This document shows positions 1-64,000 of a stretch of DNA of 64,000 bases, in pieces. The notes beneath the pieces were generated by a model, which did no database searches, was not told the origin of the DNA, and saw only the letters and a program-made list of their open reading frames with translations. Each line of letters begins with the position of its first letter. The first letter of the stretch is position 1. Made by a program: the position numbers and the translations under genes. Origin of the DNA: Peptococcaceae bacterium (GTDB lineage: Bacteria; Bacillota; Peptococcia; DRI-13; PHAD01); NCBI GenBank assembly GCA_024655825.1, contig JANLFJ010000007.1, positions 1-64,000 of the forward strand. The letters are read 5' to 3'.

Positions 1-48
1 GCTTAAAATTACGTGAAAATGGTCTAAAAAAATTTATTTCGTAAAGTC

Positions 49-744
49 ATGCTAGCCTATAAAGTTACCAAAGCTTCAGCTTCCGACATCATAGAAGGGC
101 ATGCCTTACTTGAACAGATGGAAGAAAAGCAGCCGGAAATTTTAGAGAAAGCGGAAACAATAGGGGGCGACAAAGGCTATGATGATACAAAACTGATCGA
201 GAAGTGCTGGGATCAATATCAAATCAAACCGGTGATCGACATACGCAACATGTGGAGAGACGGGGAAGAAACGCGCCTGCTTAGCGGAAGAACCAATGTA
301 GTATATAACTACAAAGGCAACGTATATTGCTACTGTCCGGAAACAGGTACTCAACGAGAAATGGCCAATGGGGGATTTGAAAAAGACCGAAACACCTTGA
401 AGAAAATATGTCCGGCCAAGCAGTACGGAATCACCTGCCAGGGTCAAGACACATGTCCGGTGGCACAAGGCCTGCGAATTCCGCTTTCGGAAGACCGAAG
501 AATCTTTACCCCGATTGATCGCGCAAGCTACAAGTGGGAAAAAGAATATGACAAACGTACCAGTGTGGAACGAGTGAACAGCCGGTTAGACGTCTCCTTT
601 GGTTTTGAACTGCACACCATCCGCGGTATGAATAAGATGAAACTAAGGTGTGGATTGGCGCTGTGTGTCATGCTGGCCATGGCTGTAGGACGAATTAAAG
701 AAAAACAAAGAGATAAAATGCGAAGTCTGGTGGCCGCAGCCTAA
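49..744 (+). pseudogene. DDE transposase, C-terminal remnant
   Basis: This open frame of 231 codons reads as the C-terminal half of a DDE transposase of the IS1182/IS4-like kind. A GDKGYDD segment (residues 40-46) carries the typical second catalytic Asp region. A late segment with YDKRTSVERVNSRLD (about 169-183) matches the Tyr-Arg-Glu region around the last catalytic Glu. A full enzyme of this type is roughly 400-500 residues, so half is missing. Upstream in the same frame there are stops at positions 4 and 25, so the loss is a real break and not the window edge alone. It is almost certainly inactive. The family name is from memory of the motifs; that it is a transposase is fairly sure. Confidence 0.75.
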
Positions 745-751
745 AAAAATA

Positions 752-810
752 TTATCCACATGTGGATAACTTTTCCGATAGAAATATCCACAACCCTAAA
801 CTGTGGATAA
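752..810. promoter_or_regulatory. Cluster of four DnaA boxes
   Basis: Two perfect DnaA boxes stand head to head as an 18-bp palindrome (TTATCCACA at 752-760 and TGTGGATAA at 761-769). A third box with one mismatch lies at 784-792 and a fourth perfect inverted one at 802-810. The rest of the gap (811-1088) is very AT-rich and holds no gene, only a promoter at its end. No dnaA or dnaN is near, so this is not shown to be oriC. It could be a DnaA titration site, an origin of a lost element, or part of the end of the broken insertion sequence just upstream. Confidence 0.7.
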
Positions 811-980
811 CAGGATAGGTGTCTTTATTTTCATGGTAAATAGAGGAAATTATTGAATCAACTTAAAAATTAGTCCTAAATTAAGGGAAGCAATTCAATT
901 TTTCTATTGAATATGCTTGATTTGCGATTAGAAAATCATAAAAATAGCTTACATCGCAAAAAGCTCATAAAAATAATATA

Positions 981-1009
981 TTGAGTAATTTCAGCAATTG
1001 TAGTACAAT
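981..1009 (+). promoter_or_regulatory. SigmaA-type promoter for the sensor/peptide pair
   Basis: TTGAGT at 981-986, a 17-bp spacer and TACAAT at 1004-1009 form a good vegetative promoter 80 bp before the membrane protein gene at 1089. It would drive that gene and the coupled peptide gene. Confidence 0.6.
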
Positions 1010-1088
1010 ATAGGCGTAATGGTAGGAATAAATAGAAAAATTGTCAAATTGTGTCGAATAATGACGAATCCAAGGAAGGCGGTAAAAG

Positions 1089-2048
1089 GTGTTGTTAGGT
1101 GCGCTCCATATTGAGACGATTCAAATAATTATAATAAATACACTTTTCGTTTCCATTCCGGAGGAGTTATACTTAGTGCTCTTTACATATATCATGATGG
1201 GCGAGTTCGACCAGTGGGAGGACGAGGACTGCAGGAAACTTTTCCAGCCCTGGGACTATTCGAGGGTCTTAATCCCAGCGGTGGCCTCGGCGGCAGTCTC
1301 CAACATATTGAGGTACACGGGGGCAAGCCCGGATATAGTTACATTAGGCACTTTTTTGGCGCTTTTTTTCGGGATTGTGGCGATGGGGGACGTTCTCAAC
1401 AACGCCGGAGCATTGAAGTGGATAGGGAAGGCCTTTTTCTTTTTAATTCTAAGTATATTATCGGCAGGTCTATGCGAGTTATTATACGTGCCCTTTTTGC
1501 TGTACGGTACGGGAGAAAGCCTGCTCACTATCAACGAGAACCTATTCTTGAATTTTATTTTTTCATTGCCGTCAAGGTTCCTGGAGTATTCCCTGCTCGT
1601 CTTTCTCCTCGCCCACAAGCGTTCCCTACTTAAAGCGCGAATAATCAAAATAATTTTTGAGAGCAAGGTGCTGGTGGCACTCACTATTGCGGCCCTTTTA
1701 ATTAATCTATATTTTTATTTGATTATGTACAATGTTGTATGCTATGAAAAAGCGCTGGTTGCTCTTCCCGCAGGCCTGCGCCTGGCCGCGGTCCTCGGCG
1801 TTTGCCTTTTCCCCGTCGTCAACCTGTCGGCCTTGGTCTGGTGCATTTACTATCTGAAAAACAGCGAGACCGCTAAAAAAAAGGCTGCCTCGGCAAGCCT
1901 CCGCAAAATCGTAGCGGAAATAAAGGCGTACCCGGAAGGCGGGAACCGCGACCACCTGGTCTGGGCCTTGAACGGCCTGGCCGTGAACCTGGAGGAGGTT
2001 GCCGACGAGCTGTACAGTGAAGAGCAACAAGGTCCAAAGAGGAGGTGA
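1089..2048 (+). CDS. Seven-helix membrane protein, AgrC-like sensor without kinase domain
   Basis: This 319-residue protein starts at GTG 1089. It has about seven hydrophobic stretches (roughly residues 10-34, 60-75, 82-102, 111-137, 150-175, 190-213 and 225-252) and a charged C-terminal tail of about 60 residues ending in a Glu/Lys-rich segment. The layout recalls the sensing half of AgrC-type GHKL histidine kinases, but no DHp or ATP-binding domain follows. Its stop codon (2046-2048) lies inside the Shine-Dalgarno of the autoinducer-peptide gene at 2055, so the two are translationally coupled. The pairing suggests a role in sensing, exporting or processing that peptide. No AgrB protease is in the window. 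Exact family not recognised. Confidence 0.6.
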   Translation: MLLGALHIETIQIIIINTLFVSIPEELYLVLFTYIMMGEFDQWEDEDCRKLFQPWDYSRVLIPAVASAAVSNILRYTGASPDIVTLGTFLALFFGIVAMGDVLNNAGALKWIGKAFFFLILSILSAGLCELLYVPFLLYGTGESLLTINENLFLNFIFSLPSRFLEYSLLVFLLAHKRSLLKARIIKIIFESKVLVALTIAALLINLYFYLIMYNVVCYEKALVALPAGLRLAAVLGVCLFPVVNLSALVWCIYYLKNSETAKKKAASASLRKIVAEIKAYPEGGNRDHLVWALNGLAVNLEEVADELYSEEQQGPKRR

Positions 2049-2054
2049 GCAACG

Positions 2055-2195
2055 TTGAAGAGACTGGACAACCTGGTGAAACGGATAGCCCCTGTGGTCT
2101 GCAGCCTGGTCATGTTAGCTGCCGTCTATGGAGGAGCAAAGGCGGCAAGCATATGGGGATTTTACCAGCCAAGAACACCCAAATGCCTGAGATAG
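2055..2195 (+). CDS. agrD: AgrD-type cyclic lactone autoinducer peptide precursor
   Basis: A 46-codon gene starts at TTG 2055 behind a strong Shine-Dalgarno (GGAGGTGA, 2041-2048). The product has a basic, amphipathic N-terminus (KRLDNLVKRIAP), a hydrophobic stretch to about residue 26, then Ala-Ala-Ser-Ile-Trp-Gly-Phe-Tyr-Gln-Pro and a polar tail ending Thr-Pro-Lys-Cys-Leu-Arg. In clostridial cyclic-lactone autoinducer precursors, a short tail with Tyr-Gln-Pro and Pro-Lys follows the core macrocycle. Ser32 here could be the ring-closing residue (lactone rather than thiolactone). Family assignment is by pattern. No AgrB-type maturation protease is visible, so processing enzymes must lie elsewhere. 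A terminator follows at 2229. Confidence 0.75.
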   Translation: MKRLDNLVKRIAPVVCSLVMLAAVYGGAKAASIWGFYQPRTPKCLR

Positions 2196-2228
2196 CCCTA
2201 AAATGACGCTCTGTTCGTACCAATTGAC

Positions 2229-2256
2229 GTGGGGGGCGAGCCCCCACTCTTTTTTT
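2229..2256 (+). terminator. Rho-independent terminator of the sensor/peptide operon
   Basis: GTGGGGG (2229-2235) pairs with CCCCCAC (2241-2247) around a short loop and is followed by TCTTTTTTT. It closes the transcript of the peptide gene. Confidence 0.8.
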
Positions 2257-2280
2257 GCGCCGGGGGACTCCAGCCGGCTG

Positions 2281-2314
2281 GCGAAAAGCGAAAGGGAGAG
2301 GATTTACCTCTCCC
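2281..2314 (-). terminator. Terminator of the XRE regulator gene
   Basis: GGGAGAGG (2294-2301) and CCTCTCCC (2307-2314) form an 8-bp stem with a 5-nt loop that contains the minus-strand stop codon. On the minus strand a T-rich run follows (TTTCGCTTTTCGC). Confidence 0.6.
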
Positions 2315-2675
2315 TGGCCTGCCGCGCGCCCGCAAGCGCTTCCGTTTTCGCTTTGATTTCCCGAGCCAGCTCCAAATAGACCACGTTGGCGGGGTCGCGC
2401 ACAAAGGCGTCGAGGTCGCCGGGCAAGTGCCTCAAATACGGGTCTTTTATCTCGGAGTGCCCCAAAAGGAAGTCTATGGAGACGCTGAAGAAATCGGCGA
2501 ACTGCTTGAGTTTCTCAAAAGGAGGCTCTCTTTTATTGATGACGTAGCCGCTGAAGGTCGGCGGCTTGATGCCCAGCACTGCCGCCACTTCTTGCTGTTC
2601 CATGCCTTTTTCTTTTACCAGCGATTTTAATCGTTCTCCCAGTGTGGTTCCCGAACCCATGTGTTCACTTCCCAT
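2304..2675 (-). CDS. XRE-family transcriptional regulator
   Basis: The 123-residue protein has an N-terminal Cro/C1-type helix-turn-helix at about residues 12-70 (LGERLKSLVKEKGM, then QQEVAAVLGIKPPTFSGYV, then LKQFADFFSVSIDFLLG). A charged C-terminal segment follows. Such proteins usually repress their own and nearby genes. It lies tail-to-tail with the peptide operon and head-to-head with the small membrane protein at 2975. Two starts are possible, at 2675 or 2660; neither has a strong Shine-Dalgarno. Two direct TATACAG repeats just upstream are candidate operators. The target genes are not known from sequence. Confidence 0.85.
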   Translation of the reverse strand: MGSEHMGSGTTLGERLKSLVKEKGMEQQEVAAVLGIKPPTFSGYVINKREPPFEKLKQFADFFSVSIDFLLGHSEIKDPYLRHLPGDLDAFVRDPANVVYLELAREIKAKTEALAGARQARER

Positions 2676-2688
2676 CGGCTTTACACTC

Positions 2689-2705
2689 TATACAGCATTA
2701 TACAG
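2689..2705. promoter_or_regulatory. Possible XRE operator: two TATACAG repeats
   Basis: TATACAG occurs at 2689-2695 and again at 2699-2705, exactly 10 bp apart, just upstream of the XRE start. Spacing of one helical turn fits two repressor subunits side by side. Inferred, not tested. Confidence 0.4.
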
Positions 2706-2790
2706 AAGCACCTCACTATATGTCAATATTCGAAATATTATGCAGTATCCATAAAGGATAAATATTTATGTAAAATGTCAACGAAACAGG

Positions 2791-2819
2791 TTGACAATAC
2801 TCAAATCGGATAGTAAAAT
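2791..2819 (+). promoter_or_regulatory. SigmaA-type promoter for the small membrane protein
   Basis: TTGACA (2791-2796), a 17-bp spacer and TAAAAT (2814-2819) give a near-consensus promoter. It points toward the gene at 2975 with a leader of about 150 nt. Confidence 0.65.
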
Positions 2820-2974
2820 ATGCTTAGATGGAAGCATATAACAAAATTACTAATAATAGGCGACATAATTCGGCACGATTCGACACGCATAACGTAATAT
2901 AATAAAATCATAACATTGCGAAACGCAGGAGCGATCGCAAAGAAAGAATTAATAAAAGAAGGAGTGCATGGAAA

Positions 2975-3196
2975 ATGGAAAACACGAAAAATGTGAAAAG
3001 AAGTTGGGTGTCCGATGTGCTGGCGATTTCGGCCATAATGGTGCTGCTGTATGTTTTATACTATTTGATAAAAGTGCTTCTGCAGGGGTTTTTGGTTTCT
3101 TGCGGGTTGAACATTCCTGTTCTGGTCTACGAACTGGCAATCGTGGCCCTGTGGTGGGTTGGAATTTACATCGCGATTAAAAAATATAAACCGTAA
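2975..3196 (+). CDS. Small two-helix membrane protein
   Basis: The product is 73 residues: a charged N-terminus, then two hydrophobic segments (about residues 12-40 and 47-67) and a Lys-Lys-Tyr-Lys tail. A Shine-Dalgarno (AGAAGGAG, 2957-2964) serves either ATG 2968 or ATG 2975. The 2975 frame is chosen because its product is a coherent membrane protein, while the 2968 frame gives Cys/Gly-rich nonsense. It lies next to a divergent XRE regulator that may control it. No family recognised. Confidence 0.6.
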   Translation: MENTKNVKRSWVSDVLAISAIMVLLYVLYYLIKVLLQGFLVSCGLNIPVLVYELAIVALWWVGIYIAIKKYKP

Positions 3197-3345
3197 ACTA
3201 TACCTGGCAGGGCTTGGCAAAGCGTCTGATTGTGAATATGGCTATGGAATCTTGTCCTGCTGCTGAATTTGGTTTTCTAAGGATGTTTAACGCTCTCTTA
3301 ATCGATATTAAAGCGGGAGAACTTACGGTAGCCAGACGCGTATAA
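3190..3345 (+). pseudogene. Possible gene fragment without a start
   Basis: A frame open from 3190 to a TAA at 3343-3345 encodes about 51 codons. It includes a protein-like stretch (MESCPAAEFGFLRMFNALLI, then DIKAGELTVARRV). There is no Shine-Dalgarno before its internal ATGs at 3238 and 3244. It overlaps the end of the preceding gene and looks like the tail of a lost gene. Nothing else is seen in this gap. Confidence 0.25.
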
Positions 3346-3346
3346 C

Positions 3347-4105
3347 TCAGCTGCTTCCTACCCACAAAGCTTTTAAGGCAATGGATAAACCTTTAAAATC
3401 CGGATGTTCTACCACGTCTTCATCCATCCCGGCTGCAACCAGGGTGTATGCGCCATCCCTGAGGGAAAAACATTCGAGGGTTTTTTCATCGGGATTGACC
3501 AGCCAATAGTGTTGCACTTGAACCCGTTGGTAAATCCGCAGTTTTTGAAGCCGATCCTTGCGGCTGCTGGAAGTAGAGAGGACTTCAACCACCAGCGCGG
3601 GCGGACCATCAATCCGGGTATCTTTCACTATCCGTTTTTGTTCCCCCGACACGTAGAACAAGTCTGGCTGAACTACGGTAATATCATGGAAGGTCACATC
3701 CAACGGCGCGCCGAAGATTTCTCCTTCGGGATCATGCTCCCAAAAATAATCTTCCAAGATCCGTTGGAGCCTGCGGGAGACTCGTTGGTGCATAACATTA
3801 GGGGAGGGCTCTCTGATCAACATGCCTTCGAGAATCTCGAAACGATAGCCTGGTTCCTCCGGCAGTTCCAGATAGTCCTGGTAAGTGAACCTCTTAGGGG
3901 GTTCGCTTTTGTATACGGCTGTTTTTTCCTTAACTGAACCAGTCAGCGCGCTGATTACATCAGCAAGTTTATAACGATATTGCTTGCTGCCCAATTCGAT
4001 GTAGGGTATTTTATTCTCTCTTGTGTATCTCCAGATTGTTTCCACGGAAAGATCCAAGGCTTCGGCCAAAACCTGGGCGGTTATCAGTTCCTTATCTCCA
4101 GCCAT
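3347..4105 (-). CDS. HTH-Uma2 fusion: DNA-binding domain plus Uma2 (DUF820) nuclease fold
   Basis: The 252-residue protein begins with an excisionase/MerR-like helix-turn-helix (about residues 7-52, with DLSVETIWRYTRENKIPY). A Uma2/DUF820 domain follows (about 75-240). Uma2 shows the PD-(D/E)XK pattern: a Pro-Asp in the VVQPDLFYV segment, then VVEVLS followed by Lys residues in RKDRLQKLRIYQ. The family is widespread and predicted to be an endonuclease, but its role is unknown. Fusion to a DNA-binding domain is unusual; most Uma2 proteins are a lone domain of about 190 residues. The start is supported by GGAGGTG before ATG 4105. Tandem 10-bp repeats lie just upstream. Confidence 0.8.
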   Translation of the reverse strand: MAGDKELITAQVLAEALDLSVETIWRYTRENKIPYIELGSKQYRYKLADVISALTGSVKEKTAVYKSEPPKRFTYQDYLELPEEPGYRFEILEGMLIREPSPNVMHQRVSRRLQRILEDYFWEHDPEGEIFGAPLDVTFHDITVVQPDLFYVSGEQKRIVKDTRIDGPPALVVEVLSTSSSRKDRLQKLRIYQRVQVQHYWLVNPDEKTLECFSLRDGAYTLVAAGMDEDVVEHPDFKGLSIALKALWVGSS

Positions 4106-4140
4106 AATAACACCTCCATGTCAATTATATGCAGAATATA

Positions 4141-4175
4141 AACCAAAAGCAACCAAAATCAACCGAAATCAACCA
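4141..4175. repeat. Tandem 10-bp repeats upstream of the HTH-Uma2 gene
   Basis: AACCAAAAGC, AACCAAAATC and AACCGAAATC sit at 4141, 4151 and 4161, followed by a partial AACCA at 4171. The exact 10-bp period puts each copy on the same face of the helix. They lie 36 bp upstream of the HTH-Uma2 start and could be its operator. Confidence 0.75.
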
Positions 4176-4243
4176 TGGCTATTGCAGATAAGCATGAAGC
4201 CTCAGAAAGTTATCTTGTATGGCTCTTGAGCGTTTTCCTTTAA

Positions 4244-4272
4244 TTGACTTGGCAATTCTTTTTTTATATAAT
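4244..4272 (+). promoter_or_regulatory. SigmaA promoter abutting the leuS T-box core
   Basis: TTGACT (4244-4249), a 17-bp spacer and TATAAT (4267-4272) make a near-perfect promoter. Its start point would fall at about 4278-4280, right at the first base of the T-box motif. The transcript would then carry no Stem I. Confidence 0.7.
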
Positions 4273-4278
4273 TCAATA

Positions 4279-4330
4279 AGGGTGGTACCGCGAGCAGACC
4301 TCTCGTCCTTTGGGGATGGGAGGATTTTTA
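4279..4330 (+). promoter_or_regulatory. T-box antiterminator/terminator of leuS, Stem I apparently missing
   Basis: AGGGTGGTACCGCG (4279-4292) is the canonical T-box sequence. It is followed by a terminator: CCTCTCGTCC (4299-4308) pairs with GGATGGGAGG (4314-4323), two G-U pairs included, then ATTTTTA. T-box leaders sense uncharged tRNA through a Stem I specifier loop of about 100 nt placed upstream. The sequence from 4176 to 4278 shows no recognisable Stem I motifs and contains a strong promoter. The sensing half therefore seems lost. Confidence 0.8.
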
Positions 4331-4364
4331 AATTCAGACCAAGAGTCAGGAAGGTGAATTAACG

Positions 4365-6839
4365 GTGCAGGAGAAGTACGACTTCAAGAAAATAGAAAAG
4401 AAATGGCAGGGAAAGTGGGCGGAGGACAGGCTGTACAAGGTCACGGAGGACCCCGGCAAAAAGAAATACTACTGCCTGGAGATGTTTCCTTACCCATCGG
4501 GCAACCTGCACATGGGCCATGTTCGCAACTATTCCATAGGCGACGTGGTGGCCCGTTTCAAGACGATGCAGGGATATAACGTGCTGCACCCGATGGGCTG
4601 GGACGCCTTCGGCCTGCCGGCGGAGAACGCCGCCATCAAGCACGGGGTGGCCCCGGCCAAGTGGACGCTGGACAACATCGACAACATGAGGCGGCAGCTT
4701 AAGTCGATGGGAATAAGTTATGACTGGGACCGGGAAGTGGCCAGCTGCCTGCCCGATTATTATAAATGGACCGAGTGGCTGTTCCTCCAGTTTTATAAAA
4801 ACGGCCTGGCATACAAGAAAAAGGCGCATGTCAACTGGTGCCCAAGCTGCGCGACGGTGCTGGCGAATGAACAGGTCATCGACGGGGCCTGCGAACGCTG
4901 CGAGACGATGGTGGAGAAAAAGGCCCTGGAGCAGTGGTTCTTCCGCATCACCGACTATGCCCAGGAACTCCTGGATTACCTGGAGAAGCTGCCCGGATGG
5001 CCGGAAAAAGTGAAGACCATGCAGGAAAACTGGATAGGCCGCAGCGAAGGGGCGGAGATTCATTTTACCGTCGAAAAGACGGGAGAGAAGATACCTGTTT
5101 TTACCACCAGGCAGGATACTGTCTTCGGGGCCACGTACCTTGTCCTGGCTCCCGAACACCCGCTGGTGGAGGCTCTCATCGCCGGCACAGAATATGAACA
5201 GGCTGTCCGGGATTTTGTCAAAAAAGTCCAGCAGATGACGGAAATAGCCCGGACATCAACGGAAACGGAAAAGGAAGGGATTTTCACCGGGTCATACGTC
5301 ATAAATCCCGTCAACCGGGAAAAAATCCCGGTCTGGGTCGCCAACTACGTATTGTACGAGTACGGGACAGGCGCCGTGATGGGCGTGCCGGCCCACGATG
5401 AAAGGGATTTCGCCTTCGCCAAGAAATACGGCCTGCCCATCCGCATTGTCATCCAGCCGTTTGACCGGCGGCTGGAACTGGAAGAGATGGAAGACGCCTA
5501 CACCGGCGAGGGGGTCATGGTCAATTCCGGCAAGTTCGACGGTCTCCCCAACGAGGAAGGGAAAAAAGAAGTCGCGCGCTGCCTGGAAAGCGCCGGCGAA
5601 GGCAGGGTGAAAATAAACTACCGCCTCAGGGATTGGCTCATTTCGCGCCAGCGGTACTGGGGAGCGCCTATTCCCATAATATACTGCGACAAGTGCGGGA
5701 CGGTTCCCGTTCCGGAAGAAGACCTTCCGGTCATGCTGCCCCTGGACGTCGAATTCAGGCCGACCGGGGAGTCGCCCCTCAACCATATTCCCGAGTTTCT
5801 CAACACGACCTGCCCGAACTGCCAGGGACCGGCCCGGCGGGAGACGGACACCATGGACACCTTTGTCTGCTCGTCCTGGTATTTCTTGCGCTTCTGCGAT
5901 CCCCAAAACGGCCAGGAGGCCTTCAGCAAGGAAAAGGTCGATTACTGGATGAATGTCGACCAGTATATCGGCGGGGTGGAACACGCCATCCTCCACCTCA
6001 TGTATGCCCGTTTCTTTGTTAAGGCGCTCAACGACTTTGGCCTGGTGAGCGTGAGAGAGCCGTTCCAGAACCTCCTGACCCAGGGCATGGTGCTGAAAGA
6101 CGGTTCCAAAATGTCCAAGTCCAGGGGCAACGTGGTCAGCCCGGAGGAGATTATCCAAAAATACGGCGCGGACACGGCCCGGCTGTTTATTCTTTTTGCC
6201 TCGCCGCCGGAACGCGACCTGGAGTGGAGCGACCAGGGGGTCGAGGGCTGTTACCGTTTCATTAATCGCGTCTGGCGCCTGGTATACAGCTACTTGAACG
6301 ACCGGGGGAAAGACGACCTGCGGACGGAAAAAGAGCTTACGCCCGCCGACAGGGAACTGCGCCGCCTGCTGCACGGGACCATAAAAAAGGTAACGGACGA
6401 CATAGAACAGAGGTTCAATTTTAATACGGCGATCAGCGCCGTCATGGAGCTGGTAAACGGCCTTTACCATTACCGGGAAAGGGAGGACCAGCACATGGGC
6501 CTGCTCAGGGAGGCCATTGACACCCTCATCGTCTTGCTGGCTCCCTTTACCCCGCATTTGAGCGAAGAATTGTGGGAACTGGCGGGATACAAGGAGAGCG
6601 TTCATCTCCAGCCCTGGCCGGCTTACAGCAAGGACGCCCTTCTCGCCGAAGAAATAGAGGTCGTTCTACAGGTTAACGGCAAGGTTCGCGACAGGCTGAC
6701 CGTGCCGGCCCGGCTTACCCCCAAGGAACTGGAGCAGGCGGTCCTGGCGATGGACAGGGCCAGGGCGGCCGTGGAGGGCAAGTCTCTGGTCAGGGTGGTA
6801 ACCGTGCCGGGCAAGCTGGTAAACATAGTGGTGAAATAA
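4365..6839 (+). CDS. leuS: Leucyl-tRNA synthetase
   Basis: This class I synthetase charges tRNA(Leu) with leucine in the cytoplasm. At 824 residues it has the usual bacterial length. The HIGH motif appears as HMGH (residues 49-52) and KMSKS at 582-586. The CP1 editing insertion spans about 220-410 and includes [12 protein letters not shown]; the usual Pro after TTR is Gln here. A CPSC...CERC pair near 158-182 fits the zinc region. Start is GTG 4365 behind AGGAAGGTGA. It follows a T-box core that points to amino-acid control, though the leader looks truncated. Confidence 0.97.
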
Positions 6840-6873
6840 GACAGGCTTTGTTAAGCTGACGGGAGGAAGGCAA

Positions 6874-8634
6874 ATGAAAACGATCATGAGCGGCAACGAG
6901 GCGGTGGCCAGGGGAGCCTATGAAGCGGGCTGCAGTGTGGCCGCCGCCTATCCGGGCACGCCGAGCACGGAAATACTGGAAAGCACCGCCGCATACAAGG
7001 AGATTTATTCCGAATGGTCCACGAACGAAAAAGTCGCCCTGGAAATAGCCTGCGGGGCTTCCATTGCCGGGGCTAGGGCCCTGGCCGCCATGAAGCACGT
7101 GGGATTAAACGTGGCGGCCGACCCCATGTTTACCGCAGCTTACACGGGCGTTAACGGGGGGCTGGTGATCGTTACGGCCGATGACCCCGGCTGTCACAGT
7201 TCGCAGAACGAGCAGGACAACCGCAACTACGCTCCTTTTGCCAAGGTGCCCATGCTTGAACCCTCCGACAGCCAAGAATGCAAGGATTACCTTAAGCTTG
7301 CCTTTGAATTGAGCGAGAGGTTCGATACTCCCGTGCTTTTGAGGATGACAACGAGGGTTTGCCACAGCAAGGGGCTGGTCGAGCTGGGGGAGAGAGTTGA
7401 GGCCGGCGTTAAGGAATATAAAAAGGACGCCGCCAAATACGTTATGGCGCCCGCCAACGCCCGGGCCAGGCGCGCGATATTGGAAGAAAGGCTTGGCAGG
7501 CTGCGGGAGTATGCCGATACCTGCCCCTGCAACAGGATCGAGTGGGGAGACAAAAGGATCGGGATCATCACCAGCGGCATTTCTTACCAGCATGCCCGCG
7601 AGGTTTTCGGGGAAGGCGCCTCCTACCTGAAGCTTGGGCTGACCTACCCCCTGCCCGACAGGTTGATAAGGAAATTTGCCGGCGAGGTCGGAAAAGTGTA
7701 CGTCATCGAGGAAAACGACCCCTACCTGGAAACGCACGTCAGGTCGCTGGGCGTTGAGTGCCTGGGCAAGGAAGTTCTTCCCGCCTGCGGCGAGCTGAGC
7801 CCCGAGGTGATCAGGAAAGCCCTCCTGCCGGCGGCGGGCGAAAACGGGTACAGCGTGGAAGCGGAAGCGCCTTCCCGGCCGCCGGTCCTGTGCGCGGGGT
7901 GCCCGCACCGCGGACTATACTATGCCTTGAGCAAGCGCAGGGATGTGGTGGTGGCCGGGGATATCGGCTGCTACACCCTGGGCGCGATGCCGCCCCTGTC
8001 GGTGACCGATACCGTCATCTGCATGGGAGCAGGCATTTCCGCGGCCGTAGGAATGGAAAAAGCCTTCAAAAAGGCGGGCCGAAAAAGTAAAGTGATCGGC
8101 TGCATCGGGGATTCCACGTTTTTCCACTCGGGGATCACCGGGCTGATCGACGCCGTGTACAACAAGAGCAGTGTGGCCATCTGCATCCTCGACAACAGGA
8201 CCACCGCCATGACCGGTCACCAGGAGAACCCGGGAACAGGGAAAACGCTGATGGGCGAGGATGTCCCCGTCATTGAAATAGAAAAGATAGTTAAAGCCGT
8301 GGGCATCAAGGAAGAAAACATCAGGGTCATTACCCCGTATGACCTGGTCCAAACGGAAAAAGCGGTCAGGGAAGCCTGTGAGGCGACCGAACCTTTTGTC
8401 ATTATCAGCCGGGAGCCGTGCGCCCTGCTCAAAGAGGTGCAGAAGGAACGCCGGGGACGGCGATGCGAGATTGATACCGAAAAATGCAAGAAATGCAAGG
8501 CTTGCCTGAAAATAGGCTGTCCGGCCCTGGTCTTTAAAGAAGGCCAGGTTGTCATCGACGGGTCGATGTGCAACGGCTGTACCCTTTGCCTGCAGGTATG
8601 CAGATTTGACGCTGTAAAAAAGGTGGGTGACTGA
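6874..8634 (+). CDS. iorA: Indolepyruvate:ferredoxin oxidoreductase, alpha subunit
   Basis: The 586-residue subunit oxidatively decarboxylates aryl 2-oxo acids from aromatic amino acids to acyl-CoA and reduces ferredoxin. An N-terminal pyrimidine-binding domain begins with a GNEAVARGAYEAG segment. The thiamine-diphosphate domain carries GDIGCYTLG (about 362-370) and GDST (about 412). The C-terminus has two [4Fe-4S] motifs (CKKCKACLKIGC and CNGCTLCLQVC). It overlaps the beta gene, so the two are translationally coupled. The enzyme marks an amino-acid-using anaerobe. Confidence 0.95.
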   Translation: MKTIMSGNEAVARGAYEAGCSVAAAYPGTPSTEILESTAAYKEIYSEWSTNEKVALEIACGASIAGARALAAMKHVGLNVAADPMFTAAYTGVNGGLVIVTADDPGCHSSQNEQDNRNYAPFAKVPMLEPSDSQECKDYLKLAFELSERFDTPVLLRMTTRVCHSKGLVELGERVEAGVKEYKKDAAKYVMAPANARARRAILEERLGRLREYADTCPCNRIEWGDKRIGIITSGISYQHAREVFGEGASYLKLGLTYPLPDRLIRKFAGEVGKVYVIEENDPYLETHVRSLGVECLGKEVLPACGELSPEVIRKALLPAAGENGYSVEAEAPSRPPVLCAGCPHRGLYYALSKRRDVVVAGDIGCYTLGAMPPLSVTDTVICMGAGISAAVGMEKAFKKAGRKSKVIGCIGDSTFFHSGITGLIDAVYNKSSVAICILDNRTTAMTGHQENPGTGKTLMGEDVPVIEIEKIVKAVGIKEENIRVITPYDLVQTEKAVREACEATEPFVIISREPCALLKEVQKERRGRRCEIDTEKCKKCKACLKIGCPALVFKEGQVVIDGSMCNGCTLCLQVCRFDAVKKVGD

Positions 8635-8635
8635 C

Positions 8636-9214
8636 ATGACCAGAAGCGTTTTGCTGGTGGGGGTAGGAGGGCAGGGTACTATCCTGACCTCGAAGGTGCT
8701 TGCCGGCGGGTTGATAAAACTGGGCCACGACGTGAAGATGTCGGAGATTCACGGCATGGCCCAGCGCGGGGGGAGCGTTACCACCCAGGTCAGATACGGT
8801 GAAAAGGTGTATTCCCCCAGCATCGGCAAAGGGGAGGCTGATGTACTGGTGGCCTTTGAAAAAGTGGAAGCCCTGCGGTGGCTTCCCTGGCTCAAGAAAG
8901 GCGGCACGCTCATTGTCAACGATTACGAAATATACTCCCTGCCCGTGTTGACCGGCGCAGAGAACTACCCGGAGGGCATCGTCGAACAGCTGGAGAAAGC
9001 GGTGGAGAGAATTATTGTTCTGAACGCCGCCAAGATTGCCGCGGACCTGGGCAGCATAAAGGCCCAGAACATAGTCTTGCTGGGGGTGCTGGTTAGAGCC
9101 CTCGGCCTGGACGGCAAGGACGGCCCGGACTGGCTGAAGATGGTCAGGGAAAACGTCCCCGCCGGGCTCAGGGACCTGAATGCAAGGGCCTTCGAGGCCG
9201 GGATGAACGCATAA
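8636..9214 (+). CDS. iorB: Indolepyruvate:ferredoxin oxidoreductase, beta subunit
   Basis: This is the gamma/beta-type subunit of 2-oxoacid:ferredoxin oxidoreductases (192 residues from ATG 8636). The N-terminal GVGGQGTILTSKVLAGG segment is the family hallmark. An HGMAQRGGSVTTQVR segment follows. Start 8636 is preferred because GGTGGGTGA (8622-8630) sits at correct distance; GTG 8627 is an alternative. It overlaps the region of the iorA stop (8632-8634) and must act with IorA. It faces the flavoprotein gene tail-to-tail with only 15 bp between, and no clear terminator is seen there. Confidence 0.95.
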   Translation: MTRSVLLVGVGGQGTILTSKVLAGGLIKLGHDVKMSEIHGMAQRGGSVTTQVRYGEKVYSPSIGKGEADVLVAFEKVEALRWLPWLKKGGTLIVNDYEIYSLPVLTGAENYPEGIVEQLEKAVERIIVLNAAKIAADLGSIKAQNIVLLGVLVRALGLDGKDGPDWLKMVRENVPAGLRDLNARAFEAGMNA

Positions 9215-9229
9215 ACAAAAGTGACCCAA

Positions 9230-10831
9230 CTACCTTACGGCCAGTTTTTGCATTTCGAAACTGCTGTCTTTTTTTGTTATACAGCTGTGGTATTTCCAGC
9301 AGGTATCGTCGCGTTCAGGAAAATCAAGCCGGTAGTGGCAACCCCGGCTTTCCTGGCGAAAGAGGGCGGCCCGGCAAATCATTTCGCCGACCAGGAGCAT
9401 GTTTTTTACCTCGAGGGCCCTGGCTATTCCCGCCTGTAACCGGCTTAAAGGCAGTTCTTTGAGTTTTATGATCTCCTCCAGGGCACGGGTTAAATCCGGG
9501 CCGTTCCTTATTACTCCCACCTTTTCACACATGAGGAGAGCCAATTGGCGCCTGACAGCGGCGGGGTCCGCCGCAGCGGGGTTGGAGGTCTCCTCCAGAA
9601 GAAGGCCGGCTTTCTTGTTAATCTCTTTTACCAAGTTGTCTTGCATCAAAGCGGGAAAACTGCAGCCGCCGCTGTATGCGGCAGTTAATCCCGCCTGTTT
9701 GCCGAACACAAAGGCTTCGGAAAGAGCGTTGCCCCCCAGCCTGTTGGCCCCGTGCAGACCGCCTGTCACTTCACCGGCGGCAAAAAGTCCCTGCAGGGCG
9801 GTTTTGCCCTGGAAATCGGATTTTATCCCGCCTATGCAGAAATGAGCTGCTGGGGTCAGCGGGATTTTTCTTGTTCTTGGAAAACAGCGTTTTTCCAACC
9901 ATTCTTTCAGCTGCCAAGTGCCCTCCTTATCAAAAACCGCCGCTCCTTTTTGCCAGTCTTCTTCCGTAACGGATGAAAAATCGAGGTGTGCGTTTTTTTC
10001 CATGATAATGGCCCGGGAGGTTAAATCCCTGGATTTTATTGCTGCAGGCCGGGAGATGCCGTATTTGTGGATGAGGTTCTCTTCTTCGTTGTTTTTGAGG
10101 GCAGCGACCTCCGCCGATACGGGCGGCAGGACAACCACCTTGTGGTTAGAATCATTAATGACGGCGCAAAGGGGATAAAACTGGACGAATTCCATGTCGA
10201 TCAGTTCCAGTCCGGTACGGGCGGCCATTGCATAGCCGTCGCCTGTTATGGAAGACGGGTTGTCGTTGTTATGATAGATGGCCGCCGCGCCGCCGGCGGC
10301 GAGTATCACCGACTGGGCCAGGAACAGAGCGGGTTCTTCTGTTTTCTGGTGGTAACCCCAGGCGCCCAGGACACGGTTTTCCCTTACAACAAGCTCCCAG
10401 ATCAGGTAAGGGTGAATAAAGTCAACACCTATTTTTTTTGCGTAGGCTCGCAGGGGTAAAACGATTGAAGCACCGCGGGAAAAAGGGCTTTTTGCCTTGC
10501 AAAAACAGCCGTCGGGCCTTTCTTCCAAAGGAACTCCCATCATGACCAGCTCGCCGAGGTCTTCTTCGGCATGTTCTGTCAGGTAATTAACCAGTTCGCT
10601 TTCGTTCAGGCCAAGGCCGCTTTGCAGGGTGGCTTTGCGGTACTTTTCCTTGGTAAAGGTCCCCCCCGGTTTGCTAAAACCGGCATTGCTGACCGTGGTG
10701 CAGGTGGCTGCACCAGGCCCATACTTGGAGACTGCCAGTACCTGTTTGCCGAGGCGGCGGGCAGTAACAGCGGCCGCGAGTCCCGCCGCCCCGCCGCCAA
10801 TTACCAGCACGCCGGTGGTAAAAGTTTTCAT
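9230..10831 (-). CDS. FAD-dependent fumarate reductase/L-aspartate oxidase-like flavoprotein
   Basis: The product is 533 residues from ATG 10831, which has AGGAGG at proper spacing. The N-terminal Rossmann motif is GGGAAGLAAA. The segment TGGLHGANRLGGNALSEA is the FAD-binding signature shared by the fumarate reductase/succinate dehydrogenase flavoprotein family and L-aspartate oxidase (NadB). No iron-sulfur or membrane subunit of a reductase, and no nadA or nadC, is adjacent; the only NAD gene nearby is divergent nadE. It could oxidise aspartate for NAD synthesis or be a stand-alone reductase. Substrate is not assignable from sequence alone. Confidence 0.75.
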   Translation of the reverse strand: MKTFTTGVLVIGGGAAGLAAAVTARRLGKQVLAVSKYGPGAATCTTVSNAGFSKPGGTFTKEKYRKATLQSGLGLNESELVNYLTEHAEEDLGELVMMGVPLEERPDGCFCKAKSPFSRGASIVLPLRAYAKKIGVDFIHPYLIWELVVRENRVLGAWGYHQKTEEPALFLAQSVILAAGGAAAIYHNNDNPSSITGDGYAMAARTGLELIDMEFVQFYPLCAVINDSNHKVVVLPPVSAEVAALKNNEEENLIHKYGISRPAAIKSRDLTSRAIIMEKNAHLDFSSVTEEDWQKGAAVFDKEGTWQLKEWLEKRCFPRTRKIPLTPAAHFCIGGIKSDFQGKTALQGLFAAGEVTGGLHGANRLGGNALSEAFVFGKQAGLTAAYSGGCSFPALMQDNLVKEINKKAGLLLEETSNPAAADPAAVRRQLALLMCEKVGVIRNGPDLTRALEEIIKLKELPLSRLQAGIARALEVKNMLLVGEMICRAALFRQESRGCHYRLDFPERDDTCWKYHSCITKKDSSFEMQKLAVR

Positions 10832-10968
10832 TGCTGTACCTCCTCGTTGTTGTGGTGAGCATTCAACCATTTTTATATTATGATAATAATTATACAGGTA
10901 AAAAAGACGAATTTACATCACGGATTCAGCCGGGCTTTTCGGCTGCGGGGTAGGAAAAACGACGTTTT

Positions 10969-10996
10969 TTGAGTAAAATATAAATTAAGATAAAAT
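10969..10996 (+). promoter_or_regulatory. Promoter for nadE
   Basis: TTGAGT (10969-10974), a 16-bp spacer and TAAAAT (10991-10996) lie 70 bp before nadE. A small CAGCCG/CGGCTG hairpin (10927-10945) precedes it in the divergent intergenic region. Confidence 0.5.
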
Positions 10997-11065
10997 AGAA
11001 TTAAGAAAAAGGAAAAAATCGCGGCCTTGTCCCGAATGGGCTAGGGCCGGAAATGGGGCTTTTGT

Positions 11066-13057
11066 ATGACAAGTTTCGGTTTCGTCAGGGCTGCGGTAGC
11101 CTCGCCTGAACTAAGGGTGGCCAACCCGTCCTACAATATCCTCAGAATTATGGAACTGATGAAGGAGGCGGAAAAGAGGGACGCCGCCCTGGTCGTCTTT
11201 CCCGAGCTTTCCATAACCGGGTACACCTGCGGCGACCTTTTCAACCAGCGAATCCTCCTGGACGGGGCACTCCTGGCCTTAAGGGAACTGCTTGAAAAAA
11301 CCAGGGACTGCTGCATACTGTCTGTTGTGGGTCTTCCGCTGGCCATCGACAGCCGGCTTTACAACTGCGCGGCCGTCTTATTAAAAGGCCGTATCCTGGG
11401 AGTGGTTCCTAAGATGCACCCGCCCAGCTACAGGGAGTATTACGAAAAAAGGTGGTTTTCTCCAGGTTATGAAATAAGCCGGGAGACGGGGGAGATTGAG
11501 CTTCTCGGCACGAGGGTCCCTTTCGGCAACCTGGTTTTCAGATCGCAAAAGCCCGGTTTTACGCTTGGTGTTGAAATATGCGAGGACCTGTGGACCCCGA
11601 TACCGCCCAGTTCTTTTCTCTCCCTTTACGGGGCGCAGGTGATCGCCAACCTTTCTGCGAGCAATGAACTGGTGGCCAAGGCAGAATACAGGAAACAGCT
11701 GGTATCGCAGCAGAGCGCCAGGTGCGTGTGCGCTTATCTCTACGCAAACGCCGGGGTTTTTGAGTCTACGACGGATATGGTATTCAGCGGCGACTGCCTC
11801 ATTTGCGAGAACGGCAGGGTCCTGGTCGCCGCCCGGAGGTTTGCCAGGGAGAGCCGTGCCTGGTTCGCGGACCTTGACCTGGATGTCCTGGAGCATGACC
11901 GGCGGGTGATAAAAAGCTTTGCGGACAACCGGAGTTTTGCCGCCGGCCCGATTAAATACAGGACGGTTGATTTTGCCCTGGACAAGGTCTTAGAGCCTCT
12001 TAACAAGGGCGTTGAGAGGAAAATAGACAAAAACCCCTTTGCCCCCGGCGAACCTTCAACTATAGACGAGAGGTGCAGTGAGATTTTCAACATCCAGGTG
12101 GCCGGCCTGGCCAGGCGGATGGAACACACCGGGTCGAAATTTGCCGTCGTGGGGGTATCCGGGGGGCTTGATTCGACCCTGGCCCTGCTGGTAGCCGCAA
12201 GGACTACGGATCTGCTGGGGATTTCCCCGCGCAGTGTTCTGGCCGTAACAATGCCCGGCTTTGGGACTACGGACAAAACCCGCGAGAACGCTCTTGCCCT
12301 CATGAAAGCGCTCGGTGTGTCCATCAGGGAAATCGACATCAGAAAGGCCTGCTTCCAGCATTTTGAAGACATCGGCCATGACCCCGGAATTTATGACGTG
12401 ACTTATGAGAACACCCAGGCCAGGGAAAGGATGCAGGTCCTCATGGACCTGGCCAACAAGGTGGGAGGGCTGGTCGTGGGTACGGGAGATTTATCCGAAC
12501 TGGCGCTGGGCTGGGCGACGTACAACGGCGACCATATGTCCATGTATTCGGTCAACGGGGGCGTTCCGAAAACCCTGGTCAGGTTCCTGGTAAAATGGGT
12601 TGCCGACAATGTTTTGACCGGTGAGACCAGGGCCGTCTTGTACAGGGTCCTTGATACGCCAATCAGCCCTGAACTGCTGCCGCCCGACGAAAAAGGAGAC
12701 ATCCGGCAGGAAACGGAAAACCTGATCGGGCCTTACGAGCTTCACGATTTCTTTCTTTTTTATACATTAAGGTACGGCATGCCGCCCCAAAAAATTCTCT
12801 TCCTGGCCGAAAAAGCTTATGAAGGGACTTATACGCCAGGTGAGATCAAGAAATGGCTGAAGGTTTTTTACCAGAGGTTCTTTCGCAGCCAGTTCAAAAG
12901 GTCCTGTCTTCCCGACGGGCCTAAGGTCGGTTCGGTCAACCTGTCGCCGAGGGGAGACTGGCGGATGCCCAGCGACGCGGACGGTTCCCTTTGGGTCCTC
13001 GGCCTGGAAGAGCAAGCCGAAGGCGAAAATATATACGAAAAAGCAAAAGAAGAGTAG
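11066..13057 (+). CDS. nadE: Glutamine-dependent NAD+ synthetase
   Basis: The enzyme converts deamido-NAD to NAD+ with ATP and ammonia drawn from glutamine, the last step of NAD synthesis. The N-terminal nitrilase-fold glutaminase carries the Glu-Lys-Cys triad at E47, K116 and C172 (the last in GVEICEDLW). The C-terminal synthetase has the PP-loop SGGLDST at 365-371. At 663 residues it is the normal two-domain length. The hexokinase gene begins 9 bp after it, so the two form an operon. Confidence 0.95.
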   Translation: MTSFGFVRAAVASPELRVANPSYNILRIMELMKEAEKRDAALVVFPELSITGYTCGDLFNQRILLDGALLALRELLEKTRDCCILSVVGLPLAIDSRLYNCAAVLLKGRILGVVPKMHPPSYREYYEKRWFSPGYEISRETGEIELLGTRVPFGNLVFRSQKPGFTLGVEICEDLWTPIPPSSFLSLYGAQVIANLSASNELVAKAEYRKQLVSQQSARCVCAYLYANAGVFESTTDMVFSGDCLICENGRVLVAARRFARESRAWFADLDLDVLEHDRRVIKSFADNRSFAAGPIKYRTVDFALDKVLEPLNKGVERKIDKNPFAPGEPSTIDERCSEIFNIQVAGLARRMEHTGSKFAVVGVSGGLDSTLALLVAARTTDLLGISPRSVLAVTMPGFGTTDKTRENALALMKALGVSIREIDIRKACFQHFEDIGHDPGIYDVTYENTQARERMQVLMDLANKVGGLVVGTGDLSELALGWATYNGDHMSMYSVNGGVPKTLVRFLVKWVADNVLTGETRAVLYRVLDTPISPELLPPDEKGDIRQETENLIGPYELHDFFLFYTLRYGMPPQKILFLAEKAYEGTYTPGEIKKWLKVFYQRFFRSQFKRSCLPDGPKVGSVNLSPRGDWRMPSDADGSLWVLGLEEQAEGENIYEKAKEE

Positions 13058-13066
13058 CGGGTTGGC

Positions 13067-14374
13067 ATGAAAAACCTGAAAGGCCTGGAGCAGTTAAAAA
13101 AAGAAATGGAAATTCCGCCTTTTGCTCTGCGCGCCGTGGCCGGCGATTTCAAAGCGGAAATGGAGGCGGGGCTTGCCGGCAAACCTGGTTCCCTCAAAAT
13201 GCTCCCGTCGTACCTGGGAATACCGACGGGAGAGGAAAAGGGAACTTTTTTGGCTCTTGACTTCGGAGGCACCAACGTCAGGCTGATGACGGTCAGCCTG
13301 CTGGGCGGCGGGATTTATGAAATCGAAAGGCGCGTTTCTTTTTCCCTGAAAGATGAAAAAAGGGGGATTGATTTCACCTCTTCTTGCGCCAGCGGTGAAT
13401 GCCTTTTCGACCACATCGCCGCCGGTATCAAGGCTTTTGCGGGGGACGGCAGGGATTACCGCCTTGGCCACACCTTCTCGTTCCCTTTTCATTCCGGGGG
13501 AATTAACCACGCTGAGCTGATCAAGTGGACAAAGGAGTTTGAAACACGGGAGACCGCGGGAAAAGATGTCCAGCTTTTATTGAAAGACGCCCTGAAAAGG
13601 CAGGGGGTCAATAATGTAAAGCCTGTCGCCGTCATTAACGACACCGTGGGGACGCTGCTGGCGGCTGCTTACCGGAATAAAAGGTGCGACCTGGGGTCAA
13701 TTCTGGGCACGGGGCACAATACCTGTTACCTGGAAAGTAATACTACCAGGTTCGGCCGGCCGGTGATAATCAACATTGAAGCGGGAAATTTCGGCAGGGT
13801 TCCCCTGGCTCCGGCGGACAGGGTGCTCGATGCGGCTTCGGAGATTCCGGGGGAACAGATCCTGGAGAAAATGGTCGCCGGGAAGTACCTTGGGCGGTTG
13901 ATGTGGATTTTGATATTGGATCTCAATGAAAAAGGCATTGTTTTTCCAGGGCATGACCTGAAAAAGTGCCGGAATGAAGCGCCGTTTTCGACGGAAGATG
14001 TCAGCAAAATACTCGGGGACGAAACAGACGGGCTTGTCCTGACCGGGGAACTGCTTGAAAGCAGGCTTGCGCCGGCAACAAGCGTTCCGGCGGACCGCCA
14101 GGTCGTAAGGGAAACGGCCAGGCTGCTGAGAAACCGCTCCGCCCGCCTGGCTGCAGCGACTTACCTGGCAGTTCTTGAGCATATGGACCCCATACTATCC
14201 GGTAGCCACGTCATAGCCGTGGACGGGACTCTGTATGAAAAAATGCCGGGGTATGCTTCCACCCTGGGGGAAACGTTGAAGGACCTTTTAGGGGACAAAC
14301 ATGAAAAGGTGGAGCTGCGGTTGGTCAAGGACGCTTCGGGAGCGGGGGCGGCTGTTGCGGCGGCGATGGCCTGA
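13067..14374 (+). CDS. Hexokinase of the eukaryotic-type (Hexokinase_1/_2) family
   Basis: The 435-residue protein phosphorylates hexoses with ATP. It carries the phosphate-1 motif LDFGGTNVR (64-72), a sugar-binding FHSGGINHAELIKWTKEFE region (141-159), catalytic Asp in VINDTVGTLL (D192), and LGTGHNTCYLE (213-223), which matches the LGTGTNACYME motif of eukaryotic hexokinases. Most bacteria use ROK or short glucokinases instead. It is coupled to nadE. Function as a hexose kinase is well supported; the preferred sugar is not visible. Confidence 0.85.
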   Translation: MKNLKGLEQLKKEMEIPPFALRAVAGDFKAEMEAGLAGKPGSLKMLPSYLGIPTGEEKGTFLALDFGGTNVRLMTVSLLGGGIYEIERRVSFSLKDEKRGIDFTSSCASGECLFDHIAAGIKAFAGDGRDYRLGHTFSFPFHSGGINHAELIKWTKEFETRETAGKDVQLLLKDALKRQGVNNVKPVAVINDTVGTLLAAAYRNKRCDLGSILGTGHNTCYLESNTTRFGRPVIINIEAGNFGRVPLAPADRVLDAASEIPGEQILEKMVAGKYLGRLMWILILDLNEKGIVFPGHDLKKCRNEAPFSTEDVSKILGDETDGLVLTGELLESRLAPATSVPADRQVVRETARLLRNRSARLAAATYLAVLEHMDPILSGSHVIAVDGTLYEKMPGYASTLGETLKDLLGDKHEKVELRLVKDASGAGAAVAAAMA

Positions 14375-14471
14375 AAAGAAAAAAGGCCGGCATTTTCATT
14401 TTTTTCAAGCAGGAAAATGACATAAAATGGCGAAAGATGGTAGTAATGAGAAACATTTGTCGGGGTGAGAT

Positions 14472-15083
14472 ATGCTGGATAAACTGCCGCGAAAAGCGCA
14501 GGTCGTGATTGCTGTCTTTTTGGGCGTATTTGTTTTTTTCGGGGGGATCAGGTATTACGAAACACGGCTGCACGCGCTGAAGATTGAAACGGAAGTAACC
14601 ATAGAGGAAGAAGGCGGAAAGAAGGAAACAGGCCAGGAGAAAGAGGAGCCGCGTGTGCTGGCCGTCCATGTGGTTGGTGCCGTAGAAAAGCCGGGGCTCT
14701 ATTCCCTGCAGGAAGGGGCGCGTGTATATGATGCCGTGCAGCTGGCTGTGCCGCTGGCTGAGGCCGACCTTGCCCAGATCAACCTGGCTGCCCCGCTGGT
14801 GGACGGGAAGCAGGTTTATGTTCCTTCCAAGGGGGAAAAACCCTCTTCCTCCGCTGCGCCTTCTTACCGCCTGGGAGTCAAGAGTACCGGGCTCATCAAC
14901 ATCAACACGGCAGGTAAAGAGGAACTGGAAAGACTGCCCGGCATCGGTCCCGCCCTGGCCCAGAGGATTATCGAGTACCGGGAAAAAAACGGGCCGTTCA
15001 AAAAGGTTGATGAAATAACCGGGGTTTCGGGAATAGGGCCTTCCCTGCTTGAGAAAGCAAGGAACATGATTACGGTTGACTGA
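14472..15083 (+). CDS. comEA: Competence DNA-binding protein ComEA
   Basis: ComEA binds incoming double-stranded DNA at the cell surface during transformation. The 203-residue protein has one N-terminal membrane anchor (about residues 10-24), a charged linker, an SLBB domain (about 56-115, VVGAVEKPGLYSLQEGA) and a C-terminal helix-hairpin-helix pair (about 139-203, with ININTAGKEELERLPGIGP). All match the family. Start is ATG 14472 behind GGGGTGAG. Its end overlaps comEC by 8 bp. Confidence 0.95.
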   Translation: MLDKLPRKAQVVIAVFLGVFVFFGGIRYYETRLHALKIETEVTIEEEGGKKETGQEKEEPRVLAVHVVGAVEKPGLYSLQEGARVYDAVQLAVPLAEADLAQINLAAPLVDGKQVYVPSKGEKPSSSAAPSYRLGVKSTGLININTAGKEELERLPGIGPALAQRIIEYREKNGPFKKVDEITGVSGIGPSLLEKARNMITVD

Positions 15084-17421
15084 AGAACAGGATAAAAAGA
15101 TAAAAATGGTCAACCGCCAACTGTTCCTGTTCGCCGTGTGTTTCGGCTTCGGGATCGCGCTCGGCCGCTGCTGCCGTTTAGAGGCGCCGGTATGGCTGGC
15201 TGTCGCCGCAGCCGCCGCCGCTTTCAACGGCGCGTGCCTTTTTAAAAAAGGCAGGGTTCTGACTGCCGCCGTTTTGGCCTGCGCAGTGCTGGGAGGGGCA
15301 TTTTGGTTCCAGTTGAGCCGCAGTGCGGAAGGCCTCTATGACGGGCTGGCTGGTCAAACTGTTCAGGGCAAGGGCACTATCGTCACCTACCCTCGTTCCA
15401 ATGAAAACAGTACGGTTCTGGTCGTCGGGGTCGAAGAATTGTCATATACCGGTGGAGAAATCACCGGGATCAAAAAGCTGATGCTTAAAGCCCAAAAAGC
15501 TGACGGGGAACTATGCCTTCCGGGAGCGAGCGTCCATTTCAACGGCGAGTGGTCGCTCCCGCGGGGTCCCCGCAACCCAGGGGAATTTGATTACCGCGAT
15601 TACCTGGCCAACCAGGAGATATTTTACCAGGTCGACTGCCGGCATGCCGGTATCAAGCTGGCGGAGGAGGGCGGCGGTTTGAGGGCTGTTGCCGCCCGGG
15701 GGCGGCAAAAAATATCCGCCTGTTTGGCCCGGATCCTGCCGGAGCGGGAAAGGGGTTTGCTGCTCGGCCTGCTTTTCGGGGATGTCAGCGCCGTTTCCGG
15801 GGACGACTGGGAAGGGTACCAGCGGGCCGGGGTCGTCCATCTTTTTGCCGTCTCCGGGTTCAACGTCGCTTTCGTCCTGGGTGTGGCCTCATTTTTTCTT
15901 TCCTTTCTGGGAACGGGACCCCTGGGGAGGATGCTTCTGGGAACGCCGGTTCTCGTGGGCTACTATTTCCTGGTTGGCTGGAGCGCTTCCATTGTACGGG
16001 CTTCGCTCATGGCTTTCCTGGGGATGCTGGCCCTGTTTGCGGGTAGGAAGCGGGACGTTTATACAAGCATAGGAGTGGCCGCGCTGGTGATACTCTTGCT
16101 GTGTCCCGGTGAACTGTTCCAGGCCGGCTTTCAACTGTCCTTCGCCGTTACGGCCGGGATCGTGCACCTTGCGCCGTTTTTGGAAAAGCGCGGGCTAGGC
16201 AAGGCGCTTGCCTCCACCCTGGCCGCCCAGCTGGCCGCCGCGCCGCTGGTGGCTTATTATTTCAACCTTCTTTCTCTCGTCGCTCCCCTGCTGAATATTA
16301 TCGCCGTATCCGTGAGCGGCTTGGCCACCGTGTTGGGTCTGGCCGGCTGCCTTTTAACCTGGCTTGCGCCGCCGCTGGCTGAACCCCTCTTTCTTACGGC
16401 GGGAGGCATCGTTTACTTTTTAAGCGAGCTCGTCCTGAAGGCTGCCTCCTGGGAGTGGGCCGCCTTGCTACTTCCCACTCCCTCGCTTGGCACGGTTGTC
16501 ATATGCTGCCTGGTTCTTCTGCTCCTGCCCTACTGGTTATACCTGGCGCCTCTCTGGCGGTGGCTGCCGGCTTGGTGGAAGTTTTTTTCATGCGCGCTGC
16601 TGCTGGCCGGCCTGCTGTCTTGCTGCTGGCCGGGGGCGCGAAGAATGGAAGTGGTGTTCCTTGATGTGGGACAGGGTGACTGCATCTTTATCAGAACGCC
16701 GTCCGGCCGCACCGTGCTGGTGGATGGCGGGGGCACGCCGGACTCCGCCTACCAGGTGGGCAAAAAAACCGTGCGGCCGTACCTGCGCCGCCGGGGAATA
16801 GGGAAAATCGACCTGGCGGTTATGTCTCACAGCGACCTGGACCACAGCGAAGGGCTGATGGAATTGATTTCCTGCCTGCGCGTCGGAACATTTTTGATGC
16901 CTCCCCGCAACGAAAACGACCGGGTGGAAGAAGAAATAGCCAGGCTCTGCCGGGAAAGGAAAATCCCGCTTGGCCAGCTGGCGGCGGGCGAAAGGATAGA
17001 CTTTGGCGACGGCGTTGTCCTGGAAACGCTGCACCCGGCGAAAGGGGATAAAACCACCGGCAACGATCACTCCCTGGTGTTGAAAGTGGTTTTCCAAGAA
17101 ACGGAATGGCTGCTGACAGGAGACATAGAAAACGCGGCGATAGAAAAAATCCTGGCCCACCCGTCCCGCCTCGCGTCAGACGTGCTTAAGCTGCCGCACC
17201 ACGGGAGCGCCACGTCGTATAGCCCTGCTTTTTACCGGGAAGTGGCCCCGAAAGTTGTGGTTGTTTCGGCAGGACTGAAAACACACCCTCACCAGGAGGT
17301 GGTCGAATACTTCCGAAAGCGGGGCGTTCCCTGTTTTGTCACCAGGGAGAGGGGCGCCGTGATCACGGAAAGCGACGGCAGGACGCTTCGCGTCAGGGCG
17401 GTTGTCCCGGGGAAATCCTGA
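15076..17421 (+). CDS. comEC: DNA uptake channel ComEC/Rec2
   Basis: ComEC forms the membrane channel for single-stranded DNA during natural transformation. The 781-residue protein has the full layout: N-terminal membrane helices, an OB-like DUF4131 region (about 30-190), the multi-helix competence domain (about 210-500) and a C-terminal metallo-beta-lactamase domain with DVGQGDCIF, SHSDLDHSEG and the late LPHHGS. The likely start is TTG 15076, overlapping comEA; ATG 15106 is an alternative. The pair implies genetic potential for transformation, though pilus genes are not in the window. Confidence 0.95.
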   Translation: MTEEQDKKIKMVNRQLFLFAVCFGFGIALGRCCRLEAPVWLAVAAAAAAFNGACLFKKGRVLTAAVLACAVLGGAFWFQLSRSAEGLYDGLAGQTVQGKGTIVTYPRSNENSTVLVVGVEELSYTGGEITGIKKLMLKAQKADGELCLPGASVHFNGEWSLPRGPRNPGEFDYRDYLANQEIFYQVDCRHAGIKLAEEGGGLRAVAARGRQKISACLARILPERERGLLLGLLFGDVSAVSGDDWEGYQRAGVVHLFAVSGFNVAFVLGVASFFLSFLGTGPLGRMLLGTPVLVGYYFLVGWSASIVRASLMAFLGMLALFAGRKRDVYTSIGVAALVILLLCPGELFQAGFQLSFAVTAGIVHLAPFLEKRGLGKALASTLAAQLAAAPLVAYYFNLLSLVAPLLNIIAVSVSGLATVLGLAGCLLTWLAPPLAEPLFLTAGGIVYFLSELVLKAASWEWAALLLPTPSLGTVVICCLVLLLLPYWLYLAPLWRWLPAWWKFFSCALLLAGLLSCCWPGARRMEVVFLDVGQGDCIFIRTPSGRTVLVDGGGTPDSAYQVGKKTVRPYLRRRGIGKIDLAVMSHSDLDHSEGLMELISCLRVGTFLMPPRNENDRVEEEIARLCRERKIPLGQLAAGERIDFGDGVVLETLHPAKGDKTTGNDHSLVLKVVFQETEWLLTGDIENAAIEKILAHPSRLASDVLKLPHHGSATSYSPAFYREVAPKVVVVSAGLKTHPHQEVVEYFRKRGVPCFVTRERGAVITESDGRTLRVRAVVPGKS

Positions 17422-17496
17422 GACCTTTCGCTGCGGAATCGATGATTGGGAGTGGGCGATAAATGTAAAAAAGAAGCCGGTTGTTCACGGTATCTA

Positions 17497-17505
17497 TGGT
17501 ATAAT
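17497..17505 (+). promoter_or_regulatory. Extended -10 promoter element for holA
   Basis: TGG followed by TATAAT (17500-17505) gives an extended -10 just 45 bp before holA. No good -35 stands at the right distance, which extended -10 promoters can do without. Confidence 0.5.
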
Positions 17506-17549
17506 ATGAAAAGCACCACTGAAAGAACAAGGCGACCGCAGGAGGCAGT

Positions 17550-18578
17550 ATGCAGTACCAGAAACTTATAAACAGCATCGAGCGGGGTGTCGTTGCCCCG
17601 GTCTATCTTATCTGCGGCGAGGAAGAATACCTGCAGGAGCAGCTGGTTAGACGCCTGAAAGAGAGCTTGCTTGGTCATGAGACCGGAGCATTTAATTTCG
17701 ACGAGCTTGACGGGGAAAAGGCGACCCCGGGACAGGTTGTGGCCAGCGCCAACACTTTGCCGGTCTTTGCCGACAAACGCCTGGTCCTGGTGAAAAACCC
17801 CGCTTTTTTAGCGCCGAAAAAGAAGGAAGGAGAAGAAGATACACATACCCGGCAGGAAGAAGCGCTGCTCAAATACCTGGCGGACCCTCTTGTTTCCACC
17901 TGCCTCGTTTTATGGGTTAAAGGCCCGGTGGATAAGCGGAAAAAGATTGTCAAGGTCCTGGAAAAGGCCGGAGCACTGGTGGAAATAAACGCTTTGAAAG
18001 GAGCGGACTTAAGCGGCTGGCTGAAAGAGGAAGCGAGGGGTCTGGGCAAGGTCATCGAACCCCCGGCCCTGGAATACATACTTTTTAACGGCGGTTCGGA
18101 GCTGCGCTTTTTGAAGGCGGAGCTGGAGAAAATGGCCCTGTATGCAGGCGAGGAGAAAAGGATCACCCTTGATATGGCCAAACAGCTTCTGACCAAAACG
18201 GGCGAAGCCAGTATTTTTGTGCTGGTGGACAGCATAGGACAAAAAAAAGGCGAATCCGCCCTGCTGGAGCTTAGAAGGCTCATGGAGGCCGGCGAGCCGC
18301 CCGTTAGAATTCTGTTTATGATTGCCCGCCATTTCAGGCTGCTTCTCCAGGCCAAGGAAATGGGACAAAAGGGTTTGAACGAAAAACAGGCTGCGGCGGC
18401 GCTTTCCACCCCTCCTTTTGTTGCCGGCAAGCTGCTGCGGCAGTCGGGGAACTTTTCTTTCCCCGAACTGGAAAACGCCATGCGGCATATCCTGGAAGGC
18501 GATGTCTTGATGAAAACGGGTTCGCCACCGCGCCAGGTACTGGAGAACCTGGTTTTGGAACTGGTGGGGATCAAATAG
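17550..18578 (+). CDS. holA: DNA polymerase III delta subunit
   Basis: HolA opens the sliding clamp within the clamp loader. The 342-residue protein has the N-terminal AAA+-like fold with PVYLICGEEEYLQEQLVRRL at about 16-35. The middle part has ANTLPVFADKRLVLVKNPAF, a well-kept HolA segment. A C-terminal collar domain follows. As usual for delta, Walker residues are degenerate. Its place between comEC and rpsT matches the B. subtilis order (yqeN). Confidence 0.92.
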   Translation: MQYQKLINSIERGVVAPVYLICGEEEYLQEQLVRRLKESLLGHETGAFNFDELDGEKATPGQVVASANTLPVFADKRLVLVKNPAFLAPKKKEGEEDTHTRQEEALLKYLADPLVSTCLVLWVKGPVDKRKKIVKVLEKAGALVEINALKGADLSGWLKEEARGLGKVIEPPALEYILFNGGSELRFLKAELEKMALYAGEEKRITLDMAKQLLTKTGEASIFVLVDSIGQKKGESALLELRRLMEAGEPPVRILFMIARHFRLLLQAKEMGQKGLNEKQAAAALSTPPFVAGKLLRQSGNFSFPELENAMRHILEGDVLMKTGSPPRQVLENLVLELVGIK

Positions 18579-18647
18579 TATTGTTAGTCTACTCCTTATG
18601 CGGCCAAAGAGTTTATAATATCTACGCATTTCGAGGTGGTAGGTAAG

Positions 18648-19337
18648 ATGAAATTGCTCGTAGCCTTGCTGGGTCTGACGGACTACGGGGAAGCCCTTTC
18701 TCTTCAGGAAAGGATTTTGAAACTAAGGCAGGACGGGGAAATCGAGGACACCCTGCTTCTTTTGGAACACCCGCCCACGCTGACCCTAGGGGTGAGGGGC
18801 AGTACAGACAATATAATCGCCGGCGAGGATTTCTTGCGTGAAAACGGGGTCAACATATACAGGGTGAACAGGGGCGGAGACGTGACCTACCACGGTCCCG
18901 GCCAGATTGTTGGCTATCCCATCCTGGATCTTACCGGTCACCGCAGGGATGTGAAGGAATTTTTCTGGAAAATCGAGGAGACGTTTATCCGGCTGCTGGA
19001 AGGAGAATACGCGATAAAAGCCGGAAGAGACAGCAAGTACCCGGGGGTCTGGGTCGGAAGCGAAAAAATAACGGCTATCGGCTGCGCCGTCAAACGCTGG
19101 GTGACCATGCACGGCTTTGCCTTTAACGTCAACACGGCGCTGGAGCACTTTCTCTGGATTAACCCCTGCGGCATCACCGACCGGGGAGTGACTTCCCTCC
19201 AAAAAATACTCGGTGCTCCCCAGGACATGGCCCGGGTGAACGAAGAAGTGATTCGATATTTCTGCGGCCAGTTTAACTTGCAGCCGGAAATGGTCGGCAG
19301 ACAAGAAATATACTTGATGGCGGGGAGGGAACCGTGA
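18648..19337 (+). CDS. lipB: Octanoyl-[acyl-carrier protein] transferase
   Basis: LipB moves octanoate from acyl carrier protein to the lipoyl domain of target proteins. The 229-residue protein has the family motif [18 protein letters not shown] near residue 75. A lysine-containing [19 protein letters not shown] segment near 145 holds the catalytic region, and a Cys follows in INPCGI. ATG 18648 is chosen because GAGGTGG lies just upstream; GTG 18636 is an alternative. A TATAAT at 18614 may be its -10. Its stop overlaps the lipA start. Confidence 0.93.
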
Positions 19338-20197
19338 TGGTCCAGAAGAAGCCGGAGTGGCTTAGAATCAGGATGCAGGGGACGGAAGGACTGTTGGAAG
19401 TGAAAAGGATGCTGGACCGGCTTTCCCTGCACACTGTCTGCCAGGAGGCAAACTGCCCGAACATCATGGAGTGCTTCGGGAAGAAGACCGCCACTTTCAT
19501 GATCTTAGGCAATACCTGCACGCGAAACTGCACCTTCTGCAACGTAACAAAAGGAGAGCCTGCGCCGCCCGACCCGGGAGAACCCTCGCGTGTCGCCCAG
19601 GCCGTGAAAGAACTCGGTTTGAAACATGCGGTGATCACTTCCGTGACCAGGGACGACCTGGCTGACGGAGGTGCGGGCCATTTTGCCGAGGTAATAAGAG
19701 AAATCAAAAAAACGGGCGAAGAAATAGTTATTGAGGTGCTTGTTCCCGACTTCAAGGGGAGCAGGGATGCCCTGTCCGTGGTGGTGGAAGCCGGGCCTCA
19801 GATCATCAACCACAACCTGGAAACGGTACCCCGGCTGTACCCGGAAGTCCGCCCGCGTGCCGATTACCGCCAGTCTCTGGAACTGTTGAGGAGGGTCAAA
19901 GAGATGGCGGCCAGCATCAGGACGAAATCGGGGATCATGCTGGGGCTCGGTGAAGAAAGGGATGAGGTGATCGGGGTTATGCGCGACCTGAGGGATGCGC
20001 GCTGCGACCTGCTGACGATTGGGCAGTACCTCGCTCCCTCGGAGCGTCACCACCCGGTGGTCGATTATGTTCACCCTGGGGTTTTTCAGGAATACAAGGA
20101 AATAGGTCTGAAGATGGGCTTTTCCTTCGTGGCTTCAGCTCCGCTTGTCAGGAGTTCGTACCATGCGGGGGAGGCCTACCGGGAATCGCTGGCCTGA
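19337..20197 (+). CDS. lipA: Lipoyl synthase
   Basis: LipA is a radical-SAM enzyme that inserts two sulfurs into protein-bound octanoate. From ATG 19337 it is 286 residues. The auxiliary cluster Cys are C35, C40 and C46 ([13 protein letters not shown]). The radical-SAM CX3CX2C is at C61, C65 and C68 (CTRNCTFC). The C-terminal Arg-Ser-Ser-Tyr is the end motif that also ligates the auxiliary cluster. It is coupled to lipB. In this anaerobe the likely clients are glycine-cleavage H protein or a 2-oxoacid dehydrogenase. Confidence 0.96.
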
Positions 20198-20247
20198 GGC
20201 GGTTTATTAGCTGGCATGGTACAACAAAGATATGCTGGTATGCTCTA

Positions 20248-21993
20248 ATGATATTATTCGAGTATTCGAGGCAGGTGATTACCCTGGAAGAATTCAGCAA
20301 GTTACGCCGGCAGTTGATGGACAGCAGGGAAAAACAGGAGCGGCCCCTTATATTCATCGGCATGGGGACCTGCGGACTGGCCGCGGGAGCGGAGGAGGTC
20401 CGGGCGGCAGCCGCCGCTTATCTCCGCGAAAAGTCCGTCGCTGCGGAAATCAAGCCGGTGGGCTGCATCGGCCTGGACGAGGAAGAAGTGCTTCTTGACG
20501 TGAAGCTTCCTGGAGAAGCGAGATTAAGTTACGGGAAAGTAACCCCGTCGATGGTCCCGCGGATCGTCGACGAACACGTGGCGGGCGGCAGTCCCGTCGC
20601 TGACTGGGTTTTAGGTACCGTTCCGGAAGAGGGGAATCCTTACCCGGAACTTGCTTTTTACAAGAAGCAGCGCCGCCATGTACTGGAAAGGTGCGGGTAT
20701 ATCAATCCCGAAAGGATTGAGGACTACCTGGGGGCCGGAGGTTACGGGGCCTTGTTAAAGGTCCTTGCCGGCATGTCAAAAGAGGAAGTCGTCGCGGCCG
20801 TTAAGCAGTCCGGGTTGAGGGGACGAGGCGGGGCCGGTTTTCCGACTGGCCTCAAATGGGAACTTACCGCCAGCGCCCGGGGCGAGAAAAAATACGTCGT
20901 CTGCAATGCCGACGAGGGCGACCCGGGAGCGTTTATGGACCGGGCGCTGCTGGAAGGAGACCCCCATTCCGTCCTGGAAGGGATGATGATCGGCGCTTAC
21001 GCCCTCGGCGCCAGCGAGGGATACATATACGTCCGCGCGGAGTACCCGCTGGCCATCAAGCGCCTGCGTCTAGCCATAAACCAGGCTAAAAAGCACGGCC
21101 TGCTGGGAGAAAACATCCTGGGAACAGGCTTCAATTTCGATCTGAGAATAAAGGAAGGAGCCGGGGCTTTTGTCTGCGGCGAAGAGACGGCGCTGTTGAA
21201 TTCCCTCGAAGGAAAACGGGGAATGCCCCGCCCGCGGCCGCCTTTCCCGGCGGAAAAAGGTCTCTGGGGGAGGCCGACAAATATCAACAACGTGGAAACC
21301 TGGGCCAACGTTCCCTTGGTTATTGGTCGAGGGCCCGGCTGGTTTAAGGAAACGGGCACGGAAAAAAGCAGGGGCACGAAAATTTTCGCCCTGACCGGCA
21401 AGGTTAGAAACACCGGCCTGGTGGAAGTGCCCATGGGAACGACGATCCGGGAAATTGTGGAAGACATCGGCGGCGGGGTCCCGGAAGGAAAGAAATGCAA
21501 GGGCGTCCAGATCGGCGGGCCGTCCGGGGGTTGCCTGCCGGAGGCGCTTTTCGATACGCCCGTGGATTACGATTCCCTGGCCCTGGCCGGTTCAATGATG
21601 GGTTCGGGGGGGCTTGTCGTTTTTGATGATTCAACCTGCATGGTGGAGTTTGCGCGCTTTTTTACCCGCTTTATGCGCCGGGAGTCGTGCGGAAAATGCA
21701 CGCCCTGCCGGGAAGGGACACAGCGGCTGCTGGAGATACTCGACAGGATTATCGCTGGAGAGGGGAGCCCCGGTGACCTGGACAGGCTGGAGGAGCTGGG
21801 GCGCACGCTTAAGGACGCTTCGCTCTGCGGGCTGGGGCAGACGGCGCCCAACCCGATTCTGAGCACGCTGCGCTACTTCCGGGAGGAGTACGAGGCCCAT
21901 CTCCGGGGCGAGTGCCTGGCCGGCGCTTGCCGCCTGCCAGGCCCGGAAAAGCGGGGCGACGAAGCGGGTAAAAGGGAGGCCGGTTTCAGGTGA
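20248..21993 (+). CDS. NuoF-like NADH-binding subunit of formate dehydrogenase complex
   Basis: The 581-residue subunit carries FMN and the NAD(H) site. A degenerate thioredoxin-like domain (about 30-115) keeps only two Cys (C42 and C73); a Cys usual four residues after the second is Asp. The NADH/FMN core follows, with GRGGAGFPTGLKW and EETALLNSLEGKRG. The C-terminal [4Fe-4S] site starts at C481 (SCGKCTPCREGT). It lacks the extra ferredoxin tail found in HydB-type subunits. Start is uncertain: ATG 20248 has no clear Shine-Dalgarno. It overlaps fdhA. The set NuoF-FdhA-NuoE marks an NAD-linked formate dehydrogenase. Confidence 0.88.
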   Translation: MILFEYSRQVITLEEFSKLRRQLMDSREKQERPLIFIGMGTCGLAAGAEEVRAAAAAYLREKSVAAEIKPVGCIGLDEEEVLLDVKLPGEARLSYGKVTPSMVPRIVDEHVAGGSPVADWVLGTVPEEGNPYPELAFYKKQRRHVLERCGYINPERIEDYLGAGGYGALLKVLAGMSKEEVVAAVKQSGLRGRGGAGFPTGLKWELTASARGEKKYVVCNADEGDPGAFMDRALLEGDPHSVLEGMMIGAYALGASEGYIYVRAEYPLAIKRLRLAINQAKKHGLLGENILGTGFNFDLRIKEGAGAFVCGEETALLNSLEGKRGMPRPRPPFPAEKGLWGRPTNINNVETWANVPLVIGRGPGWFKETGTEKSRGTKIFALTGKVRNTGLVEVPMGTTIREIVEDIGGGVPEGKKCKGVQIGGPSGGCLPEALFDTPVDYDSLALAGSMMGSGGLVVFDDSTCMVEFARFFTRFMRRESCGKCTPCREGTQRLLEILDRIIAGEGSPGDLDRLEELGRTLKDASLCGLGQTAPNPILSTLRYFREEYEAHLRGECLAGACRLPGPEKRGDEAGKREAGFR

Positions 21994-24692
21994 AAAAAAT
22001 GATTGGACTTACTATAAATGGCCTGAACGTGGAAGTGGAAGAAGGGACCACCATCCTGGAGGCTGCGGAGAAGCTGGGTATTGAAATACCGCGGCTGTGC
22101 CACCATCCTCTTCTTTCTCCGAATGGATCCTGCCGGATGTGCGTGGTGGAAGTGGAAGGCTTCCGGAACCTGCCGGCATCATGCAGCACGCCTGCCGCTG
22201 ACCAGATGAAGGTCCTGACGGAATCGGAAAGGGTGGTTAGGGCCCGGCGCACTATCCTGGACTTGATGCTGGCCAACCACCCCGCTGACTGCCTGACCTG
22301 TGAAAAAAATGGCGACTGCAGGCTGCAGGATTACGCATACCGCTACGGCGTAAAGGGCACAAGTTTTAGCGGAGCAAGGCGCGAATACGAAACGGACAAA
22401 AACAACCCGTTTTTGGAAAGGGACCACGGCAAGTGCATCCTCTGCGGCCGGTGCATCCAGGTATGCGCCGAGAGGGTCGGCAGCCGCGTCTTCGACTTCG
22501 GGTACCGCGGGTTTGAGACAAAAATCGTTTCCGGGCTTGACCAGGGACAGGAGGAATCCAACTGCGTTTTTTGCGGCAACTGCGTTACCCTGTGCCCCGT
22601 GGGAGCGCTTCAGCCCAAGCCGGAGAAAGGCAAAGGCCGCAGCTACGAGATCAGGAAAGTGCGCTCCGTATGCGCATACTGCGGTGTTGGCTGCGCGGTA
22701 AACCTCCACGTGAATAAGGGAAAGATTGTCGGGGTTTCGCCCGCCGGCGGGCCGGCCGACGACGGGCTGCTCTGCGTGAAAGGCCGTTTTGGCTGGGATT
22801 ACCTTCAACACCCGGACAGGCTGACCAGGCCGCTGCTCAGGAAGAACGGGGAACTGTCAGCATCAACCTGGGAGGAAGCACTGCGATTTACGGCGCATAA
22901 ACTGCTGGAAATAAAAGAGAAATACGGGCCGGACGCAGTCGGCGCGATAAGTTCCGCCAAGTGCAGCAACGAGGAGAACTACCTCCTGCAAAAAATGATG
23001 CGGGCGGCGGTGGGAACAAACAATGTGGACAATTCAGCCCGCCTGTGCCACGCTTCCACTATCGTGGGGCTTTTCGAATCGTTTGGCAGCGGCGCCGCCA
23101 CCAGTTCGCTGGCCGGGCTTGACAGGGCGGACCTCTTTTTCGTCATCGGATCAAACACCCCCGAGACGCACCCGGTCATCGCTTTCCGCCTTCTCAGGGC
23201 GCAAAACAAAGGCGCCAGGCTGATCGTGGCCGATCCCCGCCGGACGGAACTGGCCGAAAAAGCCGATCTGTTCCTGCAGCACCTGCCCGGCTCCGATGTG
23301 GCCCTTCTCAACGGGCTGCTCCATGTGATTATTCGCGACGGTCTTTACGACCGGGAATTCATCGAAAAGAGGACCGAGGGTTTTGCCGGTCTTTGGTCCG
23401 TCCTGGAAAAGTACAGCCCCGCCTACGTGGAGAGAATCACCGGGGTGGCCGCCGCAGATGTGGAACGAGCCGCCGCGCTTTACGCTGCTGCGCCCAGCGC
23501 CGCGATTCTTTACGCGATGGGCATAACCCAGCATACCACCGGAACGGACAATGTGCAAAACATCGCCAACCTGGCCATGGTCTGCGGCAACGTCGGCAGG
23601 GAGAATGCCGGCGTCTATCCCCTGCGCGGCCAGAACAACGTCCAGGGTTCGTGCGATATGGGCGCTCTGCCCGGTTATTATCCGGGATACCGGAGAGTGG
23701 ACAGCGAGGAAGCAAGAGCCGCGCTGGAAAAGGCCTGGGGGGTTAAACTTCCCGCGCTCTCCGGGCTTACAGTGACGGAGATGATTGATTCCGCGGCTGC
23801 AGGAAGGCTGAAAGCGCTCTATGTCATGGGAGAAAACCCTATGATGAGCAATCCCGACCTCAACCACGTGGAAAAGGGACTGCGCAATCTTGAGTTCCTG
23901 GTGGTTCAGGACATTTTTTTGAGCGAGACTGCCAGGCTGGCCGATGTCGTGTTCCCGGCAGCGGCTGTTGCCGAAAAAGAGGGGACTTTTACCAACACGG
24001 AAAGGAGGGTCCAGTTGTTTCACCGCGCCGTTGACCCGGCGGGAGAAAGCCTTCCCGACTGGGAGATTATCAGCCGCCTGAGCACTCTCCTCGGTTTTCC
24101 CATGGACTACAGGTCTGCCGGGGAAATAATGGCGGAAATAGCCGCGGTTACTCCTCAATACGGTGGGATTGCCTATGACCGGCTGGGGGAGAACGGGCTG
24201 CAGTGGCCCTGCCCGGACCGGGAACACCCGGGGACCAGTTATTTGCATAAAGACAGGTTTACCCGGGGGTTGGGTCGTTTTAGGCCGGTGGAATACCGCC
24301 CGCCGGCCGAGATTCCCGATGAGCGTTATCCCTTTATTTTTGTTACCGGCCGACACCTTTACCACTACCACACCGGGACCATGTCGCGCCGTTCCTGCGG
24401 CTTGGAGACCGCCCGCCCGGAAGCTTATGCCGAAATAAACCCGGCTGCGGCGGCTAAACTGGCCGTCGAGGACGGGGACTACATTAGATTGGCCAGCCGC
24501 CGCGGCGAGATAAGAATAAAGGCCCTGGTTACGGACAGGGTGCCGGAAAAGGTGATTTTCGTTCCTTTCCATTACCGGGAGGCGGCAGCCAACATCCTGA
24601 CCAGCACGGCATCCGACGCACTGTCCGGCATACCGGAACTCAAGGTATGCGCGGTCAGCGCGGAACCGGTAAAAGGGGGAAGAATAGGATGA
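21990..24692 (+). CDS. fdhA: NAD-linked formate dehydrogenase catalytic subunit (Mo/W-bisPGD)
   Basis: The 900-residue protein starts with a NuoG-like module: a plant-type [2Fe-2S] (C37, C48, C51, C65), a His-Cys3 [4Fe-4S] region (HPADCLTCEKNGDC) and two [4Fe-4S] motifs (CILCGRCIQVC and CVFCGNCVTLC). A molybdopterin oxidoreductase domain follows, with its own cluster beginning CAYCGVGC. The active-site segment ARLCHAS has Cys353 where many formate dehydrogenases have selenocysteine. His354 is kept. The C-terminal dinucleotide-binding domain contains RHLYHYHTGTMSRRS. It overlaps both neighbours and should work as a soluble three-subunit enzyme. Confidence 0.9.
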   Translation: MKKMIGLTINGLNVEVEEGTTILEAAEKLGIEIPRLCHHPLLSPNGSCRMCVVEVEGFRNLPASCSTPAADQMKVLTESERVVRARRTILDLMLANHPADCLTCEKNGDCRLQDYAYRYGVKGTSFSGARREYETDKNNPFLERDHGKCILCGRCIQVCAERVGSRVFDFGYRGFETKIVSGLDQGQEESNCVFCGNCVTLCPVGALQPKPEKGKGRSYEIRKVRSVCAYCGVGCAVNLHVNKGKIVGVSPAGGPADDGLLCVKGRFGWDYLQHPDRLTRPLLRKNGELSASTWEEALRFTAHKLLEIKEKYGPDAVGAISSAKCSNEENYLLQKMMRAAVGTNNVDNSARLCHASTIVGLFESFGSGAATSSLAGLDRADLFFVIGSNTPETHPVIAFRLLRAQNKGARLIVADPRRTELAEKADLFLQHLPGSDVALLNGLLHVIIRDGLYDREFIEKRTEGFAGLWSVLEKYSPAYVERITGVAAADVERAAALYAAAPSAAILYAMGITQHTTGTDNVQNIANLAMVCGNVGRENAGVYPLRGQNNVQGSCDMGALPGYYPGYRRVDSEEARAALEKAWGVKLPALSGLTVTEMIDSAAAGRLKALYVMGENPMMSNPDLNHVEKGLRNLEFLVVQDIFLSETARLADVVFPAAAVAEKEGTFTNTERRVQLFHRAVDPAGESLPDWEIISRLSTLLGFPMDYRSAGEIMAEIAAVTPQYGGIAYDRLGENGLQWPCPDREHPGTSYLHKDRFTRGLGRFRPVEYRPPAEIPDERYPFIFVTGRHLYHYHTGTMSRRSCGLETARPEAYAEINPAAAAKLAVEDGDYIRLASRRGEIRIKALVTDRVPEKVIFVPFHYREAAANILTSTASDALSGIPELKVCAVSAEPVKGGRIG

Positions 24693-25171
24693 AGGAACTG
24701 CAGCCCGCAGGCCGGGAAATACCTGGCAGGCTTGAACGAATCCTGCAAAAATACAAGGACCAGGAAGGGGTATTAATACCTGTTCTCCAGGAAATACAGA
24801 GTTATTACGGATATATTTCGCGCCAGCACATGGCAATTGTGGCCAGGGCCCTGGGGTTGCCTGCCAGCGCGGTTTTCGGGGTGGCCAGCTTTTATGCCCA
24901 GTTTTACCTGGAGCCGCGGGGAGAACACATGATCAGGGTTTGCCAGGGCACGGCCTGCCACGTGCGCAGCGGCGGAAAAGTGCTGGAGGCCTTTGCCGCC
25001 GAACTGGGCATCAGGCCTGGCGAGACAACGCCGGACGGCAAATTCAGCCTGGAAAGCGTAGCCTGCCTGGGGGCATGCGGGCTTGCCCCGGCCGCCGTGA
25101 TCGGCGAGAAAACGTATGGCCGCCTGACGCCCGGCAAGGTCAAAGAGGTTCTGGAGAGCTACAGGGATTAA
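24689..25171 (+). CDS. NuoE-like [2Fe-2S] subunit of formate dehydrogenase complex
   Basis: The 160-residue thioredoxin-like ferredoxin carries electrons between the NuoF-like subunit and the rest of the complex. An N-terminal helical part contains LQEIQSYYGYIS. The [2Fe-2S] ligands are CQGTAC and CLGACG, four Cys in family spacing. ATG 24689 overlaps the fdhA stop in an ATGA junction, so it is preferred over an upstream start at 24647. It ends the operon; no clear terminator follows. Confidence 0.92.
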   Translation: MKELQPAGREIPGRLERILQKYKDQEGVLIPVLQEIQSYYGYISRQHMAIVARALGLPASAVFGVASFYAQFYLEPRGEHMIRVCQGTACHVRSGGKVLEAFAAELGIRPGETTPDGKFSLESVACLGACGLAPAAVIGEKTYGRLTPGKVKEVLESYRD

Positions 25172-25227
25172 TAATTACAGTCATTTTTACAAATTAGTAA
25201 AAATTGTTACCATATTCCGCGCATATC

Positions 25228-25236
25228 TGTTATAAT
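25228..25236 (+). promoter_or_regulatory. Extended -10 promoter element
   Basis: TGT followed by TATAAT (25231-25236), a perfect extended -10, lies 45 bp before the membrane protein gene at 25281. Confidence 0.55.
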
Positions 25237-25280
25237 ACCACAGAAATGTATTTGTAACGTCTCACAGGGAGATGACATCC

Positions 25281-25763
25281 ATGTATGCGACGGCTGGCAA
25301 TTTGATTTTGTCGGTTATAGCGATTTTCTTGTGGTTTTTTGATACGGTATGGTACGCTGGACGGCACTGGGCGCATTTTGTCACCTTCGGCAGGCCTTGG
25401 CTGCTGTGGGGAGCTCTCTTTTATTCTTTTTCGGCTACCGTTTCCTCTCTCCGGATGTCCGGGTATTTGAAGGCATTGCTCATGACAGCGGGAATATCCT
25501 TTAACTGGGCGGTGGCTTTATACGGTTTTATCATGCATGAATTCTTTTGTCCTGTTTGCCTTACCCTGCTCGGTGTCGCCACGCTGTTATATATTTCTTA
25601 CGTCGTGTTTTTTAATGAAGAAATGGAAAAGCCTTCCGATATTAATTTAAGCATGGGCTTGATCCTTTTTTCCCTGTCGGTGGTCTGTTTGTTCCAGCCG
25701 CTGATTAACCCGTTTGATGTTTCTTCCGCCGGCGCGTTCTTAGCCATGTGGGCGGAATATTGA
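25281..25763 (+). CDS. Four-helix membrane protein with a CPVC motif
   Basis: The 160-residue protein has about four or five hydrophobic stretches (roughly residues 5-25, 38-55, 63-85, 91-112 and 125-150). A Cys-Pro-Val-Cys pair (C90, C93) sits at the start of the fourth. CPxC at a membrane edge recalls disulfide-exchange proteins such as VKOR/DsbB, but nothing else proves this. ATG 25281 is used because AGGGAG lies 9 bp upstream. It has its own promoter and terminator. Family not recognised. Confidence 0.6.
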   Translation: MYATAGNLILSVIAIFLWFFDTVWYAGRHWAHFVTFGRPWLLWGALFYSFSATVSSLRMSGYLKALLMTAGISFNWAVALYGFIMHEFFCPVCLTLLGVATLLYISYVVFFNEEMEKPSDINLSMGLILFSLSVVCLFQPLINPFDVSSAGAFLAMWAEY

Positions 25764-25807
25764 GGCCAATTAAAAAACCGGACGCCTGTCCGGTTTTTTA
25801 ATTGGCC
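25764..25807. terminator. Bidirectional terminator with a perfect 20-bp stem
   Basis: A 20-bp left arm (25764-25783), a GCCT loop and a perfectly complementary right arm (25788-25807) separate the membrane protein gene from convergent rpsT. The arms hold A6 and T6 runs, so it works as a terminator in both directions. Confidence 0.92.
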
Positions 25808-25827
25808 CCGCTTTGGCAAACTCTTTC

Positions 25828-26094
25828 TTAACCGGCAGCCTTGTTAAGCTTGCGCATCAAGCGCGACTTTTTGCGGGCTGCCGTGTTTTTATGGATTATT
25901 CCTTTACTGGCAAGTTTATCGATAATGCTGATGGCCTTCAGGAGGGTTTCTCTGGCTGTTTCAATTTTTGCGTCCTTAAGAGATGTCTCGAAACGGCGGA
26001 TGGCAGTCTTCATCATCGATTTATATGCAGCATTCCTGGTAGTGCGAATGCGGGCTATTTCGGCTCTTTTAAGGGCTGATTTGATGTTTGCCAT
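25828..26094 (-). CDS. rpsT: 30S ribosomal protein S20
   Basis: S20 binds 16S rRNA in the small subunit. The 88-residue basic protein matches the family over its full length: N-terminal MANIKSALKR, RNAAYKSMMKTAIRRFE in the middle, and a C-terminal IHKNTAARKKSRLM. The Shine-Dalgarno is AGGAGGTGAG before ATG 26094. It runs opposite to its neighbours, as in B. subtilis. The usual spore-protease gene gpr is absent beside it; a holin-like gene stands there instead. Confidence 0.97.
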   Translation of the reverse strand: MANIKSALKRAEIARIRTTRNAAYKSMMKTAIRRFETSLKDAKIETARETLLKAISIIDKLASKGIIHKNTAARKKSRLMRKLNKAAG

Positions 26095-26265
26095 GGTTAA
26101 CTCACCTCCTTTGGGAACAAGCAGTTAAGTTTTTGCCAAAATTCACGAATTAAATATTACCACATCTTATGCTCAAAAGGCAAGGAATTCTTGGAGATGA
26201 ATGGAGATGGAATAATATTATCAAGAATAGTTTAAGCTAAAGCTAAGGGAAAAGGAGGTGAAGAG

Positions 26266-26598
26266 ATGATTATCCGGGCGGTCATACGTTTTATTGTCTC
26301 AGCTCTTGTGCTGCTTATTGTAAGCTGGCTGGTGCCTGGTCTTTCCGTGGCTGGTTTCACAGGCGCACTTATTGCTGCCGTTGTTATTGCCGTACTTGGG
26401 TGGCTGGCTGAACAACTGCTTGGCAAAAAAGCGACACCCCAGGCACGGGGCGTGATAGGCTTTATTTCGGCGGCAGTTGTAATCTACCTGGCCCAGTATA
26501 TCGTACCCGGAAGCATCAGGGTAAACGTTATCGGCGCTCTGCTGGCTTCGCTGGTTATCGGGCTGGTTGACGCCATTGTCCCTACTGAATTAAGGTAA
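26266..26598 (+). CDS. Phage holin family 4-like membrane protein
   Basis: The 110-residue protein has four hydrophobic segments (about residues 3-25, 28-50, 63-82 and 87-104) with conserved Trp-Leu-Val-Pro-Gly and a C-terminal Ala-Ile-Val-Pro-Thr. This matches the PF04020 holin family 4/YvlD-like group, common as a chromosomal gene of unknown role in Firmicutes and not a sign of a prophage. A strong Shine-Dalgarno (AAGGAGGTGAAG) precedes ATG 26266. Position just before spoIIP hints at, but does not show, a sporulation link. Confidence 0.8.
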   Translation: MIIRAVIRFIVSALVLLIVSWLVPGLSVAGFTGALIAAVVIAVLGWLAEQLLGKKATPQARGVIGFISAAVVIYLAQYIVPGSIRVNVIGALLASLVIGLVDAIVPTELR

Positions 26599-26613
26599 AG
26601 TGTTATATTATTG

Positions 26614-26657
26614 CTCCCCCGTTCATATATTTTATTATTAAGGAAAGGACGGGGGAG
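26614..26657 (+). promoter_or_regulatory. Hairpin that could mask the spoIIP ribosome binding site
   Basis: CTCCCCCGT (26614-26622) is perfectly complementary to ACGGGGGAG (26649-26657), which is the spoIIP Shine-Dalgarno region ending one base before ATG 26659. The loop is 26 nt and AT-rich. No T-run follows, so this is not a terminator. It could hold translation low in a read-through transcript. Confidence 0.55.
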
Positions 26658-26658
26658 T

Positions 26659-27735
26659 ATGTTCTTTTCGCCGAAAAAAGCGCGTTTCAGGGTAATAAAA
26701 AGGGAGGTAAGGCCCTTAATTTTTATTCTCCCGCTATTTTTTTTATTCTTTTTTATTTCCATTATATGTGGTTCATCCCGGCACATGCTAAAAAGCATCA
26801 GCCTGGCCGTGCTGCGCGATGATGATTACAGCACGGTCATCAGCCAGGTCTTGCCGGGCGGTTGGGTTTCGGAAACGGACCAGCCCGGCCTTGAAACCAT
26901 CTTGTCTCAACTGATACATGCTGTGACGGGGGTTGATTCCCGCCAGCCGGATGCTATCCTGGGAAGCGAAATGAACTTGCCCCTTATCCAGTTAACCATA
27001 GGGCCGGCGGCAGCGGGAGCCCATGTGGTTGAGGAAGAGGGCGGCGAAGAAGATTTCTACCTGCCGGGACAGGACGAAGGGCTTGACGATTGGATTCCCG
27101 TACCACAGGAACAATTCCCTCCTGTTCAGTTAAACGGCGAACCGATGATCCTTATTTATAACACGCACAATGCTGAGTCATATAAACCGACTGACGGCGT
27201 TTCGCGCCTGGAAGGAAAAAACGGCGGGGTAGCCGCTGTTTCGCAAATTCTGTCCAGGGCGATCGAGAGCAAGCACGCAATCAAGACGGTTTACTGTGAG
27301 GTAATACATGATTATCCGGACTGGACCAAGTCGTATATTAATTCCCGGCGAACAGCGCAGCAGTTGTTAAAAAAATATTCAAAAATCCAGCTGGTGATTG
27401 ATGTTCACCGGGATGCCGGCCTGGAGTCGCGGGCGGACACGCTGGCCAGGATCGGCGGGAAGCCGTGTGCTAAAGTAATGATCGTGGTGGGAACAGAGCA
27501 CCCGAAATGGCAGGAGAACATGGCTTTCGCCCAGAAACTGGAAGCGAAAGCCAACGAACTGTATCCCGGTCTCATAAAATGCATCCGCGTGCGCAAGGAT
27601 AGGCGCTACAACCAGGACTTGCACTCCAGGGCGCTGCTATTCGAGGTTGGGAGCGATTTGAACACCCGCGAAGACGCAGTCAATTCCGCTGCCCTGCTGG
27701 CGGATGTGATTGCCGCGACCCTAAAGGGGAAGTAA
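26659..27735 (+). CDS. spoIIP: Stage II sporulation protein P
   Basis: SpoIIP is an amidase/endopeptidase that degrades septal peptidoglycan during engulfment. The product is 358 residues from ATG 26659. One N-terminal membrane anchor (about 20-40) precedes an extracytoplasmic domain. The catalytic domain has the metal-binding NTHNAESY, then NSRRTAQQLL, DVHRDA and a late HSRALLFEVGSDLNT, all typical of SpoIIP. This gene shows that the organism makes endospores. The Shine-Dalgarno may be sequestered by an upstream complementary segment. Confidence 0.93.
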   Translation: MFFSPKKARFRVIKREVRPLIFILPLFFLFFFISIICGSSRHMLKSISLAVLRDDDYSTVISQVLPGGWVSETDQPGLETILSQLIHAVTGVDSRQPDAILGSEMNLPLIQLTIGPAAAGAHVVEEEGGEEDFYLPGQDEGLDDWIPVPQEQFPPVQLNGEPMILIYNTHNAESYKPTDGVSRLEGKNGGVAAVSQILSRAIESKHAIKTVYCEVIHDYPDWTKSYINSRRTAQQLLKKYSKIQLVIDVHRDAGLESRADTLARIGGKPCAKVMIVVGTEHPKWQENMAFAQKLEAKANELYPGLIKCIRVRKDRRYNQDLHSRALLFEVGSDLNTREDAVNSAALLADVIAATLKGK

Positions 27736-27795
27736 GCGGCGCCGTTTATTTTTAAGTGAATACGGGCAGTTTAATAAAGGGTGAAGAACGGAATC

Positions 27796-28050
27796 ATGAA
27801 AAGAAACGGTATAAGAATGTTCCTGGCCCTTTTATTATCCCTGGCCCTGATTGTCTGCGGCTTTTACGCGGTGTTTGTCAATATGGTCAGGATGACCCTG
27901 CACCCGGTGAGCGCGCCGTTTTCCGTTCAGGCGAGCAGGGGGATCATAGATATGAACCTGCTGGGCGCCCACTTGTCAATAAAGCTGGAGGGCTTTCTTC
28001 CCGCCGGGTTGAAACAATTGAAACGAGAGCAGGAAATGGAAAACCAGTAG
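27796..28050 (+). CDS. Small single-anchor protein between spoIIP and murJ
   Basis: The product is 84 residues from ATG 27796 (GTG 27781 is an alternative). One N-terminal hydrophobic segment (about residues 6-30) is followed by a short polar domain. In B. subtilis the gene at this place, between spoIIP and lepA, is yqxA, also a small anchored protein; similarity is positional only. No domain recognised. Its role may be tied to sporulation or be none at all. Confidence 0.5.
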   Translation: MKRNGIRMFLALLLSLALIVCGFYAVFVNMVRMTLHPVSAPFSVQASRGIIDMNLLGAHLSIKLEGFLPAGLKQLKREQEMENQ

Positions 28051-28139
28051 ACAAGCATTTCGCTATTGGATAGAATTATTTAAGCAAAACCAATTAAACC
28101 GGCTGGAAAACGGCTGGCCCAAGCCAAAGGCGTGAATCT

Positions 28140-29708
28140 ATGTCCAACGGCGCTAAAGTTGCCAAAGCAGCGGGAATATTGATGGTAGCCATGGTGCTTT
28201 CCCGGATAATAGGGTATGTGCGGGACATGGTCATTTATGCTCGTTTCGGCCAAAACAATTTGACAGACGCTTATAATGCCGCTTTTTCCATTCCCGATTT
28301 TTTGTATTACCTGCTGGTGGGAGGAGCGCTCAGTTCAGCCTTTATTCCCGTTTTCTCCAGCTATATTGCTACAAAGCGCGAATCCGACGGGTGGCAGGTT
28401 GCCAGCACGATTTTTAATATTATTATTTTTCTTATGCTGGGCGGCATCGTGCTTGGCGTTGCTTTTACCCCTGCGCTCATTCGCATGCTGGTTCCCGGCT
28501 TCACCCCGGAGAACATGGCCCTTACCGTGAAAATGACCAGGATCATGTTCATCCAGACCTTTTTTATGGCTCTTAACGGTATTTCCATGGGGGTCCTTAA
28601 TTCCTACCACCATTTTTTGGCCCCGGCAGTGGGGGCGGTCCTCTATAACCTGGGCATCATCGTGGTTGGGCTTCTCCTTTCTCCCTATCTTGGAATCACT
28701 GGTTTCGCGGTGGGGGTTGTGGCCGGCGCGGCCCTGAACTTTGCCGTGCAGCTGCCTGCCCTTTGTAAAACAGGGCTGCGCTACCGGCCGGTCATCGACC
28801 TTAAACACCCCGGGGTTCAGAAGATTGCCGCCCTGATCCTTCCCGTTCTGATCGGCCTCTCGGTTACCCATTTCAATCTTTTTGTCAACCAGAACCTCGG
28901 CTCCACCCTGCCCGCGGGGATGATTTCAGCGCTCCGGGCGGCGCAGCGCATAATGCAGCTGCCGATCGGCGTTTTCGCCATCGCCATCGCCGTGGCCGTG
29001 TTCCCTACCCTTACCGGGCAGGCAGCCCGCCGGGAAAAGGAAGAGTTTAAAAAAACGATGTCTTTGGGCGTGCGCACCATTATTTTTATTACGCTGCCCT
29101 CGGCTGTCGGGCTTATTGCCTTGAGGGTCCCCATCATCCGCCTGCTTTTCCAACAGGGGCGCTTTACTCCGGAAGATACCGCGGCCACGGCCTACGCCAT
29201 GCTTTTTTACTGCGTCGGTCTTTTCGCCTATTCTTCCATCCAGCTGTTAAACCGGGTTTTCTACGCCCTGCAGGACACGAGGACACCCGTTGCCGTGGGT
29301 ATTTTTACGATCGTTATCAATATTGTTCTGAACTTTTCGCTGATTAAACCTCTCGGGCACGGCGGGCTGGCCTTTGCATACTCGCTGGCCGGCATCGTCA
29401 ATATGATCGGGCTTCTGCTGATCCTCAGAAAAAGAATTGGTTCCATTGACGGGCGCAGGATGTTTTTTTCCTTCCTGCAGACGCTGGGCATTTCAGTGTT
29501 GATGGGCCTGGCGGCTTATGGGACGAGCCTGTATGCGGCGCGCCTTGTCGACACCGCAGCCAAAACGGGGCAGTTGGTCCAGGTGGGAGCGGGCGTTGCC
29601 ACCGGAACCGCAGTCTTTGTTTTCCTGGCGCTGCTGTTTAAAATGGAAGAAAGCGAGCTGGCCAAATCGCTGCTTTTAAGGAAGTTTCGCCGGATGACAA
29701 AAGGATAA
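28140..29708 (+). CDS. murJ: Lipid II flippase MurJ
   Basis: MurJ moves lipid II across the membrane for peptidoglycan synthesis. The 522-residue protein has the family's fourteen-helix MOP layout. The N-terminal segment SRIIGYVRDMVIYARFG is highly typical, as is LLVGGALSSAFIPVFS near residue 61. Length is normal. It stands between the sporulation genes and lepA, where B. subtilis has no such gene. The start is ATG 28140, with a weak Shine-Dalgarno. Confidence 0.93.
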   Translation: MSNGAKVAKAAGILMVAMVLSRIIGYVRDMVIYARFGQNNLTDAYNAAFSIPDFLYYLLVGGALSSAFIPVFSSYIATKRESDGWQVASTIFNIIIFLMLGGIVLGVAFTPALIRMLVPGFTPENMALTVKMTRIMFIQTFFMALNGISMGVLNSYHHFLAPAVGAVLYNLGIIVVGLLLSPYLGITGFAVGVVAGAALNFAVQLPALCKTGLRYRPVIDLKHPGVQKIAALILPVLIGLSVTHFNLFVNQNLGSTLPAGMISALRAAQRIMQLPIGVFAIAIAVAVFPTLTGQAARREKEEFKKTMSLGVRTIIFITLPSAVGLIALRVPIIRLLFQQGRFTPEDTAATAYAMLFYCVGLFAYSSIQLLNRVFYALQDTRTPVAVGIFTIVINIVLNFSLIKPLGHGGLAFAYSLAGIVNMIGLLLILRKRIGSIDGRRMFFSFLQTLGISVLMGLAAYGTSLYAARLVDTAAKTGQLVQVGAGVATGTAVFVFLALLFKMEESELAKSLLLRKFRRMTKG

Positions 29709-29759
29709 GATTAAGTTAAGATAGGTTCATAACCAACAGTTTAGCCCTTGGAGGACCGC

Positions 29760-31562
29760 ATGACCCAAAAATCCATCCGCAACTTTTGCATTATCGCGCA
29801 TATTGATCACGGCAAATCAACCCTGGCCGACAGGCTGCTGGAATATACCGGCGCGCTTTCCGCGCGACAAATGACTTCCCAGGTGCTGGACCAGATGGAC
29901 TTGGAGAGGGAGCGCGGGATCACCATCAAACTGCAGGCCGTGCGCATGCTGTATAAGGGAAAAGATGGCCAGGAGTATCTCTTAAACCTTATCGATACCC
30001 CCGGCCATGTTGATTTTACCTATGAAGTCTCGCGCAGCCTGGCGGCATGTGAAGGCGCCATCCTGGTGGTCGACGCCACCCAGGGGATTGAAGCCCAGAC
30101 CTTGGCTAACGTTTATCTTGCCCTGGAGCATGACCTGGAGATTATTCCCGTCATCAACAAGATCGACCTGCCCAGTGCCGAACCGGAACGGGTCAAGCGT
30201 GAACTGGAGGAGGTCATCGGCCTGGACTGCAGTGAAGCCATCCTTGCTTCGGCCAAGGAAGGTACAGGCATAGCGGAAATACTCGATGCGGTCATAGAAA
30301 AAGTGCCGTCGCCCAAGGGCGACCCGGAAGCGCCGTTGAAAGCCCTGATCTTCGACTCCCATTTTGACCCGTACAAAGGGGCCATCTCGTATATCAGGGT
30401 CATGGACGGGACGGTTAAAAAGGGAGTGAACATCATGATGATGTCGACGGGGAAGACCTTCGAGGTTACCGAAGTCGGCGTCTTTACCCCTTCCATGCAG
30501 CCTGTCGAGGAGCTTTCTCCGGGGATGGTCGGTTACCTTGCCGCCAGCATCAAAAATGTCAAGGACACCCGGGTCGGCGATACCGTCACTTCGGCGGACA
30601 GGCCGGCGAAAGAGCCGCTGCCGGGATACCGCAAGGTAACCCCCATGGTATACTGCGGCCTTTATCCGGTTGATACGGGCGACTACGAGAACCTGCGCGA
30701 TGCCCTGGAAAAACTGAAGCTGAACGATGCCTCGCTTGTATATGAGCCGGAAACCTCGGTAGCCCTGGGATTCGGTTTTCGCTGCGGTTTTTTGGGCCTG
30801 CTCCACATGGAGATTATCAAGGAACGCCTGGAACGGGAATACGCGCTCGAACTCCTAACCACGGCACCGAGTGTAGTTTATCGTATAACCAGGACGAACG
30901 GGGAGTCTATGGAAATCGACAACCCGACCAAACTCCCTCCCGTTCAGCAGATTGAATCCCTGGCCGAACCCTACGTGCAGGCGACGATCATGGTGCCGGG
31001 AGAGTACGTGGGGGCGGTTATGGAGTTGGCCCAGGAAAGGAGAGGTTCCTTTTTGACCATGGATTACCTTTCCGCCAGCCGTGTGATGATAAAATATGAA
31101 CTGCCGTTAAGCGAGATCATTTACGACTTTTTTGACCAGCTCAAGTCCCGCAGCCGGGGTTACGCCTCTTTGGACTACGAGTTGAGCGGATACCGTGAAG
31201 CCGACCTGGTCAAACTTGATGTCCTGGTCAACGGGGAAACGGTTGACGCGCTTTCGCTCATCGTGCACAGGGAAAAGGCCTATTACCGGGCCAGGGTCCT
31301 GGTGGAAAAACTGCGGAAACTGATACCCCGGCAGATGTTTGAAATCCCTGTGCAGGCCGCCATCGGCAACAAGATTATTGCCCGGGAAACAATCAAGGCC
31401 TTGAGGAAAAACGTGCTGGACAAGTGTTACGGCGGTGACGTCACGCGCAAGCGCAAGCTGCTGGAAAAACAAAAGGAAGGCAAAAAACGGATGAAGATGG
31501 TGGGCAGCGTGGAGATTCCCCAGGAAGCCTTTATGGCGGTTTTGAGCCTTGATGAAAAATAG
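29760..31562 (+). CDS. lepA: Elongation factor 4 (LepA)
   Basis: LepA is a ribosome-bound GTPase that acts on stalled or back-tracking translation. From ATG 29760 (GGAGG at 29750-29754) it has 600 residues. G1 is [10 protein letters not shown]2/G3 are RGITIK and DTPGHVDF, G4 is NKID. The LepA-specific C-terminal domain contains GEKAY-like and [16 protein letters not shown] segments. Its end overlaps a possible upstream start of hemW. Order spoIIP-lepA-hemW-hrcA matches other Firmicutes. Confidence 0.97.
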
Positions 31563-31575
31563 GGGTGACCGGTTT

Positions 31576-32733
31576 GTGTTTTCAGGTATTTACGTCCATA
31601 TCCCCTTTTGCCTTACCAGGTGCCGTTACTGCGATTTTGTTTCTTACGGGTTAGACAGCGAGGGTCAAACGGGAAGCCAGGCCTTTGATTCGTACCTTGC
31701 GGCCCTGCTGGCAGAAGCCGGGATATACAGGCGCGAGCTTGACCTGGGCCGGGAGAGGGCCAAGACCTTATATATCGGCGGCGGCACGCCCACCTGTTTG
31801 TCAGGTGGGCAGCTGTATCACCTGCTGACCAGCCTGCAGGAACACTTTCCCCTGGAACAGGGAGCGGAAGTTACCGTGGAAGGAAACCCGGAGACCCTTG
31901 AAGGCGAAAAACTGCGGGCTCTCAAGGCCGGAGGGTGCAACCGCCTGTCTTTGGGCGCACAGAGTTTTGATTATCTTGAGCTCAGCGTTCTGGGGCGTGT
32001 CCATAAGCCGGAGGATATATACAGGACCTTTTTCCTTGCCCGGGAATGCGGGTTTGAAAATATCAACATCGATTTGATGTACGGGCTGCCGGGTCAGGAC
32101 CTCCGGACATGGCGCGCGAATTTGCTCGCCGCCGTGTCTTTGGACCCTGAACACCTGTCCGTCTACCAGTTAAAGATTGAAAAAGGCACGCCTTTTCATG
32201 AGATGCTGGTTCAGGGCCTTTTGGTCGAGTTCGACCAGGATGAAGCCTCGCGGATGTATGAAGAGACAATCGATTTCCTGACCGGGAAGGGTTACTTGCA
32301 TTACGAGATAAGCAACTTTGCCCGACGGGGGAAAGAGAGCAGGCATAATGCGCAGTACTGGCGAAATGAAGGATACCTTGGCCTGGGAGCGGGCGCCAGC
32401 GGGTATCTCAACGGGACCCGCTACACGAACCACAGCGATCTTGGCCTTTACACGGCGGCTGTGCGGGAGGGTAAAAAGCCGGTGCTGGAGGAAGAACGGC
32501 CCGGGAAGGAACTCGTTATAGCCGAAGCGATGTTTTTGGGTTTGAGGCTCCTTGAGGGTGTGGAAAAGCGCGGGTTTTATTCGCGCTACGGTCTGGAAAT
32601 CGAAGAATGTTACGGGCCTGAGATTGAGCGTCTTAAAAAGCTGGAGCTCCTGGCGGATACAGGGACTCACGTCCGCCTTACGAGAAAGGGCCTTTTACTG
32701 GCCAATGAGGTGTTTATGGAATTCTTGCCGTGA
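31576..32733 (+). CDS. hemW: Heme chaperone HemW (radical SAM)
   Basis: HemW is a radical-SAM protein related to HemN that binds heme and is thought to deliver it to respiratory enzymes. The product is 385 residues from GTG 31576, chosen because GGGGTGA lies just upstream. Starts at 31549 or 31552 would overlap lepA. The motif YVHIPFCLTRCRYCDF gives CX3CX2C, without the additional Cys of true HemN. IGGGTPT and the C-terminal HemN domain follow. It precedes the hrcA promoter. Confidence 0.93.
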   Translation: MFSGIYVHIPFCLTRCRYCDFVSYGLDSEGQTGSQAFDSYLAALLAEAGIYRRELDLGRERAKTLYIGGGTPTCLSGGQLYHLLTSLQEHFPLEQGAEVTVEGNPETLEGEKLRALKAGGCNRLSLGAQSFDYLELSVLGRVHKPEDIYRTFFLARECGFENINIDLMYGLPGQDLRTWRANLLAAVSLDPEHLSVYQLKIEKGTPFHEMLVQGLLVEFDQDEASRMYEETIDFLTGKGYLHYEISNFARRGKESRHNAQYWRNEGYLGLGAGASGYLNGTRYTNHSDLGLYTAAVREGKKPVLEEERPGKELVIAEAMFLGLRLLEGVEKRGFYSRYGLEIEECYGPEIERLKKLELLADTGTHVRLTRKGLLLANEVFMEFLP

Positions 32734-32784
32734 TAGCTTAAAACCGCGCGGGTGGTGTCGGAAACAGACCGGACAAGGACCTCG

Positions 32785-32813
32785 TTGACAAAAAAATACA
32801 CTAGTGGTATTTT
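32785..32813 (+). promoter_or_regulatory. SigmaA promoter of the heat-shock operon
   Basis: TTGACA (32785-32790), a 17-bp spacer and TATTTT (32808-32813) with an extended TG at 32805. The CIRCE element begins 13 bp downstream of the -10, in the start region. Confidence 0.75.
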
Positions 32814-32826
32814 AAATATGAACACA

Positions 32827-32853
32827 TTAGCACTCAAAGAGGGAGAGTGCTAA
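32827..32853. promoter_or_regulatory. CIRCE operator (HrcA binding site)
   Basis: TTAGCACTC (32827-32835), a 9-bp spacer and GAGTGCTAA (32845-32853) form a perfect CIRCE inverted repeat. HrcA binds such sites and blocks transcription until heat stress. Confidence 0.98.
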
Positions 32854-32868
32854 CAAGGGGGCGTAGGC

Positions 32869-33894
32869 ATGAAAATGGATGACAGAAAACAGAAGGTGTT
32901 GCATGCGATCATCCTGGATTACATTGCTACCGCTGATCCTGTCGGCTCTCGCACCATTGCCCGCAAGTACGACCTGGGAGTAAGCCCCGCTACTGTTCGC
33001 AATGAAATGGCGGACCTGGAGGAAATGGGTTTGATTGAACAGCCCCACACATCGGCGGGTAGAATCCCTTCCCAGTCCGGCTACCGTTATTACGTGGACT
33101 GCTTGATGAAAAAGGAGCCGGTGGCGCAAGAGGCAAAGGAAAAGATACGGGGCGCCCTGATGAGCTGTATTAAAGAAACGGAGACCCTGATGCAAATAGC
33201 GGGCAAGCTTTTATCACAGCTTACCAATTATACTGCGCTGGTACTTGCGCCCTTTTATGGGAAGAATACTCTTAAGTATATTCAACTGCTGCCTGTTGAC
33301 GCCGGAAAAGCGGTGCTCGTGATTGTCCTGGATAATGGTCATGTGGAGCACCGGCTGGTCGATGTTCCCGATTCCATGCGCGAAGAGGAGTTTACGGCTT
33401 TATCAGCGCTGCTCAATAACCACCTGCGCGGTCTTTCCGTGGAGCAGTGGCGGCCCAGCGTACTGCAGTCAATCTATCACCAGCTTGATAACCAGAAAAA
33501 GTTTCTCCGGCATGTGATGGAACTGATTGAGGAATCCCTATCCCAGGATAATGAACAAAAAGTTTACCTGGGCGGTACGATCAATATACTTAACCAGCCG
33601 GAATTCAAGCAGATCGAGAAGGTGAAAGCCCTTTTCGAGCTGCTCGAAGAACAGGATGTGCTGAAAGAGGTCTTGATCCCAGAACGGGAGACGGGAATTT
33701 CAGTCAGAATCGGAACAGAAAACCGCCACCAGGGGATGAAGGACTGCAGCCTTATTACGGCCACATATCACCTCAACGGAAAGCTGATCGGTACCCTGGG
33801 TTTGTTGGGACCAACCAGGATGGAGTATTCAAAAGCCATCAGCATCGTGGAGTTTTTAACCACGGCTCTTACAGAAGGACCAAATAAGTTTTGA
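32869..33894 (+). CDS. hrcA: Heat-inducible transcription repressor HrcA
   Basis: HrcA represses heat-shock genes by binding CIRCE and is itself kept active by chaperonin. The 341-residue protein starts with a winged helix ([20 protein letters not shown], then [20 protein letters not shown], then HTSAGRIPS). A GAF-like dimer domain follows. The perfect CIRCE 16 bp upstream makes the operon self-regulated. In most bacteria GroEL sets HrcA activity; here the next gene is a group III chaperonin, which raises the question of which chaperonin does so. Confidence 0.97.
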
Positions 33895-33906
33895 TGGAGG
33901 GTATTT

Positions 33907-35472
33907 ATGAGCGTTAAGCAGCAGGTGACGCAGAACTCCGAGGTTGATGAGCGGCTGGCGGCATTGATGACCAACGCCAGTGCCATTCGAGCCGTCTCCC
34001 AGGCCGTGGAAGGCACTATCGGACCAAAAGGGCTCGATACCATGCTTGTTGACCAGTACGGCGACGTGGTGATCACCAACGACGGGGTTACCATTCTCGA
34101 CCTGATGGAGGTAAGCCACCCGGCGGCCAGGATGTTGATTAAGACGGCCAAAGCCCAGCAGGAAGAAATCGGCGACGGGACAACCACGGCTGCCATTATG
34201 GCCGGCGCGCTTATCAGCGAAGGGGTGGACCGTGTCCTGAAAGGGGTCCCTGTGGTAAAGGTTATTGAGGGCATTCGCGCAGGGATCAAAAAAGCCCTGG
34301 CTGTCCTGGATGAAAAGACGGTAAAAATTCAGGAACTGGAGGTCCCTGTCTTGAAAGACGTGGCCCTGGTGGCCGGGCGCGGGTATGAGGATATTGCTTC
34401 GCTGGTGGTCCAGGCGGCTTCGCTTATTGGAAAGGAAAAGCTGCTGGACCCGGCCTTTAAACTGTCGGAGATGGTCCGGGCCGTGCCAGGCGCTGAGAAC
34501 CAGGTTATTACCGGCGTTATCCTGGATAAGGAACCGCTCAATGTGGAAATGCCGAAAAGGTTGGAGCTGGCCAGGGTCCTGGTTATCGACGACGCTCTGG
34601 AACCGGAAGAACTCGATGATGAGGCCCTCGGTACGGAAGCAGGCGTCAAACGCTACCTCCAGCTGCAGGAAGAATTCAGACAAAATGTCAAGAAGCTGGC
34701 GACGCTGGGCGTCAACCTGGTTCTTGTGGACAGGGGCGTGCACGATATTGCCGAAGAAATCCTTACGGATGCCGGCGTTCTCGTTCTTCAGCGTGTCGCC
34801 AACAAAGAACTGCGGCAGGCTGCCGAACACTGCGGGGCTAAGCTCCTAAAGAGAACAGCCCTGAAAAAAGAGGGCGAAGAACTGGCGAAATGCCTGGGAG
34901 AAGCCAGGGAAGCATACTTTGACGAGAAACTGAAACATGTCCGCCTGCTGGGCGGTAAAGGCAAGAACCAGGCCACCATCCTGGTGGGGGCTTCCACCGA
35001 GGAAGTGGTGGGCGAGCGGGAGCGAATAGCCAAAGACGCCGCTTCCGCCGTGCAGGCGGCTGTAAGGGGAGGTGTCCTGGCCGGGGGCGGGGCGGTTGAG
35101 CTTGCCGTGGCCAGGGAAGTGGAGGAGGCGCGCAAGGAAACGCGGGGAATGGCGGCTTTTGGGGTCGAATGCGTCATTGCGGCCTTGAAGAAACCTTTTT
35201 CCCAGATCGTGCTAAACGCCGGTTTTAACCCGCTGGAGAAACTGGGAGACGTTATGACCGCCCAGCTGGAGAGCGGTAAGGACTCCCTGGGGGTTGACCC
35301 GGAAAGCGGGGAAATCAGGGACATGATGGAGATGGGGGTCTATGATCCCGCCCTGGTGAAAAAATACGCGCTGAAAGCGGCGGGAGAGGTGGCCGAGGCC
35401 ATCCTGCGCATCGATACGATCATCAAAAAGAAGCCGGTCAAAGAGAAGGAAGAAAGCGACAGAGAGCTGTAA
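33907..35472 (+). CDS. Group III (archaeal-like) chaperonin
   Basis: The 521-residue protein belongs to the TCP-1/thermosome branch and not to GroEL. Nucleotide-site motifs are NDGVTIL (58-64) and GDGTTTAAI (89-97). The N-terminal [19 protein letters not shown] and the C-terminal [12 protein letters not shown] fit. It lacks the GroEL Gly-Gly-Met tail and ends in a charged [10 protein letters not shown]. Such archaeal-like chaperonins are known from Carboxydothermus and relatives, placed in the dnaK operon; that class is called group III and closes without GroES. It sits 12 bp after hrcA and is under CIRCE control. Confidence 0.93.
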
Positions 35473-35520
35473 CGATAGTTACTATATAATATATATATAT
35501 TTACCGGGTGGTGTAATAAT

Positions 35521-36105
35521 ATGGAAGATATTAAGGAACTGGAAGCGGCGGCCGCAGGGCCAGAAGAAGACAATGCGGGCCGGCCGGAGGATGCGCCCGC
35601 GGAAGAAACAGCCGCTCAGGCGGGACTGGAAGAAAAGGAAGGGGAGGTGCCTGAACCCGACCCCAAAGAGGTTGAATTGAATGAAGCCAGGGATAGAATC
35701 TTGAGGCTTCACGCCGACTTTGACAATTACAGGAAAAGAGTGCAGCGGGAAAAAGAGGAGTGGTTTCAATACGCTTCACTGCATATAATAGAAAAGCTCT
35801 TACCGGTTGTCGATAACCTGGAAAGAGCTCTGGAAAACCTTAACAGCCAGACGGAAGAGGTTAGAAACCTCTTTTCCGGAGTTGTTATGACCTACCGGCA
35901 AATGATGGAGATACTGGAACGTGAGGGCTTGGAAGCCATTGACGCCGCGGGGCAGCCTTTCGATCCTCTTTTGCATGAAGCCATCATGCAGGTGCCGGCG
36001 GAAGAAGGGCAGGAAGACAACAAGGTGACAGAAGTGCTGCGCAAAGGCTACCGGTTTAAAGATAAGGTAGTGAGGCCGGCCATGGTTAAAGTAGCAAAAA
36101 GATAA
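35521..36105 (+). CDS. grpE: Nucleotide exchange factor GrpE
   Basis: GrpE releases ADP from DnaK. The 194-residue protein has an acidic, Ala-rich N-terminus (1-45), a long coiled coil (about 50-100, with RDRILRLHADFDNYRKRVQR) and a C-terminal beta domain (GQPFDPLLHEAIMQVP). A short AT-rich spacer of 48 bp with a TATAAT at 35485 separates it from the chaperonin gene; a weak internal promoter is possible. Shine-Dalgarno is GGGTGGTG. Confidence 0.96.
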   Translation: MEDIKELEAAAAGPEEDNAGRPEDAPAEETAAQAGLEEKEGEVPEPDPKEVELNEARDRILRLHADFDNYRKRVQREKEEWFQYASLHIIEKLLPVVDNLERALENLNSQTEEVRNLFSGVVMTYRQMMEILEREGLEAIDAAGQPFDPLLHEAIMQVPAEEGQEDNKVTEVLRKGYRFKDKVVRPAMVKVAKR

Positions 36106-36135
36106 GCTTAATAGTATACTCAGGAGGGAACGCAA

Positions 36136-37965
36136 ATGGCAAAAGTAATCGGGATTGATTTGGGAACAACAAACTCTTGCGTGGCGGTTATGGAAGGAGG
36201 AGAACCCGTAGTTATTCCGAATTCCGAGGGGGGCAGGACCACTCCTTCGGTGGTGGCCTTTTCCAAAACGGGAGAAAGACTGGTGGGGCAGGTTGCCAAG
36301 CGCCAGGCCATTACCAACTCGGAGCGCACCATCCAGTCGATAAAAAGAAAAATGGGTTCTGACTATAAAGTGCGTATCGATGACCAGCAGTATACCCCGC
36401 AAGAAATATCCGCCATGATCCTGCAAAAGCTGAAAACCGATGCGGAAGCATACCTTGGCGATAAAGTAACCCAGGCGGTCATTACTGTACCGGCCTATTT
36501 TAATGACTCCCAGCGCCAGGCGACGAAAGACGCCGGCAAAATTGCGGGGCTTGAGGTCCTCCGGATTATCAACGAACCGACGGCTGCAGCCCTGGCTTAC
36601 GGTATAGACAAGGAAGAGGACCAGACAGTGCTGGTTTTTGACCTGGGCGGCGGTACTTTTGACGTTTCCATCCTGGAACTGGGTGACGGCGTATTTGAAG
36701 TCAAGGCCACCAGCGGGAACAACCACCTGGGTGGGGACGACTTCGACGAGCGGGTAATCAACTGGATGAACGAGGAGTTTAAGAAGCAAACGGGCATCGA
36801 TTTGAAGAGCGATAAGATGGCCCTGCAGCGGTTGAAGGAAGCGGCTGAAAAAGCCAAACACGAGCTTTCCTCAGTCGTCACGACCAACATTAACCTGCCT
36901 TTCATCACGGCTACGGCGGAAGGACCCCTTCACCTTGATTTGACCTTGACTAGGGCGAAGTTCAACGAGCTGACGGCAGACCTCGTGGAAATGACGATGG
37001 GACCGACCAGGCAGGCCATGAAGGATGCCGGCATCGACGCCTCAAAAATCAACAAGGTTCTCCTGGTGGGAGGTTCCACCCGCATTCCCGCAGTCCAGGA
37101 CGCGATCAGGAACCTTTTGGGCAAAGAGCCCTTCAAGGGGATCAACCCCGACGAGTGCGTGGCTATAGGCGCCGCCATCCAGGCCGGGGTGCTGGCCGGT
37201 GAGGTCAAGGATGTTCTGCTCCTTGATGTGACTCCGCTTTCCCTGGGGATCGAAACACTCGGCGGGGTCTTTACCAGGCTTATTGAAAGGAACACCACCA
37301 TTCCCACTTCCAAGAGCCAGATCTTTTCCACGGCGGCTGACAACCAGACCACGGTGGAAATACATGTTCTGCAGGGAGAAAGGGAAATGGCCGCCTATAA
37401 CAAGACCCTGGGTCGTTTTCAGCTGACGGGAATTCCCCCGGCGCCCCGGGGCGTTCCGCAAATTGAGGTGAAGTTTGATATAGATGCCAATGGGATAGTA
37501 AACGTTTCCGCCAAAGACCTGGGCACCGGCAAAGAACAAAAGATAACCATAACCGCCTCCACCAATCTTTCCAAAGAAGAGATCGAGCGCATGGTCAAGG
37601 AGTCGGAAAAGTACGCTGCCGAGGACAAGAAGCGCAGGGAAGAGGCGGAAGTCAAAAATGCCGCCGACAACCTGATTTACCAGACGGAAAAGACCTTGCG
37701 CGAAGCGGGGGATAAAGCGAGCCAGGAAGATACCGAAAAGATCAACCAGGCCAAAGAGGAGCTTAAATCCGCTCTCCAGGGAGGCGATATAGAGAATATC
37801 AGGAAGAAGAGCGAGGCGCTTACCAACGCGCTGTACCAGCTCACCTCTAAGATGTACCAGCAGGCCGGGCAGACGGGTGCCGCCGAAAGCGCGGGCGGCA
37901 GCGGTTCCGGCGCGGAAAAGGAAAACGTAGTCGACGCGGATTATGAAGTCAAAGACGATAAGTAG
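36136..37965 (+). CDS. dnaK: Chaperone DnaK (Hsp70)
   Basis: DnaK binds exposed hydrophobic segments with ATP-driven cycles. The 609-residue protein has the ATPase signatures [15 protein letters not shown] (5-19), [12 protein letters not shown] and [11 protein letters not shown]. The substrate domain begins after the linker [12 protein letters not shown]. It is somewhat shorter than the E. coli protein, which is usual for Firmicutes lacking part of subdomain IIB. Shine-Dalgarno GGAGGG precedes ATG 36136. Third chaperone gene in the CIRCE operon. Confidence 0.98.
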
Positions 37966-37978
37966 ACGGCAGTTGTAG

Positions 37979-39151
<1,173 letters not shown>

Positions 39152-39163
39152 GGGGAACGGGCG

Positions 39164-40102
39164 ATGGAATGGCAGGAAATCGGGGTCAAGACGGGAGCGG
39201 AGGCCGTGGAGGCCGTGGCGGACGCTTTCTTTAGACTGGGAGCCGGCGGCGTGGTGATAGAAGAGCCGGAGGTTATCCGCGCAATGACGGAAAGCGGTTG
39301 TTGGGACGATTACGAGTTTCCGGAAGAGCGCTTAAACCGCTCTTATAGTCTTGTCACAGGCTATCTGCCGGTGAACGGCGGGCTACCGGCAAAATTGGAA
39401 GAGTTAAGGGAAAGCCTGGCTGAAATCGCCCGGCGCCTGGGTAAAGAGCCGTATGAGATCAACATTGCCACGGTCAGGGAAGAGGACTGGGCCAGTTCAT
39501 GGAAGGCCTTCTTTAAACCTGTCAAGCTGGGGAGCAGGTTGGTGGTCCGCCCGACATGGGAGGAATACGCTCCCTCCGGCGAGGAAATAGTCGTGGATAT
39601 TGACCCCGGCATGGCCTTCGGCACAGGAAGCCATATCACCACCATTCTCTGCGCGCGTCTTCTTGAGAAATACACATACCCGGCCATGCGGGTAATTGAT
39701 GTGGGTACGGGAACCGGCATTTTGGCCATATGCGCCGCCCGCCTGGGAGCGGGTGAAGTGGTGGCCCTGGACTGCGACCAGACGGCAGTTGACACGGCGG
39801 CCGAAAACGTAAAAAAGAACCGCATGGAGGACGTGGTGAAGGTTGAGAAGTGCGACCTGCTGTCGGGGCTGAGAACGAAAGCGGACCTGGTTGTGGCCAA
39901 CATTATCGCCGACGTGATTGTCAGGCTCTTGCCGCAGGTCAGGACCCGCCTCCGGCCGGGGGGCGTTTTTATCGCTTCGGGAATAACCGACGAGCGGAAG
40001 GATGAGGTTATGGACGCTGCAGCGCGTTACAATTACGGCCTCTTGGAGCAAAAAAGCCAGGAGGGCTGGACCGCCCTGGTCTGGAGATTGAAGGAGTGTT
40101 AA
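39164..40102 (+). CDS. prmA: Ribosomal protein L11 methyltransferase
   Basis: PrmA methylates ribosomal protein L11 with S-adenosylmethionine. The 312-residue protein has an N-terminal L11-binding domain and a C-terminal methyltransferase with DPGMAFGTGSHITT, the SAM motif DVGTGTGILAICAARLGAG and VVANIIADVIVRLLP. It joins the heat-shock operon in many Firmicutes (yqeT). Its stop is one base from the rsmE start. Confidence 0.95.
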   Translation: MEWQEIGVKTGAEAVEAVADAFFRLGAGGVVIEEPEVIRAMTESGCWDDYEFPEERLNRSYSLVTGYLPVNGGLPAKLEELRESLAEIARRLGKEPYEINIATVREEDWASSWKAFFKPVKLGSRLVVRPTWEEYAPSGEEIVVDIDPGMAFGTGSHITTILCARLLEKYTYPAMRVIDVGTGTGILAICAARLGAGEVVALDCDQTAVDTAAENVKKNRMEDVVKVEKCDLLSGLRTKADLVVANIIADVIVRLLPQVRTRLRPGGVFIASGITDERKDEVMDAAARYNYGLLEQKSQEGWTALVWRLKEC

Positions 40103-40103
40103 A

Positions 40104-40853
40104 GTGCGCCGTTTTTTTGTTTCAAGACAGGAAATATCGGGGGGACAGGCTTTCATCAGGGGCGATGAACTCCAGCACCTGGTCAGGGTCCTGCGCCTGG
40201 GCGTGGGCGACCCTGTTATTGTTTTTGACGGGCAGGGAAGAGAGTACCAGGGGGTAATCGATTCTTTGAGCAAGGAGCAGGCAGTGGTCAGGCTCAACTC
40301 CTCTTTGCGGGTGAACCGGGAGAGCCCAATTGATGTTTGGCTGGCCCAGGGGATAGCCAAAGGAGACAAAATGGAATTCATAATTCAAAAAGCCGTGGAG
40401 CTGGGAGTAAGGGGGATAATTCCCCTGGCCACCCAAAGGACCGTCGTCAAACTGGAAGGCGAAAAAAAGAAGATAAAAGAGCAGCGCTGGCAAAAAGTGG
40501 TCGTGGAGGCCGCCAAGCAGTGCGGGCGAATCCGTCTTCCAGACGTGTTTCCCTGTACCAGGGTCCCCGATTTCTTAGCCGGCCTGCCTCTGAATAAAAT
40601 TCTGCTCGTTCCCTGGGAAAAAGGCGGTGTCCCTTTAAAAGCCGTTCTCACGGGAAAAGAATATGCTTTTCGCCAATCATGTCCCGTTTATATCCTGATT
40701 GGCCCGGAGGGAGGGCTGGAAGAAGAGGAAGTGGCCATGGCCGCGGAAGCCGGGGGAATACCGGTTACCCTGGGGCCCCGTATCCTGCGGACCGAAACGG
40801 CGGGACTGGTCGCAACAGCGGTGATTATGTACCAGTGGGGGGACATCGGGTGA
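40104..40853 (+). CDS. rsmE: 16S rRNA m3U1498 methyltransferase
   Basis: RsmE methylates U1498 of 16S rRNA. The 249-residue protein has an N-terminal PUA-like part (RRFFVSRQEISGGQAFIRGD) and a SPOUT methyltransferase knot with IQKAVELGVRGIIPLATQR, LIGPEGGLEEEEV and LGPRILRTETAGL. Start GTG 40104. It overlaps mtaB in a GTGA junction. Confidence 0.95.
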   Translation: MRRFFVSRQEISGGQAFIRGDELQHLVRVLRLGVGDPVIVFDGQGREYQGVIDSLSKEQAVVRLNSSLRVNRESPIDVWLAQGIAKGDKMEFIIQKAVELGVRGIIPLATQRTVVKLEGEKKKIKEQRWQKVVVEAAKQCGRIRLPDVFPCTRVPDFLAGLPLNKILLVPWEKGGVPLKAVLTGKEYAFRQSCPVYILIGPEGGLEEEEVAMAAEAGGIPVTLGPRILRTETAGLVATAVIMYQWGDIG

Positions 40854-42163
40854 AAAGAAAAAGGCCGCGGGTAGCCTTTTATACGCTCGGCTGCAAAGTG
40901 AACCAGAGTGAAACCGAGGCCATGGGCGCCCTGTTCAAAGAACGGGGTTACAATATTGTGGATTTTGCAGACCCTGCCGATGTTTACGTCATCAATACAT
41001 GTACCGTCACTCACCTTGCCGACCGCAAGTCTCGCCAGGTCATCCGCCGGTGCAGGAAAAACAACCCGGGCGCGAAAGTGGTGGTTGCCGGCTGCTATTC
41101 GCAGGTTTCGCCCCAGGAGGTTGAACGTATTCCCGGGGTCAACCTGGTGGTGGGCACTTTGGAGAAAAACCGCATCGTGGAATGGCTTGAAGAAATGGGA
41201 GAAGACGCCGGGCAGCCCGTTTTAAAGGTGCGCGATTTATGCGAAGCCAGGGATTTTGAAGACCTGGAGATTGACAGGGTGATAGGCCGCACCAGGGCGT
41301 ATCTCAAGATCCAGGACGGCTGCGAACAGTATTGTTCGTACTGCATCATCCCGTACGCGCGCGGACCTGGCCGCAGCAGGCCAAAACCCGGCGTCCTGCG
41401 CGAGGCGAGGAGACTGATCGCGGCCGGGTTTAAGGAAATTGTCCTCACCGGTATACACCTGGGAGCCTACGGCCGTGATCTGGATGCCGGCGCCAGCCTG
41501 GAAGACCTGCTGCCGGAGCTGCTTGCGCTTTCCGGGGATGTGCGCTGGCGCTTGAGTTCCCTTGAGCCGACAGAGGTGAGCGGCGCCTTGCTGGAGATAA
41601 TGGCTTCCTTTCCCAACATCTGCCCTCATCTTCACCTGCCCCTCCAGAGCGCCCATGACGAGATACTTAAAACCATGAACAGGCCGTACAGCACTGGAGA
41701 ATACAGGAAAGTCATCGAACGGGTAAGGACGGTCCTGCCGGACATTGCCGTCACGACAGATATCATGGTAGGGTTTCCCGGCGAAACCGACGAGCATTTC
41801 AAGGTTTACCCCGGTTTTATCGAGGAAATGGCTTTCAGCCGCCTGCACGTCTTCAAATTTTCGCCGCGGCGCGGCACGCCCGCAGCGCTGTTTGAGGGGC
41901 AGGTGCCCGCTTCGGTCAGCGAGGAGCGGAGCCGGCAGATGATCCGGCTGGGGGAAAGATTAGCCCGCAGGTATGCCGGGCGCTTCGTGGGACGCACGCT
42001 TCGTGTGCTGGCGGAGACGGAAAAAGGAGAAGGTTGCTGGGAAGGGCACAGTGAAAACTACCTTCTCATCGAATTTGCCTCAGCAAAAACCCAACGGGGT
42101 GATATTGTTTCCGTCAGGCTGGAAAGAGCGAATGGGGATAAGTGCCGGGGGAGCGGACCATAA
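40850..42163 (+). CDS. mtaB: tRNA t6A37 methylthiotransferase MtaB
   Basis: MtaB is a radical-SAM methylthiotransferase that turns t6A37 of tRNA into ms2t6A. It has 437 residues from GTG 40850, which overlaps the rsmE stop; an open frame extends further upstream but is shadow. The N-terminal UPF0004 domain has Cys in TLGCKVNQSE, NTCTVTHLADRKSR and VAGCYSQ. The radical-SAM motif is CEQYCSYCIIPYARG. A C-terminal TRAM domain follows. Order prmA-rsmE-mtaB is as in B. subtilis (yqeTUV). Confidence 0.95.
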   Translation: MKRKRPRVAFYTLGCKVNQSETEAMGALFKERGYNIVDFADPADVYVINTCTVTHLADRKSRQVIRRCRKNNPGAKVVVAGCYSQVSPQEVERIPGVNLVVGTLEKNRIVEWLEEMGEDAGQPVLKVRDLCEARDFEDLEIDRVIGRTRAYLKIQDGCEQYCSYCIIPYARGPGRSRPKPGVLREARRLIAAGFKEIVLTGIHLGAYGRDLDAGASLEDLLPELLALSGDVRWRLSSLEPTEVSGALLEIMASFPNICPHLHLPLQSAHDEILKTMNRPYSTGEYRKVIERVRTVLPDIAVTTDIMVGFPGETDEHFKVYPGFIEEMAFSRLHVFKFSPRRGTPAALFEGQVPASVSEERSRQMIRLGERLARRYAGRFVGRTLRVLAETEKGEGCWEGHSENYLLIEFASAKTQRGDIVSVRLERANGDKCRGSGP

Positions 42164-42203
42164 AAATCCTCGCGGGTTATCTCGAAAAAAAGGAGGTGTT
42201 ATA

Positions 42204-42545
42204 GTGCCGGAGTGTGTTTTTTGTAAAATCGTCAAGGGGGAAATACCTGCCAGGAAAGTGTACGAAGATGACCAGGTTATCGCCATCCATGATATTAACC
42301 CCGTGGCTCCGGTGCATGTCCTGGTGATGCCAAAAACGCACATTGCCAGCCTTTCCGCGGCAGGCGACGCGGAGCTTTCGCTCATCGGCAGAATTCATGG
42401 GATTATCCGTGACTTGGCCAAAGAGCTGGAACTGGCTGGCGGTTACCGTGTCGTGAACAACTGCGGTCCCCAGGGAGGACAGACAGTTGACCACATTCAC
42501 TTTCATCTGCTGGGCGGGAGAAGCATGAACTGGCCGCCGGGTTAA
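42204..42545 (+). CDS. HIT-family nucleotide-binding protein (HinT-like)
   Basis: HIT proteins hydrolyse nucleoside phosphoramidates. The 113-residue protein has CVFCKIVKGEIPARKVYEDD at the N-terminus and the triad motif HIHFHLLGG near the C-terminus, the full small HinT form. The start is GTG 42204 behind AGGAGGTG (42191-42198). It ends the heat-shock operon group; the next gene has its own promoter. Confidence 0.93.
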   Translation: MPECVFCKIVKGEIPARKVYEDDQVIAIHDINPVAPVHVLVMPKTHIASLSAAGDAELSLIGRIHGIIRDLAKELELAGGYRVVNNCGPQGGQTVDHIHFHLLGGRSMNWPPG

Positions 42546-42550
42546 TTCTC

Positions 42551-42579
42551 TTGACCCTCTCTTTGTGTTACAGTATAAT
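42551..42579 (+). promoter_or_regulatory. SigmaA promoter of rpsU-yqeY
   Basis: TTGACC (42551-42556), a 17-bp spacer and TATAAT (42574-42579), close to consensus. A leader of about 95 nt follows before rpsU. Confidence 0.85.
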
Positions 42580-42680
42580 AGAAAATGTGCAATTTTTAGC
42601 TCCAATCCCGCTTATTGCAGCAAAAGAGAATCCAGCACGAGATCCAGCACGACGGTCGTAGTGGAGGGAGGGATAAAGGC

Positions 42681-42857
42681 ATGAGTGAAGTCAGGGTTGG
42701 GAAGAATGAAACATTGGACAGCGCGCTGCGCCGCTTCAAGCGCACCTGCCAGAAAGCCGGAGTTCTTTCCGAGGTTAGAAAGCGTGAACACTACGAAAAA
42801 CCAAGTGTTAAAAGGAAGAAGAAGTCCGAAGCAGCGAGAAAACGCAAGTATAAATAG
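42681..42857 (+). CDS. rpsU: 30S ribosomal protein S21
   Basis: S21 is a small basic protein of the 30S subunit involved in initiation. The 58-residue product has [20 protein letters not shown] at its start and a Lys/Arg-rich tail ([14 protein letters not shown] in part). ATG 42681 follows GGAGGGAGGG. An upstream extension of the same frame to 42615 covers the leader and is not used. YqeY follows after 12 bp, as in other Firmicutes. Confidence 0.97.
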
Positions 42858-42869
42858 GGGGTCCCGGTG

Positions 42870-43328
42870 ATGAGTCTGAAAGACAGACTGGCAGAGGATA
42901 TGAAAGAGGCCATGAAAGCGAGGGAAGCGGGAAAGCTGAAGCTTTCCGTGATCCGGATGGCCAGGGCGGCTGTAAAAAACCAGGAAATTGAGCGGGGCCG
43001 TGAACTCAGCGATGAAGAGATAACGGAAGTGCTGGCCCGCGAAGTAAAGCTGCGCCGAGACGCCATCCCCGAATATGAGAAGGCCAACCGCCCCGAAACA
43101 GTCGAATCGTTAAAACAGGAAATCAACATCCTGATGGAATACCTCCCCCAACAGTTGACCGCGGAAGAAATCGTCGCCGTTGTTAAACAAGCCGTTGAAG
43201 AAACAGGAGCCCAGGGGCCCAGGGATATGGGCAAGGTTATGGGCAGGGTTGTTCCCTTGACGAAAGGTAAAGCCGACGGCAGGGTGGTCAATGAAATAGT
43301 GAAGAAAGTATTGAGCGGTGAAAGTTGA
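42870..43328 (+). CDS. yqeY: GatB/YqeY domain protein
   Basis: The 152-residue protein matches the YqeY family, related to the C-terminal domain of the GatB amidotransferase subunit that contacts tRNA. Typical segments are LKDRLAEDMKEAMKAREAGK, KLSVIRMARAAVKNQEIE and EYLPQQLTAEEI. Its function is not settled. ATG 42870 or GTG 42867 are possible starts. Cotranscribed with rpsU; a terminator follows. Confidence 0.93.
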   Translation: MSLKDRLAEDMKEAMKAREAGKLKLSVIRMARAAVKNQEIERGRELSDEEITEVLAREVKLRRDAIPEYEKANRPETVESLKQEINILMEYLPQQLTAEEIVAVVKQAVEETGAQGPRDMGKVMGRVVPLTKGKADGRVVNEIVKKVLSGES

Positions 43329-43341
43329 GAGTTAAACAGCG

Positions 43342-43369
43342 ACAGCCTGGTTAAACACCAGGCTGTTTT
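43342..43369 (+). terminator. Terminator of rpsU-yqeY
   Basis: ACAGCCTGG (43342-43350) pairs with CCAGGCTGT (43358-43366) around a 7-nt loop, followed by a T run (to 43369). It lies between yqeY and the convergent sulfatase-fold gene. Confidence 0.85.
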
Positions 43370-43383
43370 GGCTTTTGGCGGGT

Positions 43384-45228
43384 TCAAAGGTCGCTTGAGG
43401 CGAAATAATTGCTGCGGATAATCTTGTCGGCGATGGCCAAACCCTTTACGGCATCCTGCTTTTCCTGTTCGCTGAGCGGTTTGCCGACAACCTTCATGTC
43501 AGCCAGGACAGCGAAGTTTTTTTGCGTCTTTAACAGGTTGCGGCCCATGGCGGTGCCGGCGAAACGGCTTTCCTCCACACCCATGAGGTAGCAGATGGTG
43601 GGCATAATGTCGATTTGGCCGCTGGCGGTCGTTATTTCTTTCCTGTTCAGCCGTTTGTCGTATATGATCAGGGGGACACGGTTGTTATTGTCCTGCCACC
43701 ACCTGTCTTTGGCCTGTATTTTGGCGAGCTCCGGCCGGTAGAACTTGTTGACCCCGCAGTGGTCTCCATAGATGACGACGGTCGTCTTTTCCAGGAGCCC
43801 GTCTTTTTCCAGCCGTTTCAAAAATTCACCGATTTGCTGGTCGGTATAATGAATGCACTGCAGGTAATTGCCCAGGATTGTCCTGTCGATTTTAGCGTCC
43901 AGTTGAAGCGTCCGGTGATGAGGAGGCAGTGAAAAAGGAGCATGGCTGGTCAGCGTGATCATAAAGAGGTAAAAAGGCTGCCGCTGGCTTCGCAGCATAT
44001 CGTTAACCTGCCGGAAAAGAGAACCGTCGCTCAGACCCAGGCCGATCACCTCGTCTATCTCGAAAGCGGTGGAATCCAGGCACTTCTCGAAACCGAATGA
44101 TGATAAGGCCTCCATCCAGTTCCAGTATGCACCCCTGTCCGGGTGGACGGCCAGCGTTGCGTAACCCTTTTTTTGCAGGAGCCTGGGGAGTGAATTGTAA
44201 GTGTTGTTGGGGAAACGGAAAAAAGTGCTTCCCTTGCGAACGGGATAAACCGAGGTATTGGCCATCAGTTCGGCGTCGGAGGTGGTGCCGTTGTAGACCT
44301 GTTCATAAAAATTGGAGAAATAGAGACTGTGTTTTAGGAGCGCGTTCAGGTTGGGGGTGATTTCCCGCCCAGCTATTTTTTTGTTGATCACAAAGGATTC
44401 CAGGGACTCTACCTGGATAAAAATAAGGTTGTTGCCTTCCAGCAGGTCCTTGTACCTGTTGTCGGGCAGGTTTTCATGCTTGGCGTCGAACCATTTTCTT
44501 ATTTCCTCTTTTTCTTCCGCATTCAGCACAATGGGGCGGCAGTCTTTCCAGTAGGTGTAGACATCGAAAAGGTGGTACCCGATCGGCGAGAGGTTGGCCG
44601 CGGTCTGGACGGGAACCCAGCAGTTGATGAAGCGCTCGATCCTTTCGTCAGGCTGCTTCAGCACGTAAAACTTGAACGGGACGTAGAGGATGAACGAGGC
44701 GGAAAGCAGGAAGACCGCGGCAAAAAGCGCCGCTTTTCTCGTATTGGCGATCCAGCGGGACATTTTGCCGGGGAACAGCAAAAAAAGCGCCGGCAGGTCG
44801 AGCAAAAAAACGAAATCGACAGGGTAAACCAGCGAGAAGATGCACTCCCAGAGGTTCTCCAGGTTTGCCGTCATCCTGAAAAGGTGCATGTTGATCAAAG
44901 ACCCGTTTCCCCCGCGGCAGTACCACAGGTCGAAGATCATCAGGACGGAGACGAGGAGGTTTACGAAAAGCAGGTAAAGAGTATGACCCCTGCGCTTAAG
45001 CAAAAAAGCGAAAGAGAGGACCCAAAAAATGAAAGCAAGATAAAGGGAAAGCGAAGGGATGGAATAATATCCCCTGAAAAACCCAAGTTCCGTGTAGTCC
45101 GTTCCCGTGATTATCCCCACAAAGACGACGGACTTCACCAGCAGGGCAAAGGCGGTATACGCCCACAAGTAGTATGGTTTTATAACTGGGAGAATGGATA
45201 ATGCTTTTTCTTTGACTGGCAAAAACAT
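43384..45228 (-). CDS. LTA synthase-like membrane sulfatase-fold protein
   Basis: This 614-residue protein resembles lipoteichoic-acid synthases, which polymerise glycerol phosphate on the outer face of the membrane. It has an N-terminal block of about five membrane helices and a C-terminal sulfatase-fold domain. The nucleophile Thr is in QVYNGTTSDAELMANT. Other metal-site segments are LIFIQVESLESF, IYGDHCG and HPDRGAYWNW. The start at 45228 has AAGGAGTCACGC upstream; an extension to 45390 is possible but less likely. It may instead be another phosphoglycerol transferase. Confidence 0.85.
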   Translation of the reverse strand: MFLPVKEKALSILPVIKPYYLWAYTAFALLVKSVVFVGIITGTDYTELGFFRGYYSIPSLSLYLAFIFWVLSFAFLLKRRGHTLYLLFVNLLVSVLMIFDLWYCRGGNGSLINMHLFRMTANLENLWECIFSLVYPVDFVFLLDLPALFLLFPGKMSRWIANTRKAALFAAVFLLSASFILYVPFKFYVLKQPDERIERFINCWVPVQTAANLSPIGYHLFDVYTYWKDCRPIVLNAEEKEEIRKWFDAKHENLPDNRYKDLLEGNNLIFIQVESLESFVINKKIAGREITPNLNALLKHSLYFSNFYEQVYNGTTSDAELMANTSVYPVRKGSTFFRFPNNTYNSLPRLLQKKGYATLAVHPDRGAYWNWMEALSSFGFEKCLDSTAFEIDEVIGLGLSDGSLFRQVNDMLRSQRQPFYLFMITLTSHAPFSLPPHHRTLQLDAKIDRTILGNYLQCIHYTDQQIGEFLKRLEKDGLLEKTTVVIYGDHCGVNKFYRPELAKIQAKDRWWQDNNNRVPLIIYDKRLNRKEITTASGQIDIMPTICYLMGVEESRFAGTAMGRNLLKTQKNFAVLADMKVVGKPLSEQEKQDAVKGLAIADKIIRSNYFASSDL

Positions 45229-45416
45229 GCGTGACTCCTTTTTTATTAGTACTATAACCATTAGTTCGCGCAACATACTGGCATTCCCTGCCAGGCTGGA
45301 GATAACAGCTTTAAATAATAATAAAGAAAGACAAAAAACCAGAGAAAAGAACAATCTCTGGGTCGGTGCTGCGGCGCTTGCGTTTCCCATGCCGCTTTTG
45401 CCCTGTACAGCCGTGT

Positions 45417-46010
45417 TTACTGCTGCCTGCTCACGCGCAGAGAGAAACGACTTACGGCGGTACCGGTGCGGGCCATGTGTTCTTTAAGGCCGGTCGGCCC
45501 CATGTTGTAAGCGGTCAGGGCCTTGTGGTAGTCGTAATCGTTAATTGTCAGAAGTTTTCCCAGGTAGTAAGCGGCCAAGGCGATATTGTACCCGCAGTCG
45601 TAAAGCAGTTCTTCGCGGTAATCGACGCCGAGCTCGCCGGCTATTTCCCGGGCGGTCGAAGGCATAAGCTGGCAAATACCGATTGCTCCGCTCGGGCTGA
45701 CTGCCTTTGGGTCAAAATCGCTTTCCCATTTTATTAGTTCCAGCATTATGGCAGGGTTGATTCCGTACTTTTTGCTTTCCTTATCCACTGCGGCGATCAC
45801 TTCGGGCGAAGTGCCGTAATACCTGGCGCAGAGGATTTCCATCTCGCTTCTTAATTCGCTGCTTTCTTTCTGCAGTTTAAGGAGGTCCTGTTCAAGGGCC
45901 GCTTTTTCTACGTATAACATGCACAAGCAAAGAAGAGCGGCGAGTACGATGGCGGTGTAAACAAACAGCAGGTGCGGCAGCTTCAGGGACGCGGTTTTCA
46001 AGCTAATCAC
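45417..46010 (-). CDS. Membrane-anchored lytic transglycosylase (SLT domain)
   Basis: The enzyme cleaves peptidoglycan glycan strands. The product is about 197 residues. One N-terminal membrane segment (about 14-35) is followed by a short coiled coil (36-60) and an SLT domain from about 72. The catalytic Glu is in LIKWESDFDPKAVSPSGAIG, followed by QLMPSTAREIA and ALTAYNMGP. Start is GTG 46010 or TTG 46001, the latter with GGGGTGA upstream. It has the same strand as the LTA-synthase-like gene, 188 bp away. Confidence 0.92.
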   Translation of the reverse strand: MISLKTASLKLPHLLFVYTAIVLAALLCLCMLYVEKAALEQDLLKLQKESSELRSEMEILCARYYGTSPEVIAAVDKESKKYGINPAIMLELIKWESDFDPKAVSPSGAIGICQLMPSTAREIAGELGVDYREELLYDCGYNIALAAYYLGKLLTINDYDYHKALTAYNMGPTGLKEHMARTGTAVSRFSLRVSRQQ

Positions 46011-46162
46011 CCCGTTTGTTTTGACATCGGCCTGTCGAAACGATTATCGAAATATGGAATGTTTTTGTCATAACGGTTTATATTATAAAGAAGAAATTTC
46101 CTCTTGACAACGAACAGGATGTTAAATTTTCCCCAGCCTGATTTAAACAGCCCGGCGTTTTG

Positions 46163-46171
46163 TGATAGAAT
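46163..46171 (+). promoter_or_regulatory. Extended -10 element of the nfeD-floA operon
   Basis: TGA then TAGAAT (46166-46171) lies 40 bp before nfeD, with one mismatch to TATAAT. A TTGACA at 46104 is too far upstream to be its -35. Confidence 0.4.
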
Positions 46172-46211
46172 ATGTAGGTAAGCTTTATCACCGGCAGGTG
46201 GGGGTGAGCCT

Positions 46212-47525
46212 GTGAAGATTAAGGGCCGTCTTCTTTATGGATTAGTTTTGTTGTTTGCTTTTTTGGCTGCCGGGCTGCACGCCTCGCCGGCGCAACTGGT
46301 TTACGTTGTGCCTGTGCAAGGCACAATAGACCCCGGCCAGGCCAGGTTCGTGGAAAGAAGTTACCGGGAAGCAGGCGAGCTTAAAGCGACAATGGTCTTG
46401 CTGGAGGTTGATACGCCCGGCGGGATGGTTGACGCAGCCCTGAAAATAAGGGACACCATCCGCCGCAGTCCAGTCCCCACCACGGCGCTGGTGCGTGGAG
46501 GAGCTATTTCAGCGGGAGCCTTGATCACCCTGGCCTGTGAAAAGATAGCCATGGAACCCGGGAGTACCATCGGCGCAGCCGAACCGCGGATCGGGGCGGA
46601 AAAAGCCGACGAGAAATACATCTCGTATTTCTCAAAAGAGATGGCCTCAACAGCCGAGACGAACGGCCGCAGGCCCGACATTGCGGTCGCCATGGTGGAC
46701 AGGGACAAGGAAATACCGGGGCTGGTGGAAAAAGGCAAACTGCTGACGCTTACCTACCTGGAAGCTGAAAAGTACGGTTATGCGGATTATATCGTGAAAG
46801 ACAGGAGCGAACTTTTGGCCAAGCTTGATTTGGCCGGGGCGCAGGTTAAGGAAAGCGCGCCCTCTTTGCCGGAACGGTTGGCGAGGGTGCTGACCAATCC
46901 CTTTGTGGCCCCGCTTCTTTTGACCATAGGAATTGCCGGCATTGTGATTGAAATATTCACTGTGGGTTGGGGCGTGGCCGGGACCGTCGGTCTTATTTCC
47001 CTGGGTCTCTACTTCGCCGGCAACCTCCTGGCAGGGTTTACCGGGTGGGAAGCGCTGCTCCTTTTCCTGCTGGGCATTATCCTGCTGGGCGTGGAAGCGG
47101 TCGTTCCCGGGTTTGGGATACCCGGCATTGGCGGGATTGCCTGTTTAACTGTCAGCATTATTATGGCCGCGCCCAGCTGGGAAGCGGGCATAATCTCCCT
47201 GGTTTTTGCGCTGGTCGGGACCATCATCCTCTTGTTCCTGAGTTTTAAGATACTGAACCGGCGAAAGTTCTGGAATCGCCTGGTCCTGGGAACCAGCTAC
47301 AAAAAAGAAGACGGGTATATCCCGCAGGCTGAGGATTTGAGCAGGCACATCGGAGCGAGAGGAACTGCTCACACCATCCTGCGCCCCGCCGGAACAGTGG
47401 TCCTGGAAGACGGGACCCGGCTGGACGTCGTCGCTGACGGGGAATACATCGCCAGGGGAGAGAAGATAGAAGTGGTCCGCGTGGAAGGGATCAGGGTCAT
47501 TGTCCAGCCCGTGCGGGAGCAGTAA
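46212..47525 (+). CDS. Full-length NfeD membrane protease (ClpP-class domain)
   Basis: The 437-residue protein has a signal peptide, a ClpP/S49-like serine protease domain (about 28-215), four to five membrane helices (about 225-350) and a C-terminal OB-fold NfeD domain. The Ser region is RGGAISAGALITLACEK, with a GSTIGAAEP following; a conserved Lys lies near KADEKYISYFSKEM. Proteins of this kind are genetically tied to flotillins and stomatins. It is followed by floA, as B. subtilis yqeZ is by yqfA. Start GTG 46212 with GGGGTGAG. Confidence 0.93.
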   Translation: MKIKGRLLYGLVLLFAFLAAGLHASPAQLVYVVPVQGTIDPGQARFVERSYREAGELKATMVLLEVDTPGGMVDAALKIRDTIRRSPVPTTALVRGGAISAGALITLACEKIAMEPGSTIGAAEPRIGAEKADEKYISYFSKEMASTAETNGRRPDIAVAMVDRDKEIPGLVEKGKLLTLTYLEAEKYGYADYIVKDRSELLAKLDLAGAQVKESAPSLPERLARVLTNPFVAPLLLTIGIAGIVIEIFTVGWGVAGTVGLISLGLYFAGNLLAGFTGWEALLLFLLGIILLGVEAVVPGFGIPGIGGIACLTVSIIMAAPSWEAGIISLVFALVGTIILLFLSFKILNRRKFWNRLVLGTSYKKEDGYIPQAEDLSRHIGARGTAHTILRPAGTVVLEDGTRLDVVADGEYIARGEKIEVVRVEGIRVIVQPVREQ

Positions 47526-47629
47526 ACGAGCGGCGTTTTTGTCCCCCCAAAAAACAAGGCAGGCATGTTTGGGGGTAAAATATTGAGGTAAAGAGGTAAA
47601 AATGAAAATAAAAGGGGGAAAATTGAATT

Positions 47630-48628
47630 ATGGCAACTCTTGTTTCATTCATAATCATGTTGGCCATCATCCTGGTGGCATTGGCCGTGCTGTTCAGCTT
47701 CATACCGGTGGGGTTATGGATTTCCGCGCTGGCCGCGGGCGTTCGCATTGGGATTTTTACCCTGGTGGGCATGCGTTTCCGGCGCGTTCCGCCGGGGCTG
47801 ATTGTAAGCAGCCTGATTAAATCGGAAAAAGCGGGAATCAAGGTCTCCGTAAACCAGCTGGAAGCCCATTACCTGGCCGGGGGCAACGTGGACAGGGTGG
47901 TCAACGCGCTCATTGCCGCCGAGAGGGCCAACATCCCCTTGCCTTTTGAACGGGCCGCCGCGATTGACCTGGCGGGGCGCAACGTCCTGGAGGCCGTGCA
48001 GATGAGCGTAAATCCGCGTGTTATTGAAACCCCAGTTATCGCGGCCATGGCCAAAAACGGGATTGAAGTGAGGGCGCGGGCCAGGGTTACGGTTCGCGCC
48101 AACATAGACCGGCTGGTCGGCGGCGCGGGTGAAGAAACAATTATCGCCCGGGTCGGCGAAGGCATAGTCACCACGGTGGGCAGTTCCGAATCACATAAGG
48201 AAGTGCTGGAAAACCCTGATTCCATTTCGCGGACGGTCCTGAACAAGGGTCTCGATGCCGGCACCGCTTTTGAAATACTTTCCATCGACATAGCCGATGT
48301 CGATGTTGGCCGCAACATCGGAGCCCAGCTGCAGACAGACCAGGCGGAAGCGGACAAAAGGATAGCCCAGGCCAAGGCCGAGGAGCGCCGCGCCCTGGCC
48401 GTGGCGAGGGAGCAGGAAATGAAGGCCGCGGTCCAGGAGATGCGCGCCAAAGTGGTGGAAGCGGAGGCCGAAGTTCCGAAAGCATTGGCGCAGGCCCTGC
48501 GTGAAGGGAAACTGGGGGTAATGGATTATTATCAACTCCAGAACATCATCGCCGATACCGGCATGCGCGAATCGATTGCCAGGACCGGGCAGCCCCAGGG
48601 CGGCGCCCCGGATACAGGTAAGAAATAA
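47630..48628 (+). CDS. floA: Flotillin-like protein FloA
   Basis: FloA forms membrane microdomains (lipid-raft-like) that organise signalling and secretion. The 332-residue protein has an N-terminal membrane hairpin (about 5-50), then an SPFH-like domain and a C-terminal Ala/Glu-rich coiled coil (about 235-290). [21 protein letters not shown] and [27 protein letters not shown], shown in part, are typical of FloA. It lies 104 bp after nfeD and matches B. subtilis yqfA in context. Confidence 0.95.
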
Positions 48629-48673
48629 GCACGCCGGCTGCCGAAAAATGACTGATGGAGGGGGTGTGCCCCT

Positions 48674-49069
48674 TTGGATTTTGTAGTTATTCTCCTTTTT
48701 ATCCTCTATATCGTCTTTCGTTCAATGGGCGACCGCCGGAGGGGAATGAGCAGGGAACCCGTGCGGAAAAAGCCGGCGCCGGTTGAGGCTGCCGGAAAGA
48801 TAAGGCCGCAGGAAAAGCAGGTTCCCCTAAAAAGGATGCTGCCCGAAGGCGAGAGCGCCTATGACCAGCTTGTTTATATGGAAGGGGCGGAACCTGAAAT
48901 TAAGGAAGAAAAAGTAGAAAAGGGAGAAGAAGCCGGCCCGGCTTCGCCTTTTTACGGCGAATCGGCGGGAGGTTCCTTCGCGTTCATGTCCGGGGACGAC
49001 CTGCGCAAGGCGGTCATCTGGAGCGAGATCCTGCAGAAACCCAGGTTCCGCAAACCCTATCGTTTTTAG
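48674..49069 (+). CDS. Small anchored protein after floA
   Basis: The 131-residue protein starts at TTG 48674 behind a GGAGGGGGTG. One membrane segment (about 2-16) is followed by a low-complexity Lys/Glu/Pro linker and a C-terminal motif with DDLRKAVIWSEILQKPRF. A similar short C-terminus (Ala-Val-x-x-x-Glu-Ile-Leu-x-x-Pro-Arg) occurs in several uncharacterised anchored proteins. It lies 45 bp after floA and may act with it. Function unknown. Confidence 0.6.
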   Translation: MDFVVILLFILYIVFRSMGDRRRGMSREPVRKKPAPVEAAGKIRPQEKQVPLKRMLPEGESAYDQLVYMEGAEPEIKEEKVEKGEEAGPASPFYGESAGGSFAFMSGDDLRKAVIWSEILQKPRFRKPYRF

Positions 49070-49240
49070 AGAGGGCGCGTAACACCATGGTTGTTTTCAG
49101 TTCAGATGCCTTAAGGGATTATAAGTCAAATAATATTTACCCAACACCATTAGCAAGGGCACAACCCATTTTATTCAGATGAAAGGCATATGAATGCGGC
49201 ACTGCCAGGAATTTTAAGAAAATATTGACAGGGATGAGAA

Positions 49241-49267
49241 TAGGGCTGCCAGTTTATGGCAGCCCTA
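49241..49267. terminator. Hairpin, probable terminator after the floA operon
   Basis: TAGGGCTGCCA (49241-49251) and TGGCAGCCCTA (49257-49267) form a perfect 11-bp stem with a 5-nt loop. The T-run is weak (TTAATTAAT). The rest of the gap 49070-49343 is AT-rich and shows no gene. Confidence 0.55.
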
Positions 49268-49355
49268 TTAATTAATCCTACCAAATAATTTTCCTAAAAC
49301 AGTTTACTAGCGGGTTTTGCGGATTGAAACGTAAAATCTTGTTATGGAGGTAGAT

Positions 49356-49688
49356 ATGGATAATCAAATTCAGGAAGCTCTGAATGAATTGAATATATCT
49401 AGCCTGCATGAAACCGTTGCCCAGCTTATTGAGCTCATTGGGATCGAAAGTACCTTTAAGATTGTCGAAACCTACGGAGGGCTGGAACTTTACATTCCCA
49501 AGCTGGACAGGCAGCTTCTGCATGTCAGGAACGCCAGGATCAGGGGAGAATTCAACGGGGCCAATTACGCGGAACTCGCTTTGAAATACAAGCTGTCTGA
49601 AAACAGGATCCGCAGTATCGTACATAAAAAAGGTGCGGAACAAAATACGGTCAAAAATAAGAAGAACAGCCAAGCTAATTGGGGATAA
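49356..49688 (+). CDS. Mor-family (Mu phage) transcriptional activator
   Basis: The 110-residue protein matches the Mor/C activator family of phage Mu over its C-terminal half: LYIPKLDRQLLHVRNARIRG, then EFNGANYAELALKYKLSENR with the helix-turn-helix (about 68-90). ATG 49356 is chosen because GGAGG at 49346-49350 precedes it. In Mu, Mor switches on middle and C on late genes. No phage structural gene is present nearby, so it is a stranded or domesticated regulator. The next gene is Com-like, as Mu also carries Mor and Com. Confidence 0.88.
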   Translation: MDNQIQEALNELNISSLHETVAQLIELIGIESTFKIVETYGGLELYIPKLDRQLLHVRNARIRGEFNGANYAELALKYKLSENRIRSIVHKKGAEQNTVKNKKNSQANWG

Positions 49689-49738
49689 TGTCACAATATA
49701 TCCGTTGCCTGTCTGAACGGTCACGGGTATTGGGGAAA

Positions 49739-49865
49739 TTGCTCGGAAAATAATGGAAAATAAATAGAGGAAATCCTTAACATATAGCGAATCTGATTTA
49801 TGCAGGTGCAAGCCACCCGGGTAGGCAAGCGGTAAACAACAAAAATGATTTAGTGCGAGGTTGCT
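49739..49865 (+). promoter_or_regulatory. Promoter and possible structured leader of the Com-like gene
   Basis: A weak promoter (TTGCTC at 49739, 16-bp spacer, TAAATA at 49761) precedes a leader of about 90 nt. The part at 49800-49833 is unlike its AT-rich surroundings (GCAGGTGCAAGCCACC, then CGGGTAGGCAAGCGG) and contains a GCAAGCC/GGCAAGC pattern. It may fold, but I could not match it to a named riboswitch. The whole stretch 49689-49865 holds nothing else. Confidence 0.3.
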
Positions 49866-50048
49866 ATGGATATCGGTAAACGAGAAGAAGCGCTGAAAAT
49901 TCCGGAACTGAAACTGGTCAGGTGCAGGTGCAATAAGCTGCTCTGCGCCGCAAACGGGAACGAGATAGAAATCAAGTGCAATAAATGCAAACGGCTGCTG
50001 ACTATAAAAACATGCGGTATTATCAGCGTGGAGGTTAAACAGGGATAA
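49866..50048 (+). CDS. Com-like (Mu) zinc-finger translational regulator
   Basis: The 60-residue protein has a Cys pattern C20, C22, C27, C38, C41 and C50, with RCRCNKLLC and IEIKCNKCKRLL. Mu Com is a small zinc-binding protein that binds mRNA and lets mom be translated; its relatives share the KCNKCKRLL-like part. ATG 49866 has GCGAGG upstream. It follows the Mor-like gene and ends at a strong terminator. No mom gene is seen. Function here is unknown. Confidence 0.75.
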   Translation: MDIGKREEALKIPELKLVRCRCNKLLCAANGNEIEIKCNKCKRLLTIKTCGIISVEVKQG

Positions 50049-50111
50049 CATTTTAAAATTTTATTAATAAATGGTTTAAAAATGGAATACACTGGAAAAG
50101 TAAAGCCCAAG

Positions 50112-50148
50112 AGGCAATATGAGCTTTTTTGCTTGTATTGCCTTTTTA
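50112..50148 (+). terminator. Terminator after the Com-like gene
   Basis: A 13-bp stem (AGGCAATATGAGC at 50112-50124 with GCTTGTATTGCCT at 50131-50143, two G-U pairs) and a T6 loop is followed by TTTTATTTT. It insulates the Mor/Com block from galU. Confidence 0.88.
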
Positions 50149-50190
50149 TTTTGGATCAATTTATGTAATTCGGAACGGGGGTGATGTAAT

Positions 50191-51108
50191 TTGCGGATAA
50201 GGAAAGCCGTTATTCCGGCCGCTGGCCTCGGCACAAGGTTTTTGCCCGCCACCAAGGCCCAGCCCAAAGAGATGCTGCCCATCGTGGATAAGCCGACCAT
50301 CCAGTACATTGTCGAGGAAGCCATCCAGTCGGGCATAGAGGACATCATTATTGTTACCGGGCGCGGCAAAACGGCCATCGAGGACCACTTTGACAGGTCG
50401 TATGAACTGGAGGCGGCGTTAAACGCCAAGGGCAAGCGGGAGCTGCTCAACCAGGTCGAGTACATCTCCAATATGGCCTCGGTGTATTACGTGCGGCAAA
50501 AGGAGGCCAAAGGGCTGGGCCATGCGGTGTGGAGCGCCCGCAAGTTTATCGGCGACGAGCCTTTCGCCGTGCTCCTGGGAGATGACGTGGTCATTTCCGA
50601 GAAGCCGTGTTTGAAACAGATGATGGAGGTCTTTGAAGAATACCGGACTCCCGTTATCGGGATCCGTGAAGTAGACAGGTTTGACGTATCCAAGTACGGC
50701 GTCATTAAAAGCAGCGGCCAGATTAAAAAGGGCCTGCACAGTATCGTCAATATGGTGGAAAAGCCTTACCCGGAGGCGGCACCTTCAAACCTGGCCATAA
50801 TGGGAAGATACATTCTCACTCCCGAAATAATACCGATCCTTGATACCCTTCCTCCCGGTTCCGGCGGGGAAATCCAGCTTACCGACGCGATCAGGGAACT
50901 CAATAAAACACAAAAGGTGTTGGGCTACGAGTTTGAAGGCATTCGTTACGATGTCGGCGATAAAGTCGGTTTAATCAAAGCCACGGTGGAATTTGCCCTG
51001 CGCAGGGACGACTTGAAAAAAGAAGTTGAAAAATACCTGGTGGATCTCGTGTATTCGCAGCTTGGATTCCGCAGTCCCGGTACGGTTGTCCTGCATAAAG
51101 TAATATGA
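50191..51108 (+). CDS. galU: UTP-glucose-1-phosphate uridylyltransferase
   Basis: GalU makes UDP-glucose, the precursor for glycolipids and exopolysaccharide. The 305-residue protein has the nucleotide-binding [19 protein letters not shown] (about 12-30), the [12 protein letters not shown] segment and later [15 protein letters not shown]. Start is TTG 50191 with GGGGGTGATG upstream. It lies directly before the exopolysaccharide genes and supplies their sugar donor. Confidence 0.96.
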
Positions 51109-51150
51109 CTGCCCGGCGGATGTGATAATAAATTAAGGAGGATGATTCTA

Positions 51151-52272
51151 ATGTCGGTTCGTGCAAAAAAAGGTTACTGGAGAAAGGCTTCGGTGATGTG
51201 CTTGATCATGCTTGCTTTTACCCTTTGTTCTTTTGATGCCGCCCTGGCCGGCCCTTACGGCGGCGGTTCCACGCCGCCGTCGCAAGAGACGCCGCCGGCC
51301 ACCCCCATCACGGAAAACGTGAAAACCGACGATGACAGGGCCCTGGACCAGGCATTAAGGCAAACCGGCAAGGCTGTTTTGTCCTTGGGCGGTGCCGCTG
51401 CTGCCCGATTCAGCCCTGCGGTCGCAAATTCCCTGGCGCAGGCCAAAGAACCGCTAACCCTGGAAAAACCGGGGGTGAGTGTCCAGTTTTCCCCGCAGGC
51501 TCTCCAGGCTCCGGAGATCACAGGAGTGGTACAAAAGGAAAACGCCGTAATCGAAATCGGTGTTGAGGTGGTGTCCACGGCCGAAGCAAACAGCATCCTG
51601 GCCGGCGCTCCCCTGGGCCAGAGCACCGGGCTCTTCTCCGTTGGCGGGATCATGGTCGACCTCAGCGCCCAGGTAAAGACAGGAACCGCAACTGTTGGCA
51701 TAGACGGTTTTCCTGAACCCGTGGCGGTGACCGTAGACCTTTCCAGTCTCGGCACTCTTACCCAGGAAGAGATCAACCAGCTCACCGGCGTGCGTTTGGA
51801 GAAAGACGCCGCCGGCAACATCGTTGCGGTCTCCCTCGGCGGCACCTATGACCCGGTAAAGAAGACTTTTACCTTCTATACCGACAGGTTCAGCTATTAT
51901 ACCGTGATGAAGAACACAAAGCTGGTAAAGATCGTCTTAACCCTCAACAATTCCACCGCTGTGCTGAACGGCAATACAAAAACCCTTGATTCGCCGGCCA
52001 CCCTGGTCAATAACCGCACGATGGTCCCCTTGAGGTTTGTGGCAGAAAGCCTCGGCGTTAAGGTGGACTGGATCGGGGCCACCAGGACCGTAAAGATGAA
52101 GCTGGACGGCAAAGAACTCAGCCTGGTGATCGATCAAACCATACCTGGGCTTGACGTTCCCGCCAAGATCATCAACAGCCGGACCATGGTTCCCCTGCGC
52201 TATGTCTCCGAGTCGTTCGGCGCCAGCGTGAAATGGTTCCCGTCCACTTACAGGGTGGAAGTAGTGAGATAA
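51151..52272 (+). CDS. Secreted protein with copper-amine-oxidase-like stalk domain
   Basis: The 373-residue protein has a signal peptide (about residues 1-33, ending in an Ala-Leu-Ala-Gly type site), a Pro-rich linker, a novel middle region and a C-terminal stalk domain with two repeats (NNRTMVPLRFVAESLG and NSRTMVPLRYVSESFG). Such stalk domains are common in secreted clostridial proteins and are thought to bind cell wall or sugar. ATG 51151 uses AAGGAGG at 51135-51141. Its stop abuts the polymerase start, so it may help to build or anchor the polysaccharide. Confidence 0.85.
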   Translation: MSVRAKKGYWRKASVMCLIMLAFTLCSFDAALAGPYGGGSTPPSQETPPATPITENVKTDDDRALDQALRQTGKAVLSLGGAAAARFSPAVANSLAQAKEPLTLEKPGVSVQFSPQALQAPEITGVVQKENAVIEIGVEVVSTAEANSILAGAPLGQSTGLFSVGGIMVDLSAQVKTGTATVGIDGFPEPVAVTVDLSSLGTLTQEEINQLTGVRLEKDAAGNIVAVSLGGTYDPVKKTFTFYTDRFSYYTVMKNTKLVKIVLTLNNSTAVLNGNTKTLDSPATLVNNRTMVPLRFVAESLGVKVDWIGATRTVKMKLDGKELSLVIDQTIPGLDVPAKIINSRTMVPLRYVSESFGASVKWFPSTYRVEVVR

Positions 52273-54573
52273 ATGTTTCGGCTTAAGGCCTTGGCTTATT
52301 GGGCGACAGGGGCCGGACTGGCTGCGGCGCCCTTGCTGAAAGGGCTCTTTTACCCGGAAGAACTGGTTTTAGCGCAGGTCTATTTGGGCGTCGCCTGGCT
52401 GTTGTATGCAATCTCCCGCCTTTCCGACAAGCGGGTTGAGCTTAAATTCGGCTCCATCGACTGCGCGGTCCTTGCTTATTTGCTGGCCAATGTTTTAACC
52501 CTCTTTGTCGCAGTCCATCTCCACGAGGCTGTTTTGGGGGTATACCGTGCAATAGATTATATACTGATTTTTTTCCTGGTGTCCAGCCTTACCAGGGAAG
52601 CGAAAGAGCGAGAAAAGTTTACCCGGTTCATTTTCTTCAGCACCGTGCTTGTTTCGGTAATAGGCATCCTGGCGGCCATGGAGATGGTAAGCTTTCCTGA
52701 GGCCTATGCCGGCAAACGAATCATGTCCACCTTCCAGTATCCCAATGCCCTGGCTATTTACTCGGCAGTGGGCATCATCACGGGATTAGGCTTTCTAATG
52801 ACCAGCAGCGCCGCATATGCAAAAATACTGGTTGGTACAGGGATTTACCTTGATTTTATCGCCCTGCTGGGAAGCCTTTCCCGCGGGACCTGGCTTGTCC
52901 TGGGCCTGGTATTCCTTGTATACCTGCTGGGAAGCGGCAAGCGCTTTTTTTGGCCCAGCCTCTACCAGATCATGGTTATTACCCTCATCGGATGTATAAG
53001 CAGCAAGGGATTTCTCGGCGGGGTATACCGGCAGAATTACACGAACGCCTTGGAATGGCTGGTTCTGGGAGGAGCGTTTATTGCTGCAGGGCTGGCGGCG
53101 ATTCATGTTTTGCCGGCCGTCGCCCGGCGCAAGCGGTTCCTGCGCAGACATAAAAAAGTGCTGCTTTGGGCCTTCACCCTGGAGATTCTTTGCTGCATAT
53201 TATTCTATTTTTCCTATGCTTCCCAGGTCCTGCCAACCCCCGCCAGCCAGCTTTTGGACACGGAGGTGATCCAGAGGTTCGGCACAATAGGCGGGGAAGA
53301 CGGCAGCTACATGGACCGGATGGACTATAACCGGGTTGCCCTGCAGATAGTCGGGGATCATCCCGTGCTGGGAACAGGGGCGGGGGGGTGGAACGCCCTT
53401 TACCACCTGTACCAGGACAGACTGTACTGGTCCAGCGAGGTTCACAACCACTATTTTCAGACCTGGGTGGAGTCAGGGACCGTCGGGCTTGCTGCCTACC
53501 TGGCCGTGTGGCTCTCGCTGCTGTGGCGCATTATCAGATTTTTGCTGCGCCCAAAAGGGGACTCGCGCTGGCCTTACACCTGGGCTGTCCTCCTGGCCTT
53601 TCTGGCGCTCCTGGTCCACAGCGGGATAGACATGGAACTTTCCATGCCGGCCGTGGCCCTGGTCTTCTGGTCGCTGGCGGCGGTGGTCAAGAGCGAGGTC
53701 AACGGGCACGGCCGCCGCAGGAGAAAAACCCTGGCCGTGCCTAAGCCGGGTTATATCGCCGGGTGCTTGCTGGTAGGGGTGATATTAATTATCCTCCCGG
53801 TCCGGGAATACCGGGCGATTTTGCTCGGCAAAGCGGGAGCGGAAGAAAAACGGCTCGGTTACTATCCACGGGCCATCGATAAATTCGAACAGGCCTATCG
53901 TCTTTCGCCCCTGTCCCCTGACCTGGCTGCGGCGCTGGCCGAGCTTTATGCTCGCCGCTACAAGTCGCTGCCGCTGGATGTGTATAAACAGCGGGTTTAC
54001 TATTACGCCAACAGGGCTGTGGAATTGGCCCCCTATAATATCAAAACCAGGTGGTCGCTGGATGCGGCTTACGGTCTTGTGGGCGACGAAGAGGCCCTGT
54101 TAAAAGAAAGAGAGCGCCTGGCGGGGCTTTTGCCGAAAGATCCTTACACCCTTGGAACGCTGGCCAAAACATATTTCGAGCAAGGCATGGCCTTCCTGGA
54201 AAGAGGGAACTCCGCCGGCGCCAGGTTGTATTTCAGCCGCTGCGTGAGCTTGACCCCAAAAATAGAGGAGAACTATCTCATGTCTGAAAAACGCCCCAAC
54301 ATGAGGCCATCAGCGCAGGTTTATCTCCTGTCGGGGCAGGCTTCGCTCCTTTTGGCGGACAAAGAAGCGGCGGTGGAAGCGCTTTCCAAGGCGCTCCACC
54401 ACAAAGACACCAAGAACCAGGCCGGCTCACTGCTGGCTCTTGCCTACGAAGACGTGGACCCTGCAAACTGCGCCAAATTCTATAATCAGTACGTTAAAAA
54501 CAACCAGGAAAACAGGCCTTTTTTTGAAAAAAACCGCAGCCTGCTAAATCTCGTAAACGGAGGGAAAACATGA
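52273..54573 (+). CDS. O-antigen ligase/polymerase (Wzy-like) with C-terminal TPR domain
   Basis: The 766-residue protein has about twelve membrane helices (to about residue 510) and a periplasmic-type loop with DHPVLGTGAGGWNALYHLYQ, a segment typical of the O-antigen ligase/Wzy family. The cytoplasmic or outer C-terminus (about 520-766) contains TPR-like helical repeats. It joins polysaccharide repeat units or transfers them to an acceptor. Start ATG 52273 follows directly on the stalk-protein stop. Its stop overlaps the next gene. Confidence 0.85.
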   Translation: MFRLKALAYWATGAGLAAAPLLKGLFYPEELVLAQVYLGVAWLLYAISRLSDKRVELKFGSIDCAVLAYLLANVLTLFVAVHLHEAVLGVYRAIDYILIFFLVSSLTREAKEREKFTRFIFFSTVLVSVIGILAAMEMVSFPEAYAGKRIMSTFQYPNALAIYSAVGIITGLGFLMTSSAAYAKILVGTGIYLDFIALLGSLSRGTWLVLGLVFLVYLLGSGKRFFWPSLYQIMVITLIGCISSKGFLGGVYRQNYTNALEWLVLGGAFIAAGLAAIHVLPAVARRKRFLRRHKKVLLWAFTLEILCCILFYFSYASQVLPTPASQLLDTEVIQRFGTIGGEDGSYMDRMDYNRVALQIVGDHPVLGTGAGGWNALYHLYQDRLYWSSEVHNHYFQTWVESGTVGLAAYLAVWLSLLWRIIRFLLRPKGDSRWPYTWAVLLAFLALLVHSGIDMELSMPAVALVFWSLAAVVKSEVNGHGRRRRKTLAVPKPGYIAGCLLVGVILIILPVREYRAILLGKAGAEEKRLGYYPRAIDKFEQAYRLSPLSPDLAAALAELYARRYKSLPLDVYKQRVYYYANRAVELAPYNIKTRWSLDAAYGLVGDEEALLKERERLAGLLPKDPYTLGTLAKTYFEQGMAFLERGNSAGARLYFSRCVSLTPKIEENYLMSEKRPNMRPSAQVYLLSGQASLLLADKEAAVEALSKALHHKDTKNQAGSLLALAYEDVDPANCAKFYNQYVKNNQENRPFFEKNRSLLNLVNGGKT

Positions 54574-55904
54574 ACGCAGAAACGGACAGCCGGCATGTTC
54601 AACAGGAAATAGATGTCCGGCAGGTGTTAACTGTCCTGGACAGGAGGAAATGGTTTATCGTCATTTTTACCCTTTCCGCCTTGATGACGGCGGCCGTACT
54701 TTCATTTTTCATACTTCCCCCGGTTTACGAGGCCCAGACCACCCTTCTTGTGGTGCAGGGCGATGAAAAGAAGGCTGTCCGGACAGAGTCCAATGATCTG
54801 GAATCCATGATCAGCGCGATTTCCCGCTTGCCGGAAATGACCATCAAGACCTATGTGGAGCAAATAAAGGACCCCGTTCTCCTGAGCGAGGTCATCGCCA
54901 GGCTGGATATGGCCAAGGACGGCTACACCGTGGAAAGTTTAAGCAACATCATCAGGGTCACGGCGATTAAGGACACGAATTTAATCGAAGTCAAGGTGCG
55001 GAACACCGACCCGAAACTGGCGGTCGCCATCGGCAGCGTTTTAACCGAGCTCTTCCTGGAATCCATCTCCAGGAACACCCAGCAGCAGTTGACCAAGTCC
55101 GTCGCTTTCCTCCAGGAACAGTTTGCGGTCGTGAAAAAAGACCTGGAAGCAGAACGGGCAAAGTTGAAGGACCTGGAAGCGAGGCCGCGCAGCATAGCTT
55201 TTTTGGAGCAGGAGAGATCCAGCACCGGCAATGATTTGAATAAATTCAGGAGCCTGTACCTGGGCAGCCAGGTTGCTTACCAGCAGATCCAGGCGGGCTT
55301 GAAGGAACTGGAAAAGAGGCTGAAGGAGATCCCGCCTGAGGAGCAAAACCAGAATAATCCGCTTTATGTCTCGCTTAAAGAGCAGGTGGCCGGCAAGAAC
55401 ATTGCCTTGACCGAGGAGCGGGCGCAGATGGAGGCCCTCTCCAGCAAGATGAAAGAGCTGCAGGCCCAGCTCGACAGGCTCCAGGTCGAATTAACGGAAA
55501 AGAAAAACGAGACTGAACTGGTGCGAAGAAAAGTCGAAGAGCTGGAAAAAACTTACGCGCTGCTGTCCGAAAAGATAACGCAGACGCAGATAACCAAGTC
55601 CATTAATCTTGGAGAAACGAACATTCAAGTTGTTTCACCCTCAACAATTAAAGTCGATCCCGTTAAGCCCAACAAAAAGTTGAACCTGGCGCTGGCCGGC
55701 GTTCTTGGGCTCATGATGTCCGTGGTTTTCGCCTTTGTCTTGGAGCTGCTCGACAACAAAATCCACACCGGCGAAGACGCGGAGAGGCACCTGGAACTGC
55801 CCGTGCTGGGCATGATCCCCAGGTTTAGGGAAAACGGCAAAGACAATAATCGCGCAGGAAAGGATACGGCCTATGCACAGGGAAGCGCAACCAGCGCAAA
55901 ATAA
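54570..55904 (+). CDS. Wzz/chain-length determinant protein
   Basis: This 444-residue membrane protein sets polysaccharide chain length. It has two membrane helices (about 31-52 and 372-392) that flank an extracytoplasmic region with a long coiled coil (about 180-340). The pre-TM2 segment contains KPNKKLNLALAGVLGLMM, the usual Pro-rich Wzz signature. It overlaps the polymerase by 4 bp and the kinase by 32 bp, so it is built together with CpsD. Confidence 0.93.
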   Translation: MNAETDSRHVQQEIDVRQVLTVLDRRKWFIVIFTLSALMTAAVLSFFILPPVYEAQTTLLVVQGDEKKAVRTESNDLESMISAISRLPEMTIKTYVEQIKDPVLLSEVIARLDMAKDGYTVESLSNIIRVTAIKDTNLIEVKVRNTDPKLAVAIGSVLTELFLESISRNTQQQLTKSVAFLQEQFAVVKKDLEAERAKLKDLEARPRSIAFLEQERSSTGNDLNKFRSLYLGSQVAYQQIQAGLKELEKRLKEIPPEEQNQNNPLYVSLKEQVAGKNIALTEERAQMEALSSKMKELQAQLDRLQVELTEKKNETELVRRKVEELEKTYALLSEKITQTQITKSINLGETNIQVVSPSTIKVDPVKPNKKLNLALAGVLGLMMSVVFAFVLELLDNKIHTGEDAERHLELPVLGMIPRFRENGKDNNRAGKDTAYAQGSATSAK

Positions 55905-56571
55905 TGTTTTAATCGCCCACCATTATCCCAAATCTTTGGAAGCGGAAGCCTTTAAGGTCTTGCGGACCAACCTCCAGTTTATAGGCATGGATAAGCCAAT
56001 AAGGTCCATCGCTTTCACCAGCGCCGGGCCGGACGAGGGGAAGTCGACCGTGCTTGCCAACCTGGCGGTGACTCTGGCTCAAACAGGCAAAAGGGTCCTA
56101 GTGGTAGATGCCGACCTCAGGCTCCCGGTCCAGCACAAGATCTTTACCCGGCTCAATGCTGTCGGTTTAACCAATGTTCTGGTGGAAAACGCTGACCTGG
56201 AGGAGTGTGTTAGAAAAACAAACAGCGAAGACGTGTACCTCCTTTCCGCCGGCCCCATTCCTCCCAACCCGGCAGAGCTGCTGGATTCCGAAAGGATGAA
56301 CTGCCTTGTAAAGAAGCTTGCGGAAAGGTTTGATTGCGTTCTTGTCGACGCGCCGCCGGTTTTGGCGGTTACGGACGCCGTGCTTCTTTCGCGCAAGGTG
56401 GACGGTGTTATCCTGGTGGCCGTCGCCGGCAGGACAAGGATAGACCGGGCCAAAGAGGCCAAGGAGCACCTGGTTCGCGCCGGCGCGAGGATCCTGGGAG
56501 TTGTCCTCAACAGCGTGGAAAGGTCCAAGGACGACCAGTATTACTATTATTACTACGGAGAGCGCAAGTGA
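55873..56571 (+). CDS. BY-kinase CpsD/CapB-type tyrosine kinase
   Basis: CpsD autophosphorylates on a C-terminal tyrosine cluster and controls polysaccharide export with Wzz. The 232-residue protein has Walker A GPDEGKST (52-59), Walker A' VLVVDADLRLP and Walker B VLVDAPP. The C-terminus has six consecutive Tyr (223-228), before Gly-Glu-Arg-Lys. The separate Wzz and CpsD proteins match the Gram-positive arrangement. It overlaps the phosphatase gene in a GTGA junction. Confidence 0.93.
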   Translation: MHREAQPAQNNVLIAHHYPKSLEAEAFKVLRTNLQFIGMDKPIRSIAFTSAGPDEGKSTVLANLAVTLAQTGKRVLVVDADLRLPVQHKIFTRLNAVGLTNVLVENADLEECVRKTNSEDVYLLSAGPIPPNPAELLDSERMNCLVKKLAERFDCVLVDAPPVLAVTDAVLLSRKVDGVILVAVAGRTRIDRAKEAKEHLVRAGARILGVVLNSVERSKDDQYYYYYYGERK

Positions 56572-57218
56572 TCTGGGGAGATACCGACTGGCACTGCCAT
56601 ATCCTGCCGGGGGTGGATGATGGCCCCCGGAGCCTGGATGAATCTTTGGGCATGGCCAGGGCCGCCGCGCAGCTGGGATTCACGAAGATTGTAGCCACGC
56701 CGCACTTTGAGGCGGGGGTATATGAAAACTGCCGCGAGACCGTTTTGATGGGAGTGAAATCCCTGAACGATGCCCTGCGAGATGTCGGGATTCCTGTCGA
56801 GGTGCATCCCGGCTCGGAGATAATGCTCAGCCCCGATATAGCGGTGCTTCTCAGGGAAGGCCGGCTCATGACGGTCATGGACAGGGGAATCCATGTGCTG
56901 GTCGAGTTGCCCCTGTCGCAATGCCCGCTGTGGGCGGAGCATGTCCTGGCGGAGATAAAGGAACAGGGGCTGGTCCCGGTGCTGGCTCACCCGGAAAGGT
57001 ACGGCTGGATGAACGAGGATAAGCTGGCCGCGCTTTATAAACAAGGGATTCACTTTCAGTTCAATGCCGGTAGTTTAGTGGGCAAGTATGGAAACCGGGC
57101 CGCGGCATTTACCAAAACATTTAAGGAAAAAGGATACGTGGTTCAGTGGGGCAGCGACGCCCATTCGGAAATCGGGTATGAGGTATTAAAAATGGCATAT
57201 CGTTATGAGCCTTTATGA
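56568..57218 (+). CDS. Tyrosine-protein phosphatase CpsB/YwqE (PHP domain)
   Basis: CpsB removes phosphate from CpsD. The 216-residue PHP-family metal-dependent phosphatase has DTDWHCHILPGVDDGPRSLD at its N-terminus, then ATPHFEAG, HPGSEI, LAHPERYGW and QWGSDAHSE, which carry metal ligands. Start is GTG 56568, overlapping the kinase stop, with GGAGAGC upstream. An open frame extends upstream but only shadows the kinase gene. Confidence 0.94.
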   Translation: MIWGDTDWHCHILPGVDDGPRSLDESLGMARAAAQLGFTKIVATPHFEAGVYENCRETVLMGVKSLNDALRDVGIPVEVHPGSEIMLSPDIAVLLREGRLMTVMDRGIHVLVELPLSQCPLWAEHVLAEIKEQGLVPVLAHPERYGWMNEDKLAALYKQGIHFQFNAGSLVGKYGNRAAAFTKTFKEKGYVVQWGSDAHSEIGYEVLKMAYRYEPL

Positions 57219-57243
57219 AGGCATATGTTAGGAAGGTGTTAAT

Positions 57244-58767
57244 GTGTCTGTTCTAACCAAACGGGAAAATGAATTCTTTGAACATAGAGTATTAGAAGCC
57301 CAAATGGTAATAGGAACGAGTAAGTTTACTAACAGCAGTTTTTCTGTTATAGTTGGCACTTTGGTTATAGCGATGAATGACCTTTTTGTTCTTTATGCTG
57401 CATTAATGGCTGCTTATTCCATCTGCGTTAATATACTGCCCCATTTTTTACGAGTGGAAAGCAAAGCGGGATTAACATTGATGCAGAACTTGTGGTGGAT
57501 ACCGTTACTCTGCATGGTTGTCATGGCCTATGAAGGATTGTACTATAAACGCTGTTCATACTGGCATGAAGTGAAACTGATTGTAAAAGCTGTTACTCTG
57601 GCGATGTTTCTAACAATGATATTCCTGTTTATCTTCAACGGCGGCGGTAATGCAGCCAAACTTATAATTCTACTCACTTACTTTTTTGTTATGATTTTTC
57701 AGCCGCTGGGCAGATACTTTATTAAAAACTGTTTGAATAAAGCGGGTTTTTGGGTTAAGCCGGTACTAGCGCTGGGAAATGAAAAAACAATTATGATCCT
57801 GGCAAGAGGGTTCGCGCGGGAGAAAACCATGGGTTACAGGCTTGTCGGCAGCTTGCTCGAACATGCCGGAAGTAAGGAATCCCCAGCATATAATGGATCA
57901 TTCATACCGGTTTTAGGAACGTTCACCGATGTGGAAGTTGTACTGGAAAAGAGCGGGGTGCGCGATGTGGTCGTTGCCGTTCCGGGCATGAGCAGTGAAG
58001 CGCTGGTTAAGCTGATAAACCGGCTGCGGCAAATACCGGCAAGCGTTCTCCTGGTTCCCGATCTCTTTGGAGTGCCCATGCCTGACACTGAAATCAGCTG
58101 CCTTTTTGATGAAAAAACATTGTTTTTATCTATGAAAAACAATCTTGCTTCCAGATGGAACCGGGTGTTAAAAAGAACGTTTGATCTGTTGGTAGGCAGT
58201 ATTGTTTTGGTTTTGGCTGCCCCGGCAATGCTGCTTATTGCTGCGGCTATAAAACTTGACTCGCCGGGAAAAGTTTTCTTTAACCATGATCGTATCGGTA
58301 AGGGCGGCAAAATGTTTAAGTGCATCAAATTCAGGACCATGGTTGAAAATTCTGGAGAAGTTCTGGAGAAGTTACTTGTTGAGAATCCTCAGGCCAGGCA
58401 GGAATGGGAAAAAGATTTCAAATTACGCAACGATCCAAGAATTACCATGACGGGTAGAATTTTGAGAAAGACCAGCTTGGATGAACTTCCGCAGATTCTG
58501 AACGTTATAGCTGGACAAATGAGCCTTGTCGGTCCTCGACCTATAATTGCCAAGGAGATAGAAAAATACGGTCAGTATTTTGAGGATTATATAACCGTTC
58601 CCCCCGGCGTAACCGGTTTATGGCAGGTGAGCGGCAGGAATGATGTGGATTATGGAGAGAGGGTCCTGCTGGATTCATGGTATGTAAAAAACTGGTCGCT
58701 GTGGCTTGATGTAACGATTTTAATAAGGACAGTTGGGGTTGTGCTGGGCAGGAGAGGCGCGTATTGA
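57244..58767 (+). CDS. Undecaprenyl-phosphate sugar phosphotransferase (WbaP-like)
   Basis: This enzyme starts the polysaccharide repeat unit by linking a sugar-1-phosphate to undecaprenyl phosphate. The 507-residue protein has an N-terminal block of about five membrane helices, a nucleotide-fold middle region and a C-terminal sugar transferase domain from about 308 (KRTFDLLVGSIVLVLAAP). The active-site region includes KCIKFRTM and LPQILNVIAGQMSLVGPRP. GTG 57244 has AAGGTG just upstream. By eye the DNA is clearly more AT-rich from here on than in the upstream half of the cluster. Confidence 0.93.
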   Translation: MSVLTKRENEFFEHRVLEAQMVIGTSKFTNSSFSVIVGTLVIAMNDLFVLYAALMAAYSICVNILPHFLRVESKAGLTLMQNLWWIPLLCMVVMAYEGLYYKRCSYWHEVKLIVKAVTLAMFLTMIFLFIFNGGGNAAKLIILLTYFFVMIFQPLGRYFIKNCLNKAGFWVKPVLALGNEKTIMILARGFAREKTMGYRLVGSLLEHAGSKESPAYNGSFIPVLGTFTDVEVVLEKSGVRDVVVAVPGMSSEALVKLINRLRQIPASVLLVPDLFGVPMPDTEISCLFDEKTLFLSMKNNLASRWNRVLKRTFDLLVGSIVLVLAAPAMLLIAAAIKLDSPGKVFFNHDRIGKGGKMFKCIKFRTMVENSGEVLEKLLVENPQARQEWEKDFKLRNDPRITMTGRILRKTSLDELPQILNVIAGQMSLVGPRPIIAKEIEKYGQYFEDYITVPPGVTGLWQVSGRNDVDYGERVLLDSWYVKNWSLWLDVTILIRTVGVVLGRRGAY

Positions 58768-58792
58768 TTTTACATAACGGGAGGAACGGCAG

Positions 58793-60001
58793 TTGGGCGA
58801 ATCAAAGCAAGTGAAATCTGTGACTATCGTTATTCCTCATTATTTTCCCGAAACAAATGCGGCCGCGAAGAGAGCGCAGGCCCTGGCCCAGACATTTGTC
58901 CAACAAGGCTTTCGCACCTGCGTCATCACCCAGGCCCCCAATTACCCGCAAGGCAAAATATACAGCGGCTATGAAAAAAAAAGTGCCGCCTTGAGCTGGG
59001 AAGGCGGGGTAAAAGTCGTCAGGGTTAAACCCTGGATTGTATCAAAAGACAAACTTGTGCTGCGTTTGCTTGCGGAAATGGTTTTTATTTTCAGGGCGGC
59101 TGCCAGTTACATAAAAATGCGGACGGATTTGATTTACGCGTCGTCGCCCTACATGTTTAATGGTTTGGCTTTTTTGTTGCTGGCCCGGTTGATGCGAAAG
59201 CGTATTGTTTGGGAAGTCCGGGACCTGACTTGGCTTTATGTCCGGGCACTGAAAAAAGACAGGTTGGGTTTAGGCAGGATTCTGGAAAAGGCGATGGTTT
59301 TTACAGGTAAAAATGTTGACGCCATTATAACGACAACCGAGGGGCAGGCCGGTTACTTTATGGAAAAGTTAAACACACAGCGAATAAAATGTATCCCCAA
59401 TGGAGTTAGCAGCGAACATTTTGAGATAATCCAACGAGCAAAGGGACAAAAACTTGGGAGATTTACCGTAGTGTATGCCGGGTTGATTGGGTTGCCCCAA
59501 GGCTTGAAAACTTTGCTTCAGGCAGCACATATTCTGCCGGACGTCGATTTTATAATTGCCGGCGACGGGGCGGAAAGGAATGCTCTGGAAAAACTGGCCG
59601 GAGAAAAAAAGTTACAAAACGTAAGGTTTACCGGTTACCTTAGCTTTGAGGAAGTAGCCGGCTACTACAAGTCGGCGAACGTCTTGTATGCCCAGTTGAG
59701 AAATGACCCTGTGTTTGGCAGGACGCAGCCCTCCAAAATATGGGAATACATGGCGGCGGGTAAAGCAGTAATTTACGGGGGAGAAGGTGTAGCTGCCGAG
59801 GCCGTAAGGAAGGCCAAGGCGGGTTTGGTCATCTCTCCGGAAGACCATGAACAATTAGCCGGTGCTATAAGGGAGCTGCAAATGGACGAGCGCCGCTGTT
59901 TAGAGTTCGGGATGAACGGTCAAAAGTACGTCCGGGAGAATCAGATCCGGGAGTTTATTATGAACGACCTTGCTCTATATGTAAAAGAAGTTATCGGTTG
60001 A
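58793..60001 (+). CDS. Glycosyltransferase family 4 (WbuB-like)
   Basis: The 402-residue protein has the GT-B fold. The N-terminal acceptor half contains IPHYFPETNAAAKRAQALAQ and YPQGKIYSGYEKK; the donor half has AGLIGLPQGLKTLLQA and PSKIWEYMAAGKAVIYGG with the sugar-nucleotide contacts. It resembles WbuB-type N-acetylfucosamine transferases in outline, but the actual sugar cannot be read from sequence. Start TTG 58793 with GGGAGG upstream. No signal peptide. Confidence 0.9.
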   Translation: MGESKQVKSVTIVIPHYFPETNAAAKRAQALAQTFVQQGFRTCVITQAPNYPQGKIYSGYEKKSAALSWEGGVKVVRVKPWIVSKDKLVLRLLAEMVFIFRAAASYIKMRTDLIYASSPYMFNGLAFLLLARLMRKRIVWEVRDLTWLYVRALKKDRLGLGRILEKAMVFTGKNVDAIITTTEGQAGYFMEKLNTQRIKCIPNGVSSEHFEIIQRAKGQKLGRFTVVYAGLIGLPQGLKTLLQAAHILPDVDFIIAGDGAERNALEKLAGEKKLQNVRFTGYLSFEEVAGYYKSANVLYAQLRNDPVFGRTQPSKIWEYMAAGKAVIYGGEGVAAEAVRKAKAGLVISPEDHEQLAGAIRELQMDERRCLEFGMNGQKYVRENQIREFIMNDLALYVKEVIG

Positions 60002-60030
60002 ACAGTGACCAGTTACGAGGGGGAAATTTT

Positions 60031-61320
60031 ATGTATCAAGGTTTAAAAAACATTGAGATTTCTGTTGTTGGGCTGGGTTATATCGGAATTCCCACTGCAA
60101 CGTTATTTGCCAATGCCGGGTTTAAAGTTTATGGATATGACATAAACAAAGAGATAATAGAATCATTAAACAGGGGAGTAATACACATTGTAGAACCGGA
60201 TCTGGAGGAACTCTTTAAAAAAGCCCTGTTTTCAGGCAGGTTGGTGCCGACAGGCGAGCTGGTACCGGCAGACATTTATATTATTTGCGTTCCGACTCCG
60301 ATTGATGAGAACAAAAGGGCAGATTTATCGCATGTGAAAAAAGCTGTGGAGATGATCCTGCCGATATTGAAAAACGGAAATATTATTATTTTGGAATCCA
60401 CCGTACCTCCCGGAACTACGAAGTGGATAGAAAGAATAACACGCGATAAGGGGTTTGTACCCAACCGGGACATATTTATTGCTCATTGCCCGGAAAGGGT
60501 CTTGCCCGGGAAAATCGTTTATGAATTTGAGAATAATGACCGGATAATCGGTACTGACAGCATAGAAGCAGCCCATTTGTTAAAAGCGGTTTATTCCAAA
60601 GTGGTAAAAAACGGCAGCATATTGATAACAAAACCTGTAGTGGCCGAGCTTTGCAAACTGGTCGAGAACACATACAGGGATGTTAATATTGCCCTGGCCA
60701 ACGAGTTATCGATTATTTGCGATGAACTGCAGGTTGATGTCAACGAGTTAATCGAACTGGCCAACAGACACCCGCGGGTGAAAATATTGTCCCCCGGCAC
60801 CGGCGTCGGCGGTCATTGCTTGGCTGTCGATCCCTGGTTTATCGTGGAAAAAGCGCCCGGCAAGTCAAGACTTATTAGTACGGCGAGAAAAGTAAATGAC
60901 AGCAAACCATACTGGCTGGCCAGAAAAATAATCCACTCAATAGAAAGCGAGCTTAAAGGGGTTAAACCTGTAATCGGAATACTTGGTTTAAGCTATAAAC
61001 CGGACATTGACGATTTACGAGAAAGCCCTTCCTTAAAAATTGCGCGCGAGCTGCTGGGTAAGGGCTTTAAAGTGTGTGTGTCCGAACCGCACGTAAGAAA
61101 TAAAGTGATTGAAGGGATGGTTAACCTCCCCGTTCACGAATTGATTGAAGTCTCTCAATACGTGGTGATTTCCGTTAACCACAGCGCATTCAGAACGGGT
61201 GATGTGCTTAAGACTATTGCCAAGAAAAAATATTTTGACTGCGTAGGTTTGATGGGACGTGAAAAAGATGTTTCCGGAAATTATCAAAACGATGAAAAGA
61301 GAGCTGCCGGCAAGGATTAA
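60031..61320 (+). CDS. UDP-N-acetyl-D-mannosamine dehydrogenase-like nucleotide-sugar dehydrogenase
   Basis: The enzyme oxidises a UDP-sugar at C6 to the uronic acid with two NAD+. The 429-residue protein has the N-terminal NAD motif VVGLGYIGIPTATLF and the catalytic Cys in GTGVGGHCLAVDPWF. The length and GLGYIGIPTA suit WecC (UDP-ManNAc dehydrogenase) more than UDP-glucose dehydrogenase. ATG 60031 is chosen for AGGGGG upstream; TTG 59998 is the alternative and would overlap the previous gene. Confidence 0.92.
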   Translation: MYQGLKNIEISVVGLGYIGIPTATLFANAGFKVYGYDINKEIIESLNRGVIHIVEPDLEELFKKALFSGRLVPTGELVPADIYIICVPTPIDENKRADLSHVKKAVEMILPILKNGNIIILESTVPPGTTKWIERITRDKGFVPNRDIFIAHCPERVLPGKIVYEFENNDRIIGTDSIEAAHLLKAVYSKVVKNGSILITKPVVAELCKLVENTYRDVNIALANELSIICDELQVDVNELIELANRHPRVKILSPGTGVGGHCLAVDPWFIVEKAPGKSRLISTARKVNDSKPYWLARKIIHSIESELKGVKPVIGILGLSYKPDIDDLRESPSLKIARELLGKGFKVCVSEPHVRNKVIEGMVNLPVHELIEVSQYVVISVNHSAFRTGDVLKTIAKKKYFDCVGLMGREKDVSGNYQNDEKRAAGKD

Positions 61321-63049
61321 GGATAAAGCGTTTTCTATAACCAATTTATATGTTCTGAAATTTAAATACCTTCCGCCTGCGAATATTTGTGTTAATAATG
61401 TTGAATTTCGGCTTCCGAAAAAATTAGGCGAGGAGACAAAGGAATACCTTGCTTCAACGTTAGTAAAAGGTAATGCCTGCATTTTTGGTTATGAATCAGG
61501 TATAAAACTATATAAGCATATGGATTCGGGATACCAGAACCGGTACTGGTGGAAAATAGACATATCAAAACTGCAGGAAGACCCCAAGTATATTTGGGAA
61601 GTGAACAGGCACCAGTTTTTACCGGTATGGGCACTGGCTTTTCATTTTGAAGATTACGCTTTGCTGGCGGACATGAAATTCCGTGAGTATATTTCCAAAT
61701 GGATGGCCGCGAATCCGCCGGAAAAAGGCCTGAATTGGTGCAGCAACCTTGAAATCGCTGTTCGAGCGATCTCCTGGGCGTTAAGCTACTGGATAAGAAA
61801 ACCTGCCAAGGACGATTTTTGGGATGAATTTCTTAAGGTGTTGTATCACCACGGGGTTCATATTGAGCAACATTTGTTCTACAGCCGCGCCTGCATTCCG
61901 AACAATCATTTGCTGGGTGAAGTGTCAGCCCTTACCATACTGGGAATACTTTTTAATAAAGCGGAATGGATAGATTACCGGCATGATTTGGAAATGTTAA
62001 TATCTAAACAATTTTATGACGACGGGGTTAATTTTGAACAGTCCATCAATTACCACAAATTCTCTTTGCAGTTTATTATTTTAGTAAACATTTTATTGAA
62101 AAAGATCGGCGTTTCGTTTAAGGAATCTTCGCAAAGAGTAATCGAGAGGGCAGGAGAGTTTATTCAGTGGACTAAAAAACCGAACGGCAGCTGGCCCAAT
62201 ATTGGGGATAACGACAACGGCATGGTTTGCCGGTTGCCTGGCAAAAGGGATGCGCATTCGGATGACGGGGGAATTCATGTATTAAGAAGCGCTCCTAAAC
62301 TTGAACTGCCGGACAGCCAACCTTACGACCCTAAAGGAACCTGCAAGGCGTTTCCCCAAGGGGGTTATTATATTAAACGAACAGGTTGGGGGGCCGACGA
62401 CAGCTTTTTATTGATCAAGTGCGGCCCGCATCTCTACCATGCTCATGCTGATTTATTGCACCTTGAATACAGTTTTAAGGGAGAAGATGTTTTTGTTGAT
62501 TCAGGCACTTTTCAGTACAATAACGTTCGCGCGTTAAGGCGGTATTTCCGGGGAACATTTGCCCATAACACCGTGGCCATACCCAAACATGACCAGAGCA
62601 GGCAGTACAAGATATTTAGATGGCTGCAAAAAGCCGCTATCCTTTCAATAAAACATGATGAGTCTTTAAATCGTTTTGAAGCGTTAATCGAATACGGCAC
62701 TTGCAAAGTCTTACATAAGCGCATAATGAAAACAAATGATTCTTTGGACAACATTCAACTCATAGATGAGATTCACGGTAGCAGTAAAGCTTATTTATTA
62801 CTGCATATTGAACCGGGTAATAGAATTGAATTGTTTGGGAATTCAGCCCAGGTGATTACAACGAAAGGAAACGAGATACAAGTAGAATTCTTCACGAAGG
62901 ACCAGATAACGGTATGCACGGCGGAACTGCCGTATTCGACAAATTACGGTGTCTTAAAAAAACACCAGGCAATAATTGTTTCTATCCGCGGTGCTGCCAA
63001 CAGCCTGAAAATACAAACCCGGGTTCGGGCTTTTGAAAACAATCAATAA
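61268..63049 (+). CDS. Heparinase II/III-fold polysaccharide lyase-like protein
   Basis: The product is about 593 residues. An alpha/alpha toroid N-terminal half (with WCSNLEIAVRAISWALSYW and CIPNNHLLGEVSALTILG) is followed by a heparinase II/III-like beta domain with HAHADLLHLEYSFKGEDVF and DSGTFQYN. Such enzymes cleave uronate-containing polysaccharides. No signal peptide is seen, which is common in biosynthetic-cluster members. The start is uncertain: GTG 61259, ATG 61268 or ATG 61298. It overlaps the previous gene by about 50 bp. Its partner dehydrogenase would supply the uronic acid. Confidence 0.8.
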   Translation: MFPEIIKTMKRELPARIKDKAFSITNLYVLKFKYLPPANICVNNVEFRLPKKLGEETKEYLASTLVKGNACIFGYESGIKLYKHMDSGYQNRYWWKIDISKLQEDPKYIWEVNRHQFLPVWALAFHFEDYALLADMKFREYISKWMAANPPEKGLNWCSNLEIAVRAISWALSYWIRKPAKDDFWDEFLKVLYHHGVHIEQHLFYSRACIPNNHLLGEVSALTILGILFNKAEWIDYRHDLEMLISKQFYDDGVNFEQSINYHKFSLQFIILVNILLKKIGVSFKESSQRVIERAGEFIQWTKKPNGSWPNIGDNDNGMVCRLPGKRDAHSDDGGIHVLRSAPKLELPDSQPYDPKGTCKAFPQGGYYIKRTGWGADDSFLLIKCGPHLYHAHADLLHLEYSFKGEDVFVDSGTFQYNNVRALRRYFRGTFAHNTVAIPKHDQSRQYKIFRWLQKAAILSIKHDESLNRFEALIEYGTCKVLHKRIMKTNDSLDNIQLIDEIHGSSKAYLLLHIEPGNRIELFGNSAQVITTKGNEIQVEFFTKDQITVCTAELPYSTNYGVLKKHQAIIVSIRGAANSLKIQTRVRAFENNQ

Positions 63050-63069
63050 ACAGATGGGGAGATAAGCAA

Positions 63070-64000
63070 GTGAAGGTTTTTTTTCCACTAGAAAATCGTG
63101 GTGTTATAGGGGGCGGGGTGAAGGCCGCCTGGAGACTGGCAGATAAACTGACGAAAGATTACGGGGTTGAGGTGGGCATGTTAGGCCCATCATGCAGTGA
63201 AAGTTATTCCGGGTTTATTAACTACCGGTATGATGCCGGCAGCGCGTTCAGTTTGAATTATTATCTAAGCTTGATAAGGTGTTTGCAAGAATTCAGGCCC
63301 GACGTCGTTCATTGCATGGGACTGTACACAGCATTGCTGGTTTTGTCGGCAAAGAGCGCCTTTGACTATAAAGTAACGGTTACCGTTCACCATACCCGAA
63401 AAGAATTAAGAGGAGGCATTATCGCCAGGCTGTTCGGCAAATTAATAGCCCAAGGAATAGACCATGTCAATTTTTTAACTGAGTTTCAGGCGGAACACTA
63501 TAAACAGGTGCATGGGTTCAAGCCCCGCAAGTATTCAATTATCCCCAACATTGTCGAAGCGAAAAAACCGGACCAAGAAACTGTCCAAATATTAAGAGAG
63601 AACTTATTAAAAACAATGCGCAGCGATTATATCCTGTGTTTTGCCGGCAGGTTGATCCCTTCAAAGCAGGTAGATGTTTTCATCAAAACTGTTGAAATAT
63701 TATTGAGTGAGGGAATAAACTGCCTGGGATTAATTATAGGGAGTGGACCGGAGGATTATGTCAATTATCTTCGCGAGGAGTCTTCAAAAATAAAGGACAA
63801 GGTGGTTTTTACCGGGTTTATTTACGATCCGGAAAAATACTTGGCGGCCAGCGATTGTTTCCTGTTTCCCACTATGCACCCGGAAGCCTTGCCCAATGTT
63901 ATAGTTGAGTGCTTTCTTAATTCTGTCCCGGTCGTGGCATCGCCCATAAAACAGCTGGAGGGGCTTGTCGTGCACAGGGTTAACGGGCTTGTGGCCAAGG
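63070..64000 (+). CDS. Glycosyltransferase family 4, cut by the window end
   Basis: The frame starts at GTG 63070 behind GGGGAGA and stays open to the window end (about 310 codons). The N-terminal part has GVIGGGVKAAWRLADKL, then FRPDVVHCMGLYTALLVL, VTVHHTRKEL, then AGRLIPSKQVDVFIKTVEIL and the donor site PTMHPEALPNVIVECFLNS. That last Glu-rich segment is the GT4 E-X7-E type motif. A sugar cannot be assigned. It shows that the polysaccharide cluster continues beyond the window. Confidence 0.88.
   Translation, partial: MKVFFPLENRGVIGGGVKAAWRLADKLTKDYGVEVGMLGPSCSESYSGFINYRYDAGSAFSLNYYLSLIRCLQEFRPDVVHCMGLYTALLVLSAKSAFDYKVTVTVHHTRKELRGGIIARLFGKLIAQGIDHVNFLTEFQAEHYKQVHGFKPRKYSIIPNIVEAKKPDQETVQILRENLLKTMRSDYILCFAGRLIPSKQVDVFIKTVEILLSEGINCLGLIIGSGPEDYVNYLREESSKIKDKVVFTGFIYDPEKYLAASDCFLFPTMHPEALPNVIVECFLNSVPVVASPIKQLEGLVVHRVNGLVAK

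Follow-up and report, generated by a model that had tools for sequence, protein, structure and literature searches.

A candidate kinase-less AgrC-like receptor encoded with an AgrD-type peptide and flanked by Spo0A boxes in a Peptococcaceae bacterium

We observe, near the edge of a contig of a Peptococcaceae bacterium, an AgrD-type peptide precursor gene directly behind the gene of a seven-helix membrane protein that lacks a kinase, with predicted Spo0A boxes on both sides of the cassette (Table 1). We read these genes as a sporulation-linked, agr-type cyclic-peptide cassette with a kinase-free receptor, an interpretation to which we give somewhat better than even chances. Gene content, homology, conservation, probable linkage, and Spo0A boxes were all established computationally, from the window (the whole 64,000-nucleotide stretch of contig C7 that was analyzed), the rest of its source genome (3.16 Mb in 98 contigs, 99.5% complete, 2.2% contamination), and other genomes.

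Table 1. Features of the cassette and its surroundings (positions in the window; residues where indicated)
Feature	Position	Strand	Basis or remark
3' part of a multi-copy IS1182-type element	1..966	+	Transposase ORF 49-744; right end at 966
ATAAA, right copy of the 5-bp target duplication	967..971		Left copy at the end of contig C33, beside agrB
Sigma-A-like promoter, TTGAGT-17-TACAAT	981..1009	+	Consensus match only; position conserved in MAG UBA5318
Tandem Spo0A boxes, TGTCAAA-TTG-TGTCGAA-TAA-TGACGAA	1042..1068	+	Just before the receptor gene, downstream of the sigma-A-like promoter
Kinase-less AgrC-like receptor candidate, 319 aa, seven helices	1089..2048	+	ORF, helix prediction, profile homology
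Five-helix sensor domain of the 319-aa protein	residues 15-181		
Two transmembrane helices (TM6-TM7) of the 319-aa protein	residues about 193-255		Followed by a cytosolic tail of ~60 aa
agrD, 46-aa cyclic peptide precursor	2055..2195	+	TIGR04223 match, alignment with homologs
Intrinsic terminator after agrD	2229..2255	+	Terminator prediction
XRE-family DNA-binding regulator, candidate output partner	2304..2675	-	Convergent with agrD in all four cassettes
Second tandem Spo0A boxes, TGTCGAA-TCG-TGCCGAA-TTA-TGTCGCC	2859..2885	-	Between the XRE gene and a 73-aa ORF

With 26.1 bits against a cut-off of 19, the 46-aa ORF satisfies the TIGR04223 model (quorum_AgrD), which bears out its assignment as an AgrD-type precursor in an earlier reading made from this DNA alone (the sequence-only reading). 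As expected of an AgrD, a Cys/Ser nucleophile opens a five-residue ring and a P..P recognition tail stands behind it; alignment with the three AgrDs of the homologous cassettes, whose rings are CFCFI, CFWGL, and CIWWF, predicts the ring SIWGF, closed through Ser32, and the tail YQPRTPKCLR. Since Ser replaces Cys at the ring start, the peptide is predicted to be a lactone. The start codon is TTG and its ribosome site, AGGAGGTGAG, overlaps the stop codon of the upstream receptor gene, so that translational coupling is plausible; the start is backed by alignment with the homolog in the Peptococcaceae MAG UBA5318, where the sensor stop and the agrD start overlap by 4 bp. A comparable peptide is known from Clostridium thermocellum, which makes a Ser-Phe pentalactone, confirmed by LC-MS, from the AgrD Clo1313_2818 (PMC5322536). 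Both precursors have a Ser-to-Phe five-residue lactone ring followed by Tyr, and neither agrD lies beside a recognized agr operon; for Clo1313_2818 the cognate genes, AgrB and receptor among them, were not identified (PMC5322536), whereas the present system comes with an AgrB, a receptor candidate, and a regulator.

The 319-aa membrane protein matches no Pfam or NCBIfam model, and neither these models nor kinase HMMs detect a kinase module (DHp, HATPase_c) in it, which is why it is not filed as an AgrC. Structure prediction, which the sequence-only reading had proposed, was run with AF2 on 44 aligned sequences and gave seven long helices (pLDDT 83.1, pTM 0.79), superseding a run on five sequences (pLDDT 50); the last helix reaches residue 279, beyond the membrane, and is followed by a small helical hairpin. 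A Foldseek comparison of the model with the PDB and viral models returned nothing significant, and searching the PDB with a profile of the receptor family gave no match. A nearly invariant Pro, Glu, and Glu lie within or near helices of the receptor family, and the tail has conserved residues as well. A single-sequence match to the receptor in another genome (G101, E = 0.009) was dropped, as it sits in an unrelated long protein.

With respect to the origin of this protein, profile comparison matches its five-helix (5TM) domain to a family of 150- to 200-aa proteins (A7, E = 4.7e-9; A8, E = 2.5e-13) that share an (S)IPE motif near the start and one conserved Glu, and that occurs in 153 of the 398 genomes sampled from the phylum; among the members scanned, the domain has no Pfam or NCBIfam model. 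The window receptor family is a distant member and lacks an Arg and a His that many other copies of the domain carry. Its Glu motif reads EELYLV or EEIYFV, without the Arg of EExxxR, and most relatives have PE with no second Glu. In its fused form, the domain is the N-terminus of ~450-aa proteins with two further transmembrane helices (TMs), SPOB_a, and HATPase_c, and the nearest solved structure in the PDB to their kinase module is that of Staphylococcus aureus AgrC (6e52, E = 3.6e-27). The window receptor family aligns with these fused kinases by hhalign with an E value of 4.6e-10 and a probability of 96.7, against E values of 0.35 for a reversed profile, 1e-3 at best for block-shuffled profiles, and 0.5 for AgrB. 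This profile homology to the N-terminal domain of GHKL kinases agrees with the earlier view of the seven-helix protein as an AgrC-like sensing half without its kinase. TM6-TM7 and the tail hold the same position in the chain as the corresponding part of the kinases; they show no sequence homology to the kinases' two-TM/DHp region (scores no better than reversed controls), and a common origin of these parts is not proven.

Standalone copies of the domain have AgrB within about 1.5 kb at 36 of 43 distinct places, and AgrB or a GHKL kinase within the same distance at 42 of them, figures that may be biased upward because these places are mostly the best-scoring matches. Where a kinase neighbors such a split-form protein, it has exactly two TMs before the kinase in 24 of 27 cases, a number that corresponds to TM6-TM7. 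Taken with the window protein, these cases indicate that the receptor exists in three architectures: five helices, two helices, and kinase in one chain; five helices in one protein with two helices and kinase in another; and five helices, two helices, and a tail. One example of the second type, a cluster with a LytTR regulator, five tandem 5TM proteins, a GHKL kinase, agrB, and agrD (locus L121, G003:C5, 1063-6092), is a multi-subunit split receptor. The fused (L119, L172) and split (L121) GHKL kinases share with the window protein a homologous five-helix sensor, and in the fused form also the two TMs after it; they differ in keeping the kinase in the same or a neighboring polypeptide, whereas the window cassette has none.

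In many loci a 5TM protein stands alone and a two-TM GHKL kinase is supplied by a gene of its own. This raises the possibility, which we regard as rather unlikely, that the 319-aa protein is only the ligand-binding subunit of a split receptor, with a GHKL kinase encoded at another place in the genome, and that signaling follows an ordinary phosphorelay. Such standalone proteins have five TMs and leave the other two to the kinase, whereas the window protein already has TM6-TM7; moreover, none of the four homologous cassettes has a kinase in its neighborhood, and queries of the source genome with profiles and sequence stretches turned up no fused kinase of this type. A role in peptide processing, export, or immunity, similar to that of MroQ, would suit a gene that sits between agrB and agrD in two genomes and a product with nearly invariant Pro and Glu residues in or near its helices. 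We consider this role improbable, given that full kinases carry this very domain as their N-terminal sensor, that the protein has neither a CPBP family match nor an EExxxR motif (which led us to reject a CPBP/MroQ-type maturation protease), and that the loss of the domain's common Arg and His makes a catalytic site unlikely. Under the kinase-free receptor reading, the peptide would be recognized by the 5TM domain, the same domain that serves as sensor in a large family of AgrC-like kinases, and the 319-aa protein may well work like the sensing half of AgrC without being a member of AgrC.

The receptor and agrD genes are kept together in three other genomes, which indicates that the pair is not due to chance. 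Close homologs of the 319-aa protein are rare, with one genome among the first 150 relatives and three loci in a scan of 84,980 species. Only four cassettes are known in all, and two of these come from related organisms. The gene order in Ruminiclostridium hungatei and a Eubacterium MAG is agrB, kinase-less protein, and agrD, with the XRE gene convergent; in MAG UBA5318 an orthologous agrB lies on another contig and the receptor is duplicated. The membrane protein is kinase-less at all four loci, a point that the sequence-only reading had proposed to check, and its homologs are tied to a sensor domain and a conserved small gene rather than to an unrelated transporter family. No AgrA/LytTR response regulator was seen in the listed flanks of the cassettes. 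In the Eubacterium MAG the receptor reading frame is broken (L030, 7962-8830), reflecting either a pseudogene or an assembly error.

The sequence-only reading called the pair an orphan without an AgrB protease. There is indeed no AgrB within the window, but the source genome encodes two (PF04647, 136 and 127 bits). The first, with 136 bits, lies at the very end of contig C33 (39168-39674) with no AgrD beside it on that contig, and shares 52 to 53% identity with the R. hungatei and Eubacterium MAG AgrBs and 26% with its C29 paralog; judging by sequence, it is orthologous to the AgrBs found immediately upstream of this gene pair elsewhere. The second, on contig C29, is accompanied by an AgrD of its own and by three 5TM proteins in tandem. 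In that locus (L011, 5884-10033) the 5TM genes are followed by agrB, agrD, and a gene for a GGDEF plus HD-domain protein, with no kinase adjacent, and MAG UBA5318 has a locus with the same gene order and a single 5TM protein (L054). Loci of this type possibly link sensing of the autoinducing peptide (AIP) to cyclic di-GMP.

The final 55 bases of C33 are found again at about 15 other contig ends, and window bases ~913 to 966 at 12 others; the two edges resemble the left and right ends of a single multi-copy insertion sequence (IS) with imperfect inverted ends (GAGCTAATTGCTATGT, GAGCTTTTTGCGATGT). Exact matches of the 5-bp flanks pair 7 of 13 right ends of the IS with a left end, where shifted controls give about 0.7, and C33-C7 (ATAAA) is among these pairs; by sequence alone, a single pair such as this one has a chance of roughly 10% of arising at random. 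With orthology and orientation added to the target duplication, the order agrB, IS, receptor, and agrD becomes a strong reading, and the IS probably separates agrB from the receptor-agrD pair. The two AgrBs, the orthology of one to the cassette AgrBs, and the IS join together rule out a true orphan. Across the assembly, the IS1182-type element is found at the C33 end, at window positions 1-966, and at about 25 other contig ends, mostly with 5-bp target duplications, so that its many copies explain much of the assembly's fragmentation. Although now apart from the other cassette genes, AgrB would cut the AgrD precursor and cyclize it to the five-residue lactone SIWGF.

An IS between agrB and the receptor-agrD pair, together with the frame-shifted Eubacterium copy and the unlinked agrB in MAG UBA5318, could also mean that the locus is decaying, or that the protein is a decoy, a receptor without its former kinase that does no more than bind the peptide. 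We hold this to be quite improbable, as the receptor homologs are open frames at 48 to 55% identity with conserved residues in the tail, the promoter with its Spo0A boxes is conserved in MAG UBA5318, and all four receptor copies stop at one and the same position, with no trace of a kinase behind it.

The receptor-agrD unit may still be expressed in spite of the insertion, because the IS lies just upstream of the promoter. The predicted Spo0A boxes that flank the cassette are the only two zero-mismatch tandem sets in the 64 kb, and their TGTCGAA core is an established Spo0A site (PMC3485338). The first set is kept in degenerate form upstream of the receptor gene of MAG UBA5318; the R. hungatei and Eubacterium MAG loci have no Spo0A boxes, and a Spo0E-like gene (PF09388) lies beside their XRE gene (L029, 9768-9926; L030, 9613-9807). 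Spore germination genes are present in the source genome. In promoters such as that of Bacillus subtilis abrB, where Spo0A boxes lie downstream of the transcription start, they go with repression. From this placement, Spo0A would be expected to repress the receptor-agrD unit, and the boxes would tie its expression to the sporulation switch. Further along the window, we observe a 73-aa two-helix protein without a family match over cut-off (2975-3196), with an upstream promoter-like site that overlaps the second set of boxes; a Uma2-family protein with an N-terminal HTH_17 domain (3347-4105, minus strand); and a GGGTGGTACCGCG motif before leucyl-tRNA synthetase (4279-4325) that resembles a T-box leader and has no Rfam match at the gathering threshold, Rfam giving no match anywhere in window positions 1-6000.

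In a receptor candidate without a kinase, any response must go via a separate protein. The signal would leave through TM6-TM7 and the short cytosolic tail, and the neighboring XRE regulator is the best candidate to take it, with a GHKL kinase in trans ranked second. The XRE gene is the sole non-agr neighbor common to all four cassettes, whose wider surroundings differ between the source genome, MAG UBA5318, and the R. hungatei/Eubacterium pair. In each genome, the cassette XRE is by a wide margin the best match to an XRE profile, which was itself built from two of the four. The suggestion in the sequence-only reading of an XRE partner gains support from the conserved adjacency (4/4 loci) and the best match per genome, the interaction itself being putative; of the agrB and full AgrC that the same reading proposed to look for elsewhere, agrB was found, and no fused kinase with the 5TM domain was. 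As a tentative model, we propose a kinase-independent AIP circuit in which binding of the cyclic lactone to the receptor would lead its 60-residue tail to capture or release the XRE regulator, so that peptide sensing reaches the DNA without phosphorylation, a class that would derive from the widespread five-helix sensor domain also found in fused and split form.

In the usual account of cyclic-peptide quorum sensing, AgrB and AgrD feed a phosphorelay made up of AgrC and AgrA. Like the AgrC of agrBDCA, the window receptor is a polytopic sensor encoded with AgrB and AgrD, and its 5TM domain occurs in kinases with a catalytic module that, among PDB structures, comes nearest to S. aureus AgrC. Unlike AgrC, it has a 60-aa helical tail in place of a DHp/ATPase domain, and its listed flanks hold no AgrA-type regulator. 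In Clostridioides difficile agr1, one of the agrBD loci with no local agrC (PMC8534292), AgrB and AgrD are likewise encoded with no receptor kinase next to them, whereas the window cassette retains a receptor-like sensing module. Our searches of open-access papers found no report of kinase-less or split AgrC receptors. To our knowledge, many clostridial agrBD loci lack a recognizable receptor. The five-helix domain, often a kinase-free protein beside agrB, is a candidate receptor for such loci, and the window cassette would be its extreme form, with sensing and output wholly apart from a kinase and with Spo0A boxes that link it to sporulation.
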